Origin: Hyphomicrobiales bacterium
GTDB lineage: Bacteria; Pseudomonadota; Alphaproteobacteria; Rhizobiales; Beijerinckiaceae
Direction: 5' to 3'
Assembly: GCA_019075905.1 (NCBI GenBank)
Contig: JAGXAM010000007.1
Coordinates: forward strand, 62,001-126,000
DNA: 64,000 nt
Part shown: positions 1 through 64,000 of the stretch, one piece after another
How positions within the stretch are numbered: position 1 is the first letter of the stretch
Layout: each line of letters opens with the position of its first letter
Position numbers and translations under genes: made by a program
Notes under the pieces: generated by a model
What the model saw: only the letters and a program-made list of their open reading frames with translations
The model's database searches: none
What the model was told of the DNA's origin: nothing

Positions 1-322
1 GCATGACTCAAGGGCGATCCCAGCAAAAGCGGCAAGCATAACGCCATGCCTGCAACAATATGTTTCGAGACTCCAGCATATTTCATTTTCATCTCCGGCG
101 ACGAATCATGCCTATACGCATCAAACATGTCATATTACGGCAATCTGGTCCCGCAGCCACGGACTTTGTTCATTAACTACAATCTGGAATTCCAAGCGCC
201 ACGTGAGTTCATCAACTGGCTGTTCACGACTGTCAATCATCCAATCCATTGTCCAAGAAACTGTTGCGCAATTTATCGAAAATTGCAACAATAGGTGCTT
301 GTGTTGGTTGTGGAGTGCTGCG
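1..322. other. Intergenic leader, no gene recognised
   Basis: No convincing coding region is seen here. The short open frames at 46-294 (plus) and 130-447 (minus) have no family-like features. An imperfect inverted repeat at 263-289 (GTTGC arms around an AT-rich centre) lies about 35 bases upstream of the transpeptidase start and could be an operator or a leader hairpin. The left edge is the window boundary, so upstream context is missing. Confidence 0.4.
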
Positions 323-1081
323 ATGCGTAAATTGTCTTTATTTGTCTTGGGTTTATTTGCATTGGTCTGGTTTGTTGCTCCTGCCGCGGCAAATGTCCGA
401 ATCGATATTAACCTCTCTGCCGAGCGCATGCACGTGCAAGCAGACAACGGTCAAGTTTATGACTGGCGCATTTCTTCAGCGCGTCGCGGCTACATCACGC
501 CGGACGGAAATTTCCGCCCGCAAAGCCTGCAGGTGATGCATTATTCGCACAAATATCACAATGCGCCCATGCCGCATGCGATATTTTTCCACGGCGGCTA
601 TGCCATTCATGGTGGCTATTCCGCAGCGTCAATGGGCGTGCCGCGCTCGCACGGCTGCGTCCGCCTCACCAACGCCCATGCGGCAGTGTTGTTTGCACTG
701 GTGCGCAGAGAAGGCGCTAGCATCCACATTTACGGCCAGCCGCCGGCATCGATTTATGCCAGGGCGGCACGTCCTACATATCGCAAGCCACACCATGTCG
801 CCTATCGCATGCAGCGCGTGCGAATTACGGCCATCCGCCACATCCGGGTGCGCTATATCCGCTATGTCCGGCATGAAGTGCGCGGTCACTGGTATCGCCG
901 CCGCATCGTTGCCTGGCGCTGGCAGACCCGGCGCTATGTCCATTATGCGATGGTGCACCGCATCGTGCGTGCCCGTAGCCATGCGCTGGCCTATGCGCCC
1001 AGCTATCATCACGCAGCGCGCTACCCGTCCGTGCGCGCATGGCAGTACTACCCACTGCCGTCCTACCTGCTGACGAAGTGA
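323..1081 (+). CDS. L,D-transpeptidase (YkuD family), exported, with basic C-terminal tail
   Basis: Secreted enzyme of about 252 residues that probably makes L,D cross-links in peptidoglycan or attaches proteins to it. Residues 1-23 form a signal peptide (MRKL, hydrophobic core, cleavage after AAA). The YkuD domain spans about 25-138 and carries the active-site signature SHGCVR at 109-114 (Cys112 nucleophile, His96 and His110 nearby). From about 141 to the end the protein is strikingly rich in Arg, His and Tyr, which is unlike the usual short C terminus. The frame is open upstream to 203, but the ATG at 323 is chosen because it begins the signal peptide. The downstream neighbour purU is convergent. 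The substrate is not predictable. Confidence 0.85.
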   Translation: MRKLSLFVLGLFALVWFVAPAAANVRIDINLSAERMHVQADNGQVYDWRISSARRGYITPDGNFRPQSLQVMHYSHKYHNAPMPHAIFFHGGYAIHGGYSAASMGVPRSHGCVRLTNAHAAVLFALVRREGASIHIYGQPPASIYARAARPTYRKPHHVAYRMQRVRITAIRHIRVRYIRYVRHEVRGHWYRRRIVAWRWQTRRYVHYAMVHRIVRARSHALAYAPSYHHAARYPSVRAWQYYPLPSYLLTK

Positions 1082-1152
1082 CAAAGGCACACCTGTCTGA
1101 TTGACTGCGGAGGGTTGCCATCGCCAGGCAAGGGCCGGCGCAGACTTGCTTG

Positions 1153-2007
1153 TCAATCGGGGAAAACCACGGTCCTGCGGCCGTGGGGCAGCACCCGATC
1201 CTCAAGATGCAGCCGCAACGCGCGCGCCAGCACCCGGCGCTCGATGTCGCGGCCCTTGCGAACCAGCGTTTCAGGCGTATCGCGGTGGCTGATACGCTCG
1301 ACATCCTGTTCGATGATCGGACCTTCGTCGAGGTCGGACGTGACGTAATGCGCTGTCGCGCCGATGAGTTTGACACCGCGCTCGTGCGCCTGGTGATAGG
1401 GTCTCGCACCCTTGAATCCCGGCAGAAACGAGTGGTGGATGTTGATGCAGCGGCCTGAGAGTTTCGCGGTCAGGCCATCGGACAACACCTGCATATAGCG
1501 GGCCAGCACCACGAGATCGACATCCGCAGACCGGATGATCTCCCAGATTTGCGCCTCTTGTTCCATTTTCGTTTGTTTGGTGATCGGCAAATAATGAAAC
1601 GGGACATCGCCGAAATCGAGATGCTGGTAGGAGTCGCGCGGATAATTGGAGATGATGGCAACGAGATCCATGGCAAGCTCGCCAATGCGCCAACGATAAA
1701 GCAGGTCGGCGAGGCAATGGTCGAATTTTGAGACCAGAATGACCACGCGGCGGTTCTGCTGATAGGGGCGCAGCAGCAAGGTCATGGCAAAATTCCGCGC
1801 TGTCACCGCCAGCGCGTCCTTGAGCTGCTGCGCGTCTTGCGTGGCTTCAAACACCACGCGCATGAAGAACCGCCCGGTTTCGACATCATCGAACTGCTGC
1901 GCATCGAGAATATTGCCGCCTTCGGCAGCCAGAACCGCCGAGACCGCGGCAACAATGCCGGGGCGGTCCGGGCAGGAAATCGTGAGAACATGCTGCATGG
2001 TGGACAT
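1153..2007 (-). CDS. purU: Formyltetrahydrofolate deformylase
   Basis: Hydrolyses 10-formyl-tetrahydrofolate to formate and tetrahydrofolate, balancing one-carbon pools and feeding formate to purine synthesis. About 284 residues, the normal family length. An N-terminal ACT domain (about 5-80, starting [12 protein letters not shown]) is followed by a formyltransferase-fold domain (about 88-265). Catalytic residues are visible as Asn189 and His191 in [10 protein letters not shown] and Asp227 in SDLDEGP. The frame is open to 2055, but the ATG at 2007 fits family N termini and has an AAAGG ribosome site. It is transcribed alone, divergently from the SDR gene and convergently with the transpeptidase. 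Confidence 0.93.
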
Positions 2008-2160
2008 GGGAGGCCTTTGCGGGGGGGGGCTGCGAAAATGGAATTTATGTTCCATTCTAGCTGGCTTTCAGAATATTTCAACCGTTAGAGCTGGCTGTGT
2101 TGACGCTGCCGGGGAAATGCAGCACCAAGCTTTGCCCCTGTTTTCCCATGAGGTAAAGCC

Positions 2161-2973
2161 ATGCCCCCCGCCCCCCGCTTGCGTGGCCAGACGGCGCTGA
2201 TCACCGGCGCATCGCGCGGCATCGGCCTTTCCGTGGCCAAGCGCTTTGCCGCCGAAGGCGCCAACGTGATGATCACCCATGTCGGTGATGGCCCCCTGGC
2301 CGGAAGCATCGTCGAAAACCTCCATGAAATCAGTCGTGCCGAGGGTTTTGATGCCCGTCACCTCGCCCGCGAGGCCGATGTTGGTGATCCGGCGGCAGCG
2401 CAAGCGGTCGTGCATCATGGTGTGGCGCATTTTGGCCGGCTTGATTGTCTCGTCAACAACGCCGGCATCCAGGCACCAACGCCGTCCGATGGCTGGGACG
2501 ATGCGACTTTCGCCCGAATCATCGCCGTGACCCTGATGGGCGCGGCCTACAGCGCCCGCGCCGTCTTGCAGCATTTCCACTCACACCCGGGCGGCGGCAC
2601 GATCATCAACACCTCCAGCGTTCATGAAATCATCCCGAAACCCGGCTATCTCGCCTATTCGCTCGCCAAGGGCGGGCTTGGCAACCTCACCCGCACCCTG
2701 GCGCTGGAATCAGCGGCAAGCGGTGTGCGAGTCAACGCCGTCGCCCCTGGCGCCGTCCTCACCGACATGAACGCAAGCTGGGCGCAGGATCCCCAAGCCA
2801 AAGCCCGCGTCGAGGCGCATATTCCGCTTGGCCGCGCCGCAACCCCTGAGGAAATCGCTGGAATCTTTGCCTTTCTGGCCAGTTCCGACGCCGCCTATAT
2901 CACCGGCCAGACGATCTATGCTTGCGGTGGCCTGACCCTTTACGGCGATTTCCTGAACAATTGGGCCTCTTGA
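2161..2973 (+). CDS. Short-chain dehydrogenase/reductase (glucose 1-dehydrogenase-like)
   Basis: Classical SDR oxidoreductase of 270 residues. It has the NAD(P)-binding motif TGASRGIG at 15-22, NNAG at 99-102, and a catalytic Ser around 152-153 with Tyr166 and Lys170 (YSLAK). The best family match is the glucose 1-dehydrogenase/3-ketoacyl-ACP-reductase-like group; the substrate cannot be assigned. GAGGTAAAG lies just before the ATG. It is followed after 31 bases by the nitrilase-like gene and then an esterase, all on the plus strand, so the three probably form one operon of small-molecule metabolism. Confidence 0.85.
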   Translation: MPPAPRLRGQTALITGASRGIGLSVAKRFAAEGANVMITHVGDGPLAGSIVENLHEISRAEGFDARHLAREADVGDPAAAQAVVHHGVAHFGRLDCLVNNAGIQAPTPSDGWDDATFARIIAVTLMGAAYSARAVLQHFHSHPGGGTIINTSSVHEIIPKPGYLAYSLAKGGLGNLTRTLALESAASGVRVNAVAPGAVLTDMNASWAQDPQAKARVEAHIPLGRAATPEEIAGIFAFLASSDAAYITGQTIYACGGLTLYGDFLNNWAS

Positions 2974-3004
2974 CGTTCGCCTGGCCCGCGCCGACACTGG
3001 CGCC

Positions 3005-3841
3005 ATGAAAGTTGCGCTCATCCAGATGAATTCCGGCCCGGACAAGGCTGCCAACCTCGCCAGTGCGGCGCGCCTCATCGAGCATGCTGTTGTCGAGGAA
3101 AAGCCGGACTGGATCGGCCTGCCGGAAGTGTTCGACTGCCTAGGCGGCAGCCGCGCCGACAAGCTCGCCGCTGCTGAGACCCTGCCGGGCGGCCCCGCCT
3201 ATGCCATGCTGCAGGGCCTCGCCCGCCGGCACGGCGTCTTCATCCATGGCGGCTCCGTTCTTGAGCGCGGTGGCAGCGATGGACGCCTGCACAATACCAC
3301 GCTGGTCTTCGACCGCAGCGGCACGGAAGTCGCCCGCTACCGCAAGATCCACATGTTCGACATCACCACGCCCGACGGGCATGTCTACAAGGAAAGCGCC
3401 ACATTTGCGCCCGGCGATGCGCTTGCCACCTATCGCTGCGGTGACATGTTGGTCGGCTGCGCCATCTGCTATGACCTGCGCTTCCCGCAATTGTTCCAGA
3501 ATTTGGCCAGGGCCGGTGCCGACATGATCGCGCTACCCTCCGCCTTCACCCTGCAAACCGGCCGCGACCATTGGGACGTGCTGTTGCGGGCCCGTGCCAT
3601 CGAAACCCAGACCTGGCTTTGCGCTCCTGCACAATGGGGGGCATTTGCCTCGGGCAATGAAACCCGCCAGACCTATGGCCACTCTCTCGTCGCCGACCCC
3701 TGGGGCCAGATCATCGCGAGCGCCAGCGATGGCACAGGCATCGTCAGCGCCCGGCTTGATCGCCGCCGCAACGCCGAGGTTCGCGCCCTGATGCCCGTCG
3801 CCGCCCATATTGTCCCTCTCCCGGAAGGTAGCCAGCAATGA
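3005..3841 (+). CDS. Carbon-nitrogen hydrolase (Nit1/Nit2-type amidase)
   Basis: Nitrilase-superfamily amidase of 278 residues. The Glu-Lys-Cys triad is Glu41 (GLPEVFD), Lys114 (YRKIHMFD) and Cys155 (CAICYDLRF). The RKIHMFDI stretch resembles the Nit1/Nit2 group, whose characterised members hydrolyse deaminated glutathione or omega-amides; by family this is a metabolite-repair enzyme, and the exact substrate is inference. The stop overlaps the start of the next gene in an ATGA, implying translational coupling with the esterase. Confidence 0.85.
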   Translation: MKVALIQMNSGPDKAANLASAARLIEHAVVEEKPDWIGLPEVFDCLGGSRADKLAAAETLPGGPAYAMLQGLARRHGVFIHGGSVLERGGSDGRLHNTTLVFDRSGTEVARYRKIHMFDITTPDGHVYKESATFAPGDALATYRCGDMLVGCAICYDLRFPQLFQNLARAGADMIALPSAFTLQTGRDHWDVLLRARAIETQTWLCAPAQWGAFASGNETRQTYGHSLVADPWGQIIASASDGTGIVSARLDRRRNAEVRALMPVAAHIVPLPEGSQQ

Positions 3842-4860
3842 CCTCGTCACCTTTGGAGCGTCTTGATATTGATCGCCTTCTGGCGCCCGAGGCCCGCCGC
3901 ACCCCGGAAATGGCCGGCCTCTGGGACTGGATCCAGAGCGAAGACGCCAAAGACCCCGATTTCGGCAAGACCTTGCCCGCCGCCGAATTGCGCGCCCTGC
4001 AATTTCGTCTCAGCCGGAAATGGAACCAGGACCTCCCGGATGTCGCGGTGGCGCGCCGCTTTACCATCCCCGGCCTCATGGCGGCGCCGCCGGTTCCTGT
4101 GGAACTGATTGTCCCGCATCAGGCCCGGCCCGGCGCCTTGCTTCAGGCCCATGGCGGCTGCTGGGCTTTCGGCAATCTCGACAGCCATCAGCGTTTCAAG
4201 CGCCTGCTGGCCATCGAAACAGGCACCGCTTTGCTCAGCGTCGATTACCGGCTCGCACCCGAGCACCCCTTTCCCGCCGCGCTGGAAGACATGCAGGCGG
4301 CCTGGCGCTGGCTTCTGGATCAGGCGAAGACCGAAGCGGCATTCAACGGCCCGCTGGTCGTCACCGGCGACAGCGCCGGCGCCAACCTCGCCCTGGCCCT
4401 GACCTTGCGCGAACAGGAACTGCGCCGGCCCGCGCCCCATGCCGCCATGCTGTTTTACGGCGTTTATGGTGAGGACCTCGACAGCCCGTCCTACCAGCGT
4501 TTTGCCACCGGTTACGGCCTGACCCGCGAGCTCATGCAGCGCTGCTTCAATTTTTATGCGCCGGACGAGGGCCCGGATGCGGCGCGGCACGATTCCCTCG
4601 TCAGCCCGCTTCATGCCAGCGAGACGGCACTGGCGCGCCTGCCGCCGCTGTTCCTCAACGCTGCCTCGCTCGACGTGCTGCTCTGCGACACCCTCAACCT
4701 CGCGCGGCGCCTCGATAGCGTCGGTGCCAGCTATGAATTGGCGATGCACGAAGGCGTGCACCACGGCTTCATGCAATTTTCCGCCTATCTCGAAGAAGCA
4801 CGCCGCGCCATCATGCTGGCCGGCAATTTTTTCAAGAGAACCTTCCCGGCGCGCGCCTGA
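3838..4860 (+). CDS. Alpha/beta hydrolase, hormone-sensitive-lipase (fold-3) family
   Basis: Cytoplasmic esterase of 340 residues with no signal peptide. The triad is Ser179 in GDSAG (177-181), Asp279 in SLDVLL and His309 in VHHGF. The oxyanion motif reads HGGCW at 105-109, where most relatives have HGGG or HGGA. Its start overlaps the stop of the nitrilase-like gene by four bases, so it is the last gene of the SDR-amidase-esterase unit. The substrate is unknown; short-chain acyl esters are typical for the family. Confidence 0.85.
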   Translation: MTSSPLERLDIDRLLAPEARRTPEMAGLWDWIQSEDAKDPDFGKTLPAAELRALQFRLSRKWNQDLPDVAVARRFTIPGLMAAPPVPVELIVPHQARPGALLQAHGGCWAFGNLDSHQRFKRLLAIETGTALLSVDYRLAPEHPFPAALEDMQAAWRWLLDQAKTEAAFNGPLVVTGDSAGANLALALTLREQELRRPAPHAAMLFYGVYGEDLDSPSYQRFATGYGLTRELMQRCFNFYAPDEGPDAARHDSLVSPLHASETALARLPPLFLNAASLDVLLCDTLNLARRLDSVGASYELAMHEGVHHGFMQFSAYLEEARRAIMLAGNFFKRTFPARA

Positions 4861-5028
4861 AATCCAGGTTGCCATCATCCGGCCATATCAATGCATGCAA
4901 TGCACTTGTCATGACATCAGCTTTGCTCTAAGGCCTTCGTATCAGGCAAGCGGAATTTGAGGTTTCGTGGGCGCTTTCGCGCGCGCGTCCTCTCTCGCTG
5001 GCCTTGCCAGAAATCTAGGACACGAGCG

Positions 5029-5259
5029 ATGAAAGCCGATACGCATCCGAAATATCACATGATCAAAGTGGTCATGACCGATGGAACCGAATTTACCACC
5101 CGCTCGACCTATGGCAAGGAAGGCGATCAGCTCAACCTTGACATTGACCCGACGACCCATCCCGCCTGGACCGGCGGCTCGCAGCATCTGCTCGATCGCG
5201 GTGGCCGCCTGTCGAAGTTCAACAGCCGCTTCTCCGGCATGACCTTCGGCAAGAAATAA
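5029..5259 (+). CDS. rpmE: 50S ribosomal protein L31 (cysteine-free form)
   Basis: Ribosomal protein L31 of 76 residues, located at the central protuberance and inter-subunit bridge. Recognised from [10 protein letters not shown] and the block [12 protein letters not shown], typical of alphaproteobacteria. It contains no Cys, so it lacks the zinc-binding CxxC pairs of the C+ paralogue. The frame is open upstream to 4957, but the ATG at 5029 fits family length and has AGGA in front. The next gene, rplS, is 110 bases downstream on the same strand. Confidence 0.95.
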
Positions 5260-5369
5260 AACCTTTCAGCAAAAGACGTGTGGCGAGATGATAGCCACGC
5301 CCATTCACAACAGCGCGCCGAAACGCCCGTGACCGCGAAAAGCGGCACAATCGGCAAGGAGTTACAGCC

Positions 5370-5750
5370 ATGAACATCATTCAGACGCTTGAGGCCGAAC
5401 AGGCCGCCAAACTGGTCAGTCTTCGTGCTGTGCCGGAATTTCGCGCCGGCGATACGCTGGTGGTGAACGTCAAGGTCAAGGAAGGCGACCGCACCCGCGT
5501 GCAGGCCTATGAAGGCATCTGCATCGCCCGCAATGGCGGCGGCCTGAACGAGAGCTTCACCGTTCGCAAGATTTCCTATGGCGAGGGCGTCGAGCGCGTC
5601 TTTCCGATCCACTCCCCGAATATCGACTCGATCAAGGTGATCCGTCGCGGCGCGGTGCGGCGCGCCAAGCTTTATTACCTGCGTGACCGTCGCGGCAAGT
5701 CGGCTCGAATTGCCGAGCGCATCGACACCAAGGCGCAGCCCGCAAAATAA
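5370..5750 (+). CDS. rplS: 50S ribosomal protein L19
   Basis: Ribosomal protein L19, 126 residues, at the 30S-50S interface. Typical blocks are [22 protein letters not shown] and [15 protein letters not shown] strong AAGGAG site lies 8 bases before the ATG. In many bacteria rplS follows rpsP-rimM-trmD; here it follows rpmE and precedes leuC, so the usual trmD neighbours are missing, although rplS-leuC adjacency is common in alphaproteobacteria. Confidence 0.97.
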
Positions 5751-5816
5751 TCCGCGGCGGCAGAGCCTGTCGCCAGCGCTTGTCCAGCAACATTTGCCAT
5801 CATCCGGATCGACACC

Positions 5817-7229
5817 ATGAGCAGCACCGCACCGCGCACGCTTTATGACAAAATCTGGGATGACCATGTCATCGAGACCAGCGCGGACGGCAGCAGCCTG
5901 ATTTATATCGACCGGCATCTGGTGCATGAAGTCACCAGCCCGCAGGCCTTCGAGGGCCTGCGCATGACCGAGCGCAAGGTGCGTGCCCCGCAAAAGACTT
6001 TGGCGGTGGTTGATCACAACGTTCCCACCACCGACCGCTCGCAAGGCATTGCCGACGAAGAGAGCCGTATCCAGATCGACCAGCTCGCCAAGAATGCTGC
6101 CGACTTCGGCGTCGAATATTACGATGCCTTCGACAAGCGCCAGGGCGTCGTTCACATCATCGGGCCGGAACAGGGCTTCACCCTGCCAGGAACCACCATT
6201 GTCTGCGGCGACAGCCATACCTCGACCCACGGTGCCTTTGGCGCCCTCGCACATGGTATTGGCACGTCCGAAGTCGAGCATGTGCTCGCCACCCAGACCC
6301 TGATCCAGCAAAAAGCCAAGAACATGCTGGTCGAGGTCAAGGGAACCCTGCCTGATCACATCACCGCCAAGGACATCATCCTGGCGATCATCGGCAAGAT
6401 CGGCACAGCGGGTGGCACCGGCCACGTCATCGAATATGCCGGGGAAGCGATCCGCGCACTGTCGATGGAAGGGCGGATGACCGTCTGCAACATGTCGATC
6501 GAGGGCGGGGCCCGCGCCGGCCTGATCGCCCCCGACGAAAAGACCTTTGCCTACCTGGCTGGCCGCCCGAAGGCGCCGAAGGGCGCCGATTTCGAGGCCG
6601 CCAAGGCCTATTGGTCAACGCTGCACAGCGATCCCGGCGCGCATTTTGATGCGCATATCGTGCTCGATGCCAGCAACCTGCCGCCGATCGTCACCTGGGG
6701 CACCAGCCCGCAGGACGTCGCCTCGATTGAAGGCGTGGTGCCCGCCATCAGCGCCGATATGCCCGAGACCAAGCGCGCCAGCCTGGAGCGCGCCCTCGCC
6801 TATATGGGCCTCAAGGGCGGCGAAAATATCGCCGACATCGCCATCGACCGGGTTTTCATCGGTTCTTGCACCAACGGCCGCATTGAAGACCTGCGCGCTG
6901 CCGCCAAGATCGTCGCCGGCCACAAGGTCGCCGCCCGTGTCAATGCCATGGTGGTGCCGGGTTCGGGGCTCGTGAAGGCGCAGGCCGAGGCGGAGGGCCT
7001 CGACAAGGTTTTCCTCGATGCCGGTTTTGAATGGCGCGAGGCGGGCTGCTCCATGTGCCTTGCCATGAACCCCGACAAACTGGCGCCGGGCGAGCGTTGC
7101 GCTTCGACCTCCAACCGCAATTTCGAAGGGCGTCAGGGCTATCGCGGCCGCACCCATCTGGTGTCGCCGGCCATGGCCGCCGCCGCGGCCATAGCCGGGC
7201 GTTTCGTTGACATCAGAACCTGGAAATAA
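5817..7229 (+). CDS. leuC: 3-isopropylmalate dehydratase large subunit
   Basis: Large subunit of isopropylmalate isomerase (leucine biosynthesis), 470 residues. The three [4Fe-4S] ligands are visible: Cys351 (IGSCTNGR), Cys411 and Cys414 (AGCSMC), matching the E. coli spacing. Substrate-site blocks [11 protein letters not shown] (130-140) and GGARAG are present. It needs the small subunit LeuD, which is not in this window: the next gene is a convergent DUF2794 gene. It follows rplS by 66 bases on the same strand and may be read through from the ribosomal genes. Confidence 0.96.
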
Positions 7230-7235
7230 TCCGGC

Positions 7236-7634
7236 TCAGCTTCGCACCAATGCCGGCTTTTTTTCCAGCACGCCCAGCACCCGGCGCAAATCATGGCCGC
7301 GCCGCAGCACAAAGCCTTGCGCATTGGTGACGCTGAACGCCCCCTGGCGCCGCGTCAGCGCCGGGTTTTTCTCGATCACATAGAGCGGGTGCTCGGCAGA
7401 ACGGCGGAATACCGCGAACACCGCCTTTTGCGCGCTGAAATCCATGGCATAATCGCGCCATTCGCCCTCAGCGACCCTGCGGCCATAAAGCCCCATGATT
7501 TCGCGCAATTCCGCCCGGGTGAAGGTCACCGGCCCGGTGACGCCCACCGGGCCCGGCGCATATGAAGACGACGACAGCGCCCGTTGGGGCACTGCCGTCG
7601 CATGAAGATAAGTCACGGTGTCATCGTCGCTCAT
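7236..7634 (-). CDS. DUF2794 family protein
   Basis: Small cytoplasmic protein of 132 residues, function unknown. It matches the alphaproteobacterial DUF2794 family: FTRAELREIMGLYGRRVAEG (about 38-57), EWRDYAMDF, FAVFRRSAEHPLYVIEK and the C-terminal VLRRGHDLRRVL. The frame extends to 7811, but the ATG at 7634 (MSDDDTVTYL) is preceded by an AAAGG site and gives the family length. It is convergent with leuC with a 6-base gap, and downstream of the DUF4167 gene on the same strand. Confidence 0.75.
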   Translation of the reverse strand: MSDDDTVTYLHATAVPQRALSSSSYAPGPVGVTGPVTFTRAELREIMGLYGRRVAEGEWRDYAMDFSAQKAVFAVFRRSAEHPLYVIEKNPALTRRQGAFSVTNAQGFVLRRGHDLRRVLGVLEKKPALVRS

Positions 7635-7692
7635 GAAGCCGCCTTTTGCTGCATGATGACAATAACAGGCGCGCTCTGCAAGCCTGTTGGTA

Positions 7693-8757
7693 TCAGTCCA
7701 CCAATCCGGCGTCGCTGGCATTGCGCGCCGCATCAGCTTCCATTTCCGCCTTGGTGCGACGACGGCGGCGCGGCTTGTCTTCGGCAGTGGCCTCGGGCGC
7801 GGCATCTGCATGGCGCTCCGCCGCTACAGGTGCAGGCGTCTCAACCACTGGCCGGGTCGGCGCGGTGATAAAAGCCGGCAGGGCAGCAGCGGCGGTGCTT
7901 TCCGGGAAATCGCGTTCGGGCATGGCGGGCGCCACAGCATTTTCGCGCCGCCCTTCCGGGCGCGGGGCATCGAATTTGGCCCCCTCGATACGCGGCTGCT
8001 CGGAGCGCGGCAAATCCTGCCGCGGCTGGTCCGGCCTTGGCTGATCATAGCGAAAATCGCGCGGCCGCCGCTGGCCATTCTGGTTTTGGTTTTGGTTCTG
8101 GTTCTGGCGATCAAGATAGAAGCCACGTTCCGGCCGCGGATTGCGATTGTCGCCGCGGTTGTCACTCCGGTTGTCGGGACGATTATCCCCGCGATTGTCA
8201 AATCTTTGCCCGTTGGGCTGGCGTGCATAATCGGGGCGGTCCTGCCGTGGCTGGTCAGCTCTAGGCTGTTCCTGGCGCGCATAATCGGGACGCGGCGCAG
8301 CGTCATTGCGCTCCTGCATGCTGCCGGCACGCTCCGGCACAGCCTGCCCCCCGGCACCATGATAACCATTGGCCTGCGGCTGCGGCGGCGCCAGGCGCTC
8401 ATGGGGCGAGGCAAACCGGTCAGGCAGAATGCTGAAATCCTCATCATCGTCGCTGTCATCGGCCTCGCTGCCCGGCGCCATGCCGCCCTGTGCCTGCTGC
8501 TGCTGCAACTGCGCGGCAGCGATGAGCCGGAAATAATGTTCGGCATGCTGCAAATAGCTTTCCGCCATCACCGGATCGCCAGACGTCTGCGCATCGCGCG
8601 CCAGTTGCAGATATTTTTCCGCAATATGATGGGCCGTACCCCGGATTTTGACATCGGGCCCGTTCGATTCGTAGGAACGTGTCAGCGGGTTGGGCCCGCG
8701 CCTGTTGTTATTATTATTGTTGCGACCGCGCATACGCTTGTTTTGACCTTGTCTCAT
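7693..8757 (-). CDS. DUF4167 domain protein, low-complexity basic tail
   Basis: Protein of 354 residues. The N terminus has a run of six Asn after RMRGR, then the conserved DUF4167 block (about 20-95: NPLTRSYESNGPDVKIRG, then HIAEKYLQLARDAQ). The rest is disordered, with Gln-rich, (QN)n and D-N-R repeats and a basic end (KPRRRRRTKAEME). This RGG/RNA-binding-like look suggests nucleic-acid association, but the function is not established. In many alphaproteobacteria this gene neighbours prmC and prfA; here prmC is upstream on the same strand and prfA is absent. Confidence 0.8.
   Translation of the reverse strand: MRQGQNKRMRGRNNNNNNRRGPNPLTRSYESNGPDVKIRGTAHHIAEKYLQLARDAQTSGDPVMAESYLQHAEHYFRLIAAAQLQQQQAQGGMAPGSEADDSDDDEDFSILPDRFASPHERLAPPQPQANGYHGAGGQAVPERAGSMQERNDAAPRPDYARQEQPRADQPRQDRPDYARQPNGQRFDNRGDNRPDNRSDNRGDNRNPRPERGFYLDRQNQNQNQNQNGQRRPRDFRYDQPRPDQPRQDLPRSEQPRIEGAKFDAPRPEGRRENAVAPAMPERDFPESTAAAALPAFITAPTRPVVETPAPVAAERHADAAPEATAEDKPRRRRRTKAEMEADAARNASDAGLVD
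8080..8107 (-). repeat. Hexanucleotide repeat encoding (Gln-Asn)n
   Basis: About 4.5 copies of a 6-base unit (TGGTTT/TGGTTC on the plus strand), coding for alternating Gln and Asn in the DUF4167 protein. The unit length keeps the frame, so copy-number slippage would lengthen or shorten the low-complexity tail without a frameshift. A second imperfect repeat at about 8140-8200 encodes D-N-R units. Confidence 0.7.
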
Positions 8758-9064
8758 AGCTGACCTTCGCTAACGAACGACAATTTGCGTGCAAGGATTC
8801 GACGGCTCCGCGAGCCCGCGTGTCGAACCTCAATTGTCAACCAAATTGGTTAAACCTCACTGGATCGCCGCCAACAGCGGATAACGCGATCCACACCCCC
8901 GCTCCCCACATCGGCTCAATCATGCCTTGGTATCGCACTATCCAAGCTCGGATTTTTCCAAATCTTGAGGTTGAAATGCAACTTGGTCAAAACGCGCGCA
9001 AACCATCCAGTCGCGTCAGGTCTCAATTTTCCAGAGCTGCACTCTCTCCATACTCTGTTTGTTG
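8758..9064. other. Gap between prmC and DUF4167 genes; 5' leader with hairpin
   Basis: No coding region is supported in these 307 bases. The part next to the DUF4167 start holds a strong hairpin (8798-8827). A near-perfect palindrome AACCAAATTGGTT lies at 8839-8851. The stretch 8850-9060 is comparatively rich in A and T and lacks codon structure. I see no clear sigma-70 promoter. Confidence 0.4.
8798..8827 (-). promoter_or_regulatory. Two-part hairpin in the leader of the DUF4167 gene
   Basis: Nested inverted repeat: outer arms TTCGAC and GTCGAA, inner arms GGCTC and GAGCC around a CGC loop, with a 5-base asymmetric bulge. It begins 41 bases upstream of the DUF4167 start on the minus strand, so it would sit in the 5' untranslated region. 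There is no U tract on the minus strand, so it does not look like a terminator. Confidence 0.4.
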
Positions 9065-9922
9065 TCATTCGCCAAGCAATTTTACGCTTTCCCTTGCGTC
9101 AGCCTGTCCAACAACCAGCGCACGATCAATGCCGGCAAGATCGGCACGCACCGCAATCACCTGCAATCCCCGGGCTTTCGCCAGCGCGCCGACATCGGCA
9201 CATTGTCCTTGTCCCAGTTCGATAATGGCAAAGCCGCGCGGCGCCAAAATCTGCGGCAGGAACGCCATGATCGCCCGATAGGCATCGAGCCCGTCCGCGC
9301 CTCCGTCGAGCGCGGCGGCGGGATCATGCTCGCGCACATCGACCGCAAGCGAGGCTATATCTGCGCTGCGAATATAGGGCGGGTTGGTGACAACCAGATC
9401 AAATTCCTGGCCAACGACATCGCGCCAGTCGCCGCACATCACCTGTGCCCGTTCCGCGAAGCCCAGCTGCGCCAGATTGGCTGCCGCCATAGCACAGGCG
9501 GGCGCCGAACTGTCGATAGCTGTGCCGGTCGCGCACGGCCATTCATGCAGCAGCGCCGCCAGCAGCGCGCCTGATCCTGTGCCAAGGTCAGCCATGCGCA
9601 GCGGCGCTTTGCGTTCAAGGCCGAGGGCGAGGGCAGCATCGATCAGCGTTTCGCTTTCCGGCCGCGGGTCCAGCACCGCGCCATTGACGGCAAAATCGAA
9701 GCACCAGAACGCGCGCATGCCCCTGATCCGCGACAGCGGCTCGCCTGCCGCCCGCCGCAAGGCCCAGTCCTGGACGCGTTGCACATCCGCCCCCAGCGTC
9801 ACGGCAGGGTCGCGCAGCAGCGCCGCATGGTCGAGCGCCAGGGCGGCGCAAAGCAGGGCTCTGGCCTCACGCTGTGGCGAGGCCATGCCGCCTGCGGCAA
9901 ATTTCGACGCGATCAGGCGCAA
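9065..9922 (-). CDS. prmC: Release factor glutamine methyltransferase
   Basis: SAM-dependent N5-glutamine methyltransferase acting on the GGQ motif of release factors RF1/RF2. About 285 residues: an N-terminal helical domain with EPLSRIRGMRAFW (61-73), SAM motif DLGTGSG (112-118) and catalytic NPPY (180-183). The annotated start is a TTG at 9922 with a poor ribosome site. The frame continues upstream in family-like sequence (ILATTTRDQALRL), so translation may begin at a CTG or ATT near 9952-9958, overlapping the htpG stop. It lies directly downstream of htpG; prfA is not adjacent. Confidence 0.9.
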   Translation of the reverse strand: MRLIASKFAAGGMASPQREARALLCAALALDHAALLRDPAVTLGADVQRVQDWALRRAAGEPLSRIRGMRAFWCFDFAVNGAVLDPRPESETLIDAALALGLERKAPLRMADLGTGSGALLAALLHEWPCATGTAIDSSAPACAMAAANLAQLGFAERAQVMCGDWRDVVGQEFDLVVTNPPYIRSADIASLAVDVREHDPAAALDGGADGLDAYRAIMAFLPQILAPRGFAIIELGQGQCADVGALAKARGLQVIAVRADLAGIDRALVVGQADARESVKLLGE

Positions 9923-9954
9923 GGCCTGATCACGCGTTGTGGTAGCCAGAATGT

Positions 9955-11865
9955 TCAGCCGCGCGCACCATCTGCGGCGCGCTCGATAATTCGCGCCAGG
10001 CGCGCTGCAAAGGCGGCGGTATCGTCGGGCTTTTCGCCATCTGCAAGCCTGGCATCGTCGAGAATGAGCCAGATCGCATCATCCACCAGCCCGGCATCCT
10101 GACTTGCCGCAAGCTTGGTCAGCAGCGCATGGCGCGGGTTGATTTCAAGCACCGGCTTCGTCACTTCCGGCAATTGCCCGTGCTCGGCCAGCATCCGCTC
10201 AAGCCGCCGGTCCGGCCCCTGATCGCGCGCGACGAGGCAGGCCGCGCTGTTCGACAGGCGATCCGAGACCCGCACGTCGCTCACCGCCTCGGTCAGCACG
10301 TCTTTCATATGGATCATCAGCGCCGCCACGGCCTCGCTCACCGGCGCTTCTTCCTTCGCCTCACCGTCCAGCAACGGCACGGCCTTGATATCCGCCGCGC
10401 CCTGCGTCACCGATTTGAAGGGCTTGCCGTCATAGCCGGTCACGCCCTGTACCCAGAACGCATCGACGGGATCGGGCAGCAGCAGCACTTCGATGCCACG
10501 CGCGCGGAACCCTTCGAGCTGCGGGCTGGCCCGCAACCGCTTCACATCATCCCCGGCGAGATACCAGATCGCCGTCTGGTTTTCGCGCAGGTCCGCGACA
10601 TAATCGGCCAGCGATCTCTTGGTCTCGCCATGCGTCGAGGTGGTGAAGCGCGCCAGTTTCAGCAAGGCGTCGCGGCGCTCGTAATCCTCATAAAGGCCTT
10701 CCTTGATGACGGCCCCGAAATGATCCCAGATCTTGCCATAGGCTTCCGGTTCGCTTTCGGCCAGCCGTGTCAGATCGGCGACAATATGGCTGGTCACGCC
10801 CTTGCGGATCGCCGCAAACACCTGGCTTTCCTGAATCATCTCGCGCGAGACATTCAGCGGCAGATCGCTGGAATCGACCACGGCTTTGACGAAGCGAAGC
10901 CAGCCGGGCAGGATATGGGCATCGGCATCGATCAGCACGCGCCGCACATAGAGCTTGGCGCGGCTCTTGCGGGCCGGATCAAACAGATCGAGCGGGCGCG
11001 AGCCTGGCACGAAGGCCAGCGCATGATATTCGTGACGCCCTTCCGCCCGCCAATGCGCTGTCAGGGCCGGTTCATCAAACTGGCCGGCCAGCGCCTGGTA
11101 GAAATCCTTGTATTCCTCCGGCGTAACGCTGGCCTTGGGCTTCACCCACAGCGCCGTGCCTTCGCCGAGGCGACGGGGTTCTTTGCCCGGCGCCTCGATG
11201 AAATCAATCGGGATCGCCACCGCGCCGGAATGCTCGCGGATGATCGATTCTATGCGCCACGGCTCAAGAAACTCCGCGGCCCCATCGCTCATATGCAGCA
11301 CGACCCGCGAGCCCTGCGCGGGCGCCTCGTCAAGCGCACAGGGCGCCACGCTATAGGTGCCCTTGCCATCCGACGACCAATGGCTCGCCGCCGTCGTTCC
11401 GGCCTTGCGCGAATAGACGTCGACCTTGTCGGCCACCATGAAGGCCGAATAAAACCCGATGCCGAACTGGCCGATCAATTCCGGCGCTGCCTTGGCCTCC
11501 TGATCCTTGAGGCTTTCCATGAAGGCGCGGGTGCCTGAACTGGCAATGGTCCCAAGCGCGGCGACCATTTCGGCCTCGCTCATGCCGATGCCATTATCGA
11601 GAAAGGTCAGGGTTTTGGCATCCTTGTCGGCGGCAACGCTGATCAGATAGCCCGCACCCTCCTGCACCAGCGCCGGATTCGACAGGGCTTCATAGCGCAA
11701 TTTCTCGCAAGCATCGGCGCCATTGGACACCAGCTCGCGCACGAAAATCGCCCGATCCGAATAAACGCTGTGCACCATCAAATGCAGCAGGCGCGCTACA
11801 TCGGCCTCAAATGCCCGCGGCGGCTGCGCCGCAGACCCGGTTTCTGAGGGAGAATCTGTTGTCAC
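9955..11865 (-). CDS. htpG: Hsp90-family chaperone HtpG
   Basis: ATP-dependent dimeric chaperone of 636 residues. GHKL ATPase features: Glu44 and Asn48 in RELVSNGADA, Asp90 in DNGIGM, lid motif GTIASSGT (about 105-112) and GQFGIGF (132-138). Middle and C-terminal dimerisation domains follow at full length. GTG start with AGAGGTG in front. Its leader has a promoter-like CTTGAAA/GATACA pair with 17-base spacing, whose CTTGAAA box resembles sigma-32 promoters, so heat induction is likely. An intrinsic terminator and a probable small RNA lie further upstream on the same strand. Confidence 0.96.
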   Translation of the reverse strand: MTTDSPSETGSAAQPPRAFEADVARLLHLMVHSVYSDRAIFVRELVSNGADACEKLRYEALSNPALVQEGAGYLISVAADKDAKTLTFLDNGIGMSEAEMVAALGTIASSGTRAFMESLKDQEAKAAPELIGQFGIGFYSAFMVADKVDVYSRKAGTTAASHWSSDGKGTYSVAPCALDEAPAQGSRVVLHMSDGAAEFLEPWRIESIIREHSGAVAIPIDFIEAPGKEPRRLGEGTALWVKPKASVTPEEYKDFYQALAGQFDEPALTAHWRAEGRHEYHALAFVPGSRPLDLFDPARKSRAKLYVRRVLIDADAHILPGWLRFVKAVVDSSDLPLNVSREMIQESQVFAAIRKGVTSHIVADLTRLAESEPEAYGKIWDHFGAVIKEGLYEDYERRDALLKLARFTTSTHGETKRSLADYVADLRENQTAIWYLAGDDVKRLRASPQLEGFRARGIEVLLLPDPVDAFWVQGVTGYDGKPFKSVTQGAADIKAVPLLDGEAKEEAPVSEAVAALMIHMKDVLTEAVSDVRVSDRLSNSAACLVARDQGPDRRLERMLAEHGQLPEVTKPVLEINPRHALLTKLAASQDAGLVDDAIWLILDDARLADGEKPDDTAAFAARLARIIERAADGARG

Positions 11866-11898
11866 TTGTCACCTCTGGCGTTGTCATCTCATGACCAT

Positions 11899-11919
11899 GG
11901 CGCGCAATGCGCGCGCGCC
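11899..11919 (-). promoter_or_regulatory. GC-rich hairpin in htpG leader
   Basis: Perfect 7-base inverted repeat (GGCGCGC / GCGCGCC) about 35 bases before the htpG start. It could stabilise the transcript or tune translation. It is too GC-rich to act as a simple RNA thermometer on its own. Confidence 0.35.
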
Positions 11920-11922
11920 TGT

Positions 11923-11952
11923 TGTATCGTGGCTTTGACGGGTTTTTTCAAG
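11923..11952 (-). promoter_or_regulatory. Putative htpG promoter
   Basis: Read on the minus strand: CTTGAAA (-35), 17-base spacer, GATACA (-10). The -35 box matches the sigma-32 consensus CTTGAAA as well as sigma-70 TTGACA (5 of 6). Predicted initiation is about 50 bases before the htpG GTG. Found by eye only. Confidence 0.45.
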
Positions 11953-11985
11953 TGTCCCTGGCCGCAGCGGGGTTGCAGCGCGCAC

Positions 11986-12018
11986 AAAAAGGCCGACGGG
12001 AGGAACTCACCGTCGGCC
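11986..12018 (-). terminator. Rho-independent terminator (minus strand)
   Basis: Stem GGCCGACGG / CCGTCGGCC (11991-11999 with 12010-12018), extended inward by GAG/CTC, followed on the minus strand by TTTTT (11986-11990). Nine perfect pairs plus a U tract make this a strong intrinsic terminator. It ends the candidate small RNA. Confidence 0.8.
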
Positions 12019-12112
12019 TCTGGATCACGCGCTCAACTAAGCACTAGGAGACGCTGTTCCCCGGTTGGCTGGGGGGCTGACGCTTTGCGAGGAACCGCGT
12101 CTCAACGTGACC
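11986..12112 (-). ncRNA. Candidate small RNA ending in an intrinsic terminator
   Basis: On the minus strand, an interrupted 12-bp stem (GAGACGC and GTTCC arms at 12048-12060 pairing with 12091-12103, one mismatch, 30-base loop) is followed by a strong terminator hairpin and TTTTT. There is no protein gene on this strand between htpG and the far side of msrP that would need this terminator, so a free-standing structured RNA of about 125 nt is the simplest reading. The alternative is an attenuated long leader of htpG. The 5' end is a guess and no clear promoter was found. I could not match it to 6S, SRP, tmRNA or RNase P RNA. Confidence 0.4.
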
Positions 12113-12271
12113 ACATCATCAGGGTGCCGTCGCATCCGGGCGCAAGGACGGCCCAAACAAGGCAGAAATGTGATTTTTTTCACCTTCATGACGAGGCGCT
12201 CGCAAGCTCGTGATTTGTCGCAGGCCGGCAAACGTAATATTCAGCAGCTCCAGCTGACTGAGGAGCCTATC

Positions 12272-13240
12272 ATGTTGATCCGCCAGAAAAAGCCCTGGGA
12301 GATAGCCGGGTTGCAGGCAACCCCGGAAGCAGCCTTCCTGAATCGCCGGGCGCTCATGCAGGGCGCCCTGCTGGCCGGAGGCAGCGGTCTTCTCGGCGCG
12401 CTTGCGGCTGGCCCGGCCTTTGCCGACACGCCTGACCCGACGGCCAGCCTCTATCCAGCCAAACGCAACCCCGCTTATACGCTAGGCCGGGCGCTGACGC
12501 CCGAGAGCGTCAATGCCAATTACAATAATTTCTATGAATATGGCACCAGCAAGCGCATTGCTGCCGCCGCGCAACAATTGAAGACCCGCCCGTGGTCAGT
12601 CACGGTCGACGGCCTCGTCGACAAGCCGAAGACCTGGGCCATTGATGACCTGATCCGCGCCTTCCCGCTCGAGGAGCGCCTGTATCGCCATCGCTGCGTC
12701 GAGGCCTGGGCAATGACCATTCCCTGGACCGGCATCCCGCTCAAGGCCTTTGTCGAGAAGATGCGCCCGCATGCCGGCGTGAAATACATTCGTTTTGAGA
12801 CATTCAACGATCCGCAAATGGCGCCGGGCCAGGAAGTCCCCTTCGATCCCTGGCCCTATGTCGAGGGCCTCACCATGGCCGAGGCCATGAACGATCTGCC
12901 GTTGCTGGTGACGGGCGCCTATGGCAAGCCTCTGCTCAAGCAGTTCGGCGCGCCGCTGCGGCTGGCGGTTCCGTGGAAATATGGCTTCAAATCGATCAAG
13001 TCGATCACCAAAATCACCTTCACCAACGAGCGGCCGAAGACATTCTGGGAGGCGCTCGATTCATCGGAATATGGCTTCTGGGCCAATGTGAACCCGGCCG
13101 TGCCACACCCGCGCTGGAGTCAGGCGACCGAGCGGGTGCTCGGCACCATGGAACGCGTGCCAACGGTGATTTTCAATGGCTATGGCACCGAGGTCGCCGG
13201 GCTTTATACAAATATCAAGGGCCAGCAGCTCTACCGCTGA
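12272..13240 (+). CDS. msrP: Protein-methionine-sulfoxide reductase catalytic subunit (YedY/MsrP), Tat-exported molybdoenzyme
   Basis: Periplasmic molybdenum enzyme of 322 residues that reduces methionine sulfoxide in oxidised envelope proteins. A twin-arginine signal (NRRALMQGALLAGG, Arg25-Arg26; cleavage near AFA-DT at 51) precedes a sulfite-oxidase-type domain. The Mo-coordinating Cys is Cys142 in YRHRCVEAW, followed by PWTGIPL. The frame is open upstream to 12065, but the ATG at 12272 has a GAGGAG site and starts just before the Tat signal. Its usual membrane partner MsrQ is not adjacent. moaC and moeA, needed for the cofactor, are at 40-42 kb. Confidence 0.92.
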   Translation: MLIRQKKPWEIAGLQATPEAAFLNRRALMQGALLAGGSGLLGALAAGPAFADTPDPTASLYPAKRNPAYTLGRALTPESVNANYNNFYEYGTSKRIAAAAQQLKTRPWSVTVDGLVDKPKTWAIDDLIRAFPLEERLYRHRCVEAWAMTIPWTGIPLKAFVEKMRPHAGVKYIRFETFNDPQMAPGQEVPFDPWPYVEGLTMAEAMNDLPLLVTGAYGKPLLKQFGAPLRLAVPWKYGFKSIKSITKITFTNERPKTFWEALDSSEYGFWANVNPAVPHPRWSQATERVLGTMERVPTVIFNGYGTEVAGLYTNIKGQQLYR

Positions 13241-13251
13241 AGCGTCGGGAC

Positions 13252-13276
13252 AAAAATAGCCGGGACAGGCCCGGCT
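13252..13276 (-). terminator. Rho-independent terminator (minus strand), probably of fabI transcript
   Basis: Stem AGCCGGG / CCCGGCT (13258-13264 with 13270-13276), 5-base loop, followed on the minus strand by ATTTTTG. It sits about 220 bases past the fabI stop and only 11 bases past the convergent msrP stop. Read on the plus strand there is no U tract, so it mainly serves the minus strand. Confidence 0.6.
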
Positions 13277-13498
13277 ACAGTTGGAAGGACACTGTGGTGC
13301 AAGGCACCTGTCCAAGATGCGAATCGGTTATCGGGAACTGGGGGTACAGTCGGAACCGCTTCGCGGCCCCAATGTGTCGCACACCGGGTGTGATGACAAT
13401 GGCGTTGCACGCATGCGTGCCATGCGCCCTGATGCGGTTTTTGCCTTGCCAGGGCCAAACCGGCTGACCAGCTTCCTGAAACGCCTTCGCGCTTCGCC

Positions 13499-14290
13499 CT
13501 AAAGGTCGTCGGGGCGCGGCATGGCAATGGTGGAATAGCCGGCATCCACCATATGGATTTCGCCGGTGACCGCTTTGGCAAGATCGCTCAAAAGATAAAG
13601 CGCGGCACCGCCGACATCATCAATGGTGATCTCGCGACGCAAGGGTGCATGGCGTGCCTGATAGGTGAACATGGCGCGGGCCTGGCCGATGCCGGCTCCC
13701 GCCAGCGTGCGTACCGGGCCTGCAGAAATGGCGTTGACGCGGATGCCATCCGGGCCCAAATCGGCCGCTAGCGTCCGCACACTCGCCTCCAGCGCCGCCT
13801 TGGCCAGCCCCATGACATTGTAATTCGGCATGGTGCGGTTGGAGCCATTGAAGGTCAGGGTCAGCAGGCTGCCACCTGCCTTCATCAACGGCAGGGCGCG
13901 CTGGGCAATTTCAGTGAAGGAAAACGCGGAAATAACCATGGTTCGCGAGAAATTTTCGCGGGTCGTGACGTCGATATAACGCCCCTTCAACTCGTTCTTG
14001 TCGGAAAACCCGATGGCGTGAACGATGAAATCCAGACTGCCCCAGGTACGGGCCAGCAGCGCAAAGCTCGCATCGACCGAACCAATGTCCTCGACATCAC
14101 ATTCCAGCACCATGGGCATGGCCAGACTTTCCGCCAGCGGCCTCACCCTTTTGCCGAGCGCCTCGCCCTGATAGGTGAAAGCCAGGGTCGCGCCCTGGGC
14201 TGCCAAAGCCTGCGAGATCCCCCACGCGATCGAATGATCATTGGCAAGGCCCATGATCAGCCCGCGTTTTCCCTGCATCAATCCTTGCAT
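13499..14290 (-). CDS. fabI: Enoyl-[acyl-carrier-protein] reductase (NADH)
   Basis: Last step of each fatty-acid elongation cycle, reducing trans-2-enoyl-ACP; 263 residues. Cofactor loop LIMGLANDHSIAWGI (11-25) and the FabI signature Tyr157-x6-Lys164 (YNVMGLAK). The position equivalent to E. coli Tyr146 is Phe147 (LTFNGS). The frame is open to 14359. The ATG at 14290 is chosen because GGGGAACGAG precedes it and MQGLMQGKRGLIMG matches family N termini. Transcribed on the minus strand, downstream of typA. Confidence 0.93.
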   Translation of the reverse strand: MQGLMQGKRGLIMGLANDHSIAWGISQALAAQGATLAFTYQGEALGKRVRPLAESLAMPMVLECDVEDIGSVDASFALLARTWGSLDFIVHAIGFSDKNELKGRYIDVTTRENFSRTMVISAFSFTEIAQRALPLMKAGGSLLTLTFNGSNRTMPNYNVMGLAKAALEASVRTLAADLGPDGIRVNAISAGPVRTLAGAGIGQARAMFTYQARHAPLRREITIDDVGGAALYLLSDLAKAVTGEIHMVDAGYSTIAMPRPDDL

Positions 14291-14415
14291 GCGCGCTCGT
14301 TCCCCAAAATCTTCGAGGGCGCAGTCGCCAGCACCCATGGGCTGCCCATAGCAGCTCATGACGCGCTGACAACTAACGTTTTGTTGCGAAATATGTCACT
14401 GCCGCGACAGAAGGT

Positions 14416-16242
<1,827 letters not shown>

Positions 16243-16467
16243 GGGATAAAACACCAGGTTTGTTCCGCGCCAACACCAAAACGCCGCGCCCCGGACTGGT
16301 CAAGGCGGGGTGGCAGCATGTTGTGACGCTCGGAAAGGCTGAAGCCAAAGCCTCAATATGGCGGTGCTCATACATGATTTATTGTCAAAAGGAAACAGCC
16401 GCGCCGGCGAAACCTGTCGCAATCTTGAGGCAGCCCCGGCGTGGCGCTTCGTCACAGCTCCGGGCGC

Positions 16468-17340
16468 TCAGCCACGCAGCTTGTGGCAGAGCGCATCGAG
16501 CTGTTCGAGATCGCGGTAGCGGATCCGCACATCGCCGGCGCCGCCGCGATGGCTGATGGTCACCACCAGCCCCAGCGCCTCGCTCAGCGCCTGTTCGAGC
16601 GCTCTTGTGTCGGCATCCTTGCCAGCGCGCGGCTTCTTGGCCCCCGACGTCACTGCCATATCGGCCTCGCGCTGGCCGATATGCTCGACATCACGGACCG
16701 TTAACCCGTCAGCGACGATTCGTTTCGCCACCGAATCGGAATCCTTGACGGCCAGCAGCGCCCGCGCATGCCCGGCGGAAATTTGCCCTGACGCCAGATA
16801 AGCCCTTGTTTGTTCAGGTAGTTTCAACAGTCGCATCATATTCGTGATATGGCTGCGGCTCTTGCCGATGACGTCCGCCAGTTCCTGTTGCGTATAATTG
16901 AACTCTGCCCCGAGCTGCTGGTAGCCCTCGGCCTCTTCCAGCGCATTGAGGTCAGCCCGCTGGACATTTTCGATAATGGCGATTTCCAGCGCCTCCTTGT
17001 CACCGACATCCAGCACCACGACCGGAACGTCCGGCACTGATGCCAGCTGCGCCGCCCGCCAGCGCCTTTCCCCGGCAATGATCTCATAGACATCCGCCAG
17101 CTGCGGCACATGCCGCACCAGAATCGGCTGAATCACCCCCTTGGAGCGAATTGAATTCGACAGATCGCTCAATTCCGCTTCGGCGAAATTCCGGCGCGGA
17201 TTGCGCGGGTTGGGCCGCAGAAACTCGATCGGCACGCGCTTCTGGCCGCGCGCCTGCGCCACCGCCGTTTCTTCATTGACGTGGTCGCCGATCAGCGCCG
17301 CCAGCCCCCGCCCCAACCGGGGCCTCGTTTCCTCTGCCAT
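16468..17340 (-). CDS. parB: Chromosome-partitioning protein ParB
   Basis: CTP-dependent DNA clamp that loads at parS and spreads to build the partition complex; 290 residues. N-terminal RPRLGRGLAALIGD is the usual ParA-contact peptide. The CTP-binding fold has GERRWRA (90-96) and ENVQR (124-128), followed by the helix-turn-helix (about 140-200) and a C-terminal dimer domain. The frame is open to 17370; the ATG at 17340 is preceded by GGACAGGG. It follows parA with a 19-base gap. Three candidate parS sites are in this window. Confidence 0.96.
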   Translation of the reverse strand: MAEETRPRLGRGLAALIGDHVNEETAVAQARGQKRVPIEFLRPNPRNPRRNFAEAELSDLSNSIRSKGVIQPILVRHVPQLADVYEIIAGERRWRAAQLASVPDVPVVVLDVGDKEALEIAIIENVQRADLNALEEAEGYQQLGAEFNYTQQELADVIGKSRSHITNMMRLLKLPEQTRAYLASGQISAGHARALLAVKDSDSVAKRIVADGLTVRDVEHIGQREADMAVTSGAKKPRAGKDADTRALEQALSEALGLVVTISHRGGAGDVRIRYRDLEQLDALCHKLRG

Positions 17341-17359
17341 CGCCCTGTCCATTCCCGCG

Positions 17360-18172
17360 CTAGGCCACACGCAATAGCTGCTCGCGCCGAATCACCTCGG
17401 ACGCCAGCCGCAGATAGGCCTGGGCACCAACACACTTCAAATCATAGAGCAGCACCGGCTTGCCATGCGAGGGCGCTTCCGACACGCGCACATTGCGCGG
17501 AATGATCGTCTCATAGACCTTGTTGCCCATAAACCCGCGCACATCCGCCACCACCTGCGTCGCCAGATTGTTGCGCGGATCAAACATCGTCAGCACCACA
17601 CCATGAATGGTCAGCGCCGGGTTCAGCGCTTTCTTGATCTGGTCAACAGTCGAAAGCAGCTGTGACAGCCCCTCAAGCGCGAAAAACTCGCATTGCAATG
17701 GCACCAGAACACTGTCTGCTGCTGCCAAAGCATTGATCGTCAAGAGATTCAGCGACGGTGGGCAATCCACCAGAACATAGGTGAAGCCGGCCAGCTCCCC
17801 GCGCGCCATAGCCGCCGCCAAACCGCGCAAGGCATGGCGCAGCTTGTAGGCACGATCCGCATCCGGGGCGATTTCCAGCTCGACGCCAAGCAGATCCAGC
17901 ATCGATGGCGCCACCCAAAGCCGCGGTACCGCTGTCTCATGCACCACTTCCGCCAGTGATTTCCGGCCGGTCATGACATCATAGGTGGAACTGCGACGGC
18001 TCTTGCGATCCAGCCCTAGGCCGGTTGAGGCATTGCCCTGCGGATCAAGATCGATGATCAGCACCCGCTCGCCAATGGCGGCCAATGCCGTGCCGAGATT
18101 GATCGCAGTTGTGGTTTTGCCAACGCCGCCCTTTTGGTTGGCCATGACGATCACCCGCATCGGATTTGTCAT
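17360..18172 (-). CDS. parA: Chromosome-partitioning ATPase ParA
   Basis: Walker-type ATPase (270 residues) that forms the DNA-bound gradient moving ParB-parS complexes. Deviant Walker A motif KGGVGKT (14-20) in MANQKGGVGKTTTA, Walker A' DLDPQGN, and Walker B VLVDCPP. The frame is open to 18223, but the ATG at 18172 has GAGGGC before it and gives the family N terminus. It precedes parB and follows rsmG by about 50 bases, the classic alphaproteobacterial order. Confidence 0.97.
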   Translation of the reverse strand: MTNPMRVIVMANQKGGVGKTTTAINLGTALAAIGERVLIIDLDPQGNASTGLGLDRKSRRSSTYDVMTGRKSLAEVVHETAVPRLWVAPSMLDLLGVELEIAPDADRAYKLRHALRGLAAAMARGELAGFTYVLVDCPPSLNLLTINALAAADSVLVPLQCEFFALEGLSQLLSTVDQIKKALNPALTIHGVVLTMFDPRNNLATQVVADVRGFMGNKVYETIIPRNVRVSEAPSHGKPVLLYDLKCVGAQAYLRLASEVIRREQLLRVA

Positions 18173-18222
18173 TTTGCCCTCGCTTGCCTCGCACCGCCGC
18201 GCGAAACTCAATCGCTCCGGCA

Positions 18223-18849
18223 CTAGTTCCTGGCCTTCACCAGCACGATTTGCGCCAGATCGTCCGTGATGCTGCGCCGCTTGTCAAAGCTGAATCTACT
18301 ATCTGTTGCGACCTTGGTCAATTCGACGCCTATATGTTGTCCCTTGGGAAATAGCCCGAGGGCGCCCATCAACAAATATTTCTCTGCATAACCCATCAAG
18401 AGCGGCAATGCGGCCAGTGCCCGGGCGCTGACCACATCTGGTCGGAGCGCCGCATCGGCATCAAATAACTCGATCCGCATGTTGTGAATCTGACAATTCA
18501 CATGGGTTTCACGTGAAACCTCACGAAGGAAAGCGCATTTTCGCTGATCGCTTTCTACGAGATGCGTCACCGAACCGGTAACATTTCGGCGCAGGATCGC
18601 CGCCACCAGGCCGGGAAAGCCCGCCCCCGAGCCGAAATCCAGCCAGCACCGGGCGTCTGGAGCGAGGCGAATAACCTGCGCCGAATCGGCAATATGCCGC
18701 AACCACAGGTGCTGCAGGCTGGGGGGGCTGACGAGGTTGATGGTCTTTTGCCAGTGTCGCAGCAAATCCGCCAGCACCCGCAGCGCGTCTTCTTCGGCAG
18801 CGCCCCACAGGCCGAGGCGACGCGCTGCCTCAAGCCCGCCGTCGTGCAT
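18223..18849 (-). CDS. rsmG: 16S rRNA (guanine-527-N7)-methyltransferase
   Basis: SAM-dependent rRNA methyltransferase (GidB), 208 residues, modifying G527 of 16S rRNA; loss gives low-level streptomycin resistance in several species. Visible: [19 protein letters not shown], the SAM motif [12 protein letters not shown] and the region with [13 protein letters not shown]. Its start overlaps the end of mnmG by 20 bases. A parS-like palindrome lies inside the gene (18505-18520). Confidence 0.95.
18505..18520. other. parS-like site inside rsmG
   Basis: GGTTTCACGTGAAACC: a perfect 16-bp palindrome matching the parS consensus TGTTTCACGTGAAACA at the central 14 positions. It sits in rsmG, about 330 bases before parA, where parS is often found. 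Very likely a ParB loading site. Confidence 0.8.
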
Positions 18850-20701
18850 CTGCCGCTTCCCGCTTGGCCAGCCCCGAAATCAGCGTCAGCGCCGTCGGGG
18901 TCATACCTTCCAGCCGCGCCGCCTGGGCCATGTCACGCGGGCGCACCTTGTCCAGCCGTCCGGCAATCTCATGCGACAGGCCCCTGATCGCCCGATAATC
19001 AATCGATTCCGCCAGTTTGTAGGAAGCGTCGCGGTGCAGTGCTTCGAGCTCAGCGCCTTGCCGGTCGAGATAGACCGCGTAGCGGGCCCGGGTTTGCAGG
19101 ATCTGCGCATGGTCTGGCGCTACTGCCGCCAGCTCTGGCCAGATGCGAGCTATATCGCTCCAGCCAATGTCAGGAAACGCCAAAAGTTCGCCTGCCGAAC
19201 GACGCACGCCATCCTGGTTGACCCGCAGCCCGGCTTTGAGGGCGGCAGCCGAGGTCAGCGACAGGTGGTCGAGCAAGGCCTGCCCGCGCGCCAGCGCCGT
19301 ACTCTTGGCCTCGAAAGCCGCGGCACGGGCAGGGCCAACGCAGCCCATGGCCATGCCGCGCGCCGTCAACCGCGTATCAGCATTATCTGGCCGCAGCCAC
19401 AGTCGGAACTCCGAGCGCGCGGTGAACATGCGATAGGGCTCACTGACGCCGCGCGTGATCAAATCATCGATCATCACGCCCATATAGCTGTCATCACGGC
19501 CTGGCAGGAAGGCATCGCTGCCGCCTGCGCCCAGCGCCGCATTGATACCCGCCACCAGCCCCTGCGCCGCGGCTTCCTCATAGCCGGTGGTGCCATTGAT
19601 CTGCCCCGCCAGATAAAGACCCTTGACCTTGCGGGTCTCCAGCGATCCCTTCAGGCCGCGCGGGTCAATATAATCATATTCAATCGCATAGCCGGGCCGC
19701 ATGATGTCCGCATGTTCGAGCCCCGGCAAGGTGGCGATAAAGGCCTTTTGCACATCCAAGGGCAGCGAGGTCGAGATGCCATTCGGATAAATCGTCGGAT
19801 CGTCGAGGCCTTCCGGCTCCAGAAAGATCTGGTGACTGCTGCGATCGGCAAAGCGAGTCACCTTGTCTTCGATCGACGGGCAGTAGCGCGGTCCGACGCC
19901 GCCAATCGCGCCGGTGCGCATCGGCGACAAATGCAGATGCTGGCGAATGATATCATGGGTCGCAGGTTGCGTCGCCGTGAGGTGGCAGACCACCTGCTGC
20001 TCGATCAGCTGCGTCGTCAACAGAGAAAAGGCCTCCGGCTGGTCATCGCCCTTTTGCACCGCCAGCCCCGACCAGTCGATGGTGCGGCCATCGAGCCGCG
20101 GCGGTGTCCCGGTCTTCAACCGCCCGAGAGCAAAGGCATGCTGCTCCAGACTCTTGGCCAAGGCTATGGCGGCTTTCGCCCCATGGCGCCCGCCCGGCGT
20201 TTGCACCGGCCCGAGATGCATCATGCCACGCAGGAATGTTCCGGTGGTAATCACAATTGATCCGCATGCGAAATAATCGCCATTGGCAAGGTTAACACCG
20301 ACCACTTGCCCGGTTTCGCAGACAATGCCAGCGGCCTCGCCTTCGATAATATCGAGGCCGGCCACCTCCCGAAGCGCGGCCTGCATGGCCTCACTATAAA
20401 GCCGACGGTCGGCCTGCGCCCGCAAGCCATGCACCGCCGCCCCTTTCGAGCGGTTCAGCACCTTGAAATGGATGCCCGCAGCGTCCGCCACGCGGCCCAT
20501 GAGCCCGTCAAGCGCATCGATCTCGCGCACCAGATGGCCTTTGCCAACGCCGCCGATGGCCGGATTGCAGGACATTTCGCCGATACGATCCGCCGCGAGC
20601 GTCAGCAGGGCCACACGCGCACCAAGCCGTGCCGCCGCCGCCGCCGCTTCGCAACCGGCATGGCCGCCGCCAATCACCACTACATCATAGTTGCGGCTCA
20701 T
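18830..20701 (-). CDS. mnmG: tRNA uridine-5-carboxymethylaminomethyl modification enzyme MnmG (GidA)
   Basis: FAD-dependent subunit of the MnmE-MnmG complex that modifies U34 of several tRNAs; 623 residues. N-terminal FAD motif [14 protein letters not shown], then [33 protein letters not shown] and the C-terminal tRNA-binding helical domain. A GTG at 20710 is also in frame; the ATG at 20701 has GAGGTG in front. Only about 20 bases separate it from the mnmE stop, so the two are co-transcribed with rsmG, parA and parB downstream. Confidence 0.97.
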
Positions 20702-20722
20702 GCCGAACACCTCGTTGCTTTC

Positions 20723-22069
20723 TCATTTGCCGATGCAAAAGCGACTGAAAATATCATCGAGCACCTGCTCGACATCGATCAAGCCGATGACCTCCGCCAG
20801 CGCGCGCGCGGCCTGCTGCAGATCGGCGGCGAGCAAATCCATCGCCAGTTCCGGCCCGCCCTCGACAATTCGCCTCAAGGCCAGGCTAGCCCTTGCACAG
20901 GCCTGAACGTGCCGCTGCCGGGTGAGCAGCGCCACACCCTCCTGGGGCAGGCGCTCTCTAACATAATCCGCCAGCCGCGTCACCAAGGCGTCCAGACCTA
21001 CGCCGCTGCGTACGGACAGGGCGATCTCACCGGCCTGCGCTGCCCCGGGCGCGAGGTCGGCTTTTGTCGTCACACGCCACAGTTCCGTCGATAATTTCGG
21101 AGGCGGTTCGAGTCGCGGTTCATCGGCGGCATTCAGCCAGAGCACCAGATCGGCCTGCGCTGCGCGTGCCTGCGCCCGCGCGATCCCCTCCGCCTCGGCC
21201 GGATGTTCGGCCTCGCGCAGGCCGGCCGTATCGACCAGCCATACCGGCACACCGGCAATATCCAGCGCCACTTCAATCACGTCGCGCGTCGTCCCGGCAT
21301 ATTCCGAAACTATCGCCGCCTCGCGCCCGGCCAGGACATTGAGCAGGCTCGACTTGCCGGCATTGGGCGGGCCGGCCAGCACGATACTGATGCCGTCTCG
21401 CACCCGCGCCGCACCTTTCTGTTGCGCCAGCGCGGCATCGACATAGCCCAGCACTTCGGCAGAGTGGGCGCGAATGGTGCCGATGAGATCGGCCGGTACG
21501 TCGCCTTCGTCACCAAAATCGATTTCGGCCGTGACCAGCGCCAGAGCCTCCAGCAGCCTTTCGCGCCACAGCGCGACATGGCCGGTGAGGCCGCCGGAGA
21601 ATTGTTTTACGGCCTGCGCCCGCTGTTGTTCCGTCTCCGAATCGATGAGATCGGCCAGCCCCTCGACCTCTGCCAGATCGAGTTTTCCAGCCAGCAGCGC
21701 CCGCCGTGTAAACTCGCCCGGTTCGGCCGGGCGCAGACCCTCAAGCGTCCCAAGTTCCCGAAGCACCGCCGCCACGACCCCGCGCCCGCCATGCAGATGC
21801 AATTCCAGGCAGTCCTCACCGGTGAAGCTCGCCGGCGCCTGAAAATACAGCACCAACGCCTGATCGATCAGCGTGCCGGTGGAGGGCGACCAGATCTGGC
21901 GCAAGGCCGCCTCGCGCGGCGCCACGGGCCGGCGGGTCAGGCGCGACAGCACCTCGCCACATCGGCGCCCGGATAGCCTGACGACACAAATCGCCGCCTT
22001 GCCGCCGCCCGAGGCGACGGCGTAAATCGTGGCGCCGGGCGCCGTCTGATCTCCACCCTTGGCGTCCAC
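20723..22069 (-). CDS. mnmE: tRNA modification GTPase MnmE (TrmE)
   Basis: GTPase partner of MnmG in tRNA U34 modification, about 448 residues. N-terminal folate-binding domain (IYAVASGGGKAAICVVRLSG), G domain with GPPNAGKSS, TAGLREAEHPAEAEG, and the C-terminal CIGK with the reactive Cys. The frame is open to 22135, overlapping the divergent DUF255 gene. I prefer the GTG at 22069 because GAGGT stands 7 bases upstream and family members start just before this domain. It heads the mnmE-mnmG-rsmG-parA-parB unit. Confidence 0.93.
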   Translation of the reverse strand: MDAKGGDQTAPGATIYAVASGGGKAAICVVRLSGRRCGEVLSRLTRRPVAPREAALRQIWSPSTGTLIDQALVLYFQAPASFTGEDCLELHLHGGRGVVAAVLRELGTLEGLRPAEPGEFTRRALLAGKLDLAEVEGLADLIDSETEQQRAQAVKQFSGGLTGHVALWRERLLEALALVTAEIDFGDEGDVPADLIGTIRAHSAEVLGYVDAALAQQKGAARVRDGISIVLAGPPNAGKSSLLNVLAGREAAIVSEYAGTTRDVIEVALDIAGVPVWLVDTAGLREAEHPAEAEGIARAQARAAQADLVLWLNAADEPRLEPPPKLSTELWRVTTKADLAPGAAQAGEIALSVRSGVGLDALVTRLADYVRERLPQEGVALLTRQRHVQACARASLALRRIVEGGPELAMDLLAADLQQAARALAEVIGLIDVEQVLDDIFSRFCIGK

Positions 22070-22133
22070 GTGCTTTACCTCTACCCTCCGGCTCCGGGTT
22101 GGCTTCAACCCTACCTGCCGGAGTTGCTCTGTC

Positions 22134-24143
22134 ATGCTGTCGAATGAATTGCGTCATGCCACGAGCCCCTATTTGCTGCAACATGCCTATAACCCGGTGC
22201 ACTGGCAGTTATGGAGCGCCGACACGCTGGCCCTGGCGGCGCGGCTTGATCGCCCGATCCTTCTGTCCATCGGCTATGCCGCTTGCCACTGGTGCCACGT
22301 CATGGCCCACGAAAGCTTCGAGGATCCCGCGGTCGCCGCGCTGATGAATTCCGGCTTTGTCAATGTCAAAGTCGACCGGGAAGAGCGCCCTGACATTGAC
22401 CACATCTATATGACCGCCCTGCACGCCATGGGCCAGCAGGGTGGCTGGCCGCTGACCATGCTGCTGGCGCCCGATGGCGCCGCCATCTGGGGCGGCACCT
22501 ATTTTGCGCCACGCCGCGCCCACGGCCGCCCGAGCTTCACAGAAGTGCTCACCTATTTTGCCCGCGCCTGGCAGCAGCAACGCCCGGCCCTGCTCGAACA
22601 GGCGGCTAAGTTCCCGAGCCTTGTCGGGCCTCAAGCCCAAGCGACCGCATCATTCGACAATGCTGCCGCCGCACCATGGGCCGAGCGCCTCGCCGCCGCT
22701 TTTGATCCGGTGAATGGCGGCTTTCGCGGCGCGCCGAAATTTCCAAACGCCCCGGTGCTTGATTTCATGCTGCGTGCCGATCGTCGCTTTGGTATCACCA
22801 GCGCCCGCACCGCCGTCATCATCACCCTGCAACGCATGTGTCTTGGCGGTATCTATGACCATCTGCGCGGCGGCTTCGCGCGCTACAGCGTTGATGAGCA
22901 CTGGCTGGTGCCGCATTTTGAAAAAATGCTCTATGACAATGCCCAGCTGATAGATTTGCTCACACGCGCCTGGCTGGTCACCGGGGACGATCTCTTCAAG
23001 GCCCGGGTCGCCGAAACCGTGGATTGGATCGCTGCCGAAATGACGGCTTCGGATGGCGCCTTTTATGCAAGCCTCGATGCTGACAGTGAAGGTGTCGAGG
23101 GCCGGTTCTACCTCTGGCAACGTGATGAGATCGTCAGTCTTCTGGGGTCAGAGGCGGCGACGGAATTCTGCCGTCTTTACGACGTTACCCCGCAAGGCAA
23201 TTTTCGCGATGAGGGCACCGGCACCCCCGCCAACATCCTGAACCGCCTCCAGAGCGGCCCCAGCGACAGCGGCGGCGAGGACATCGTTGCCATGAAGGCG
23301 CGACTGCTTGCGGCCCGCGCTACCCGGAGTCGACCTGGCTGCGATGATAAAATCCTCGCCGACTGGAATGGCCTGATGATTGGCGCACTCACCCATGCCG
23401 CCTCAGTCTTTGCTCGCCAGGACTGGCTCGCCTTGGCACGCGGTGCTGCTTGTTTCGTATACGAATCGATGTCGACATCTGACAGGAGCCAGCCGCCACT
23501 CGGTCATTCCGCGCGCGCCGGAAAGATCCAGCACCCCGGCCTCGCGACCGATCATGTTTTCATGCTTCAGGCTGCCCTCGCCTTGCATGAGGCTGGCGCC
23601 GTGGCTCCCTGCACCGGCGCCACATCCTGGCTCGCGTGGGCAGAACAGCTGGCTGCAGCCATCGACGAACATTTCTTTGATCCGGCGACACGCAAGCTCT
23701 CGCAAGCGAGCCGTGGTGCCAGCGATGTGCCGCTGCGGCTATGCCCTACCGAGGATGACGCCATCCCCAATCCGCACGGCCCGCTGGTCGAGGCCCTGAT
23801 CCAGCTTGCCGCTCATAGCGGCGATGACAGATGGCGGCGCCGCGCGGAACGCTGGCTTGAAGACCTGGCCGGGCCACTCACGGGCCAGCCGTTGCGCCAT
23901 TGCGGCGTGCTTGCCGCCAGCCTCTATGCAGAACATGTCGCCGAGGTCACCCTTGCGGGCCACGACCAAGAGGCCCTGCGCACGGCCGCACTGGCGACGC
24001 GGCACGACGATCGCATCGTCATCACTAAACCCGCAACCGACGGCCCTGCTCAAGCCATCGTCTGTATCGGGCAGACCTGCGCCTTGCCGGTGACGGATGC
24101 GCGGGCGATGCTAGAATTGATAGCAGCGCCACGCCGCGCATAG
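22134..24143 (+). CDS. Thioredoxin-domain protein, DUF255/YyaL (SPATA20-like) family
   Basis: Large cytoplasmic protein of 669 residues. It begins SPYLLQHAYNPVHWQLW and has the thioredoxin-like motif CHWCHVM (51-57) and the conserved FVNVKVDREERPDID. The remaining about 500 residues form an (alpha/alpha)6-barrel resembling glycosidase or epimerase folds, including VPHFEKMLYDNAQL and DADSEGVEGRFYLW. Function unknown. The frame opens at 22059, but the ATG at 22134 matches family starts. It is divergent from mnmE with a 64-base gap that must hold both promoters, and convergent with rho across a pair of parS-like sites. Confidence 0.88.
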   Translation: MLSNELRHATSPYLLQHAYNPVHWQLWSADTLALAARLDRPILLSIGYAACHWCHVMAHESFEDPAVAALMNSGFVNVKVDREERPDIDHIYMTALHAMGQQGGWPLTMLLAPDGAAIWGGTYFAPRRAHGRPSFTEVLTYFARAWQQQRPALLEQAAKFPSLVGPQAQATASFDNAAAAPWAERLAAAFDPVNGGFRGAPKFPNAPVLDFMLRADRRFGITSARTAVIITLQRMCLGGIYDHLRGGFARYSVDEHWLVPHFEKMLYDNAQLIDLLTRAWLVTGDDLFKARVAETVDWIAAEMTASDGAFYASLDADSEGVEGRFYLWQRDEIVSLLGSEAATEFCRLYDVTPQGNFRDEGTGTPANILNRLQSGPSDSGGEDIVAMKARLLAARATRSRPGCDDKILADWNGLMIGALTHAASVFARQDWLALARGAACFVYESMSTSDRSQPPLGHSARAGKIQHPGLATDHVFMLQAALALHEAGAVAPCTGATSWLAWAEQLAAAIDEHFFDPATRKLSQASRGASDVPLRLCPTEDDAIPNPHGPLVEALIQLAAHSGDDRWRRRAERWLEDLAGPLTGQPLRHCGVLAASLYAEHVAEVTLAGHDQEALRTAALATRHDDRIVITKPATDGPAQAIVCIGQTCALPVTDARAMLELIAAPRRA

Positions 24144-24152
24144 CGCCACATG

Positions 24153-24168
24153 TGATTCACGTGAAACA
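24153..24168. other. parS-like site 1 of an intergenic pair
   Basis: TGATTCACGTGAAACA: one mismatch (T to A at position 3) to the 16-bp parS consensus TGTTTCACGTGAAACA. It is in the 67-base gap between the convergent DUF255 and rho genes. A second copy with the same mismatch starts 23 bases later. Confidence 0.75.
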
Positions 24169-24175
24169 TTGACCA

Positions 24176-24191
24176 TGATTCACGTGAAACA
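24176..24191. other. parS-like site 2 of an intergenic pair
   Basis: TGATTCACGTGAAACA, identical to the copy at 24153-24168, same orientation, 23-base period (about two helical turns). Two identical non-coding copies in a 67-base gap cannot be explained by coding constraint and support a functional ParB loading site. Confidence 0.75.
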
Positions 24192-24210
24192 TGCCGCGCG
24201 CCGGCGCGGC

Positions 24211-25479
24211 TCAGGTGTTCATCGATTCGAAGAACCCGGCATTGCCCTTGGGCGTATCGCGCAGCTTGCCCAGAAGGAATTCGATGGCATCGACCGTGCC
24301 CATCGGATTGAGGATCCGCCGCAGCACATACATCTTCTTGAGGATATCCGGAGCCACCAGCAATTCTTCCTTGCGGGTGCCCGAGCGGGTTATGTCGATG
24401 GCCGGGAAGGTGCGCTTGTCGGCAACCTTGCGATCGAGAATGATTTCGGAATTGCCGGTGCCCTTGAATTCCTCGAAGATCACTTCATCCATGCGCGAGC
24501 CGGTATCGATCAGCGCCGTCGCGATGATGGTCAGCGAACCGCCTTCCTCGATGTTGCGGGCCGCACCGAAGAACCGCTTCGGCCGTTGCAAGGCATTGGC
24601 ATCAACACCGCCGGTCAGGACCTTGCCCGATGACGGCACCACCGTATTATAGGCGCGCCCGAGCCGGGTGATCGAATCCAAAAGGATGACAACGTCGCGG
24701 CCATGCTCGACCAGGCGCTTGGCCTTTTCGATCACCATCTCCGCCACCTGCACATGGCGCACCGCCGGTTCGTCAAAGGTTGACGACACAACCTCGCCCT
24801 TCACTGAGCGGCGCATGTCGGTCACCTCTTCCGGGCGTTCGTCGATCAGCAGCACGATCAGATAGCATTCCGGATGATTGGCCGAAACCGATTGCGCGAT
24901 GTTTTGCAGCAACACGGTCTTGCCGGTGCGCGGCGGCGCCACGATCAGCGCACGCTGGCCCATGCCAATCGGCGACACAATGTCGATAACGCGCGATGAA
25001 AAATCCTTGCGGGTGGGATCTTCGATTTCCAGTTTCAGCCGCCGGTTCGGATAAAGCGGCGTCAGATTGTCGAAATGCACCTTGTGGCGCGCTTTTTCAT
25101 GATCCTCGAAATTGACCAGATTGACCTTGAGCAAGGCGAAATAGCGCTCGCCCTCCTTGGGCCCGCGGATCTGCCCTTCAACCGTGTCACCGGTGCGCAG
25201 CGCGAAGCGCCGGATCTGCGAGGGCGACACATAAATATCGTCCGGCCCGGCGAGATAATTGGCTTCCGGCGAGCGCAGGAAGCCAAACCCGTCCTGCAGC
25301 ACCTCGACCACACCTTCGCCGATAATATCAATATCATTGGCCGCCAACTGCTTGAGAATGGCAAACATAAGTTCCTGCTTGCGCAGGGTTGAAGCATTCT
25401 CGACCTCGTGCTCCTCGGCAAAAGCCAGCAGTTCGGTCGGTGATTTCAATTTGAGGTCTTTGAGTTTTATTTCCCGCAT
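24211..25479 (-). CDS. rho: Transcription termination factor Rho
   Basis: Hexameric RNA helicase that ends untranslated transcripts; 422 residues. N-terminal Rho_N helical domain ([20 protein letters not shown]), RNA-binding cold-shock-like domain with [14 protein letters not shown]-loop VAPPRTGKT, Walker [16 protein letters not shown] and the R-loop [11 protein letters not shown]. The ATG at 25479 follows a GGAACC-type leader. Rho beside mnmE/mnmG is standard alphaproteobacterial order; here the DUF255 gene sits between them. Confidence 0.98.
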
Positions 25480-25788
25480 GGGGCGGTTCCTTGGAGTGTC
25501 GGGCGAAGAAAGGGGAGAGGACGGTGGCTATTGCAAAGTATCAGCCAGGGCGACCGATATATCCGGCGCGACAACCCCGCTCATGATACACAAGCGCAAC
25601 GAAGGGGCGTCCAGAACCGAACGAATTTGGCCTTAAACCCAAACCCCGGAGTTGGCAAGGACTGAGACGTGGCGCGCGCCGGACTGCGACGATGCGCCCC
25701 TTGAGGCGCCAGCTGCCTGCAGGTGCCGGCTTTCAGCCATCTTGAAAGAACCGGCGGATTGCGAGCGGAATTTTTCGCAGGCCTGTTG

Positions 25789-25800
25789 AATTGTGCAATT
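25789..25800. promoter_or_regulatory. Operator-like palindrome A of the galactoside operon
   Basis: AATTGTGCAATT: arms AATTG and CAATT with a 2-base centre, about 106 bases before the first gene. AT-rich in a GC-rich genome and directly next to palindrome B. The regulator is unknown. Confidence 0.4.
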
Positions 25801-25802
25801 GT

Positions 25803-25817
25803 ATGACATATGGTCAT
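25803..25817. promoter_or_regulatory. Operator-like palindrome B of the galactoside operon
   Basis: ATGACATATGGTCAT: arms ATGAC and GTCAT around 5 bases. The overlapping TTGTATGACAT resembles the GntR/FadR-type half-site pattern TnGTnnnACnA. It lies 89 bases before the binding-protein gene, a reasonable position for a repressor site overlapping the promoter. Confidence 0.4.
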
Positions 25818-25905
25818 GCCAACGCGAAGGACAAACCGGCCGCGCCCGGCACGTCATATCGCGGTCAAGAAGCCGGCAGGGCTTCATTTGCGGAGGAGAC
25901 AGCTA

Positions 25906-27144
25906 ATGCGTTCCATTTCGAAAATCGCGGGTCTGGCGCTCAGTGCCACGCTCGTGTTGAGTGTTCCGGTTTGGGCAGGCAATCTGGTCATCAATGCTGA
26001 TACATCCGACCCGGCACCCAAGGCCGCCTGGCAGAGCGTCATCGCCGATTTCCAGAAGGCCAATCCCGACATCAAGGTCAGCTTCAACGTCTATGACCAC
26101 GAAAGCTACAAGACCTCGATCCGCAACTGGCTGACATCGGCCGCCCCGGACGTGGTGTTCTGGTATGTCGGCACCCGCATGAAGCAATTCTCGACGCCAG
26201 GCCTGCTGGCCGACGTCTCCTCGATCTTCACCCCGACGGTCAAATCCGAATTGGGGCCGGTGGCAACCGGGCTGGTGACCGATGGCGGCAAGCAATATGG
26301 CATGCCCTACACCTATTACAATTGGGGCATTTATTACCGCAAGGACCTGTTCGCCAAAGCCGGCGTGACATCGCCACCCAAGACCTGGGCTGAATTCCTT
26401 GACGCCTGCGCCAAGATCAAGAAATCCGGCGTCTCGCCGATCGCCCTCGGCGAAAAGGACCTGTGGCCGATCGCCGGCTGGTTCGATTATCTCGACGTGC
26501 GCACCAATGGCTACAAGTTCCACATGGATCTGTTGCATGGCAAGACCTCGTGGAACGACCCCAAGGTGAAAAAGGTCTTTGCGGAATGGAAGCAGGTTGT
26601 GACACCCGGCTACTTCGTGCCGCATTCTGAATCCCTGTCGTGGCAGGAAGCGCAATCGGCGCTGTTTCAGGGCAAGGCGGCGATGATGGTGATCGGCAAT
26701 TTCATCACCCCGAATTTCCCCAAGAACATTGCCGGTGACATGGCCTTCATGCCGTTTCCGGTGATCAACCCGAAAGTGAAAGACACCGAGGACGCGCCGA
26801 TGGATTCGATCCATATTCCGGCCAAGGCCAAGAACAAGGCTGATGCGCTGAAATTCCTCGCCTATGTCGCCACGGCACCCGTGCAGCAGAAAATCAACGA
26901 CGCCCTCAATCAGGTGCCGGTCAACCAGAAGGCCGCCGTCAAGAATGATGTCTATCTCAAGGAAGGCCAGGCGCTGCTCAGCCACGCTGCCCATCTGACA
27001 CAGTTCTTCGACCGCGACTCGCCGGAAGATTTTGCCAATATCGGCATGCGCGGTTTCGAGCAGTTCATGATCCATCCCGATCAGGAAGATCAGGTGCTGG
27101 CGACGCTCGATTCAGCCCGCAAGCGCATCTATAAGGTCAAGTGA
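25906..27144 (+). CDS. ABC transporter sugar-binding protein (family 1)
   Basis: Periplasmic solute-binding protein, 412 residues, delivering a carbohydrate to the permease pair encoded next. Signal peptide 1-24 (MRSISKIAGL, cleavage VWA-G); mature part begins NLVINADTSDPAPK, with the family 1 pattern FEKANPDIKV-like (FQKANPDIKVSF) and YGMPYTYYNWGIYYRKDLFAKAG. The frame is open to 25810; the ATG at 25906 has GGAGGAGAC in front. Context (GH36 and GH42 enzymes in the same operon) suggests alpha- and/or beta-galactosides as ligand. Confidence 0.9.
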   Translation: MRSISKIAGLALSATLVLSVPVWAGNLVINADTSDPAPKAAWQSVIADFQKANPDIKVSFNVYDHESYKTSIRNWLTSAAPDVVFWYVGTRMKQFSTPGLLADVSSIFTPTVKSELGPVATGLVTDGGKQYGMPYTYYNWGIYYRKDLFAKAGVTSPPKTWAEFLDACAKIKKSGVSPIALGEKDLWPIAGWFDYLDVRTNGYKFHMDLLHGKTSWNDPKVKKVFAEWKQVVTPGYFVPHSESLSWQEAQSALFQGKAAMMVIGNFITPNFPKNIAGDMAFMPFPVINPKVKDTEDAPMDSIHIPAKAKNKADALKFLAYVATAPVQQKINDALNQVPVNQKAAVKNDVYLKEGQALLSHAAHLTQFFDRDSPEDFANIGMRGFEQFMIHPDQEDQVLATLDSARKRIYKVK

Positions 27145-27212
27145 ACTCAACGAGCGATCATGCCGGGCCCTGGTGCCCGGCATAGTCCTGACGATCTTGA
27201 GGGAGCGCCAGC

Positions 27213-28139
27213 GTGAGCGTTGTTGCCGAAAATATGGCCTTTGGCGCCGCACAGCGTGTGCCGGACACCTGGTGGCGGCGCCATCAGATGGCGCTGACGC
27301 CCGTCTTGCTGCTGCTGCCGGCCCTGGCATTTTTCGGCACCTTCGTCATCTGGCCGATCATCTCGTCGGTCGACCTGTCCTTTTATGACTGGGATGGCAT
27401 CAAGACCCCGGAATTCATCGGCTTCGGCAATTATATCGAATTGCTGCATGATCCGGTGTTCTACACCTCGCTCGCCAATAATTTCTGGTGGCTGGTGCTC
27501 TATATGCTGGCCCCGGTATTCGGCCTTGCCGTGGCGCTTTACCTCAACCAGTCGGTATTTGGCATCAGGCTGATCAAATCCCTGTTTTTCTTTCCGTTTG
27601 TGATCAGCCAGGTCGTGGTTGGCCTGGTATTCGGCTGGTTTTTCAACGCCAATTTCGGCCTTTTCAACCGTCTCCTGCATGCTTTTGGCCTGCATGGCCT
27701 GGCCCTGCTCGAACATGAACGCACGGCAACCTTCGTTGTCATTCTGGCCGGCCTGTGGCCGCAGATCGCCTATTGCATGATCCTCTATCTCACCGGGCTG
27801 ACGGCCATGAACCCGGAGGTGATCGAGGCGGCGCGCATGGATGGCGCCAGGGGCATGAAATTGCTCTGGAACATCATCATCCCGCAATTGCGTCCGGCGA
27901 CCTTCATCGCCGTGGTCGTCTCTGTGGTCGGTGCCTTGCGGTCTTTCGACCTCGTCGCCATCATGACCGTGGGCGGGCCGGTCAATGCTTCGACAGTCCT
28001 TGCCTATTACATGTACCAGCAGACCTTCACCGCCTTTCGCTACGGCTATGGCGCGGCGATCGCGGTAGTGCTGTTCCTGATCATGGATGTCTACATCGCC
28101 CTGTTCCTGTGGCGCATGCTGGCGCGGGAGCGTGGCTGA
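27213..28139 (+). CDS. ABC sugar transporter permease (MalF/UgpA type)
   Basis: Inner-membrane permease of 308 residues with about six transmembrane helices (first at about 27-48: PVLLLLPALAFFGTF). The EAA loop that docks with the ATPase is visible as EAARMDGARGMKLLWNIIIP. GTG start with GAGGGAG upstream. It ends in a TGATG overlap with the second permease, so the two are translated together and should form the heterodimeric channel. Confidence 0.92.
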   Translation: MSVVAENMAFGAAQRVPDTWWRRHQMALTPVLLLLPALAFFGTFVIWPIISSVDLSFYDWDGIKTPEFIGFGNYIELLHDPVFYTSLANNFWWLVLYMLAPVFGLAVALYLNQSVFGIRLIKSLFFFPFVISQVVVGLVFGWFFNANFGLFNRLLHAFGLHGLALLEHERTATFVVILAGLWPQIAYCMILYLTGLTAMNPEVIEAARMDGARGMKLLWNIIIPQLRPATFIAVVVSVVGALRSFDLVAIMTVGGPVNASTVLAYYMYQQTFTAFRYGYGAAIAVVLFLIMDVYIALFLWRMLARERG

Positions 28140-28993
28140 TGTTTCCGCAACCCATCCAGAAATCCTCCCCGGCCGCACAGGCGCTCTATCGCACCTCGCT
28201 GCCCTTCGCGCTGATCCTCTGGCTGTTGCCGCTATTCGCGGTGGCAATCACCTCGCTGCGTTCGATCAATGATCTCAATGCCGGCAATTTCTGGGGCTGG
28301 CCGACCTCGATCGACCTCGTGAAAAATTACACCGAGGTTTTCACCCGCTCGCCCATGGGGCGCTACATCATCAATTCACTGGTCATCACGCTGCCCGCCG
28401 TGGCCGGCACCCTGGTCTTGTCGTCCATGGCCGGCTTTGCCCTCGCCAAATACCGCTTTCGCGGCAATCTCCTGCTGTTCTCGATCTTCATCGCCGGCAA
28501 TTTCGTGCCGTTCCAGATCCTGATGATCCCGGTGCGCTCTCTGATGGTCAATGTCTTTCAGGTCTACGACACCTATTGGGCGCTGATCCTGTTCCACATG
28601 GCGTTTCAGACCGGCTTCTGCACCCTGTTCATGCGTAATTTCATGAAGCAATTGCCGGACGCCCTGATCGAATCGGCACGTCTCGAAGGCGTCACCGAGA
28701 TCGGCATTTTCTGGCATATTGTGCTGCCGCTGATCCGTCCGGCCATTGCCGCGCTCGCGGTGCTCGAATTCACCTTCATCTGGAACGATTATTTTTGGGC
28801 GCTGATCCTGGTGCAATCCGATTCAGTGCGTCCGGTCACCGCCGGGCTGGAAGCGCTCAAGGGCATGTGGCTGGCATCCTGGCAATTGATTTCAGCCGGG
28901 TCGATCATTGCCGCCGTGCCGCCGGTGCTGATGTTTTTCCTCATGCAGCGGCACTTCATCGCCGGCCTGACGCTGGGAGCAACCAAAGAGTGA
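28139..28993 (+). CDS. ABC sugar transporter permease (MalG/UgpE type)
   Basis: Second permease subunit, 284 residues, about six transmembrane helices. The EAA loop is ESARLEGVTEIGIFWHIVLP. The frame is open far upstream (to 27755) inside the first permease, but the ATG at 28139 shares its A with the preceding stop (TGATG), which is the standard coupling for such pairs. Its own stop overlaps the GTG of the GH36 gene (GTGA). Confidence 0.92.
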   Translation: MFPQPIQKSSPAAQALYRTSLPFALILWLLPLFAVAITSLRSINDLNAGNFWGWPTSIDLVKNYTEVFTRSPMGRYIINSLVITLPAVAGTLVLSSMAGFALAKYRFRGNLLLFSIFIAGNFVPFQILMIPVRSLMVNVFQVYDTYWALILFHMAFQTGFCTLFMRNFMKQLPDALIESARLEGVTEIGIFWHIVLPLIRPAIAALAVLEFTFIWNDYFWALILVQSDSVRPVTAGLEALKGMWLASWQLISAGSIIAAVPPVLMFFLMQRHFIAGLTLGATKE

Positions 28994-31152
28994 CACAGCT
29001 TGTTGAACTCAAGGCGGCCGGGCGGGCCTTGCGCCTGCTGGTTCCCGGGGCCGGGATGCCGCAATGGCTGGAGACTGCCGGTGTTGCCGATGCGCCGACC
29101 CCGGCCTTAGCGGCGCTCGAAGCCCTGGTCAGCCGCGGCGACAATGCCCGCGAGCGCGACATTATCGTGCCGGAGGCGACCCTGCTGCCGACCGGCGGCA
29201 TGGGCTCTTTCCAGTGGCCCGGGCTGGCCGGGCACCGAGACAGCCGCAATTTTGTGCTGCAGTTCGAAGACTGGCGCGTCGAGCTTTCGGGGCGCCATGC
29301 CGCCCGCCTCAGCGCGCGTGAGCCGCGTGCAAAACTGGCGCTGACGCTGGAACTGGCGCTGCACGACGATGGCGTTGTCGTGCTATCAAGCCGGCTCGAA
29401 AATCAAGGCACGGATGATTTCCAGCTCGATCGCATGATGGCCGGGTCCTATCCGGTCAGCGGCCTTGATCATCTCATGGCCTTTGAAGGCTACTGGGCAC
29501 GGGAATTTCATGAGGTTCATGAGCGACTGGGTGCCGGCACCTGGCTGCGCGAAAGCCGTCGCGGCCGCACCTCGCATGATCGCCATCCGGCGCTGATCTG
29601 TGGCACCGCCGGCCTGCCCGCTGGAGAAGGCCGGGTGATCGGTGCCCATCTCGGTTTCAGCGGCAATCATCTCATGGCAGTCGACCGGCTGGCCGATGGA
29701 ACGCGGCTCATTCAGGCGGGCGAATTGTTTGAGCCGGGCGAAATGCGGCTGGCGCCGGGCGAGGCCTACCAGAGCCCGAAGCTTTATATCTGCGAAGCCG
29801 CCGATGGGGCCGCCATGCGCGCCGGCTTTCATGCCCATGTCAGGGCGCATGTCCTGTCATGGCCGGGCGGCGCCATGCGGCCACGACCGGTGCTGCTGAA
29901 CACATGGGAAGGTAATTATTTCAATCACGACCTTGCCAGCCTGAAAGCCCAGGCCGAAGCCGCGGCCGGGCTGGGCATCGAACGCTTTGTGCTGGATGAC
30001 GGCTGGTTTCCCGGGCGCGATCATGAACGCGCCGGGCTCGGCGACTGGGTGGTCGACCCCAGGAAATACCCCCATGGTCTTGAGGAACTCGCCGACCATG
30101 TCATCGCGCTGGGGATGGAATTTGGCCTGTGGTTCGAGCCGGAAATGGTCAACCCGGATTCGGCGCTCTATCGCGCTCATCCCGAATGGGCCCTGCAGAT
30201 CGAAGGCCTGAAGCAGCTGCCATCGCGCCATCAGCTGGTGCTTGACCTGACACGCCCGGAGGTGAGCGAAGCCCTGTTCCAGATGGTGCACGCCGTGCTC
30301 GTCCGCGTCAGGGTTGCCTTCATCAAATGGGACATGAACCGTGATCTGACCCATGTCGGGGACGCCCGTGGCCGGGCCGCGACAGCGCGCCAGACCCGCG
30401 CGGTCTATGCGCTGATGGCCCGGCTGCGCGCCGCTCATCCCGACATTGAAATCGAGACCTGTGCCTCTGGCGGCGGGCGCGCCGATTACGGTGCCCTGGC
30501 GCATTGCCACCGCGTATGGACCTCCGACAACACCGACGCGCTTGAGCGTCAGACGATTCAGGCCGGCCTTGGCCTGTTTCTGCCCCCCGAAATCATGGGC
30601 CAGCATATTTCCGCCCTGCCCAACCACCAGACCGGGCGGCGGCACTCTCTGGCGTTCCGGGCCATCACTGCCATGACCGGGCATTTCGGCATAGAGCTCA
30701 ACCCTCTGGCGCTGACCGACAGCGAACGCACCGAGCTTGCGGCATGGATCGCGCTGCACAAGCACCTGCGGCCCTTGCTGCACGGCGCCTCGACGCATTT
30801 CCGGCTGGCCGACCACGATGGCCGCGCAGTCTATGGCCTCGTCGGCGCCGACAAGAGCCATGCCATCGTCATTGTCACTCAGCGCACCATGCCGGTTCTG
30901 GAACATGCCGGGCCGGTCAGGGTGCCGCATCTTCTTGCCGATGCCGAATACTCATTGCACCTGCCCGGCCCGCAAACGGCGCTGACCTGGTTTCGCCATG
31001 GGCCGCCGAGCCGCGCCCTTTTTGCGGGCGGATCGCATTTTGCCGGCCATAGCCTCGGCCAGATCGGCTTTCGCCTGCCGATCATGCTGCCCGAAACCGC
31101 CGTACTGATCGAGCTTCACCGCGACACAGGGGAGAATAGTCACCATGGCTGA
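28990..31152 (+). CDS. Alpha-galactosidase, glycoside hydrolase family 36
   Basis: Retaining alpha-galactosidase of 720 residues that would release galactose from melibiose- or raffinose-type sugars. N-terminal beta-sandwich (about 1-290), then a (beta/alpha)8 barrel. Nucleophile Asp448 in KWDMNRD and acid/base Asp513 in TSDNTD; also CASGGGRADYG and DDGWFPGRDHERAGLGDW, all GH36 hallmarks. There is no signal peptide, so it acts on imported sugar. The GTG at 28990 overlaps the permease stop by 4 bases; the open frame upstream is not used. Its end overlaps the ATPase gene by 8 bases. Confidence 0.93.
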   Translation: MTQLVELKAAGRALRLLVPGAGMPQWLETAGVADAPTPALAALEALVSRGDNARERDIIVPEATLLPTGGMGSFQWPGLAGHRDSRNFVLQFEDWRVELSGRHAARLSAREPRAKLALTLELALHDDGVVVLSSRLENQGTDDFQLDRMMAGSYPVSGLDHLMAFEGYWAREFHEVHERLGAGTWLRESRRGRTSHDRHPALICGTAGLPAGEGRVIGAHLGFSGNHLMAVDRLADGTRLIQAGELFEPGEMRLAPGEAYQSPKLYICEAADGAAMRAGFHAHVRAHVLSWPGGAMRPRPVLLNTWEGNYFNHDLASLKAQAEAAAGLGIERFVLDDGWFPGRDHERAGLGDWVVDPRKYPHGLEELADHVIALGMEFGLWFEPEMVNPDSALYRAHPEWALQIEGLKQLPSRHQLVLDLTRPEVSEALFQMVHAVLVRVRVAFIKWDMNRDLTHVGDARGRAATARQTRAVYALMARLRAAHPDIEIETCASGGGRADYGALAHCHRVWTSDNTDALERQTIQAGLGLFLPPEIMGQHISALPNHQTGRRHSLAFRAITAMTGHFGIELNPLALTDSERTELAAWIALHKHLRPLLHGASTHFRLADHDGRAVYGLVGADKSHAIVIVTQRTMPVLEHAGPVRVPHLLADAEYSLHLPGPQTALTWFRHGPPSRALFAGGSHFAGHSLGQIGFRLPIMLPETAVLIELHRDTGENSHHG

Positions 31153-32251
31153 GGTATCGCTGTCGCGCATCACCAAGAATTTCGGTGTGGTAGAAATTCT
31201 CAAGGGCATTGATCTCACGGTCGCCGACGGCGAGTTCTGCATTTTTGTCGGACCCTCCGGCTGCGGAAAATCGACCCTGCTGCGTGTCATCGCCGGCCTG
31301 GAGGAAAGCACTTCCGGGGCACTCAGCATTGGCGGCAGGGACATGACCCGCACTCCGCCCGCCAATCGCGGCGTCGCCATGGTGTTCCAGTCCTACGCGC
31401 TTTATCCGCATATGACCGTGGCCGAGAACATTTGCTTCGGCATGCGCATGGCGAAAAGCCCCAAGGCGGAAATATCGAGGCGTCTGGCCCGCGCCAGCGC
31501 GATGTTGCAGCTCGAACCCTATCTCGATCGCAAGCCCTCGCAGCTTTCCGGCGGGCAGCGCCAGCGCGTCGCCATTGGCCGCGCCGTGGTGCGCGAACCC
31601 GACGTATTTTTGTTCGATGAGCCGCTCTCCAACCTCGATGCCGCTTTGCGGGTGCAGACGCGAATTGAAATAGGCAAGCTGCATCAAGATCTTAAGTCCA
31701 CGATGATCTATGTCACCCATGATCAGGTCGAGGCAATGACCATGGCCGACAAGATCGTCGTGCTCAATGCCGGCCGCATCGAGCAGGTTGGCTCGCCGCT
31801 TGATCTCTACCATCGCCCGCGCAACATGTTCGTTGCCGGCTTCATCGGCTCACCGAAAATGAATTTCTTGCAGGTGCCGGGCAGGGTTGAAGGCGATCGC
31901 CTAGAAGTGCACATCGATCCCGCCGTGGCACCTCTGAGCTTCGCCCGCCCCGCCGGCATCAGCGGCGATGGCGATTTCATGCTCGGCATCAGGCCTGAAC
32001 ATCTGGTGCTGGGGGCCACCGGCGATAGCGGGCTGCCGGTCACCCTGCGCCTTGCCGAGCGGCTGGGTTCGGAGACGATGCTCTACGGGACGCTGGCCGA
32101 CGGGCGCGAGATCAACTTGCGCGCCGATGGCCTGAGCACGGCAAGGCAGGGTGATCTTGTCAAGGTGCAGATTCCCCAGGCCGCGTGCCATGTATTCGAC
32201 AAGGCAGGCAACACACTGGTCAACGGCGATTTGCTGCGCATGGAAGCTTGA
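31145..32251 (+). CDS. ABC sugar transporter ATP-binding protein (MalK/UgpC type)
   Basis: ATPase subunit of the sugar importer, 368 residues. Walker A GPSGCGKST (36-44), Q-loop FQSYALYPHM, signature LSGGQRQRVAIGRA, Walker B VFLFDEPLSNLDA and H-loop THDQVEAM. A C-terminal regulatory/TOBE domain follows (from about 240). The ATG is preceded by AGGGGAG and lies inside the end of the GH36 gene. With the binding protein and two permeases this completes the importer. Confidence 0.94.
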   Translation: MAEVSLSRITKNFGVVEILKGIDLTVADGEFCIFVGPSGCGKSTLLRVIAGLEESTSGALSIGGRDMTRTPPANRGVAMVFQSYALYPHMTVAENICFGMRMAKSPKAEISRRLARASAMLQLEPYLDRKPSQLSGGQRQRVAIGRAVVREPDVFLFDEPLSNLDAALRVQTRIEIGKLHQDLKSTMIYVTHDQVEAMTMADKIVVLNAGRIEQVGSPLDLYHRPRNMFVAGFIGSPKMNFLQVPGRVEGDRLEVHIDPAVAPLSFARPAGISGDGDFMLGIRPEHLVLGATGDSGLPVTLRLAERLGSETMLYGTLADGREINLRADGLSTARQGDLVKVQIPQAACHVFDKAGNTLVNGDLLRMEA

Positions 32252-32259
32252 GGTCTGCG

Positions 32260-34200
32260 ATGCTTGGCGTTTGCTATTATCCTGAACATTGGTCGCGTGA
32301 TGTCTGGGCGGATGACGCCGCCCGGATGTTTGCCATGGGCATTCGCTATGTCCGCATTGGTGAGTTTGCCTGGAGCCGCCTTGAGCCGCGACCCGGCGAA
32401 ATGCATCTCGGCTGGCTGCGCGAGGCGCTGGATGTGCTCGGCGCGGCTGGCCTCAAGGTCGTGCTCGGCACGCCGACCGCGACACCGCCCAAATGGCTGA
32501 TCGATCAGCATCCCGATATCTTGCCGGTAGACGAAAAGGGCGCCGTTCGCGGCTTTGGCTCGCGCCGTCACACCAGCTTTTCGGCCCCGGTCTGGCTCGA
32601 ACAATCGCGCCGGATCGTCGAGATCCTCGCCCGCGAATTTGGATTGCACCCCGCCATCGCCGGCTGGCAGACCGATAATGAATATGGCTGCCACAGCACC
32701 GTCCTGTCCTATGGGCCTCATGATCTGGCGGCATTCCGCCTGTGGCTGGAACGCCGCTACGGCAGCATAGCAGCGCTCAACGAGGCCTGGGGCAATGTCT
32801 TCTGGTCGATGGAACTCAACGCCTTCAGCGAAGTCTCGCTGCCCTGCGGGGCCGTCACGGAAACCAACCCAGCGGCACGGCTAGATTTTTGGCGGTTTTC
32901 CTCTGATCAGGTCGCCGCCTATGATCTCATGCAGATTGAAATCATTCGCGCCCACGCGCCGGGAAGGTTCATTACCCATAATTTCATGGGGTTCTTCCAC
33001 GAATTCGACCATTTCAAACTCGGCGAAAATCTCGATTTTGCCTCCTGGGATTCCTATCCGCTCGGCTTTGTCGAACGTTTTCCCTTCAGCGAGGCCGAAC
33101 GCCGCCGCTGGGCGGAAACCTCGCATCCCGATGTCGCGCCGCTGCATCATGATCTTTACCGCGGCGTCGGGCGCGGACGCTTCTGGGTCATGGAACAACA
33201 GCCCGGCCCGGTGAACTGGGCGCCTTGGAACCCGATTCCGCGCCCCGGGCAGATCCGGCTTTTCACCTTCGAGGCGCTCGCCCACGGCGCCGAGGTTGTC
33301 TCTTATTTCCGCTGGCGCCAGGCGTCCTTTGCCCAGGAGCAGATGCACGCCGGCCTCAACCTGCCGGATAATTCCGGGCTCAGCCCCGGCGGCCAGGAGG
33401 CCACCCAGGTTGGCGCGGAACTCGCCCGGCTCGGGCCTTTGCCGGCCTCGGCCAAGGCCGATGTCGCGCTGGTTTTTGATTATGCCTCGTCGTGGATGAC
33501 CCGCATCCAGCCGCAGGGGCAGGACTTCAACTACAGCGAACTGACCTTCCGCTGGTATGAGGCGGCGCGCCGTCTGGGGCTTGATGTTGATATTGTGCCG
33601 CCCGGCGCATCGCTTTCCGGCTACAAGCTGGTGTTGGTGCCAAGCCTGCTGCATGTTTCGGATGCGGCTGCCGCAGCCTTTGCTGCCGCTGCGGGCGACG
33701 TCTTATGGGGGCCGCGATCAGGCTCGAAAACCAGGGATTTCAGCATTGCAGCGAGCCTGCCGCCGGGCCCGCTGCAGGAGCTGGTGCCGGTGCGGGTGCT
33801 GGAAGTCGCCTCACTGCGTCCCGGCCTCAGCCTTGGCGTTGAGGGCGAGGTCAGCGGCGCCGTTGAACGCTGGCGCGAGCACGTTGTTGCCGCCGATCCT
33901 GCCGATATCCGCGCCCGTTTTGCAGACGGCCAGGCAGCTCTGGTCTCGAAGGGCAACCGGCATTATCTCGCCGGCTGGCCCGATGCAGCGCTGGTGAAAT
34001 CGCTGCTGGCGGCGATGGCGGCAAAAGCCGGACTTGGCACCCTCACCCTGCCGGATGATGTCCGCATCCGCCATCGCGGCCCATGGGGCTTTGCCTTTAA
34101 TTACGGCACGCAGGATTTCACCCTGCCGGTTGACGAGAGCCGGATTTTGCTGGGCTCGCGCAACCTGCCGCCCTCCGGCGTCACCGTCTGGCAACGTTGA
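32260..34200 (+). CDS. Beta-galactosidase, glycoside hydrolase family 42
   Basis: Cytoplasmic beta-galactosidase of 646 residues. Catalytic Glu141 (acid/base, WQTDNEYG) and Glu312 (nucleophile, VMEQQPGPVNW) lie in the N-terminal TIM barrel (about 5-390); a trimerisation domain (about 400-600) and a C-terminal beta domain follow. The frame is open to 32185; the ATG at 32260 has GAGGT 5-9 bases upstream and begins directly at MLGVCYYPEHW. It is the last gene of the six-gene operon. Carrying both alpha- and beta-galactosidases in one operon suggests use of mixed plant or milk-type galactosides. Confidence 0.94.
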   Translation: MLGVCYYPEHWSRDVWADDAARMFAMGIRYVRIGEFAWSRLEPRPGEMHLGWLREALDVLGAAGLKVVLGTPTATPPKWLIDQHPDILPVDEKGAVRGFGSRRHTSFSAPVWLEQSRRIVEILAREFGLHPAIAGWQTDNEYGCHSTVLSYGPHDLAAFRLWLERRYGSIAALNEAWGNVFWSMELNAFSEVSLPCGAVTETNPAARLDFWRFSSDQVAAYDLMQIEIIRAHAPGRFITHNFMGFFHEFDHFKLGENLDFASWDSYPLGFVERFPFSEAERRRWAETSHPDVAPLHHDLYRGVGRGRFWVMEQQPGPVNWAPWNPIPRPGQIRLFTFEALAHGAEVVSYFRWRQASFAQEQMHAGLNLPDNSGLSPGGQEATQVGAELARLGPLPASAKADVALVFDYASSWMTRIQPQGQDFNYSELTFRWYEAARRLGLDVDIVPPGASLSGYKLVLVPSLLHVSDAAAAAFAAAAGDVLWGPRSGSKTRDFSIAASLPPGPLQELVPVRVLEVASLRPGLSLGVEGEVSGAVERWREHVVAADPADIRARFADGQAALVSKGNRHYLAGWPDAALVKSLLAAMAAKAGLGTLTLPDDVRIRHRGPWGFAFNYGTQDFTLPVDESRILLGSRNLPPSGVTVWQR

Positions 34201-34223
34201 TCCTGACCGCATCGTCCGCTTTT

Positions 34224-34249
34224 GGCGCGGGTCTGGCACGGCCCGCGCC
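34224..34249 (+). terminator. GC-rich hairpin after the galactoside operon
   Basis: Perfect 8-bp stem GGCGCGGG / CCCGCGCC with a 10-base loop, 23 bases past the GH42 stop. There is no U tract after it, so it is a weak or Rho-assisted terminator, or a 3'-end-stabilising hairpin. Confidence 0.4.
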
Positions 34250-34325
34250 GCCCCGATAAACCCGGCTTTGCAAATTCCGGCAATTGGTCCTATCAGACCG
34301 GCACGGTTTTAGGGTCAAGAAATCC

Positions 34326-36236
34326 ATGCTCAACAATCTCCGCGCTGCTTCCGAAACCTGGAAAGGTCGGCTGTTCTCCGCCCTGCTGATGGGGCTGATC
34401 GTCGTAAGTTTCGCCTTTTTCGGTGTGCGCAATTTCATTTCGGCGCTGACCAGCACGACAGTTGCCACGGTAGGATCGACAAAAATCGAGGATACCGTGC
34501 TGCGCGATGCCTTCACGAGGCAATTGCAGACGCTCAGCGAAAAGGCCAAGCGCAGCGTCACCACTGCCGAGGCGGTGAGCCAGGGAGTCGACAAGCAAGT
34601 GATGGGCGTGCTGCTCGATCAGGCGGCAATGGACGGCGAGGCCAGCCGGCTTGGGCTGGCGGTGTCGGATGCACAAGTGGCGGCCACGGTGACCAATGCA
34701 CCGCAATTTGCCGGTGCCGGCGGCAAGTTCGACCCCAACCTGTTTCAAAATTTCCTGCAAAACAACGGCATGAACGAGGACACATTTGCGGCAAAGCAGC
34801 GCCAGGCGCTGCTGCACAACCAGATTCTCGCGGCGCTGACGTCCAACGTCGGCACACCTTCGTCATGGCTGGACGTCATCAACCGCGCCATCAATGAAAC
34901 CCGCAGCATTGATTATATCTTGCTGCCGAAGGCCGCCGCCGGCACGATCAAGGCTCCCGATGACAAGGAACTCGCTGCCTATTTCGCGCCGCGCGCCAGT
35001 GCCTGGGCCGCGCCGGAATACCGCAAGCTGGTGATGCTCGACCTTGAGCCCGCCGAATTGCAGAAGACCATTCAAATCCCCGATGCGCAGGCCAAACCGC
35101 GCTACGAAGTCGACAAGGCGCGGCTCTACACCAAGCCCGAGCAGCGTCAGGTGCAGCAAATCACCTTCAAGACCGAAGCAGGCGCCGCCGCCGCTGCCGC
35201 CAAAATCGCTGCTGGAACCAGCTTCGCCGACATAGCGACTGCACGCAAGCTCGCGACGGCCGATTATGACCTCGGCCTCGTCAAGCAAGGCACCCTTCTG
35301 CCCGCCATCGACAAGGCAGCCTTCAGTCTGGCCGATGGCGCCACCAGCGCGCCGATCAAGAATCTGATCGGCTATTCTCTGGTGCACGTCGCCAGGATCG
35401 TCCCTGCCTCGGTCGTGCCCTATGCCGCTGTCGCCCCGGCGATCAAGGCGGTGCTGGCCAAGGCGGCCGCCGGCAAGGAACTGCAAACCCTCCATGACAA
35501 GATCGAGGATGCCCGCTCCAACGGCAAGGATCTGGCGGATGCCGCCGCCTCGGTCGGCCTGAAGGCGCGAACCATCGATGCCGTTGATGCCGCCGGCCAA
35601 GACCCCGCCGGCAAGCCGGTGCCCGGGCTGGAGCCTGGCAGCGCCCTGCTCAGGGCCGCCTTTGATACGGCCGTTGGCGTTGACAACGAGACGATCACCA
35701 CCAAGGGCGGTGGCATCGAATGGTTCGAGCTGAAGAGCGTCGTTCCGGCGCACCAGCGCAGCCTCGCCGAGGTTCGCCCCCTGGTGCTGGCGAGCTGGCA
35801 GAACGATCAGATCGACAAGGCACTCTCCGCCAAGGCGACGGCCATGGTCGCAGAACTCGGCAAGGGCGCCACGCTGGCCGACCTTGCCAAGGCCAATGGC
35901 AACCTTCCGGTGCTGCATGTGGCCGATGTGAAGCGTGAGCATACGCCGGATCTGGGCGCCTCGATCGCCGCGCAGGTTTTCAATGTCCATGTCGGGCAGG
36001 CCGGCTCGGCTCCCGAACCCGGCAAGGGCTGGGCGGTGTTCAAGGTGCTCGACGCGCTGGTGCCGCCCTTCACCGACGCCAAGCTGAAAGCGACGGTGAT
36101 CAAGGAATTGCAGGCCGCCTTCAGCAATGACGTCGCGCGTGAATATGTTGACGCCCTCAAGGCGCAGCAGGGCGTGAAGGTCGATGCCGAAGTCGTCGCC
36201 AGAACCATTGGCGCCAACGCACCGGTACAACAATGA
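34326..36236 (+). CDS. Periplasmic folding chaperone PpiD-like (SurA_N/parvulin)
   Basis: Inner-membrane-anchored chaperone of 636 residues. A single N-terminal transmembrane segment (about 16-37, LFSALLMGLIVVSFAFFGV) is followed by a SurA-N-like domain (about 40-170) and a divergent parvulin-type PPIase region (about 270-370). It helps outer-membrane and periplasmic proteins fold near the Sec exit. The frame opens at 34284; the ATG at 34326 (MLNNLRAASETWKG) fits family starts. Its stop overlaps trpE (ATGA). ppiD directly before trpE is a well-known alphaproteobacterial arrangement. Confidence 0.88.
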   Translation: MLNNLRAASETWKGRLFSALLMGLIVVSFAFFGVRNFISALTSTTVATVGSTKIEDTVLRDAFTRQLQTLSEKAKRSVTTAEAVSQGVDKQVMGVLLDQAAMDGEASRLGLAVSDAQVAATVTNAPQFAGAGGKFDPNLFQNFLQNNGMNEDTFAAKQRQALLHNQILAALTSNVGTPSSWLDVINRAINETRSIDYILLPKAAAGTIKAPDDKELAAYFAPRASAWAAPEYRKLVMLDLEPAELQKTIQIPDAQAKPRYEVDKARLYTKPEQRQVQQITFKTEAGAAAAAAKIAAGTSFADIATARKLATADYDLGLVKQGTLLPAIDKAAFSLADGATSAPIKNLIGYSLVHVARIVPASVVPYAAVAPAIKAVLAKAAAGKELQTLHDKIEDARSNGKDLADAAASVGLKARTIDAVDAAGQDPAGKPVPGLEPGSALLRAAFDTAVGVDNETITTKGGGIEWFELKSVVPAHQRSLAEVRPLVLASWQNDQIDKALSAKATAMVAELGKGATLADLAKANGNLPVLHVADVKREHTPDLGASIAAQVFNVHVGQAGSAPEPGKGWAVFKVLDALVPPFTDAKLKATVIKELQAAFSNDVAREYVDALKAQQGVKVDAEVVARTIGANAPVQQ

Positions 36237-37750
36237 CCCATCCGGATTTTGCAACATTTGCCGCAATTTACAATGGCGGCGCGGCGCAGCTGGTGACGAC
36301 ACGCCTGGTCGGCGATCTCGAAACCCCAGTTTCAGCCTTCCTCAAATTGTCCGCAGGCCGGCAGGGCAATATCTTTCTGCTGGAATCGGTAGAGGGCAAC
36401 GCCTCGCGCGGCCGCTATTCGATGATCGGCCTTGATCCCGATATCATCTGGCGGGCCAGCGGCGCGAGGGCCGAGATCAACCGCGATGCCCTGCGTGATC
36501 GCGACGCTTTTGTGCCTTGCACCGCACCGAGCCTCGTTTCGCTGCGCGAACTCATCGCCGAATCAGCGATTGCGCCCATGCCGGGCCAGCCGCCGATGGC
36601 GGCAGGCGTGTTCGGCTATCTTGGCTATGAAATGGTGCGCCAGATGGAGCGCCTGGCAGAACCCAAGCACGACCCGGTTGGCGTGCCGGACGCCCTGATG
36701 ATCAGACCCACCCTCATGGTGGTGTTTGACACGGTGCGCGATGAAATCCACCTTTTTGCGCCGGTGCGTCCACGCTCTGACGTCACCGCCACCGCCGCCT
36801 ATGCCAGCGCCATCGAGCGGCTGGACGCGGCCGTAGCGACGCTGGAAGGCCCGCTGGCGCACCAGAGCGGCAGCGATGATCCGCTGATGAGCGCCGCCAA
36901 GCCGGTCTCGAACACGCCTGAACCGCGCTTTCTCGACATGGTCGCCGCCGCCAAGGAACATATTGCCGCGGGCGATATTTTTCAGGTAGTGCTATCCCAG
37001 CGCTTCAGCGCGCCGCTGACCCTGCCGGCTTTCGCGCTCTATCGCGCCTTGCGGCGCATCAACCCCTCGCCCTACCTATGCTATCTCGATTTTGGCGGCT
37101 TTCAGATCGTCTGTTCCAGCCCGGAAATTCTGGTGCGGGCACGCGACAACGTCATCACCATCCGCCCCATCGCCGGCACCCGGCCGCGCGGCGCGACCCC
37201 GCAGGCCGATGCCGCGCTCGAACGCGAGTTGCTGGCCGATGAAAAAGAGCGCGCCGAACATCTGATGCTGCTCGACCTTGGCCGCAACGATGTCGGCAGG
37301 GTTGCCGAGATCGGCAGCGTCCAGGTTACCGACCAGTTTTTCGTCGAGCGCTACAGCCACGTCATGCACATCGTCTCGAATGTCGAAGGCAAGCTGGCTG
37401 CGGGCCATGATGTGATCGACGCGCTCGCCGCGGGCTTTCCGGCCGGCACAGTTTCGGGTGCACCCAAGGTGCGGGCGATGCAGATCATCGATGAGCTCGA
37501 AACCGACCGTCGCGGCATCTATGGCGGCTGCATCGGCTATTTTGGCGCGTCCGGCGAGATGGATACCTGCATTGTCATGCGCACCGCGCTGGTCAAGGAT
37601 GGCGTCATGCACGTCCAGGCCGGGGCTGGCATCGTCCATGATTCCCACGCCGCGTCCGAGCAAATGGAATGCGTCAACAAGGCCATGGCCCAGTTTCGTG
37701 CCGCCGAGGAGGCCGTGCGCTTCGCCACCGCGCCCCGACGCGGCCAATGA
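36233..37750 (+). CDS. trpE: Anthranilate synthase component I
   Basis: Converts chorismate to anthranilate using ammonia from TrpG; 505 residues. The chorismate-binding domain shows FQVVLSQRF, PIAGTRPRG, HLMLLDLGRNDVGRV and the C-terminal FPAGTVSGAPK. The feedback-site region near the N terminus (FLLESVEGNASRGRYS) is present. No leader peptide or attenuator is possible in the usual position, because the start overlaps the ppiD stop by four bases; regulation must act at the ppiD promoter or by enzyme feedback. trpG follows after 76 bases. Confidence 0.97.
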   Translation: MTHPDFATFAAIYNGGAAQLVTTRLVGDLETPVSAFLKLSAGRQGNIFLLESVEGNASRGRYSMIGLDPDIIWRASGARAEINRDALRDRDAFVPCTAPSLVSLRELIAESAIAPMPGQPPMAAGVFGYLGYEMVRQMERLAEPKHDPVGVPDALMIRPTLMVVFDTVRDEIHLFAPVRPRSDVTATAAYASAIERLDAAVATLEGPLAHQSGSDDPLMSAAKPVSNTPEPRFLDMVAAAKEHIAAGDIFQVVLSQRFSAPLTLPAFALYRALRRINPSPYLCYLDFGGFQIVCSSPEILVRARDNVITIRPIAGTRPRGATPQADAALERELLADEKERAEHLMLLDLGRNDVGRVAEIGSVQVTDQFFVERYSHVMHIVSNVEGKLAAGHDVIDALAAGFPAGTVSGAPKVRAMQIIDELETDRRGIYGGCIGYFGASGEMDTCIVMRTALVKDGVMHVQAGAGIVHDSHAASEQMECVNKAMAQFRAAEEAVRFATAPRRGQ

Positions 37751-37826
37751 GGCGCGCGCGACAGCGCACTTGACCTCGAACGGCTTTCGCCCGAATAACA
37801 GGCTCATGTTCACTGAGGCTCGCGGC

Positions 37827-38432
37827 ATGATGCGCATCGCGCTGATCGACAATTATGACAGCTTCACCTTCAACCTCGTGCATTATTTCGGGGCGCTGGG
37901 GGCGGAGGTCAAAGTCATGCGCAATGATACCGTCAGCGTCGATGATCTCATGCGCCGGGCCCCGGATGCCATCGTGCTGTCGCCCGGCCCCGGAACCCCC
38001 GACGAAGCCGGCATTTGCTGCGCCCTGATCGAGCGGGCTGGTGCCCATATCCCGATCATGGGCGTCTGCCTCGGCCATCAGGCCATAGGCCAGGTCTATG
38101 GCGGCGTGGTGCGGCGCGCCAACTTGCCGATGCACGGCAAATTATCCTCGATCACAGCCGTGCCGCGTGGCCTGTTTGCCGGCATTGACGCCCCGTTCAA
38201 GGCCACACGCTATCATTCGCTGGTTGTCGATGAGGCGAGCCTGCCCGCCAGCCTCGAAATTACCGCCCGCACCGATGGCAACATCATCATGGGCCTCAGC
38301 CATCGCAACCACCCGGTGCATGGCGTGCAATTTCACCCCGAAAGCATCGCCTCGGAATTCGGCCACAAGATACTTGGCAATTTTCTGGGAATGGCGCAGG
38401 TGTGGAACGCTCATCACCGTATGACAGCCTGA
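37827..38432 (+). CDS. trpG: Anthranilate synthase component II (glutamine amidotransferase)
   Basis: Class I glutamine amidotransferase supplying ammonia to TrpE; 201 residues. Catalytic Cys in [12 protein letters not shown], with His and Glu in [21 protein letters not shown] binds the substrate region. The frame is open from 37458 inside trpE. The ATG at 37827 with GAGG 8 bases upstream gives [16 protein letters not shown], the family start. Whether it also serves p-aminobenzoate synthesis is not visible here. Confidence 0.95.
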
Positions 38433-38448
38433 GGGGGCAACGCCAAGC

Positions 38449-39474
38449 ATGGATCAATTCAAGCCGCTCCTTGCCCAGGTCGCTACCGGTGCCAGTCTGA
38501 CGCGTGGCGAGGCCGAGGCGGCTTTCGACATGCTGCTTTCCGGCGAGGTGACGCCGGCCCAGATGGGTGGTTTCCTGCTCGCCTTGCGCGTGCGCGGCGA
38601 GACCGTCGCCGAAATCGTGGGCGCCGTCAGCGTGATGCGCGCCAAAATGCTGCGGGTCGTGACCGACCCCGACGCCATCGACATTGTCGGCACCGGTGGC
38701 GATGGCCACGGTTCGTATAATGTCTCGACGCTGGCTGCGATCATCGTCGCCGCCTGCGGCGTCAAGGTCGCCAAGCACGGCAACCGTGCCGCCTCGTCAA
38801 AATCCGGCTCCAGCGATGTTTTGGGCAGCCTTGGCGTGAGGATCGGCCTCGATCCCGCCGATGTCGCGCGTTGTATTGCGGCAACCGGCATCGGCTTCAT
38901 GATGGCCCAGACCCACCATGCAGCCATGCGCCATGTTGGCCCGGCCCGCGCCGAACTCGGCACGCGCACGATTTTCAATCTGCTCGGGCCGCTGTCGAAC
39001 CCGGCCGGTGTCAGGCGGCAGGTGCTGGGTGTGTTTTCCGCAAGCTGGCTCGAACCGCTGGGCCAGGTGCTGCGCACGCTCGGCAGCGAGCGCGTCTGGC
39101 TGGTGCATGGCGAAGACGGGCTGGATGAGCTGACAACCACGGGCACGACCCATGTCGTGGCGCTGGAAAATGGCGCGATTCGAAGCTTTGACATCACCCC
39201 GGAAGATGCCGGCCTGCCGCGTGCCAGCCTCTCTGACCTCAAGGGCGGCGATCCTGACCACAATGCCGCTGCCCTGCGGGCTGTGCTCGATGGCGTCCGT
39301 TCTCCCTATCGCGACATAGCCCTGCTCAATGCCGCTGCTGCGCTGGTGGTCGCCGACAAGGCACCAGATCTCAAAGCGGGTGTCACCATCGCGGCCAAGG
39401 CGCTCGACAATGGCGCAGCCCGCTCCACACTGGCGCAATTGGTGCAAGCCTCGAATGCGATGGAGGTGGCATGA
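38449..39474 (+). CDS. trpD: Anthranilate phosphoribosyltransferase
   Basis: Transfers phosphoribose from PRPP to anthranilate (second tryptophan step); 341 residues. Glycine-rich PRPP site [34 protein letters not shown] and the anthranilate site around [22 protein letters not shown]. It overlaps trpC by four bases (ATGA), showing translational coupling. Confidence 0.97.
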
Positions 39475-40280
39475 GTGATATCTTGAAAAAGATTGAGGCC
39501 TACAAGCGCAAGGAAATTGCGGTTGCCAAGGTTGCCGTGCCCATGGCATCGCTCGAACGCCGCATCGCCAAACGCGACCGGCCGCGCGGCTTTGTCAAGG
39601 CCATCGAGGCCAAGCATGAAGTGAGCCGCGTGGCGCTGATTGCTGAAATCAAGAAAGCCAGCCCCTCAAAAGGCCTGATCCGCCCCGATTTTGAACCCGC
39701 AAGGCTCGCCGCCGCCTATTACAAGGGCGGCGCGGCCTGCCTTTCGGTCCTGACCGATGGCCCGTCATTTCAGGGCAGCGCCGAAGCCCTCGCGCAAGCG
39801 CGGGCCGCCTGTCCCTTGCCAGTCTTGCGCAAGGATTTCCTGTTCGATCCCTATCAGGTCTATGAGGCCAGTGCCTGGGGCGCCGATTGCATTTTGATCA
39901 TCATGGCCGCTGTCAGTGATGCCGAGGCGCGGGCGCTCAACGCGGCGGCGCATGATCTTACCCTCGACGTGCTGGTCGAGGTTCATGACGAGGTGGAGCT
40001 GAACCGGGCGCTGAGCCTGGAAACGCGGCTGATCGGCATCAACAACCGCGATTTGCGCAGCTTCAAGGTCAGTCTTGAAACCAGCGAGGCGCTGGCGCGC
40101 AAAGTGCCGGCGGGCCGTATCATCATCAGCGAGAGCGGAATTTCATCGCATCAGGATAGCCTGCGCCTGCAAAATGCAGGGATTTCCAGCTTCCTCGTGG
40201 GCGAAAGCCTGATGCGCAGTCCTGATGTCGCCAAGGCGGCGCATCATCTCATCACCGGCAAGGAACTCGCGCTGTCATGA
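39471..40280 (+). CDS. trpC: Indole-3-glycerol phosphate synthase
   Basis: TIM-barrel enzyme (269 residues) that decarboxylates and closes the ring to give indole-glycerol phosphate. Visible: [13 protein letters not shown] (catalytic Lys), [27 protein letters not shown]-like ([13 protein letters not shown]) and ESGISSHQD. It is not fused to trpF. It overlaps trpD before it and moaC after it by four bases each. Confidence 0.97.
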
Positions 40281-40765
40281 GCGCTCTCAGCCATATCACC
40301 GTGCAGGGCGAAGCCCATATGGTCGACGTCAGCGCCAAGGACGTGACCTCGCGGGAGGCTGGCGCCAGCGGGCAGGTGGTGATGCAGATGGCGACCATGC
40401 AACTGGCCATGGCAGGCCAGGCAAAAAAGGGCGATGTGCTGGGCACGGCGCGCATTGCCGGCATCATGGCCGCCAAGCGCACCCATGAGCTTGTGCCGCT
40501 CTGCCACCCGCTGAACATCACCGGCGTTGCCGTGGATATTGTGGCGGATGAGGCGCTGCCGGGTTTCAGGGTGGCCGCCCGGGTCAAGGTTTCAGGCCAG
40601 ACCGGCGTCGAGATGGAGGCTCTGACCGCTGTCAGCATCGCCTGCCTGACAATCTACGACATGCTCAAGGCCGTGGATCGCGGGATGCGCATCGAAAACA
40701 TCGCCCTCGATATGAAGCGCGGCGGCAAATCGGGAACCTGGGTGAAGGCTGACGCGCGTGGATGA
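40277..40765 (+). CDS. moaC: Cyclic pyranopterin monophosphate synthase
   Basis: Makes cyclic pyranopterin monophosphate, the first stable molybdenum-cofactor intermediate; 162 residues. Signatures: [51 protein letters not shown] and the C-terminal GGKSGTW. Translationally coupled to trpC. Its product is needed by molybdoenzymes such as MsrP in this window. Confidence 0.96.
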
Positions 40766-41987
40766 GGCGAAATTGATCAGCGTGGCTGAGGCCCTGGCCG
40801 GCGTGCTGGCGCGCGCCCGCCCCCTCGAAACCGAAAACGTCCCCCTCGCGCAGGCCTGGGGGCGCACGCTGGCGCTTGATCTCGCCAGCACGCGCACCCA
40901 GCCGCCCGAACCGGTATCGGCCATGGACGGCTACGCGCTCGATGCCCGCGATGGCACCGATCCGTCGCAGCGGCTGAAGGTCGTCGGCACATCATCGGCC
41001 GGACACCGCTTCCACGGCACGCTGCAACGCGGTGAAGCCGTGCGGATATTTACCGGCGCGATCGTGCCACCCGGCGCCGACGCCGTGCAGATGCAGGAAC
41101 TGGTGACCCGCGACGGCGACGCCATCTGCCTGCAGCAGCCGGTGACCTCCGGGCGCAGCGTGCGCGCCGCCGGCCTTGATTTCTCGACCGGCGAGATCTT
41201 GCTCAGGGCCGGGCGCCGGCTCGGTGCGGCGGAACTGGCGCTGGCAGCTGCGATGAACCACGGCCATGTGCCGCTGGTGCGCCGGCCGCGCGTGGCCATT
41301 CTGGCGACCGGCGATGAGCTGGTGCGCCCGGGCACGCCGCCGGGCCCTGACCAGATTGTCGCCTCGAACTCTTTCGCCATTGCCGCACATGTGCTGGCGG
41401 CCGGTGGCGAGCCGATTGATCTTGGCATTGCGGCCGACAGTTTTGCCGCCCTGGAAGCTGGCATTCTTGCCGCCCGTGCCGCCAGCGCCGATGTGCTGGT
41501 GACGCTGGGCGGTGCCTCGGTCGGCGATCATGATCTCGTGAAATCGGCCTTGACCCGTGAAGGCATGGACCTGCATTTCTGGCGCATTGCCATGCGGCCA
41601 GGCAAGCCGCTGATCCATGGCAGCCTCGGGGCGATGCATATTCTCGGCCTGCCCGGCAACCCGGTCTCCTCAATCGTCTGCGGCCATTTGTTCCTGCAGC
41701 CGCTGGTGCGCGCCCTGAGCGGCGACACCGATGCCGGCCGTGATATTACCGTGGCGGGCGTGCTTGGCGCCGACATGCCCGCCAATGATGGGCGCGAGGA
41801 TTATGTCCGCGCCACCTCGCGGCTCAATGGCGAGAATCTGCCGGTCGTCACCGCCTTTGGCGTGCAGGACAGTTCCATGCTGCGGGTGCTCGCCGAAGCC
41901 GAATGCCTGCTGGTACGGGCACCGCACGCGCCCGCCGGCAAGAAAGGCGATGCCTGCCGTATCATCCGGTTGGAGGCGGGCCGCTAG
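40758..41987 (+). CDS. moeA: Molybdopterin molybdenumtransferase
   Basis: Inserts molybdenum into adenylated molybdopterin; 409 residues. MoeA N-terminal domain with [34 protein letters not shown], then the MoCF fold with [23 protein letters not shown] and LPGNPVSS, and the C-terminal beta domain. GTG start overlapping moaC by 8 bases. In many alphaproteobacteria lexA follows moeA; here an acyltransferase does. Confidence 0.95.
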
Positions 41988-42033
41988 CTCATGGAGGTCG
42001 AGCCTTGTTGACCGATATGCCCGGCGCAGGTGA

Positions 42034-42963
42034 GTGGAGCGCGCCGGCTTGACATCACCCCAGCATGAGTCCGCCTCGTCGCCGATGGCGGCACGACGCC
42101 CGTCGATCAGCATCAAGCACCGGATTGAATATCTCGGGTTTCGCCTGGCGGGCGCGCTGTTCGGCGCGCTTTCGGTCGAACAGGCCTCCGGCCTCAGCGG
42201 CAAGCTCTGGCGGCTGATCGCGCCACACCTCAAGCGCCACCGGCGCGCGCGCCTGCACATTGCCGCAGCCATGCCCGAGCTCCCTGCGCAGGCGCGCGAG
42301 GCCATCTTGGTGCAGATGTGGGAAAACCTCGGGCGCACCTTTGCCGAGGCCTTCCGCATGGCCGACATTGCCCGCGAAGGGCGCATCACGCTCCAGCAAC
42401 CCGACGTGCTGGCAAGGGTGGCAGCGCAGGGCGGGGCTGGCGTGTTCTGCTTTGGCCATATCGGCAATTGGGAGATCGGCGGCCTGCCCGCGACGCAATT
42501 GGGCATGAGGCCGGCCGGCATTTACCAAAAGGCCCATAACCCGCTGGTAGATGCCGACATTCTGAAAATGCGCCAGGCCGTCAATGGCGGCGGCGTCTGG
42601 CCGAAGGATGGCGAGGGCGCGCGCAAGATGCTGCGCCATGTCCGCGATGGCGGCGCCTTGTTCATCATGGCCGACATGCCGATGCACGATGGCGTGCCGG
42701 TGACGTTCTTCGGACGGCCGGCCCCGACCTCCGGCTTTCCGGCGCTGGTCGCCCGGCAATATCAGCGCCCGCTGTTCGTGGCCACCATGGTGCGCCTGCC
42801 GCATGTGCGCTTCAGCCTGCGCCTGACGCAGATACCGCTGGTCTACACGCCTGACCGCGACAGCGACATTCGCGAACTCACCCAGGCCATTCAGAATGCC
42901 CTTGAAGCGGATATTCGCGCCACGCCCTCGCAGTGGATGTGGGCGCAGCGCCGCTGGGGTTGA
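42034..42963 (+). CDS. Lysophospholipid/lauroyl acyltransferase (HtrB/LpxL family)
   Basis: Membrane-associated acyltransferase of up to 309 residues, in the family that adds secondary acyl chains to lipid A or acylates other lipids. The HxxxxE catalytic motif is visible as HIGNWE in FGHIGNWEIGG, followed by KAHNPLVD and MADMPMHDGVPVTFFGRPA, with a C-terminal QWMWAQRRW. The start is uncertain: GTG at 42034 or ATG at 42085 (MAARRPSISIKHRIEY), the latter closer to family length. It follows moeA after 46 bases on the same strand. The exact acyl acceptor is not known. Confidence 0.83.
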   Translation: MERAGLTSPQHESASSPMAARRPSISIKHRIEYLGFRLAGALFGALSVEQASGLSGKLWRLIAPHLKRHRRARLHIAAAMPELPAQAREAILVQMWENLGRTFAEAFRMADIAREGRITLQQPDVLARVAAQGGAGVFCFGHIGNWEIGGLPATQLGMRPAGIYQKAHNPLVDADILKMRQAVNGGGVWPKDGEGARKMLRHVRDGGALFIMADMPMHDGVPVTFFGRPAPTSGFPALVARQYQRPLFVATMVRLPHVRFSLRLTQIPLVYTPDRDSDIRELTQAIQNALEADIRATPSQWMWAQRRWG

Positions 42964-43013
42964 AACTTCGGCCCCGACGTGCAGGGATGCGTCAGCACCT
43001 TTGAGGACTTGCC

Positions 43014-43790
43014 ATGCAAATCGTCACCTGGAACGTCAATTCAGTGCGCCAGCGGCTGGGACATCTGCTGAAATATCTCGAAGACGTCCATCCCGAAGTC
43101 ATGTGCCTTCAAGAGCTGAAATGCGTCGATGAGGCCTTTCCCCGCGCTGAAATCGAGGCCTTGGGCTATAATTGCGCCGTTCATGGCCAGAAGGGCTTTA
43201 ATGGCGTCGCCATCCTTTCGACCAGACCGATGGATGTCGAGCCCCGCCTGCCCGGTGACGCCACCGATGACCAGAGCCGCTATGTCGAGGCGGTCATCCC
43301 CGACGAGCGCGGCGTGGTGCGCGTCGGCTGTCTCTATCTTCCCAACGGCAATCCCGCCGGTACCGAGAAATATACCTACAAGCTGGCCTGGATGGAGCGA
43401 CTGGCCCGCCATGCGAAAAAACTGCTGAGCTATGAGGAAGCGCTTGTCTTGACGGGTGATTTCAATGTCATTCCGGAAAGCCGGGACGCCCGGGACCCCA
43501 GCCAGTGGCTGGAAGATGCGTTGTTCCTTCCCGCGACCCGGCAACGCTTTCGCCAGTTGCTCAACCTCGGCTTCACCGATGCGCTGCGGGCAGTCTCTGA
43601 CGAACCCGGGCTTTATACATTCTGGGATTATCAGGCCGGTGCTTTCCAGCGCAACAACGGCATAAGGATCGATCACGCCCTGCTGTCCGCGCAGGCGGCT
43701 GACAGGCTCGTCAGTGTCGTCATCGACCGGGCGATGCGCGAGGGCGAAAAACCCTCGGACCATGTGCCCCTGCGGATCAGACTTAATTGA
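43014..43790 (+). CDS. xth: Exodeoxyribonuclease III (AP endonuclease)
   Basis: DNA-repair nuclease of 258 residues cleaving at abasic sites. EEP-family residues are visible: TWNVNS (6-11), LQELKC (Glu of the metal site), LTGDFNVIPES and the C-terminal PSDHVPLRI with catalytic Asp-His. Its 3' end overlaps by 8 bases with the convergent ExoR-like gene. Confidence 0.95.
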   Translation: MQIVTWNVNSVRQRLGHLLKYLEDVHPEVMCLQELKCVDEAFPRAEIEALGYNCAVHGQKGFNGVAILSTRPMDVEPRLPGDATDDQSRYVEAVIPDERGVVRVGCLYLPNGNPAGTEKYTYKLAWMERLARHAKKLLSYEEALVLTGDFNVIPESRDARDPSQWLEDALFLPATRQRFRQLLNLGFTDALRAVSDEPGLYTFWDYQAGAFQRNNGIRIDHALLSAQAADRLVSVVIDRAMREGEKPSDHVPLRIRLN

Positions 43791-44622
43791 TGTGATGCTT
43801 GCGGTCTGAAAGATAGGCCAGAGCTGCCTGGCGATCATCATCCGAGGCCGCTGCCATGGCCTTGTTATAAAGCGCGATAATCCAGCCATCCTTGACCGGG
43901 TCCACAGCGCCTTTGCGGGCCAGCATTAACCACATCAGGCCCTTGGCGCGCTGGCGCACGACATCATGGCCGCCATTGAACAAAATCCGCCCCAGCAATG
44001 CCTGCGCGGCGCAATGGTTCTTGGCCGCTGCGAGGCTGAGCCATCCGGCCGCCTGCCGCGGATCGTGCGCGACGCCTTCGCCGTTCAGGAACATCTGCGC
44101 CAGATTATATTGCGCGTCGGGATTGCGGAAAACCGTCGCCGCCACCTGAAACATCCGCATGGCCATATGCGGATCGCGTTTAACATTGGTGCCGGGAATA
44201 CCGCGCAGCAAATAGGCCCCGAGGGCGACATAGGCGCTTGAAACCGCCGCGCGGTCGCGGCCATCATTGTCGCTTTGGCGATAGGACGTGATGATGTCGC
44301 GATAATAATGGAAAGCCTTCAGGTCGTCGCGATCGACGCCTTCACCATCGGCATACATATGCGCCAGTTTCCATCGGGCGATGGATTGCCCATGGGCGGC
44401 GGCATAGCCAAGCGCTTTCAAGGTGAACGGCACATCTCCGGCCTGATCGGCCTTCAGGCCCTGCTGCAGCGCATCCTCATTGTTGCGGAAATGCCCCGGC
44501 AACGCAAAAGGCTTGTTGGCTGGAGTCGTTGACCCGTCCAGCGCGAAAGCCGGAAGCGACATGCACAGGCCGACAACAAACGTGCCGACAACAGCGGCTC
44601 GATCAGATATCCGCATAGACAT
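43783..44622 (-). CDS. Exported Sel1-repeat protein, ExoR-like
   Basis: Periplasmic protein of 279 residues with a signal peptide (1-27, ending PAFA). It holds about four Sel1-like repeats: around [57 protein letters not shown] and [13 protein letters not shown]. Length, export signal and repeat pattern resemble ExoR, the periplasmic inhibitor of the ExoS/ChvI system in Rhizobiales; identity is inference and no exoS/chvI genes are here. The ATG at 44622 has AGGAGAG upstream and overlaps the end of ilvD by 20 bases. Confidence 0.75.
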
Positions 44623-46333
44623 GCGTCTCTCCTGCATGGCCAGGATGAGTTACCGCGCCATTGACGGCGGGACCCACCACCTGAGCGTATTTCCAGATCG
44701 CCCCCGAGCCATAATCAGTCGTTCGCGGCTTCCAGCTTGCGTGCCGGGCCGCCAGCTCATCCGCGCTCAGTCGCACGGAAAGCGTGCCATTGATGGCATC
44801 AAGATCAATAATGTCGCCGTCCTGCAGCAGCGCGATCGGTCCACCGACCGCCGCTTCCGGCCCGACGTGGCCGACACAAAAGCCGCGTGTAGCGCCCGAG
44901 AAGCGCCCGTCGGTAATCAGCGCCACCTTGTCGCCCATGCCCTGGCCATAAAGCGCAGCGGTGGTGGCGAGCATTTCGCGCATGCCCGGGCCGCCGCGCG
45001 GCCCTTCATAGCGGATCACCAACACATCACCCTGCTTGTAGCCACGCTTGCGCACACACTCGAAACATTCTTCTTCTGTGTCGAAGCAGCGGGCCGGGCC
45101 GGAAAATTTCAACTGTTCCGTCGTCATGCCAGCAACTTTCACAATCGCCCCTTCGGGCGCGAGATTGCCTTTAAGTCCAACAACGCCACCATTGGGGCTG
45201 AGCGGTTTATTGGCCGGACGCACCACGTCCTGATGCGAGTTCCATTTTACCTGCTCCATGTTTTCGGCAATTGTACGACCGGTCACAGTCATACAATCGC
45301 CATGAAGGAAACCGTGATCGAGCAGGGTTTTCATGAGCTGCGGGATGCCGCCGGCCTCGAACATGTCCTTGGCGACATAGCGTCCGCCGGGCTTGAGATC
45401 GGCAATATAGGGCGTGCGCTTGAAAATTTCGGCGACATCGAAAAGATCGAACTTGATGCCGCATTCATGGGCGATGGCCGGCAGATGCAGGGCGGCATTG
45501 GTGGAGCCGCCTGAGGCCGCGACCACGGTTGCGGCATTTTCCAGCGATTTCAGGGTGACAATATCGCGCGGGCGGATATTGCGGGCGATGAGATCCATCA
45601 CCATCTCGCCCGCCGTCATGCAAAACCGGTCACGAATCTCGTAAGGGGCTGGCGCACCTGCCGAATAGGGCAGCGCGAGGCCGATGGCTTCCGACACGGT
45701 CGCCATGGTGTTGGCGGTGAATTGCGCGCCGCAAGCCCCGGCCGAAGGGCAGGCGACCGATTCCAGCTCGTCAAGGTCTTCGTTCGACATGTCACCGACC
45801 GAATGCTTGCCCACGGCCTCGAACAGATCCTGCACCGTCACCTGCTGGCCACGGAAATTGCCCGGCAGGATCGAGCCGCCATAAATGAAAATCGACGGCA
45901 CGTTGAGGCGCACCATCGACATCATCATGCCCGGAAGTGATTTGTCGCAGCCGGCAAGGCCGACCAGCGCATCATAGCAATGCCCGCGCATTGTCAATTC
46001 GACCGAATCAGCGATCAGATCGCGCGACACCAGCGAGGATTTCATGCCCTGATGGCCCATGGCAATGCCGTCAGTCACGGTGATCGTGCAAAATTCACGC
46101 GGCGTGCCACCGGCAGCGGACACGCCCTTTTTCACCGCCTGCGCCTGGCGCATCAGCGAGATGTTGCAGGGAGCAGCTTCATTCCAGCAGGAAGCCACGC
46201 CAACCAGCGGCTGGTGAATCTGCTCACGGGTCAGACCCATGGCATAAAGATAGGAGCGGTGCGGTGCGCGGGCAGGCCCTTCAGTGACATAGCGGCTGGG
46301 CAGTTTCTTCTTGTCGAAATTACGGGCGTCCAT
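44603..46333 (-). CDS. ilvD: Dihydroxy-acid dehydratase
   Basis: Iron-sulfur dehydratase of the branched-chain amino-acid pathway; 576 residues. Cluster and active-site cysteines appear in [17 protein letters not shown] and [16 protein letters not shown]; the C-terminal domain includes [14 protein letters not shown] and [11 protein letters not shown]. Transcribed on the minus strand with the ExoR-like gene starting inside its end. leuC, also in this window, belongs to the same amino-acid family pathway. Confidence 0.97.
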
Positions 46334-46600
46334 GGCACTCCACTTTCAATCTATTTCGACGCGTCCAGACCGGCCCATTTGCGGCGCACCCGGCTTGTTC
46401 GCGCGGTGCAGCGATTTTTGCGCCAAAATCCTTATTAATCGGAAATTACCCCCTCTTAACGCGCGTGCTTTATGGCTGAAAAGGGGCATAAATTGCCTAT
46501 TTGGCAGGCGGTCGTGCGATCCTCGGGCGGCGTGGTAATTTTGCAACATAATTGTAAGCCCTGCCCGCTGCACTTGCCCGTAACCCGGTGAAGGCCGCGA
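46334..46600. other. Gap upstream of ilvD, no gene seen
   Basis: 267 bases, AT-richer than the flanks in places (runs near 46420-46460 and 46540-46560). It should carry the ilvD promoter on the minus strand and the 3' end of the binding-protein transcript. I see no leader peptide, attenuator or clear terminator. Confidence 0.35.
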
Positions 46601-48466
46601 TTACTTGCCCGGCAGCGCCGCTGCCTTTTTGGCATCCCACCACCAGGTTCCGGGCGCGCCCGGGTCATATTTGGGTTGCCGGGCCGGACGGTCAAACTCG
46701 TTGCGCCACGCAAACCACAGCTTGTCCGTATACCACATCGGCACCCAGTAATGCCCGGCGCGAAACACCCGGTCGAAGGCTCTGGCGGCTACCGTAAGCG
46801 CAGCGCGATCCCTGGCATCGGCGATGCGCCCGATCAGGTGATCGAGCACAACATCGGCAACGCCGGCATAATTTTGTGAGCCCGGCGTCTTCGCAGCTTG
46901 CGAGCCGAATTGCACGCGCATGGAATCGCCAGGCGTCAGGGTGCCGCTTTGCGCCAGGGCGATGATATCAAATTCAAACTGGTTCAATCGCTGCTGATAT
47001 TGCGCGACATCGACGATGCGGGCCGTGGCATCGATGCCGAGCCGGCGCAGATTAGCGATAAACGGCTCGGTATGGGGCTGCAGGGCCGGGCTGGAATCGA
47101 GAAATTCCAGCTTCAACGGCGCGCCTTGCGGGTCCAGCAGCGCCGCGCCGCGCCGCGTGCACCCGGCGTTGAGCAGCATGTTGTTGGCCTGCTGCAGCAA
47201 GGCGCGATCAGAGCCGCTGCCATCCGAAACCGGCGGCACATAGGCCTCGCCGAAAACCGCAGGATCAAGCTTGGCGCGGAAGGGCTCCAGCAGCGCCAGT
47301 TCACCCGCATCGGGCTTGCCCGTCGCCATCATCGGCGAATTCTGGAACAATGACACCAGCCTTTTATAGCTCGAATACATGATGGTGCGGTCGGTCCATT
47401 CAAAATCGAACAGCAGCCCGATGGCTTCGCGCACCTGGCGATTACCGAGCACCGGGTGCCTGGTATTGAAGAACCAGCCCTGCGTCGGCACCGGCCGGCC
47501 GCTGTGCAGCGCCTCGTGCTTCACGGCACCTGATGCAATCGCCGGAAAATCATAGCTCGTATGCCAGATCTTCGCCGTGAACTCCTGGCGAAAATTCAAG
47601 CTTCCGGCTTTGAAAGCCTCAAAGGCGGCGGTGCGATCACGGAAATATTCATAGCGCACGACGGCAAAATTATTTTGGCCGACATTGACCGGCAGGTCCT
47701 TGCCCCAATAATCCGCGACGAGCTCAAATTCGATGCTGCGGCCGGTATCGAAGCGCCGTACCTTGTAGGGCCCCGAGCCGAGCGGGGCATCGAGCGTCGA
47801 GGCCTGAAAATCGCGACCCTTCCACCATTTCGCTGAAAATATCGGCAAGCTGGCGATAAACAGGTGCAAATCGCGCGAGCGCGCCTTGTCGAGCGTCACC
47901 ACGGCAATGTCATCGCCTTCCGCGCGGGCGCCGGTCATCTTGTCCAGCGGGATGCGCAGCGCCGGATGACCCTGCGTTTTCAGGATATTGAGCGAAAACG
48001 CCACATCGCCGGCCGTGACCTTGCTGCCATCATGAAACCGCGCCCTCGGGTCGAGGCGAAAGCGGTAGGTGAGCTTGTCGGCACTGATGGCAACGCTTTG
48101 CGCCAGAAGCCCGTAGAGCGCATCGGGTTCATCGGCTGATCCGGTCATCAGCGTGTCGAAGGTGGTGTCCATGCCGGCCGCGCCATTGCCCTTGAACACA
48201 TAAATATTCAGGGTATCGAACGTGTCGAAAGCTTGATTGCCGGTGGTATTGGTAAGCTGGATCACCAGCGCGCCGCCTTTCGGGGCCTGCGGGTTGACAT
48301 AATTGAAATGGCTGAAATTAGCAGGCTCGGCGAGATCGCCAAAGCTCGACATGCCGTAGGCTTCGGTGCCCGTGGCGGCGGGCGTGGCCAGCGCCGGCAG
48401 GGTCGTTGCCGCCAGCGCCGCGGCGGCGGAAGTTTTCAAGGCGTCGCGGCGGCTGGGATGGCGCAT
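46601..48466 (-). CDS. ABC transporter substrate-binding protein, family 5 (YejA/OppA-like), Tat signal
   Basis: Periplasmic binding protein of 621 residues, probably for oligopeptides or microcin-like peptides. It has a twin-arginine signal (SRRDALKTSAAAALAATT, cleavage near ALA-TP), then AEPANFSHFNYVNPQAPKGG, typical of YejA. The ATG at 48466 is preceded by GAAGGAG. No permease or ATPase genes (yejB, yejE, yejF) are adjacent, so it is an orphan here. Confidence 0.87.
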   Translation of the reverse strand: MRHPSRRDALKTSAAAALAATTLPALATPAATGTEAYGMSSFGDLAEPANFSHFNYVNPQAPKGGALVIQLTNTTGNQAFDTFDTLNIYVFKGNGAAGMDTTFDTLMTGSADEPDALYGLLAQSVAISADKLTYRFRLDPRARFHDGSKVTAGDVAFSLNILKTQGHPALRIPLDKMTGARAEGDDIAVVTLDKARSRDLHLFIASLPIFSAKWWKGRDFQASTLDAPLGSGPYKVRRFDTGRSIEFELVADYWGKDLPVNVGQNNFAVVRYEYFRDRTAAFEAFKAGSLNFRQEFTAKIWHTSYDFPAIASGAVKHEALHSGRPVPTQGWFFNTRHPVLGNRQVREAIGLLFDFEWTDRTIMYSSYKRLVSLFQNSPMMATGKPDAGELALLEPFRAKLDPAVFGEAYVPPVSDGSGSDRALLQQANNMLLNAGCTRRGAALLDPQGAPLKLEFLDSSPALQPHTEPFIANLRRLGIDATARIVDVAQYQQRLNQFEFDIIALAQSGTLTPGDSMRVQFGSQAAKTPGSQNYAGVADVVLDHLIGRIADARDRAALTVAARAFDRVFRAGHYWVPMWYTDKLWFAWRNEFDRPARQPKYDPGAPGTWWWDAKKAAALPGK

Positions 48467-48500
48467 CAAGGCTCCTTCGGGTGACTGTATTAAACCTGCA

Positions 48501-50027
48501 TCATGACGCGCGTCTGGACATCAGCGCGCGCTTTTCGCGCCGCCTTTGCGCAGATGAAGCCAGACGCAGACTTTCGCGATATTTCGCCACCGTGCGCCGG
48601 GCAATATCGATGCCTTCGGATTTGAGCCGCGCCACGAGCGCATCGTCAGAGAGCACGTCCTCGACCGACTCAGCATCGATCAATTCGCGAATGCGGTGCC
48701 GCACGGCCTCGCTGGAGCGCGCCTCACTGCCATCGCCTGACGCAATGCCGCCGGAGAAGAAATATTTCAGCTCGAACAGGCCGCGCGGCGTCGCCATATA
48801 TTTGCTGGCCGTTACACGCGACACGGTCGATTCGTGCATGCTGATGGCGGCCGCCACGGTCTTGAGGTTGAGCGGACGCAAATGCGCAATGCCATAGGTG
48901 AGAAACCCGTCCTGCTGGCGGACGATTTCTGTCGCCACTTTCAGAATGGTCTTGGCGCGCTGCTCAAGGCTCTTGGTCAGCCATGTCGCCGTTTGCAGGC
49001 AATTATTGATGAAAAGCCGGTCGTGTTCGGCAACGCCGCCGCGGGTGATGCGGGCGGCATAGCTCTGGTTTACCAATAATTTCGGCAGTGCGTCCTGGTT
49101 CAGCTCCACTTGCCAGCCGCCGTCGGCCGCAGCACTCACCAGCACATCGGCGATCACCGGCGCCATCGGCGCTGAGGCAAAGGCGCGCCCGGGCTTGGGA
49201 TCGAGCCGCCTTATCTCCGCGATCATATCGGCGAGATCAGCGTCATCGACACCGCAAAGGCGGCGCAATTGTCCAAATTCGCGCTTGGCGAGCAGCGGCA
49301 GATGCGCAACCAGAGCCTGCATCGCCGGATCAAAGCGATTGCGCTCGATCAATTGCAGCGCAAGGCATTCGGCAAGGTCACGCGCGGCAATACCGGCAGG
49401 CTCAAATCCCTGCAGCAGTTTCAGCACCTGCCCGACCTTCTGCTCCGAAATGCCCAGCCGCTGCCCGATTTCGCCCAAAGGCTCCGTATGATAGCCAGCT
49501 TCATCAATGCCATCGATCAGCACCTGGCCGATGGCCCGTTCGAGCGGATCGCTGGTAGCCAGCGCCAATTGTCGCTGCAGGTGCTCCTGCAGGGAAATCG
49601 TCTCGGCAACAAAGGCTTCGATATCCTGCGCCTCGGCGCTTCCACCGCCGCCCGCCGACCATTGCCCCGTGGTCAGGGGCTGGCTTGAGGTGAAGGGATC
49701 CTGCGAGCGCGCCGGCGCCGCATCCGGCTCAATGGCATTGTCGAGGCCGGTGCCAAGATTTTCCGCCAGCCGTCCGGCATCGATTTCGATGGTGCTGCTC
49801 GCCCAATCGGGCGCAGCCTGCGGTTCCGCGGCCTCGAAAGCCGCCTCGTTCAGCGGCGCCTCGCTGGTATCTATACGCTCCAGCAGCGGGTTGCGCTCAA
49901 GTTCCGCGTCGACAAATGTTGCCAGTTCCAGGCTCGAAAACTGCAGCAGGCGGATGGCTTGCAGCAATTGCGGCGTCATGACCAGCGACTGGCTGGTACG
50001 CATGACAAGGCGAGGTGACATGGCCAT
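48501..50027 (-). CDS. rpoN: RNA polymerase sigma-54 factor
   Basis: Alternative sigma factor needing an enhancer-binding ATPase; 508 residues. Region I Gln/Leu-rich segment (RTSQSLVMTPQLLQAIRLLQ), a variable acidic linker, the core-binding domain, the HTH (DGFLTYGIAHLRPLNLKTVA, then HESTVSRVT) and the RpoN box ARRTVAKYRE near the C terminus. The ATG at 50027 or 50021 are both possible. It follows lptB on the minus strand as in many Proteobacteria, but the usual hpf and ptsN are not downstream. Confidence 0.96.
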   Translation of the reverse strand: MAMSPRLVMRTSQSLVMTPQLLQAIRLLQFSSLELATFVDAELERNPLLERIDTSEAPLNEAAFEAAEPQAAPDWASSTIEIDAGRLAENLGTGLDNAIEPDAAPARSQDPFTSSQPLTTGQWSAGGGGSAEAQDIEAFVAETISLQEHLQRQLALATSDPLERAIGQVLIDGIDEAGYHTEPLGEIGQRLGISEQKVGQVLKLLQGFEPAGIAARDLAECLALQLIERNRFDPAMQALVAHLPLLAKREFGQLRRLCGVDDADLADMIAEIRRLDPKPGRAFASAPMAPVIADVLVSAAADGGWQVELNQDALPKLLVNQSYAARITRGGVAEHDRLFINNCLQTATWLTKSLEQRAKTILKVATEIVRQQDGFLTYGIAHLRPLNLKTVAAAISMHESTVSRVTASKYMATPRGLFELKYFFSGGIASGDGSEARSSEAVRHRIRELIDAESVEDVLSDDALVARLKSEGIDIARRTVAKYRESLRLASSAQRRREKRALMSRRAS

Positions 50028-50158
50028 CAGCAAACTCGAAAAGACGCATCTGAGCCCGAAATCAATAAACGGCCCGGTTCTTGCTTAGCCGAATATCTGC
50101 AATGATGCCAGCCTTGCAGGGCCGTAAATCCCTACAGGGTTAAGAACCTGCCATCGCC

Positions 50159-51037
50159 TCACATGCGGAAGCTTTCGCCAAGATAAAGCCGCCGCGCCTC
50201 GGGGTTGGCGACGATTTCAGCCGGCGTGCCTTCGGTGAGGACGTGGCCGGAATGGATGATATAGGCACGGTCGATCAAACCCAGCGTTTCGCGAACATTG
50301 TGGTCGGTGATCAGTACACCGATGCCACGGGTGGTGAGCTGGCGCACCAGACTCTGGATATCGCCCACCGCAATGGGATCAATGCCGGCAAAGGGTTCGT
50401 CGAGCAGCATGAACACCGGATTGCCGGCCAGCGCCCGGGCGATTTCGCAACGCCGCCGCTCGCCGCCCGAAAGCGCCATGGCCGGCGAGGCCCGCAGGCG
50501 CTTGATGTCGAATTCATCGAGCAATTGTTCGAGCCGTTGCTCGCGCAGGTCGCGGTTCGGCTCGGTCACCTCAAGAATGGCGCGGATATTGTTCTCGACG
50601 CTGAGACCCCGGAAAATCGAGGCTTCCTGCGGCAGATAGCCGATGCCAAGCCGCGCCCGCCGGTACATCGGCAGCGCCGTGACATCATGCCCTTCCAGAC
50701 TGATCAAACCCTTATCGGGGCGAAGCAGGCCGGTGATCATGTAAAAGACTGTCGTCTTGCCCGCCCCGTTGGGGCCGAGCAGGCCTACAGCCTCACCCTG
50801 GCGCACATGCAGGCTGACATCCTTCACTACCTGGCGCAGCCCGTAGGACTTGCCAAGGTTGAAGGCGCCGAGAATGCCCTGGCCTTCGAGGGCCGCGTCC
50901 GGCGCCGGGCTCAAGGCCGGCACCGGCTTGTCAAAAGATGCATTGAGATCAAGCGGGAGAAGCTCCGGAGGGATTCCCCTCGCCATATCTGGAATCGCTG
51001 ATGCGTCCTCGAAACGACGTGGCCATAGCCGCGCCAT
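50159..51037 (-). CDS. lptB: LPS export ABC transporter ATPase LptB, with N-terminal extension
   Basis: ATPase powering lipopolysaccharide extraction by LptFG; about 292 residues. Walker A GPNGAGKTT, Q-loop YLPQEASIFRGL, signature LSGGERRRCEIARAL, Walker B FMLLDEPFAGIDP and H-loop TDHNVRE. The LptB core begins only at about residue 53 (GILGAFNLGKSYG); the preceding Pro- and Ala-rich extension is unusual, since LptB is normally about 240 residues. A TTG at 51070 would make it longer still. lptA and lptC are not adjacent. Confidence 0.92.
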   Translation of the reverse strand: MARLWPRRFEDASAIPDMARGIPPELLPLDLNASFDKPVPALSPAPDAALEGQGILGAFNLGKSYGLRQVVKDVSLHVRQGEAVGLLGPNGAGKTTVFYMITGLLRPDKGLISLEGHDVTALPMYRRARLGIGYLPQEASIFRGLSVENNIRAILEVTEPNRDLREQRLEQLLDEFDIKRLRASPAMALSGGERRRCEIARALAGNPVFMLLDEPFAGIDPIAVGDIQSLVRQLTTRGIGVLITDHNVRETLGLIDRAYIIHSGHVLTEGTPAEIVANPEARRLYLGESFRM

Positions 51038-51166
51038 CAGACTGCGTTTCGAGGTGTTCCTGACCAACAAAGCCCTGCCTTGTCATTTTAGATCAACCAA
51101 CCTCTTTCAACACAAAAATCCGGCGCGTTACAAGGGCACAGCATCGCGAGCCTGTGCAACCTCATT

Positions 51167-51838
51167 TCACACTTTCATGGATTGCGCCAGAAAGGCCCTG
51201 GTGCGTTCCAGGGCAAGGTCGGCGCTCGGCTTGTCATAGCTCGGCGCGACATCGCGGTTGAACGCATGTCCGGCATGATAGACATAGACCGGCACTTGCG
51301 GCAGCGCAGCGCGGACCTTTTCGACATCGCTCAGCGGGATGCTCTGGTCCTGATCGCCAAAATGCAGCATAAGCGGAATTTTCGGCTTGTCCTGAAGGCG
51401 TCCGGCAATGCCGCCACCATAATAGCCTACCGCCGCATCAAGGCCGGAAAGATGGCAGGCCGCCGCAAAGGCCAGCGTGCCACCCCAGCAAAACCCCACC
51501 AGCCCGACGCGGCCGGCCTCGCGCCCGGCATCGATGGCCGCCTGGATATCGAGCAAGGTCTTGGCCGGATCAATCGCCTTGAGCAGCGCAAAGCCCTTTT
51601 CGCGCCCCGCCTGATCATAGCCCAGTTCGACGCCACGCTCGGCACGGTCGAACAGGGCCGGAGCTATGGCGAGATAGCCATCGGCGGCATAGCGATCGGC
51701 AACCGACCGGAAATGCGCGTTGACCCCGAATATTTCCTGCAAGATCACCACGCTGCCACGCGGTTTGCCCGTCGGTGCCGCGCGGTAGGCGGCAATTCTG
51801 GTTCCGTCGGCGGTCGCCAGTTCAATCTGATGTCCCAT
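51167..51838 (-). CDS. Dienelactone hydrolase family protein
   Basis: Cytoplasmic alpha/beta hydrolase of 223 residues. The Cys-Asp-His triad characteristic of dienelactone hydrolases is Cys117 (GFCWGG), Asp164 (GDQDQSIP) and His191 (AGHAFNRD). No other aromatic-degradation genes are nearby, so a general carboxymethylenebutenolidase-like annotation is as far as one can go. The next gene upstream on the strand is the ureohydrolase, 28 bases away. Confidence 0.88.
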   Translation of the reverse strand: MGHQIELATADGTRIAAYRAAPTGKPRGSVVILQEIFGVNAHFRSVADRYAADGYLAIAPALFDRAERGVELGYDQAGREKGFALLKAIDPAKTLLDIQAAIDAGREAGRVGLVGFCWGGTLAFAAACHLSGLDAAVGYYGGGIAGRLQDKPKIPLMLHFGDQDQSIPLSDVEKVRAALPQVPVYVYHAGHAFNRDVAPSYDKPSADLALERTRAFLAQSMKV

Positions 51839-51866
51839 GAAACAAGCCCCTTGTGATTAATTGCAA

Positions 51867-52865
51867 TCAATCTGTAGATATAGCTCGTGCCCGCGCCACG
51901 GCGAGGGCCAGCGGGCAGAGTATTTCAAAGCCGAGACTCGCCCCGGTCCAGGCGGTGAGGCCGTTGCTATCGAAGGGTGGCGACACTTCGACCAGATCCG
52001 CGCCCACAAGATTGAGCCCGGCAAGGCCCCGCAGCATCTGCTGGGCCATAAAAGTGGAAATGCCGCCAATCTCCGGTGTGCCGGTGCCGGGTGCCTGCGA
52101 CGGGTCGATCACATCAATATCGAACGAGACATAGGTGGGTGCGTCGCCAACGACGGCCCGGGCCTCGCGCATCACCGCCTCGGCGCCAACTTCCATGACC
52201 TCTTCGATGAAGAACAGCCGCACGCCCTGCGACCTCGCAAACGCGACATCCTCGCCCGTCACGCTGGTGCCACGCAGGCCGATCTGCACGATCCGGCGCG
52301 GATCGAGCAGGCCCTCTTCCAACGCGCGGCGGAAAGGCGTGCCATGAGCATAGCGGAAATCACCGAAATAGGTGTCGTAAAAATCCGTATGCGCATCAAA
52401 ATGGATCATGCCGAGCGGCCCATGCCGCCCGAGCGCACGCAGAACCGGCAGGCTGGTCAAATGGTCCCCGCCAAACGACAGCGGCACGATCCCGCTTGCG
52501 GCAATTTCGGCGAAATACGAGGTCAGTTGCGCCAGCGCATCCATCAAGTTCACAGGATTGACCGGGGCATCGCCAAGATCGGCGCAGCGGGCCATATGAA
52601 ACGGGTGAACCCCGGTCGCCTGATTGAACATCCGCACCATGGTCGAAGCATCCCGCAAGGCGCGCGGGCCGTGCCGCGCCCCGGCGCGATTGGAGGTGCC
52701 ATTGTCCCAGGGCACGCCGATCAGGCCGATATCGACCTTGCGGGCCATGGCCTCATCGCGGCTCAGCATCGGCAGGCGCATGAAAGTCGAGGGGCCGGCA
52801 AACCGGGGCACGACAAAGCCGGAGACAGGCAGGAAATCCTCGTCAAGCGGTGTCAAATCGGTCAT
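51867..52865 (-). CDS. Agmatinase/ureohydrolase (SpeB family)
   Basis: Binuclear manganese ureohydrolase of 332 residues that would hydrolyse agmatine, guanidinobutyrate or a related guanidino compound. Metal ligands are in SFGGDHLTSLP, HFDAHTDFYDTYFG and SFDIDVIDPSQAPGTGTPE. The N terminus is longer than E. coli SpeB and resembles the subgroup of guanidinobutyrase-type enzymes; substrate is inference. Divergent from dapB. Confidence 0.88.
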   Translation of the reverse strand: MTDLTPLDEDFLPVSGFVVPRFAGPSTFMRLPMLSRDEAMARKVDIGLIGVPWDNGTSNRAGARHGPRALRDASTMVRMFNQATGVHPFHMARCADLGDAPVNPVNLMDALAQLTSYFAEIAASGIVPLSFGGDHLTSLPVLRALGRHGPLGMIHFDAHTDFYDTYFGDFRYAHGTPFRRALEEGLLDPRRIVQIGLRGTSVTGEDVAFARSQGVRLFFIEEVMEVGAEAVMREARAVVGDAPTYVSFDIDVIDPSQAPGTGTPEIGGISTFMAQQMLRGLAGLNLVGADLVEVSPPFDSNGLTAWTGASLGFEILCPLALAVARARAISTD

Positions 52866-52961
52866 TGACCCATGACTTTCATGTTATTGGCGGCGCAAAT
52901 GGCGTGAGCCACGGCATAATGAAGGCAAGGTGGCGATGCAAGCCTCGCACCGGCGCCACGC

Positions 52962-52990
52962 TTTTCATTGCCGCAGCATCGTTCTATAGA
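52962..52990 (+). promoter_or_regulatory. Putative dapB promoter
   Basis: TTTTCA, 17-base spacer, TATAGA. Both hexamers match sigma-70 consensus at 4 of 6 positions. Predicted start about 20 bases before the dapB GTG, just ahead of the GAGGAGGG ribosome site. Located by eye. Confidence 0.4.
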
Positions 52991-53015
52991 CTTAGCGCAA
53001 TCAGAGGAGGGTTTT

Positions 53016-53831
53016 GTGACAGACTTGCGGCTTGTCGTGGCAGGCGCTTCCGGGCGCATGGGACGGATGCTGATCAAGGCGATCCACGATGCTCCCGGTG
53101 TCAAGCTCAGCGGTGCCCTCGAAGCGCCGGGCTCCATTGCCCTTGGCCAGGATGCCGGGCTGCTGGCAGGCTGCGGAAAGCTCGGCATCAACATCTCGGC
53201 CGACCCGCTGGAAGCCATGTTGCATGCCGATGGCATCATCGATTTCACCGTGCCGGCCGCCAGTGTCACGCTGGCAAAATATGCCGCACAGGCGCGGATC
53301 GTGCATGTGCTGGGCACCACCGGCATGAGCGAGGCCGATCTCGAACATGTCCGTGCCGCCGCACGCCATGCCGTCATCATCCGCTCAGGCAATATGAGCC
53401 TTGGCGTCAACCTGTTGGCGGCGCTGGTCGAGCGCGTGGCGCGCACCCTCAGTGCCGATTTCGACATAGAAATTCTGGAAATGCACCATCGCATGAAGGT
53501 CGATGCCCCCTCGGGAACCGCGCTGATGCTGGGCGAGGCTGCCGCAGCGGGCCGCGGGATCAAGCTGGCGGAACATGCCGTACGCCAGCGCGATGGCCAT
53601 ACCGGCGCCCGCAAATCCGGCGACATTGGCTTTGCGACCTTGCGCGGTGGTTCCGTGGTTGGAGACCACACCGTGATATTTGCCGGCGCCGGCGAGCGCA
53701 TCGAGCTCACCCATCGCGCCGAGGACCGCAGCCTGTTTGCGGCCGGTGCCTTGCGCGCCGCGCTCTGGGGACATGGCAAAAAGCCCGGACTCTACGACAT
53801 GCTCGACGTCCTTGGCCTCAAAGAATCCTGA
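53016..53831 (+). CDS. dapB: 4-hydroxy-tetrahydrodipicolinate reductase
   Basis: NAD(P)H-dependent reductase in the lysine and diaminopimelate pathway; 271 residues. Rossmann motif VAGASGRMG (8-16), GTTGMS (100-105), and the catalytic [15 protein letters not shown] (155-169; His157 or His158, Lys161). The frame is open to 52968, but the GTG at 53016 has a strong GAGGAGGG four bases upstream. gpmA follows after 24 bases. Confidence 0.96.
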
Positions 53832-53855
53832 GATTTCAACGAGAAGGTAGCAACG

Positions 53856-54476
53856 ATGGATCACCTACTGGTGCTGGTTCGCCACGGTCAAAGTGATTGG
53901 AACCTGAAGAACCTGTTTACCGGCTGGCGCAATCCCGATTTGACGCCGCAAGGCATCGAGGAAGCCAGGGCCGCTGGGCAAAGGCTGGCAAGGCTTGGGC
54001 TGCGCTTCGATCAGGCCTTCACCTCCGACCTCGTGCGCGCCCAGAACACCTTGCAGCTGGCTCTGGCTGAACTGGGCCAGACGGGCCTTGCCACCATCGC
54101 CAATCAGGCGCTTAACGAGCGCGATTATGGCGATCTTGCCGGACTCAACAAGGATGACGCCCGCAAAAAATGGGGCGAGGATCAGGTGCATCTGTGGCGG
54201 CGCTCCTATGATATAGCTCCGCCCGGCGGCGAGAGCCTGCGCGATACTGTGGCGCGGGTGCTGCCCTATTACTGCCAGCATATCCTGCCGGCGGTGCTGC
54301 AGGGCAAACGCGTGCTGGTTGCCGCTCACGGCAATTCCTTGCGCGCCCTGGTGATGGTGCTTGACCGCCTGACCCCGGCAACCATCCCGAGCATGGAACT
54401 CGCCACCGGCGTGCCGCTGGTCTATCGCCTGAAGGCCGATTCCACCGTCGCCTCAAAGCAAGTGCTCGAAAGCTAG
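53856..54476 (+). CDS. gpmA: 2,3-bisphosphoglycerate-dependent phosphoglycerate mutase
   Basis: Glycolytic mutase interconverting 3- and 2-phosphoglycerate; 206 residues, the short alphaproteobacterial form (E. coli GpmA is about 250). Phosphohistidine motif [10 protein letters not shown] (His10), [28 protein letters not shown] and the second His in [10 protein letters not shown]. Co-oriented with dapB. The stop overlaps the convergent cytochrome b561 gene by four bases. Confidence 0.94.
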
Positions 54477-55015
54477 ACCGGCGGCCGCGGCGCACGCCAG
54501 ATCGACGCGAACGTGCCGTCCCTCACATGGGCGAGCGCGCCGGTGATGTGCAACACCAGCACCGCCCCCAGCGCCCAGCCGAGCCAGGCATGGGCCTTGA
54601 GCAAGGCGAGATAGAGCGGCAGGCTTGTGGGCAGAATATCAGGCAACGGCACCAGCCCGAAAATCCGCGTCGGGATCTTCAGCGGCGAGGCCGAAATCAT
54701 CGCCCAGCCTGTAAGCGGAATGATGAAGATCAGCACGTAAAGCAGCCGGTGGGTCGCCACCGACAGGCTGTTTTGCCAGGCAGGACGGATCGGAGTCGGC
54801 AGCGGCATGCGCATGCGCACACCGATCCGCCATAAAACCAGCACTAGCGCCACAATGCCAAGCGTCTTGTGCACCTGATAGAGCATAAACCGCAGGCCCT
54901 GGTCGCTGACCAGCCGGTTCATAACGATGGCGCCGACGAGAGCCGCCAGAATGGCTGCGCCGGAAAGCTGATGGCTCCAGCGCTGCGCCCGGCTCCAGCG
55001 CGCACCCGCGCTCAC
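54473..55015 (-). CDS. Cytochrome b561 family protein
   Basis: Small di-heme membrane protein of 180 residues with about four transmembrane helices. Candidate haem ligands are His in [25 protein letters not shown] and KAHAWLGW or VLHITGAL. It probably transfers electrons between quinol and a periplasmic acceptor. GTG start overlapping the YceI stop by four bases; the YceI plus b561 pair is recurrent in Proteobacteria. Confidence 0.87.
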
Positions 55016-55599
55016 AGCCCGCGGCCTCGCGAGGCAATGGTAATCCGGGCGGTGTCGGAAATCAGCGGCTGGCCGGAAATGAAACCGAAAGCCGAGCGCT
55101 GGATCGCCCCGGTCGCTACAAAGGCCAGCGGACGCTGCCCCGGCTTCGACAGCACCCGTACCGTGAAAGTCACCGGATGTGTCGCCCCGAAGAATGACAG
55201 GAGCCCGGTGAGCGCCACGCTGTGTGCGCTGGTCCGGCGCACCGATGTCGAGCGAAAATTCATGGCGGGGTGTTGCGCCACATCCAGCATCGCCGAACTT
55301 TTGATGTAGGAGGTGATCGAGGCACCGCCGGCATCGACCGATGCGGCGCGGATATCAACGGACACAAAGCTCTTTGCCGGATGCGCAAAATCAACCCGCA
55401 GGCGGCCCTTGAAGGCATCAAACACACCCCTGGTTTGCGGCCAGCCGATGCCGTTGATGGTAAAACCGATGCGGGTATTGGCCGGCGTGATGGTCGCTGA
55501 CAGGACCCCGGGCTCAGCGCGCAGCGGCCCCGTGCCTGCCATCAGCAGCACGAGGCCAAAAGCTGGTCCGTTCAAGGCCTTATAAAAGCATCTGTCCAT
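55012..55599 (-). CDS. YceI family periplasmic protein
   Basis: Lipocalin-like exported protein of 195 residues that may bind a polyisoprenoid or quinone. Signal peptide-like N terminus (GPAFGLVLLMAGTGPLRAEP). The YceI pattern is visible as TRIGFTINGIGWPQTRGVFDAFKG-type strands, SVDIRAASVDAG and FGATHPVTFTV. The ATG at 55599 has GGAG upstream; the frame is open to 55632. Coupled to the downstream cytochrome b561. Confidence 0.87.
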   Translation of the reverse strand: MDRCFYKALNGPAFGLVLLMAGTGPLRAEPGVLSATITPANTRIGFTINGIGWPQTRGVFDAFKGRLRVDFAHPAKSFVSVDIRAASVDAGGASITSYIKSSAMLDVAQHPAMNFRSTSVRRTSAHSVALTGLLSFFGATHPVTFTVRVLSKPGQRPLAFVATGAIQRSAFGFISGQPLISDTARITIASRGRGL

Positions 55600-55657
55600 C
55601 TGGGATCTCCGGATAGACCCAAGATGCGCCACCGCAACCCAAAATCAAGGGGTTGGC

Positions 55658-56641
55658 TCAGGCCAGAGCCTGCTCGCGCATAGTCGTCGGCAACCTTGCA
55701 CCTATCTGCTGAATGATCGCCGCCGCCGCCGCGCCGCCCAGTCTGGCGCAGGTGGCATGGTCGCGCCCCTGCGCGAGGCCGAGCATGAAGCCGGCCGCAT
55801 AAAGATCACCGGCACCGGTGGTATCGATCACCTGCTCAACCGCCGAAGCCGGCACTGAGGTGATTTCATCCGCCGCGATGACATGCGAGCCGGCCGCGCC
55901 ATGGGTGACGATCGTCAGGCAGCGTTCCTTACGCAGGGCAGCCAGCGCCTCGGCAAGATTGTCGGTCTGGAACAGCGATTTGACCTCGGCATCATTGGCA
56001 AAGACAATATCGACGAGGCCGGTGCGCATGAGGTTGAGAAACTCTCCGCGATAACGCTCGACGCAAAAGGCGTCGGACAGGCTGAGCGCGACCCGGCGCT
56101 GGTGGGCATGCGCCAGGCGCGAGGCCTTCACAAAGGCCTCCTTGGCCGCAGGCGGATCCCACAAATAGCCTTCGAGATAAATGATCCCGGCGGCGGCCAC
56201 ATCCTTGTCATTGACATCGGCTTCGGACAGGTTCTGGCAGGCGCCGAGATAGGTGCACATGGAACGCTGGCCATCCGGCGTCACCATCACGAAGCAACGC
56301 GCCGTGGCAGCACCCTCCGTCGCCCGCTCGGTATGATAGGCCACGCCCTGATCGTGAATATCGCGGGCAAAATCAGCCCCCAGCACATCATCGCGCACCT
56401 TGCCAATATAGGCGGTGCGCGCCTTGAATCCGGCGAGGCCAGCTATAGTGTTGGCCGCCGACCCGCCGGACATCATCACCGGTTGCGGTGCCAGCGCCAG
56501 CAGGTGCGCCGCGCGCTCCTCATCGATCAGCGTCATGCCGCCTTTGAGGATATTTTCACGGATCAGGAAATCATCATCAACACGGGAAATAATATCGACA
56601 ATGGCGTTGCCAATGCCAAGTACATCAAATTTGGTGGACAT
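55658..56641 (-). CDS. PfkB-family carbohydrate/adenosine kinase
   Basis: Ribokinase-fold kinase of 327 residues. Signature 2 DTTGAGDLYAAGF (273-285; Asp279 is the catalytic base) and an N-terminal GNAIVDI, MSGGSAANT and GKVRDD typical of the adenosine-kinase subgroup, which is common at this place in alphaproteobacteria. The exact substrate is inference. ATG at 56641 with AAGG in front; the frame opens at 56671. Confidence 0.87.
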   Translation of the reverse strand: MSTKFDVLGIGNAIVDIISRVDDDFLIRENILKGGMTLIDEERAAHLLALAPQPVMMSGGSAANTIAGLAGFKARTAYIGKVRDDVLGADFARDIHDQGVAYHTERATEGAATARCFVMVTPDGQRSMCTYLGACQNLSEADVNDKDVAAAGIIYLEGYLWDPPAAKEAFVKASRLAHAHQRRVALSLSDAFCVERYRGEFLNLMRTGLVDIVFANDAEVKSLFQTDNLAEALAALRKERCLTIVTHGAAGSHVIAADEITSVPASAVEQVIDTTGAGDLYAAGFMLGLAQGRDHATCARLGGAAAAAIIQQIGARLPTTMREQALA

Positions 56642-56701
56642 AATCGCGCCTTTTTGAAACCACGGGTTCACACAGGCCTTGGCACTGCCTGCCCGGAAAG
56701 G

Positions 56702-57295
56702 TCAAGCGCGACGGCGCAAATGAATGTAGAGCGCCCCCTCGCCGCCATGGTGCGGCGCGGCCGCCTCGATGCCGATGATCAGCGGCCGCAGATCGGCAGC
56801 CTGCAGCCAGAACGGCGTCATGCGGCGCAGGATACCGCGCTCGTGGACGTCACCGGCCATGCTGCCGCCCTTGCCGGTCACCACCATCACCACCCGCGCG
56901 CCGCGCGCCTGCGCCCCGATAATAAAGTGCCGCAGGCTCTGGTGCGCCTGTTCCTGCCGCATGCCGTGAAGGTCGAGCCGCCCCTCGATCTCCGCCCGGC
57001 CGCGCTTCAGCTGCTTGCGCAAAGGCGCATCAAGTGTAGGCAAATGCGTGCTGCGCGGCGCTTGATGCGCTGGCGGTGCGGCTTGATAGGGCTCTGCCAC
57101 ATAGCGCGGCGCTGCCGGCTTGCTGGCGGGCTGCCGGGCCGGCTTCGGCGCCAAAGGCAGCGTCATCAGTGCCGTCGGCAACTTCGCTCCGTTGCGGCGT
57201 TTGATTTTCGCCACCACCTGCAACCACAGGTCGATCTCTTCGGGCCGCAACTGGCGCTGGCCACGCCGCGGGGGGCTGTTGTCCTCATGGGCCAT
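56702..57295 (-). CDS. Smr domain protein
   Basis: Protein of 197 residues with a proline-rich linker (about 45-85) and a C-terminal Smr (small MutS-related) domain: RLDLHGMRQEQAH, VVTGKG and HHGGEGALYIHLRR. Smr domains are nucleases acting on DNA or stalled-ribosome mRNA; a role here is inferred from family only. Starts at ATG 57295 (or GTG 57298) within the mltA stop (GTGATG), so it is coupled to mltA. Confidence 0.87.
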   Translation of the reverse strand: MAHEDNSPPRRGQRQLRPEEIDLWLQVVAKIKRRNGAKLPTALMTLPLAPKPARQPASKPAAPRYVAEPYQAAPPAHQAPRSTHLPTLDAPLRKQLKRGRAEIEGRLDLHGMRQEQAHQSLRHFIIGAQARGARVVMVVTGKGGSMAGDVHERGILRRMTPFWLQAADLRPLIIGIEAAAPHHGGEGALYIHLRRRA

Positions 57296-58368
57296 CACGC
57301 CAATCCTTTGGGCAGCAGCACACTGAAGCGCGCCGGGTGCCTTATGTCACCCGCCCGCACACCGGCGCTTGCGCCGGTGCCGAAAAATATATCAGCCCGC
57401 GCCGGGCCGACAATAGCCGAGCCGGTGTCCTGCGCCAGCATCAGCTTCCCGAACGCCTCGGGCGCAGGCGTGCGCCAGGGCAGGTCAGCCTCGATGATGA
57501 AGGGCAGGCCATAACTGAACAATGTCCTGTCAACCGCAATCGATAGCAGCGGCTCCAGCGGCAGACCCGCGCCACCTATGGGGCCGGCCTCATCTGGCAG
57601 GCTGTCATCGATGGCAAAAAACACAAATGATTCATTGCGGTGCAATAGCGCCGCACCAGCCTCGCCCTCGTTCAGCCCGGCCTGCCGCAGCCATTGTTTG
57701 AGCGTCGCCAGCGACATGTCGCGTTCAGCTATGGCACCGCTCTCGATCAGGATGCGTCCGATCGACGTATAGGGCCGGCCATTGCGACCGGCATAGGTCA
57801 GGCGCAGGCGCCGCCCGTCGGGCAGAACCACCCGTGCCGACCCCTGCACTTGAATGAGAAAGGCTTCGGCGCGATCGGCCACATAGACCAGAGCCTCGCC
57901 AGGCGTCGCAGGCCGGGCTTCGATCTCGCGGCGGGTCGGGTAGGGCAGCACAGCGCCAAGATCGGCAGGCCGCGCCCGCAGCGCGGTCGAAGCGCTGCTG
58001 ACGGGCTGCAGGGTTCCCGGCACTTCCGGCTCGTAATAGCCGGTCAGCAAGCCCATGCCGCCGGGCGATCCAGTCACAATGTGATGCGGCTCGAAATTGC
58101 TTTCGAGCCATGCGCGCGCCGCTGCTTCGTCGGCCGGCAGGCCGGCCGCCACAAGGCTGCGGCAAAATGACACAAAGGCCGGATCGGCTGCCACAGCCTC
58201 GCGCAACGCGGGGCGGCCTTCGGCAAGGGCGGCCGCCTGACGCGCCCAGACCGCGGCAAATGCCAGCGCATCATCGCGCGCCGCAGGCGGCATGGCCGCC
58301 CAGTTACCGCGGGCAAGCCCACCGCCCTTGGCCGCGAGCCGCGCTGCCAGATCTGCACCAAATCCCAC
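57295..58368 (-). CDS. mltA: Membrane-bound lytic murein transglycosylase A-like protein, no signal peptide
   Basis: MltA family enzyme (357 residues) that cleaves peptidoglycan glycan chains to 1,6-anhydro ends. Family blocks: LLTGYYEPEVPGT, AFLIQVQGSARVVLPDG, RNGRPYTSIGR, SFVFF and the C-terminal 3D region LAQDTGSAIVGPARADIFFG with catalytic Asp. The N terminus (MGFGADLAARLAAKGGG) is not a signal peptide or lipobox, and an in-frame stop lies only nine codons before the GTG start, so none can be gained by moving the start. It follows the Tim44-like gene after 24 bases. Confidence 0.86.
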   Translation of the reverse strand: MGFGADLAARLAAKGGGLARGNWAAMPPAARDDALAFAAVWARQAAALAEGRPALREAVAADPAFVSFCRSLVAAGLPADEAAARAWLESNFEPHHIVTGSPGGMGLLTGYYEPEVPGTLQPVSSASTALRARPADLGAVLPYPTRREIEARPATPGEALVYVADRAEAFLIQVQGSARVVLPDGRRLRLTYAGRNGRPYTSIGRILIESGAIAERDMSLATLKQWLRQAGLNEGEAGAALLHRNESFVFFAIDDSLPDEAGPIGGAGLPLEPLLSIAVDRTLFSYGLPFIIEADLPWRTPAPEAFGKLMLAQDTGSAIVGPARADIFFGTGASAGVRAGDIRHPARFSVLLPKGLA

Positions 58369-58392
58369 GAGCGCCCCCGACTTGCTCCGCTC

Positions 58393-59091
58393 TCAGCCTT
58401 GTGGCCCGGTCGCCACCAGCCGCCAGTTGAGGTCACGCGCCGTGACATCGCGCGCATAGGTCCAAGTGTCATGCGCATGATGGATGGCATCGGCACTGCC
58501 GGCGATCACGCTACCGGCCTTGTCGCGGGTCACGGTGATCATTTCCGCCGCAATTTCGAGCGTCAGCTGCGCGACATTGCCCTGGATTTGCGCATGGGTG
58601 ATCGTCTGCTCATCGAGCGAAATGAAGGTCAGCGAATTGACCTCACCGGCTGCCGCACGCATATCCAGATTGCGGACAAAATCATTGTAAACATCTGTTG
58701 AGCAGAGGTTTTTAAGGGTCTTGCGGTCGCCTTCGGCAAAAGCCTTGACGATCATTTCATAGGCAACCCGCGCGCCTTGCAGGAAAGCCTTCGGGTCAAA
58801 TTCCGGATCGCGGGCGGCAATGGCATCGAGCCCCTGCCACAGCGCCGAATCGGGCTGCGCATAGGCCTGCCAGCGTGCCGGATCGGCCAGCGCCGGTTGC
58901 TGGACGGGGACCGGTGCCGCGCCGGGCAGCACGGTGACATTGGAACCCTGGCTGGCACCGCCGAGATCGCGGGGCATGGCGCGCGGATAGGACGTGCCGG
59001 GCGGTGGTTCATTGCCGGTGCGATAGCCCAGCACCAGCCACAGGCGCCACAACACGAATGCGGCCACCGCCGCCAAAATCAACGTTGTCAT
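58393..59091 (-). CDS. Tim44-like domain protein
   Basis: Membrane-anchored protein of 232 residues: an N-terminal transmembrane segment (about 3-21, LILAAVAAFVLWRLWLVLG), a Pro/Ala-rich linker and a Tim44/TimA domain (about 90-232, DPEFDPKAFLQGARVAYEMIVKAFAEGD). In mitochondria Tim44 tethers Hsp70 to the import channel; the bacterial role is less clear. ATG at 59091; the frame opens at 59127. Divergent from fxsA, and head of a six-gene minus-strand run to cytochrome b561. Confidence 0.88.
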   Translation of the reverse strand: MTTLILAAVAAFVLWRLWLVLGYRTGNEPPPGTSYPRAMPRDLGGASQGSNVTVLPGAAPVPVQQPALADPARWQAYAQPDSALWQGLDAIAARDPEFDPKAFLQGARVAYEMIVKAFAEGDRKTLKNLCSTDVYNDFVRNLDMRAAAGEVNSLTFISLDEQTITHAQIQGNVAQLTLEIAAEMITVTRDKAGSVIAGSADAIHHAHDTWTYARDVTARDLNWRLVATGPQG

Positions 59092-59185
59092 CTCATCATT
59101 CCCAAATTGCCGGCAGCGGGGCGTCAATCATGCACCGCCAACCATACCTGCCGGTTCCACCTTGCACTGAGGCCGTGCCTTCATC

Positions 59186-59209
59186 ATATCATATAGGATA
59201 TCATATAGG
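59186..59209. repeat. Perfect tandem 12-bp repeat (ATATCATATAGG x2)
   Basis: Two exact head-to-tail copies, AT-rich against the local GC background, about 53-77 bases upstream of fxsA. The 12-base period is close to one helical turn, as for paired protein sites. Confidence 0.6.
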
Positions 59210-59223
59210 CGTGATTTCACGCC
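59208..59223. promoter_or_regulatory. 16-bp perfect palindrome GGCGTGATTTCACGCC
   Basis: Arms GGCGTGA and TCACGCC with a 2-base centre, overlapping the end of the tandem repeat by two bases. Good candidate operator for a dimeric regulator between the divergent genes. No regulator can be named. Confidence 0.5.
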
Positions 59224-59262
59224 ATAACATGGCGATGACGCCAAGTTGAGAGCAATTTTGCG

Positions 59263-59739
59263 ATGATGCTGAACGATCAGCCCTTGCGGCGTCCACCGCT
59301 CCTGTTTGGCGGTTTTCTCCTGTGGACGCTGGCTGAAATCGTCACCTTCGTGTTCGTCGTTCACCAGATCGGCCTGTTTGGCGCCATTTTGCTGCAAGTG
59401 CTGGTGAGCCTCATCGGCATCCGGCTGCTGCGCGCCCTTGGCCTGCAGGCGGGCCTGCACCTGCGCCGCGTGCTGGAGCGTGACACCCCGGCCGATGGCG
59501 TGATGCTGCACGGCATGCTGGCAGCCCTCGGTGCCCTGTTGATGATCGTGCCCGGCTTTGTCTCCGATCTTGTCGGCATGGCTTTGTCCGCGCCCTCGCT
59601 GCGCCAGATGCTGGCCGGGCGCTTAGGCGGCATGCCAGGGAGCCGGACCGCGCCGGACATGATCGACCTCGCCCCGCACGAATGGTCACATGTGGAACCG
59701 GGCCCCTGGCCGCGCAGTAACGAGCCACGCGATCCATGA
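59263..59739 (+). CDS. fxsA: FxsA family membrane protein
   Basis: Inner-membrane protein of 158 residues. Three or four hydrophobic segments (about 14-33, 37-57, 82-104). The FxsA pattern FLLWTLAEIVTFVFV, then LLQVLVSLIGIRLL and MIVPGFVSDLVGMAL is clear. The E. coli homologue suppresses phage T7 exclusion by F; the normal role is unknown. It sits beside secB, as in Caulobacter-like origin clusters. Confidence 0.87.
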   Translation: MMLNDQPLRRPPLLFGGFLLWTLAEIVTFVFVVHQIGLFGAILLQVLVSLIGIRLLRALGLQAGLHLRRVLERDTPADGVMLHGMLAALGALLMIVPGFVSDLVGMALSAPSLRQMLAGRLGGMPGSRTAPDMIDLAPHEWSHVEPGPWPRSNEPRDP

Positions 59740-59860
59740 GCTACCTCAACCGGCTTGTGAGGGGTGCGTTTCCGTGATACCGCACTGCCCGTTCGCGCAG
59801 CGCTGGTGGAGGTGCATCACGACGCGAATTGACGCTCCATTCTGACCTATAGGGACTGAC

Positions 59861-60358
59861 ATGAACGATAATCCGGCCAATGGTGCCGCCAACCCGGCTG
59901 CGGGTCCGCAATTGCAGGCCCTGGCGCAATATACCAAGGACCTGTCCTTCGAGAACCCCAATGCGCCGCGCTCGCTGGGGCCGCAGGAAAAGGGCCCGAA
60001 CATCCAGATTCAGGTCAATGTCGGTGCCAAGCAGGTGAGCGAGACCGATTTTGAGGTCAATCTTCTGCTCGAAGGCTCGGCCGGCGCAGGCGCCGATACG
60101 TTGTTCAAGTTCGAGCTCGATTATGCCGGCTTGTTCCGCCTGACCAATTTCCCGGCGGATCAACTGCACCCGGTCGTCATGATCGAATGCCCGCGCCTGC
60201 TGTTTCCCTTCGCCCGGCAGATCCTTGCCGATGCCGTGCGCTCCGGTGGTTTCCCGCCGCTGTTTCTCGACCCGATCGATTTTCACGCGCTCTACCTGCA
60301 GAACGCCCAGACCCAGCAGGATGCCGGCGCGGCCTCAGCCCTGCAACGCCCGCAATAA
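59861..60358 (+). CDS. secB: Protein-export chaperone SecB
   Basis: Tetrameric cytoplasmic chaperone that delivers preproteins to SecA; 165 residues. Typical blocks: [21 protein letters not shown]-like ([15 protein letters not shown]) and [29 protein letters not shown]. Follows fxsA after 121 bases; convergent with dnaQ with a 52-base gap. Confidence 0.97.
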
Positions 60359-60410
60359 CAGCGCCCAATAACAGCGCCCATGTGACGATGCGAAGCCGAG
60401 CTTCGCGCCG

Positions 60411-61091
60411 TCATGTATCGAGATATTGGCGCCACAGCGCTGTTGCGCCCATTTCGGCAATGAAGGCGGCGTGGGCGGCGCGCTCTGCCTCGGTCAGGCG
60501 CGATGGCAATGGTTCGCTGCGCCGCGCCGTGCCGACCTGCACCGCCGCCTGCACCACGCTCGCCAGACCCAGTGCCGTCTGGCGTTTGCCGGTCAACTCG
60601 GCATAGACATCCGCCAGAATTTCCGCATCGATCAGGGCCCCGTGCTTGGAGCGTTTCGAAGTATCGACGCCAAGCCTGGCGCTGAGCGCATCGAGATTGT
60701 TCGGCATGCCCGGAAAGCGACGGCGTGCCAGCGCCAGCGTATCCGTGACCCGCGCCATATCGAGCAGCGGCTTGCCAATCCGCGCCAGCTCTGCATTCAG
60801 GAAGCGCATGTCGAATTCGGCATTGTGGATCACCAGCTGCGCATCGCCGACAAAGGCCAGAAATTCATCGGATTCCTGTGCAAACAACGGCTTGTCGGCG
60901 AGAAACTCTTCTGACAATCCATGCACCTGAAACGCACCATCCGGCATATCGCGCTGCGGATTGAAATAGCGGTGCCAGGTCTTGCCCGTGGCAATCAGAT
61001 TGACCAGCTCGACACAGCCGATTTCCACAAGCCGGTCGCCCTTTTGCGGATCGAGGCCGGTCGTCTCGGTATCAAGCACGATCTCACGCAT
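60411..61091 (-). CDS. dnaQ: DNA polymerase III epsilon subunit (3'-5' proofreading exonuclease)
   Basis: Proofreading exonuclease of the replicative polymerase; 226 residues. DEDDh motifs: DTETTGLDP (Asp7, Glu9), HNAEFDMRFLN and HGALIDAEILADVY. The C-terminal part carries the segment that binds the alpha subunit. The frame opens at 61202 inside coaE; the ATG at 61091 (MREIVLDTETTGL) is right and comes 4 bases after the coaE stop. Confidence 0.96.
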   Translation of the reverse strand: MREIVLDTETTGLDPQKGDRLVEIGCVELVNLIATGKTWHRYFNPQRDMPDGAFQVHGLSEEFLADKPLFAQESDEFLAFVGDAQLVIHNAEFDMRFLNAELARIGKPLLDMARVTDTLALARRRFPGMPNNLDALSARLGVDTSKRSKHGALIDAEILADVYAELTGKRQTALGLASVVQAAVQVGTARRSEPLPSRLTEAERAAHAAFIAEMGATALWRQYLDT

Positions 61092-61095
61092 GGTT

Positions 61096-61680
61096 TCACT
61101 GTCCGGCAAGGGCCCGCAGCAGCCTTTGCACCGCGCGGCGGGTTGGTTCAACGCCGCTCCCGGTATCCAGCACGAAATGGGCGCGGCGACGCTTTTCCGC
61201 ATCGGGGAGCTGCTGCGCCATTATGGCCTTGAACCGCGCCAAATTCATGCCCGGACGCGCCAGAACGCGGTGCTTTTGCACAGATTTCGGCGCACTGACG
61301 ACGATGATGACATCGACCAGGGCTTCGCCGCCGGTCTCGAACAGCAAGGGAATGTCGAGCACGACCAGCGCGGCACCCTTGCGGCGCTGCTCGTCCAAAA
61401 ACAAATCACGCTGGTGCGCCACCAGGGGATGGATCAGCGCCTCAAGCCGGCGCAGCGCCGCAGCATCACCCAGCACCGCCCGCCCCAGTGCGGTGCGGTT
61501 GACCCCCTGGGGGCCGGTGGTGCCGGGAAAAGCGGCCTCGATCAGCGGCGCAGCCTCGCCGGCATAGAGCCGGTGCACCACGCCATCGGCATCATGCACC
61601 GCAATGCCGGCTTCCCGGAAGAGCCCGGCGGTCGTCGATTTGCCCATGCCGATCGAACCGGTCAGCCCCAGAATCAGCAT
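61096..61680 (-). CDS. coaE: Dephospho-CoA kinase
   Basis: Last enzyme of coenzyme A synthesis; 194 residues. P-loop GLTGSIGMGKST (5-16), followed by DADGVVHRLY, HPLVAHQRDLFL and VLDIPLLFETGGEALVD. Its place between maf and dnaQ is conserved in alphaproteobacteria, but aroE, which often lies between maf and coaE, is missing. Confidence 0.95.
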   Translation of the reverse strand: MLILGLTGSIGMGKSTTAGLFREAGIAVHDADGVVHRLYAGEAAPLIEAAFPGTTGPQGVNRTALGRAVLGDAAALRRLEALIHPLVAHQRDLFLDEQRRKGAALVVLDIPLLFETGGEALVDVIIVVSAPKSVQKHRVLARPGMNLARFKAIMAQQLPDAEKRRRAHFVLDTGSGVEPTRRAVQRLLRALAGQ

Positions 61681-61706
61681 GGTTCAGGCCCCCGTTCCGT
61701 CATCGG

Positions 61707-62327
61707 TCATGACATCATGAAACCGGCTGCTCGCAGAAAACCCAGCAGGGGCAGCAGCGGCAATCCGAGAATCGTCGAATGATCGCCCTCGATTTTGTCA
61801 AAAAGCTGAATGCCATAGCCTTCGATCTGATAGCCGCCGACGCTGCTCAGGGCCTTGTCGCCGACCTTGTCGAGATAAAGTTCGAGGAAAGCCTCACCCG
61901 GCATCCGCATGGTCAACCGCGCGACGCTGGCATCCGCCCACAGGCGCTGGCCATCACGAAACACCGCCACCGCCGAAACCAGTTCATGGACCGGCGCCGC
62001 CGCCAGCGCCATCAGCTGTGCTTTTGCAGCCTTCCTGTCTCTTGGCTTGTGCAGCAAGCTGTCCCCCAGAACCAGCACCTGGTCGGCACCGATCACAACA
62101 TGCCCCTGATGGCGCCGCGAGACCTCAGCCGCCTTGGCACCGGCAAGCGCCCCCGCGAGCGCGGCGGGCTCATGGGTTACCATATCGGCCTCCAGCGCCC
62201 GCTCATCGACATCGGGAGCAACGGTCAGCGGTTTCAGTCCGGCAGATTGTAGCAGCGTCAGCCGCGTCGCGCTTTGCGACGCGAGGATCAACGGCCGTTC
62301 ATGGCACCAGAAATCGCTGCCGCTCAC
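61707..62327 (-). CDS. maf: Maf family nucleotide pyrophosphatase
   Basis: House-cleaning nucleoside-triphosphate pyrophosphatase of 206 residues; relatives hydrolyse dTTP, UTP or modified nucleotides. Motifs: [18 protein letters not shown], the Asp of VIGADQVL and the C-terminal [27 protein letters not shown] pattern in part. GTG start overlapping the PPSR stop by four bases. Confidence 0.93.
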
Positions 62328-63157
62328 GCCTGCACCATGAATTTCATGCGATGCGCGCCATAAAGATCAATGACCGCCGCCGCCGTCTCCTCGATGGAGC
62401 GACGGCTGACATCAATCACCGGCCAGCCATATTCCGCAAAAAGACGCCGGGAATGAGCGATTTCCTCATTGACGGCCATGCGGTCAACATAAGGCGTCTC
62501 ATGATCGGCATTCAACGACAGCAGGCGATTTTGCCTGATCTGAATGATCCGCTCCGCTGAAGCCACCAGCCCGACAATGAGCGGACGGCGCACCTTGGTG
62601 ACAGCAGATGGCAAGGGAACGCCCGGCACCAGCGGCACATTCGCGGTCTTGTAGCCGCGATTGGCGAGATAGATGCTGGTGGGTGTCTTTGACGTGCGGC
62701 TGATGCCGAGCAGCAGGATATCGGCTTCTTCGAGATGCTCGTGCTGTTGGCCATCATCATGCATCATGGTGAAGTTCAGCGCGTCAATCCGCTTGAAATA
62801 ATCGGCATTCAGCAGATGTTGCGCGCCGGGTCGTGGCGTTGCCGCCGTGCCGAGATAGGCGTTGAACAAGCCAAGGATCGGCTGCAGCACCGACAGGCAC
62901 GGCGCACCGAGTTCGCGGCACGCGGCCTCCAGCAGCGCCGTCAAATCGGCATCAACCAGCGTGAACAGCACGATGCCGGGCGAGGTCTCGATTTCGCGAA
63001 ACACGCGTTCGAGCTGGGATTTATTGCGCACCATCGGGTATATATGCTCGATCGAGCCAATGCCCTGAAACTGCGCCCCGACCGCGCGCGAAATCGCGAT
63101 CAGCGTCTCACCGGTCGAGTCTGACACGAGGTGCAGATGAAAATAGTTTCGACTCAC
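62324..63157 (-). CDS. PPSR family bifunctional kinase/phosphotransferase (DUF299)
   Basis: Regulatory kinase/pyrophosphorylase of 277 residues, the family that phosphorylates and dephosphorylates PEP synthase or pyruvate phosphate dikinase. N-terminal [11 protein letters not shown]-loop [11 protein letters not shown] (151-161) and C-terminal [19 protein letters not shown] start. It flanks the proposed origin gap; in Caulobacter the mapped origin lies between hemE and the gene I take to be the homologue of this one. Confidence 0.92.
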
Positions 63158-63556
63158 GATATCGCCTCTTGTCCCCGTTCTTCACAAACCACGTCTCGGC
63201 CCTTGTGGGAAGACGGGAGAAACCGGGTCGCTGCTGCCCGGCCCTGTGCAAAAGCTGGACAGCCGCGAAATTTCGTCCCCATGCGACATCATGCGCATGG
63301 CAGGCGGTGGAAAATTGTGGATTGCGGGGTTCCTCTCCTTATACAGGGCTCATGATTTGCCTATAGCTTTCATAACTCTATGAATTTGCTGAATTTTTCA
63401 AAATCATCAACACGCTGGTGATAAAGTCTCCCGCCATCATAAGCAGGAATTGCGGCTGTTTAAGATGTGCAGGCGGCTGGATTAACGCAAAAGGGTGCTC
63501 TAACAAGAGCCTTAATAAAAAGATTCAAGGAAGTTTTTTTAGCGCAGGGGCGATGG
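63158..63556. other. oriC: Putative chromosomal replication origin (hemE-PPSR gap)
   Basis: 399-base non-coding gap, AT-enriched from about 63345 to 63430 and 63500 to 63545. DnaA-box-like 9-mers, each within one or two mismatches of TTATNCACA: TTCTTCACA (63178-63186), TGTGCAAAA (63245-63253), TGTGGATTG (63316-63324) and TGGTGATAA (63416-63424). Two GANTC methylation-type sites (63151, 63522) and a perfect inverted repeat TTCATA/TATGAA (63369-63384) are also seen. Position between hemE and PPSR and the parABS genes in the window support it. No consensus-perfect DnaA box was found. Confidence 0.5.
63369..63384. repeat. Inverted repeat TTCATA-4-TATGAA in the origin gap
   Basis: Perfect 6-bp arms with a 4-base centre, inside the most AT-rich part of the gap. 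It could be part of the unwinding region or a regulator site for hemE. Confidence 0.4.
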
Positions 63557-64000
63557 TTGCGGAAATTTCTTGAAACGCTTTCTGGCCGCAGTCCTTCTTC
63601 GCCACCAGTCTGGATGATGCGGCAGGCCGGGCGCTATCTGCCGGAATACCGGGCCTTGCGGGCGCAAGCGCCATCATTTCTGGAATTTTGCTACAATCCC
63701 GACCTCGCGACCGAGGCGACCTTGCAGCCGGTCCAGCGCTTCGGCTTTGATGCCGCTATTCTGTTCAGCGACATTCTGGTGGTGCCTGATGCACTCGGCC
63801 AGCGGGTCAGCTTTGAGACTGGCGAGGGTCCGCGCCTTGAGCCGATTACCGATGACAGCGGGCTTGCCGCCTTGCAGGATCACCTTGATCTGACCCGCCT
63901 CGCCCCGGTGCTTGAAACGGTGCGGCGAGTGCGGGCAGGGCTCGCCGATGACAAGGCGCTCATCGGCTTTTGCGGCGCTCCCTGGACGGTGGCAAGCTAT
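63557..64000 (+). CDS. hemE: Uroporphyrinogen decarboxylase, 5' part (runs off the window)
   Basis: Haem-pathway enzyme decarboxylating uroporphyrinogen III to coproporphyrinogen III. The first 148 codons are present: [17 protein letters not shown] with the catalytic-site Arg residues, [18 protein letters not shown] with the active-site Asp, and [11 protein letters not shown] at the edge. There is no ATG at the right place; TTG at 63557 gives a normal N terminus and has GGGG 6 bases upstream. The gene is truncated only by the window end. Confidence 0.9.

Follow-up and report, generated by a model that had tools for sequence, protein, structure and literature searches.

A predicted replication origin between the PPSR gene and hemE in a Beijerinckiaceae bacterium, with degenerate DnaA boxes and no CtrA box

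Does the intergenic gap between two divergent genes in a Hyphomicrobiales bacterium (Beijerinckiaceae) mark the place where its chromosome starts to replicate? The stretch of DNA analysed here (the window; 64,000 nucleotides) corresponds to bases 62001–126000 of the 132,588-base contig C28, in a genome of 2.88 Mb and 33 contigs. The PPSR of this locus shares 97% identity with that of L074 (Proteobacteria) and 92% with that of L037 (Beijerinckiaceae), both from metagenome genomes. The gap lies at 63158–63556 (399 bases). Its left flank is the gene for the pyruvate, phosphate dikinase regulator (PPSR, COG1806; 62324–63157, minus strand, start at 63157), which scores 335 bits with NF003742 against a cut-off of 225. 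Its right flank is hemE (63557–64000, plus strand, continuing beyond the window in the contig), for which the full gene in L006 scores 397.9 bits with TIGR01464 (cut-off 302.95). The hemE start was placed at the TTG codon at 63557 (plus strand), in agreement with the earlier reading, and this placement sets the length of the gap. The hemE frame is already open from 63467, upstream of the chosen start; in alignment, a one-base indel relative to the closest relative falls inside 63467–63556, which argues that this stretch is non-coding. Further left are maf (61707–62327, minus strand; 218.5 bits with NF002690 against a cut-off of 269, and 116.6 with TIGR00172 against 117.15), coaE (61096–61680, minus strand; TIGR00152, 102.2 bits, cut-off 65.55), dnaQ (60411–61202, minus strand; TIGR01406, 273.8 bits, cut-off 222.7) and secB (59861–60358, plus strand; NF004392, 197.4 bits, cut-off 143). 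On the same contig, hemJ follows hemE beyond the window's end. A 399-base non-coding gap and the order PPSR-maf-coaE-dnaQ-secB had both been proposed in the original prediction, and both are borne out, the gene order by NCBIfam profiles with maf slightly under the curated cut-offs.

Sequence and surroundings make it very probable that chromosome replication starts in this gap, an origin of the alphaproteobacterial type flanked by the PPSR gene and hemE; in these bacteria an origin would be expected here. According to the accessible parts of two reports, the Caulobacter crescentus origin, Cori, lies between hemE and a COG1806 gene and contains DnaA boxes, CtrA boxes of the form TTAA-N7-TTAA and an IHF site (PMC1914354; PMC4285127). 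The window's gap resembles Cori, as described in the accessible part of the first report, in being an intergenic gap between hemE and a COG1806 gene, in its DnaA-like boxes and in its AT-richness (PMC1914354). Unlike Cori, it has neither a CtrA box nor an IHF match, and its boxes are degenerate, none of them being the Caulobacter G-box TGATCCACA. The in silico origins of Rickettsia prowazekii and Wolbachia share with it a hemE flank, a length of about 400 bases or more, AT enrichment and DnaA-like boxes; in contrast to the window's gap, most of the Wolbachia origins shown have sites for CtrA and IHF (the CtrA motif is missing in one strain), and their left neighbour differs from PPSR, again as far as the accessible part of that report goes (PMC1914354). 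A literature search, with most subscription journals outside its scope, found no paper on a Beijerinckiaceae or Methylobacterium origin.

Six 9-mers within two mismatches of TTATCCACA are found in the gap, compared with 0.95 in dinucleotide shuffles (p = 0.0015), and none lies within one mismatch. The DnaA-box-like 9-mers predicted earlier are thus indeed degenerate, while their number, given as four, is six at this threshold. On the plus strand, TTCTTCACA is located at 63178–63186 (two mismatches; matrix score 9.3) and the likewise degenerate TCATCAACA at 63404–63412. Those on the minus strand all have two mismatches: TTTTGCACA at 63245–63253 (matrix score 5.2), TTTTCCACC at 63306–63314 (7.5), CAATCCACA at 63316–63324 (11.0, the best of the gap) and TTATCACCA at 63416–63424 (6.0). 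A further 9-mer, TCGTCCCCA at 63273–63281 on the plus strand, is recognised only by the matrix (score 9.4; three mismatches to TTATCCACA). The boxes form a cluster, yet each of them has at least two mismatches to TTATCCACA. In the closest relative, L008, the position of CAATCCACA is taken by TAATCCACA, which has one mismatch. In L010, of the same genus, the box aligned to 63404–63412 sits directly after a CtrA box that is absent in the window. Exact copies of TTATCCACA occur at four sites in the genome, on contigs C19, C23 (two, ~90 kb apart) and C24, with none on C28.

The original prediction had called for a search with a DnaA-box matrix. Such a matrix was built from the gaps of relatives, with the four genus members excluded, and applied with 15 pairings of a training rule and a threshold; the scan of the window's own genome covered contig C28 and the dnaA locus. 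In 14 of the 15 settings the gap outscores all 5256 overlapping 400-base windows of the contig that do not touch it and so ranks first as a box cluster; in the fifteenth, 94 contig windows score the same or higher. In sampled DNA of eight relatives with single-contig assemblies, the corresponding gap is the top cluster in six at the lower threshold and in five at the higher one, the gaps of two of the eight (G011 and G065) having belonged to the training set. In G038 and G107 it is not the top cluster at either threshold, and in G011 two windows tie with or exceed it at the higher one.

The base composition of the gap is also distinctive. Its GC content is 49.9%, against 62.3% for the contig, and equally AT-rich 399-base windows make up 0.66% of the contig; the partial AT enrichment noted earlier therefore holds, with about 50% AT compared with 38%. 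The most AT-rich 60 bases (63353–63412, 72% AT) are matched by 0.03% of the contig's 60-base windows. This central stretch and the hemE-proximal end may be regarded as candidate unwinding regions. Near the latter end, a block at 63474–63543 that includes AAGATTC is nearly identical in alignment across the three closest genomes, in which the middle of the gap has diverged; it could be an unwinding element, a hemE promoter or both. The word AAGATTCT occurs 21 times in 75 non-redundant gaps of relatives, where 1.1 are expected. The gap contains one GANTC (CcrM-type) site, at 63522–63526, so the several such sites of the original prediction were an error. Across the gaps of relatives, GANTC occurs 249 times, compared with 119 in base shuffles; it lies within the last 110 hemE-proximal bases in 68 of the 75 gaps, at 15.6 per kb there and 4.9 per kb elsewhere. 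These 110 bases are more AT-rich than the rest of the gaps (46% versus 55% GC), which may by itself raise the number of GANTC-like words. A RAMA-domain (CcrM-type) protein is encoded in the window's genome. No match to WATCAANNNNTTR, which we take to be the IHF consensus, was found in the window's gap, and hence no IHF site overlapping a CtrA site; the same word is matched in four of 86 loci. A scan of the gap region for sigma-70 promoters and terminators found none, an RNA-family scan around the gap gave one match, far under its gathering score and judged to be due to chance, and a repeat scan gave one 12-base inverted pair (83%).

Cumulative GC skew on the own contig reaches its minimum at 62572, which is 586 bases left of the gap. 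Skew is −0.042 over the 125 kb to the left and +0.010 over the 7 kb to the right, and since the contig ends there, the rising arm is barely visible; the value of the right 7 kb exceeds those of all 237 overlapping left windows of equal length (0/237 as high). The skew check proposed in the original prediction thus came out in favour on the own contig, with 7 kb available on the right side. In the eight single-contig relatives, sampled in 20 kb stretches, the outcome is divided. Skew in G011 flips between two stretches that abut the gap, with a local minimum 2.6 kb off and the maximum near the antipode, and that in G128 turns at the gap, with a local minimum about 1 kb off. The turn in G062 is near, at about 16 kb from the gap or somewhat more, and G077 is weakly consistent (turn 70–420 kb left of the gap). 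In four others (G022, G038, G065 and G107) the sampled stretches show no clear minimum at the gap, and in G107 four of the five stretches to its right have negative skew; these four may be rearranged or misjoined sequences or true exceptions. The 3.4 Mb single contig C1 of G065 (L159–L178) has positive GC skew in 18 of 20 sampled stretches, which is odd for a circular chromosome and may reflect a misjoined assembly.

The gap was then compared across 110 PPSR loci (L007–L116, the window's own included). Every locus was found via PPSR, so loci where PPSR has left the origin escape this sampling, and 12 of 149 genomes gave no PPSR match. hemE adjoins PPSR in 86 of the 110 loci. Removal of identical gaps left 81, with a median length of 420 bases (range 336–688), and removal of near copies left the 75 non-redundant gaps used for word counts. 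Among 80 named loci, hemE is adjacent in 61, and maf, coaE and dnaQ are found in the examined flank in 56 of these. Boxes within one mismatch number 97 in the 75 gaps, against 5.0 in dinucleotide shuffles and three for the reversed word as a control; 58 gaps have at least one, and TCCACA is the top enriched 6-mer without prior specification. The window's gap is one of the 17 that have none, and counts in its genus run from zero in the window through one in L008 and two in L009 to four in L010. The element is a predicted origin of known type, with boxes weaker than those of most relatives and no CtrA box.

The examined flank shows no hemE in 24 PPSR loci; in 20 of these the gap abuts hemJ, and no hemJ match was obtained in the other four (L016, L065, L071 and L096). 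Profile matches confirmed HemJ in all five loci examined for it and, behind it, Rho in the single locus examined. L019, L020, L058, L061, L066 and L070 are among the loci where hemE does not separate the putative origin from hemJ. The hemJ-bounded gaps are 395–547 bases long (20 loci), and with near copies included they contain 18 boxes, compared with 1.7 in base shuffles. The 15 non-redundant ones contain 17 boxes, compared with 1.1 in dinucleotide shuffles (maximum 6); 11 of the 15 have a box and six have a CtrA box. The Bradyrhizobium loci of this set have no box or one. Persistence of the boxes with hemJ in place of hemE shows that the element does not depend on hemE and argues against a mere hemE promoter.

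As had been predicted, partition genes and parS-like sites share the window, at a distance of 39–47 kb from the gap. parB (16468–17370, minus strand) has a TIGR00180 domain (193.8 bits, cut-off 58.45), and a parA-like ATPase gene (17360–18223, minus strand) matches partition ATPase models under their cut-offs. The parS-like site GGTTTCACGTGAAACC at 18505–18520 (plus strand) has two mismatches to the consensus, and TGATTCACGTGAAACA at 24153–24168 and 24176–24191 (both plus strand) has one. The two identical sites are 23 bases apart and immediately downstream of rho, towards mnmE. Three such sites are found where 0.09 are expected, and one of 100 shuffles reached as many. In this class parAB usually lies near the origin, according to the accessible part of one report (PMC8116508). 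The dnaA gene is on another contig, C2, and its locus (dnaA plus 1.5 kb on each side) has only two sites with a matrix score above 7.

Three other readings of the gap were weighed, each of them highly improbable. It could merely contain divergent promoters of PPSR and hemE and have no origin function, in keeping with the start of both genes at its edges and with conservation that, in the three closest genomes, is highest in the hemE-proximal 70 bases. Against such a reading, gap length and box enrichment persist in the 20 loci where the gap abuts hemJ, DnaA-like boxes are spread across the whole gap, and skew flips there on the own contig. Placement of the origin close by, for example in the 7 kb that follow hemE or past the contig end, is given about as little credence. 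The skew minima of G011 and G062 are displaced from the gap, and the contig stops a short way to the right of it, as such a placement would allow; the box cluster and the conserved length point to the gap itself, and the minima of G128 and of the own contig are each less than 1 kb away from it.

Least probable is a relic origin with decayed boxes, whose role in initiation has passed to another site, such as the area of rho/mnmE and parS or the vicinity of dnaA. The window's gap is without a strong box or a CtrA box, while L010 of the same genus has four boxes (one mismatch) and two CtrA boxes, and the three parS-like sites are 39–45 kb away. The gap nevertheless remains the contig's top box cluster in all settings except one, the turn of the skew on the own contig falls at the gap rather than in the parS area, and the dnaA locus is poor in high-scoring sites. 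The reading of the gap as the replication origin, which the original prediction had put forward, is thus supported by the skew flip on its own contig, the top DnaA-box cluster and the flanking genes, and it remains a prediction.

At such an origin, DnaA-ATP would load cooperatively on the cluster of weak boxes and would then melt an AT-rich stretch, either mid-gap or at the hemE end, where the helicase would enter. Forks departing both ways from the gap would give rise to the skew flip.

The gaps of relatives differ most visibly from that of the window in a putative CtrA site. Of the 75 gaps, 27 contain TTAA-N7-TTAA, with 31 copies in all, whereas other spacings from 2 to 15 give 0–2 occurrences. 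A perfect box lies 150–260 bases from hemE in 23 gaps and a one-mismatch box in eight more, 44 having none there; in the remaining gaps with a perfect box, it is outside this range. These gaps share TTAA-N7-TTAA with Cori, judging from the accessible parts of the reports (PMC1914354; PMC4285127). A CCACA core starts 4–5 bases behind 10 of the 31 boxes, which stand right before a DnaA box. In many relatives, the response regulator CtrA could occupy this site and block DnaA in the way reported for Caulobacter. Over whole genomes, the reversed pattern outnumbers the CtrA box in each of the eight genomes queried, so the argument rests on its place and spacing in the gap. This spacing-specific box was newly observed in the present analysis.

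No TTAA-N7-TTAA within one mismatch is found in the window's gap, the best candidate being TAACAAGAGCCTTAA at 63501 with two mismatches. The box is also absent from the gaps of the window's two nearest relatives (L008 and L009) and present in L010 (two boxes) and L012. The tree nests the window, L008 and L009 inside the holders L010 and L012, with a support of 0.79 for the node joining L012. Perfect boxes 150–260 bases from hemE require 14 changes on the tree, compared with 19.8 for shuffled labels (minimum 12), and 15 compared with 24.2 (minimum 18) when one mismatch is allowed. The box thus tracks kinship only partly, and its ancestral presence is a suggestion. ctrA itself is found in the window's genome (C29:76815–77486; 92% identity to a CtrA query), and 55 of the 60 genomes searched (E 1e-60) have it; CtrA is thus still encoded, and it probably does not silence the origin via the absent TTAA-N7-TTAA site. 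No ctrA match was obtained at this threshold in G003, the 73% complete genome of L009. Likewise, G033 (97% complete), whose gap at locus L030 contains a perfect CtrA box, gave no ctrA match at E 1e-60, possibly through an assembly hole.

The chromosomal origin of Sinorhizobium meliloti, which we take to adjoin hemE, invites comparison. Its bacterium belongs to the same order as that of the window, and the CtrA motif is absent in both; in the accessible part of the report it is described as lacking the motif and not being bound by CtrA (PMC4433202). The Brucella abortus origin is likewise reported not to be bound by CtrA, and CtrA of Hyphomonas is reported to bind next to the origin, in the accessible parts of the respective studies (PMC2877005; PMC7200025). 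Unlike that of S. meliloti, more than a third of the Hyphomicrobiales gaps compared here (27/75) hold a perfect CtrA box. Direct control of the origin by CtrA may be old in the Hyphomicrobiales, acting via a box at a comparable position in the gap that in a third of cases immediately precedes a DnaA box, and may have been lost several times; the box would have gone from the window, L008 and L009, with the window's genome keeping CtrA and a CcrM-type protein. We hold this scenario tentatively, at somewhat less than even odds, which were lowered slightly because of the missing ctrA match in G033 and the patchy history of the box.

The analysis places the predicted origin of a Beijerinckiaceae lineage, and it indicates that the origin features of the gap are kept even where hemE no longer adjoins it. 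The recurring CtrA box runs counter to the picture of CtrA-unbound origins drawn from Sinorhizobium and Brucella, as far as the accessible parts of those reports convey it (PMC4433202; PMC2877005). The wider CtrA pattern is worth following, as gain and loss of the box at the origin can be tested by comparing relatives. If the scenario of an old and repeatedly lost control is true, the order would offer a natural series for the uncoupling of a cell-cycle brake from the replication origin.
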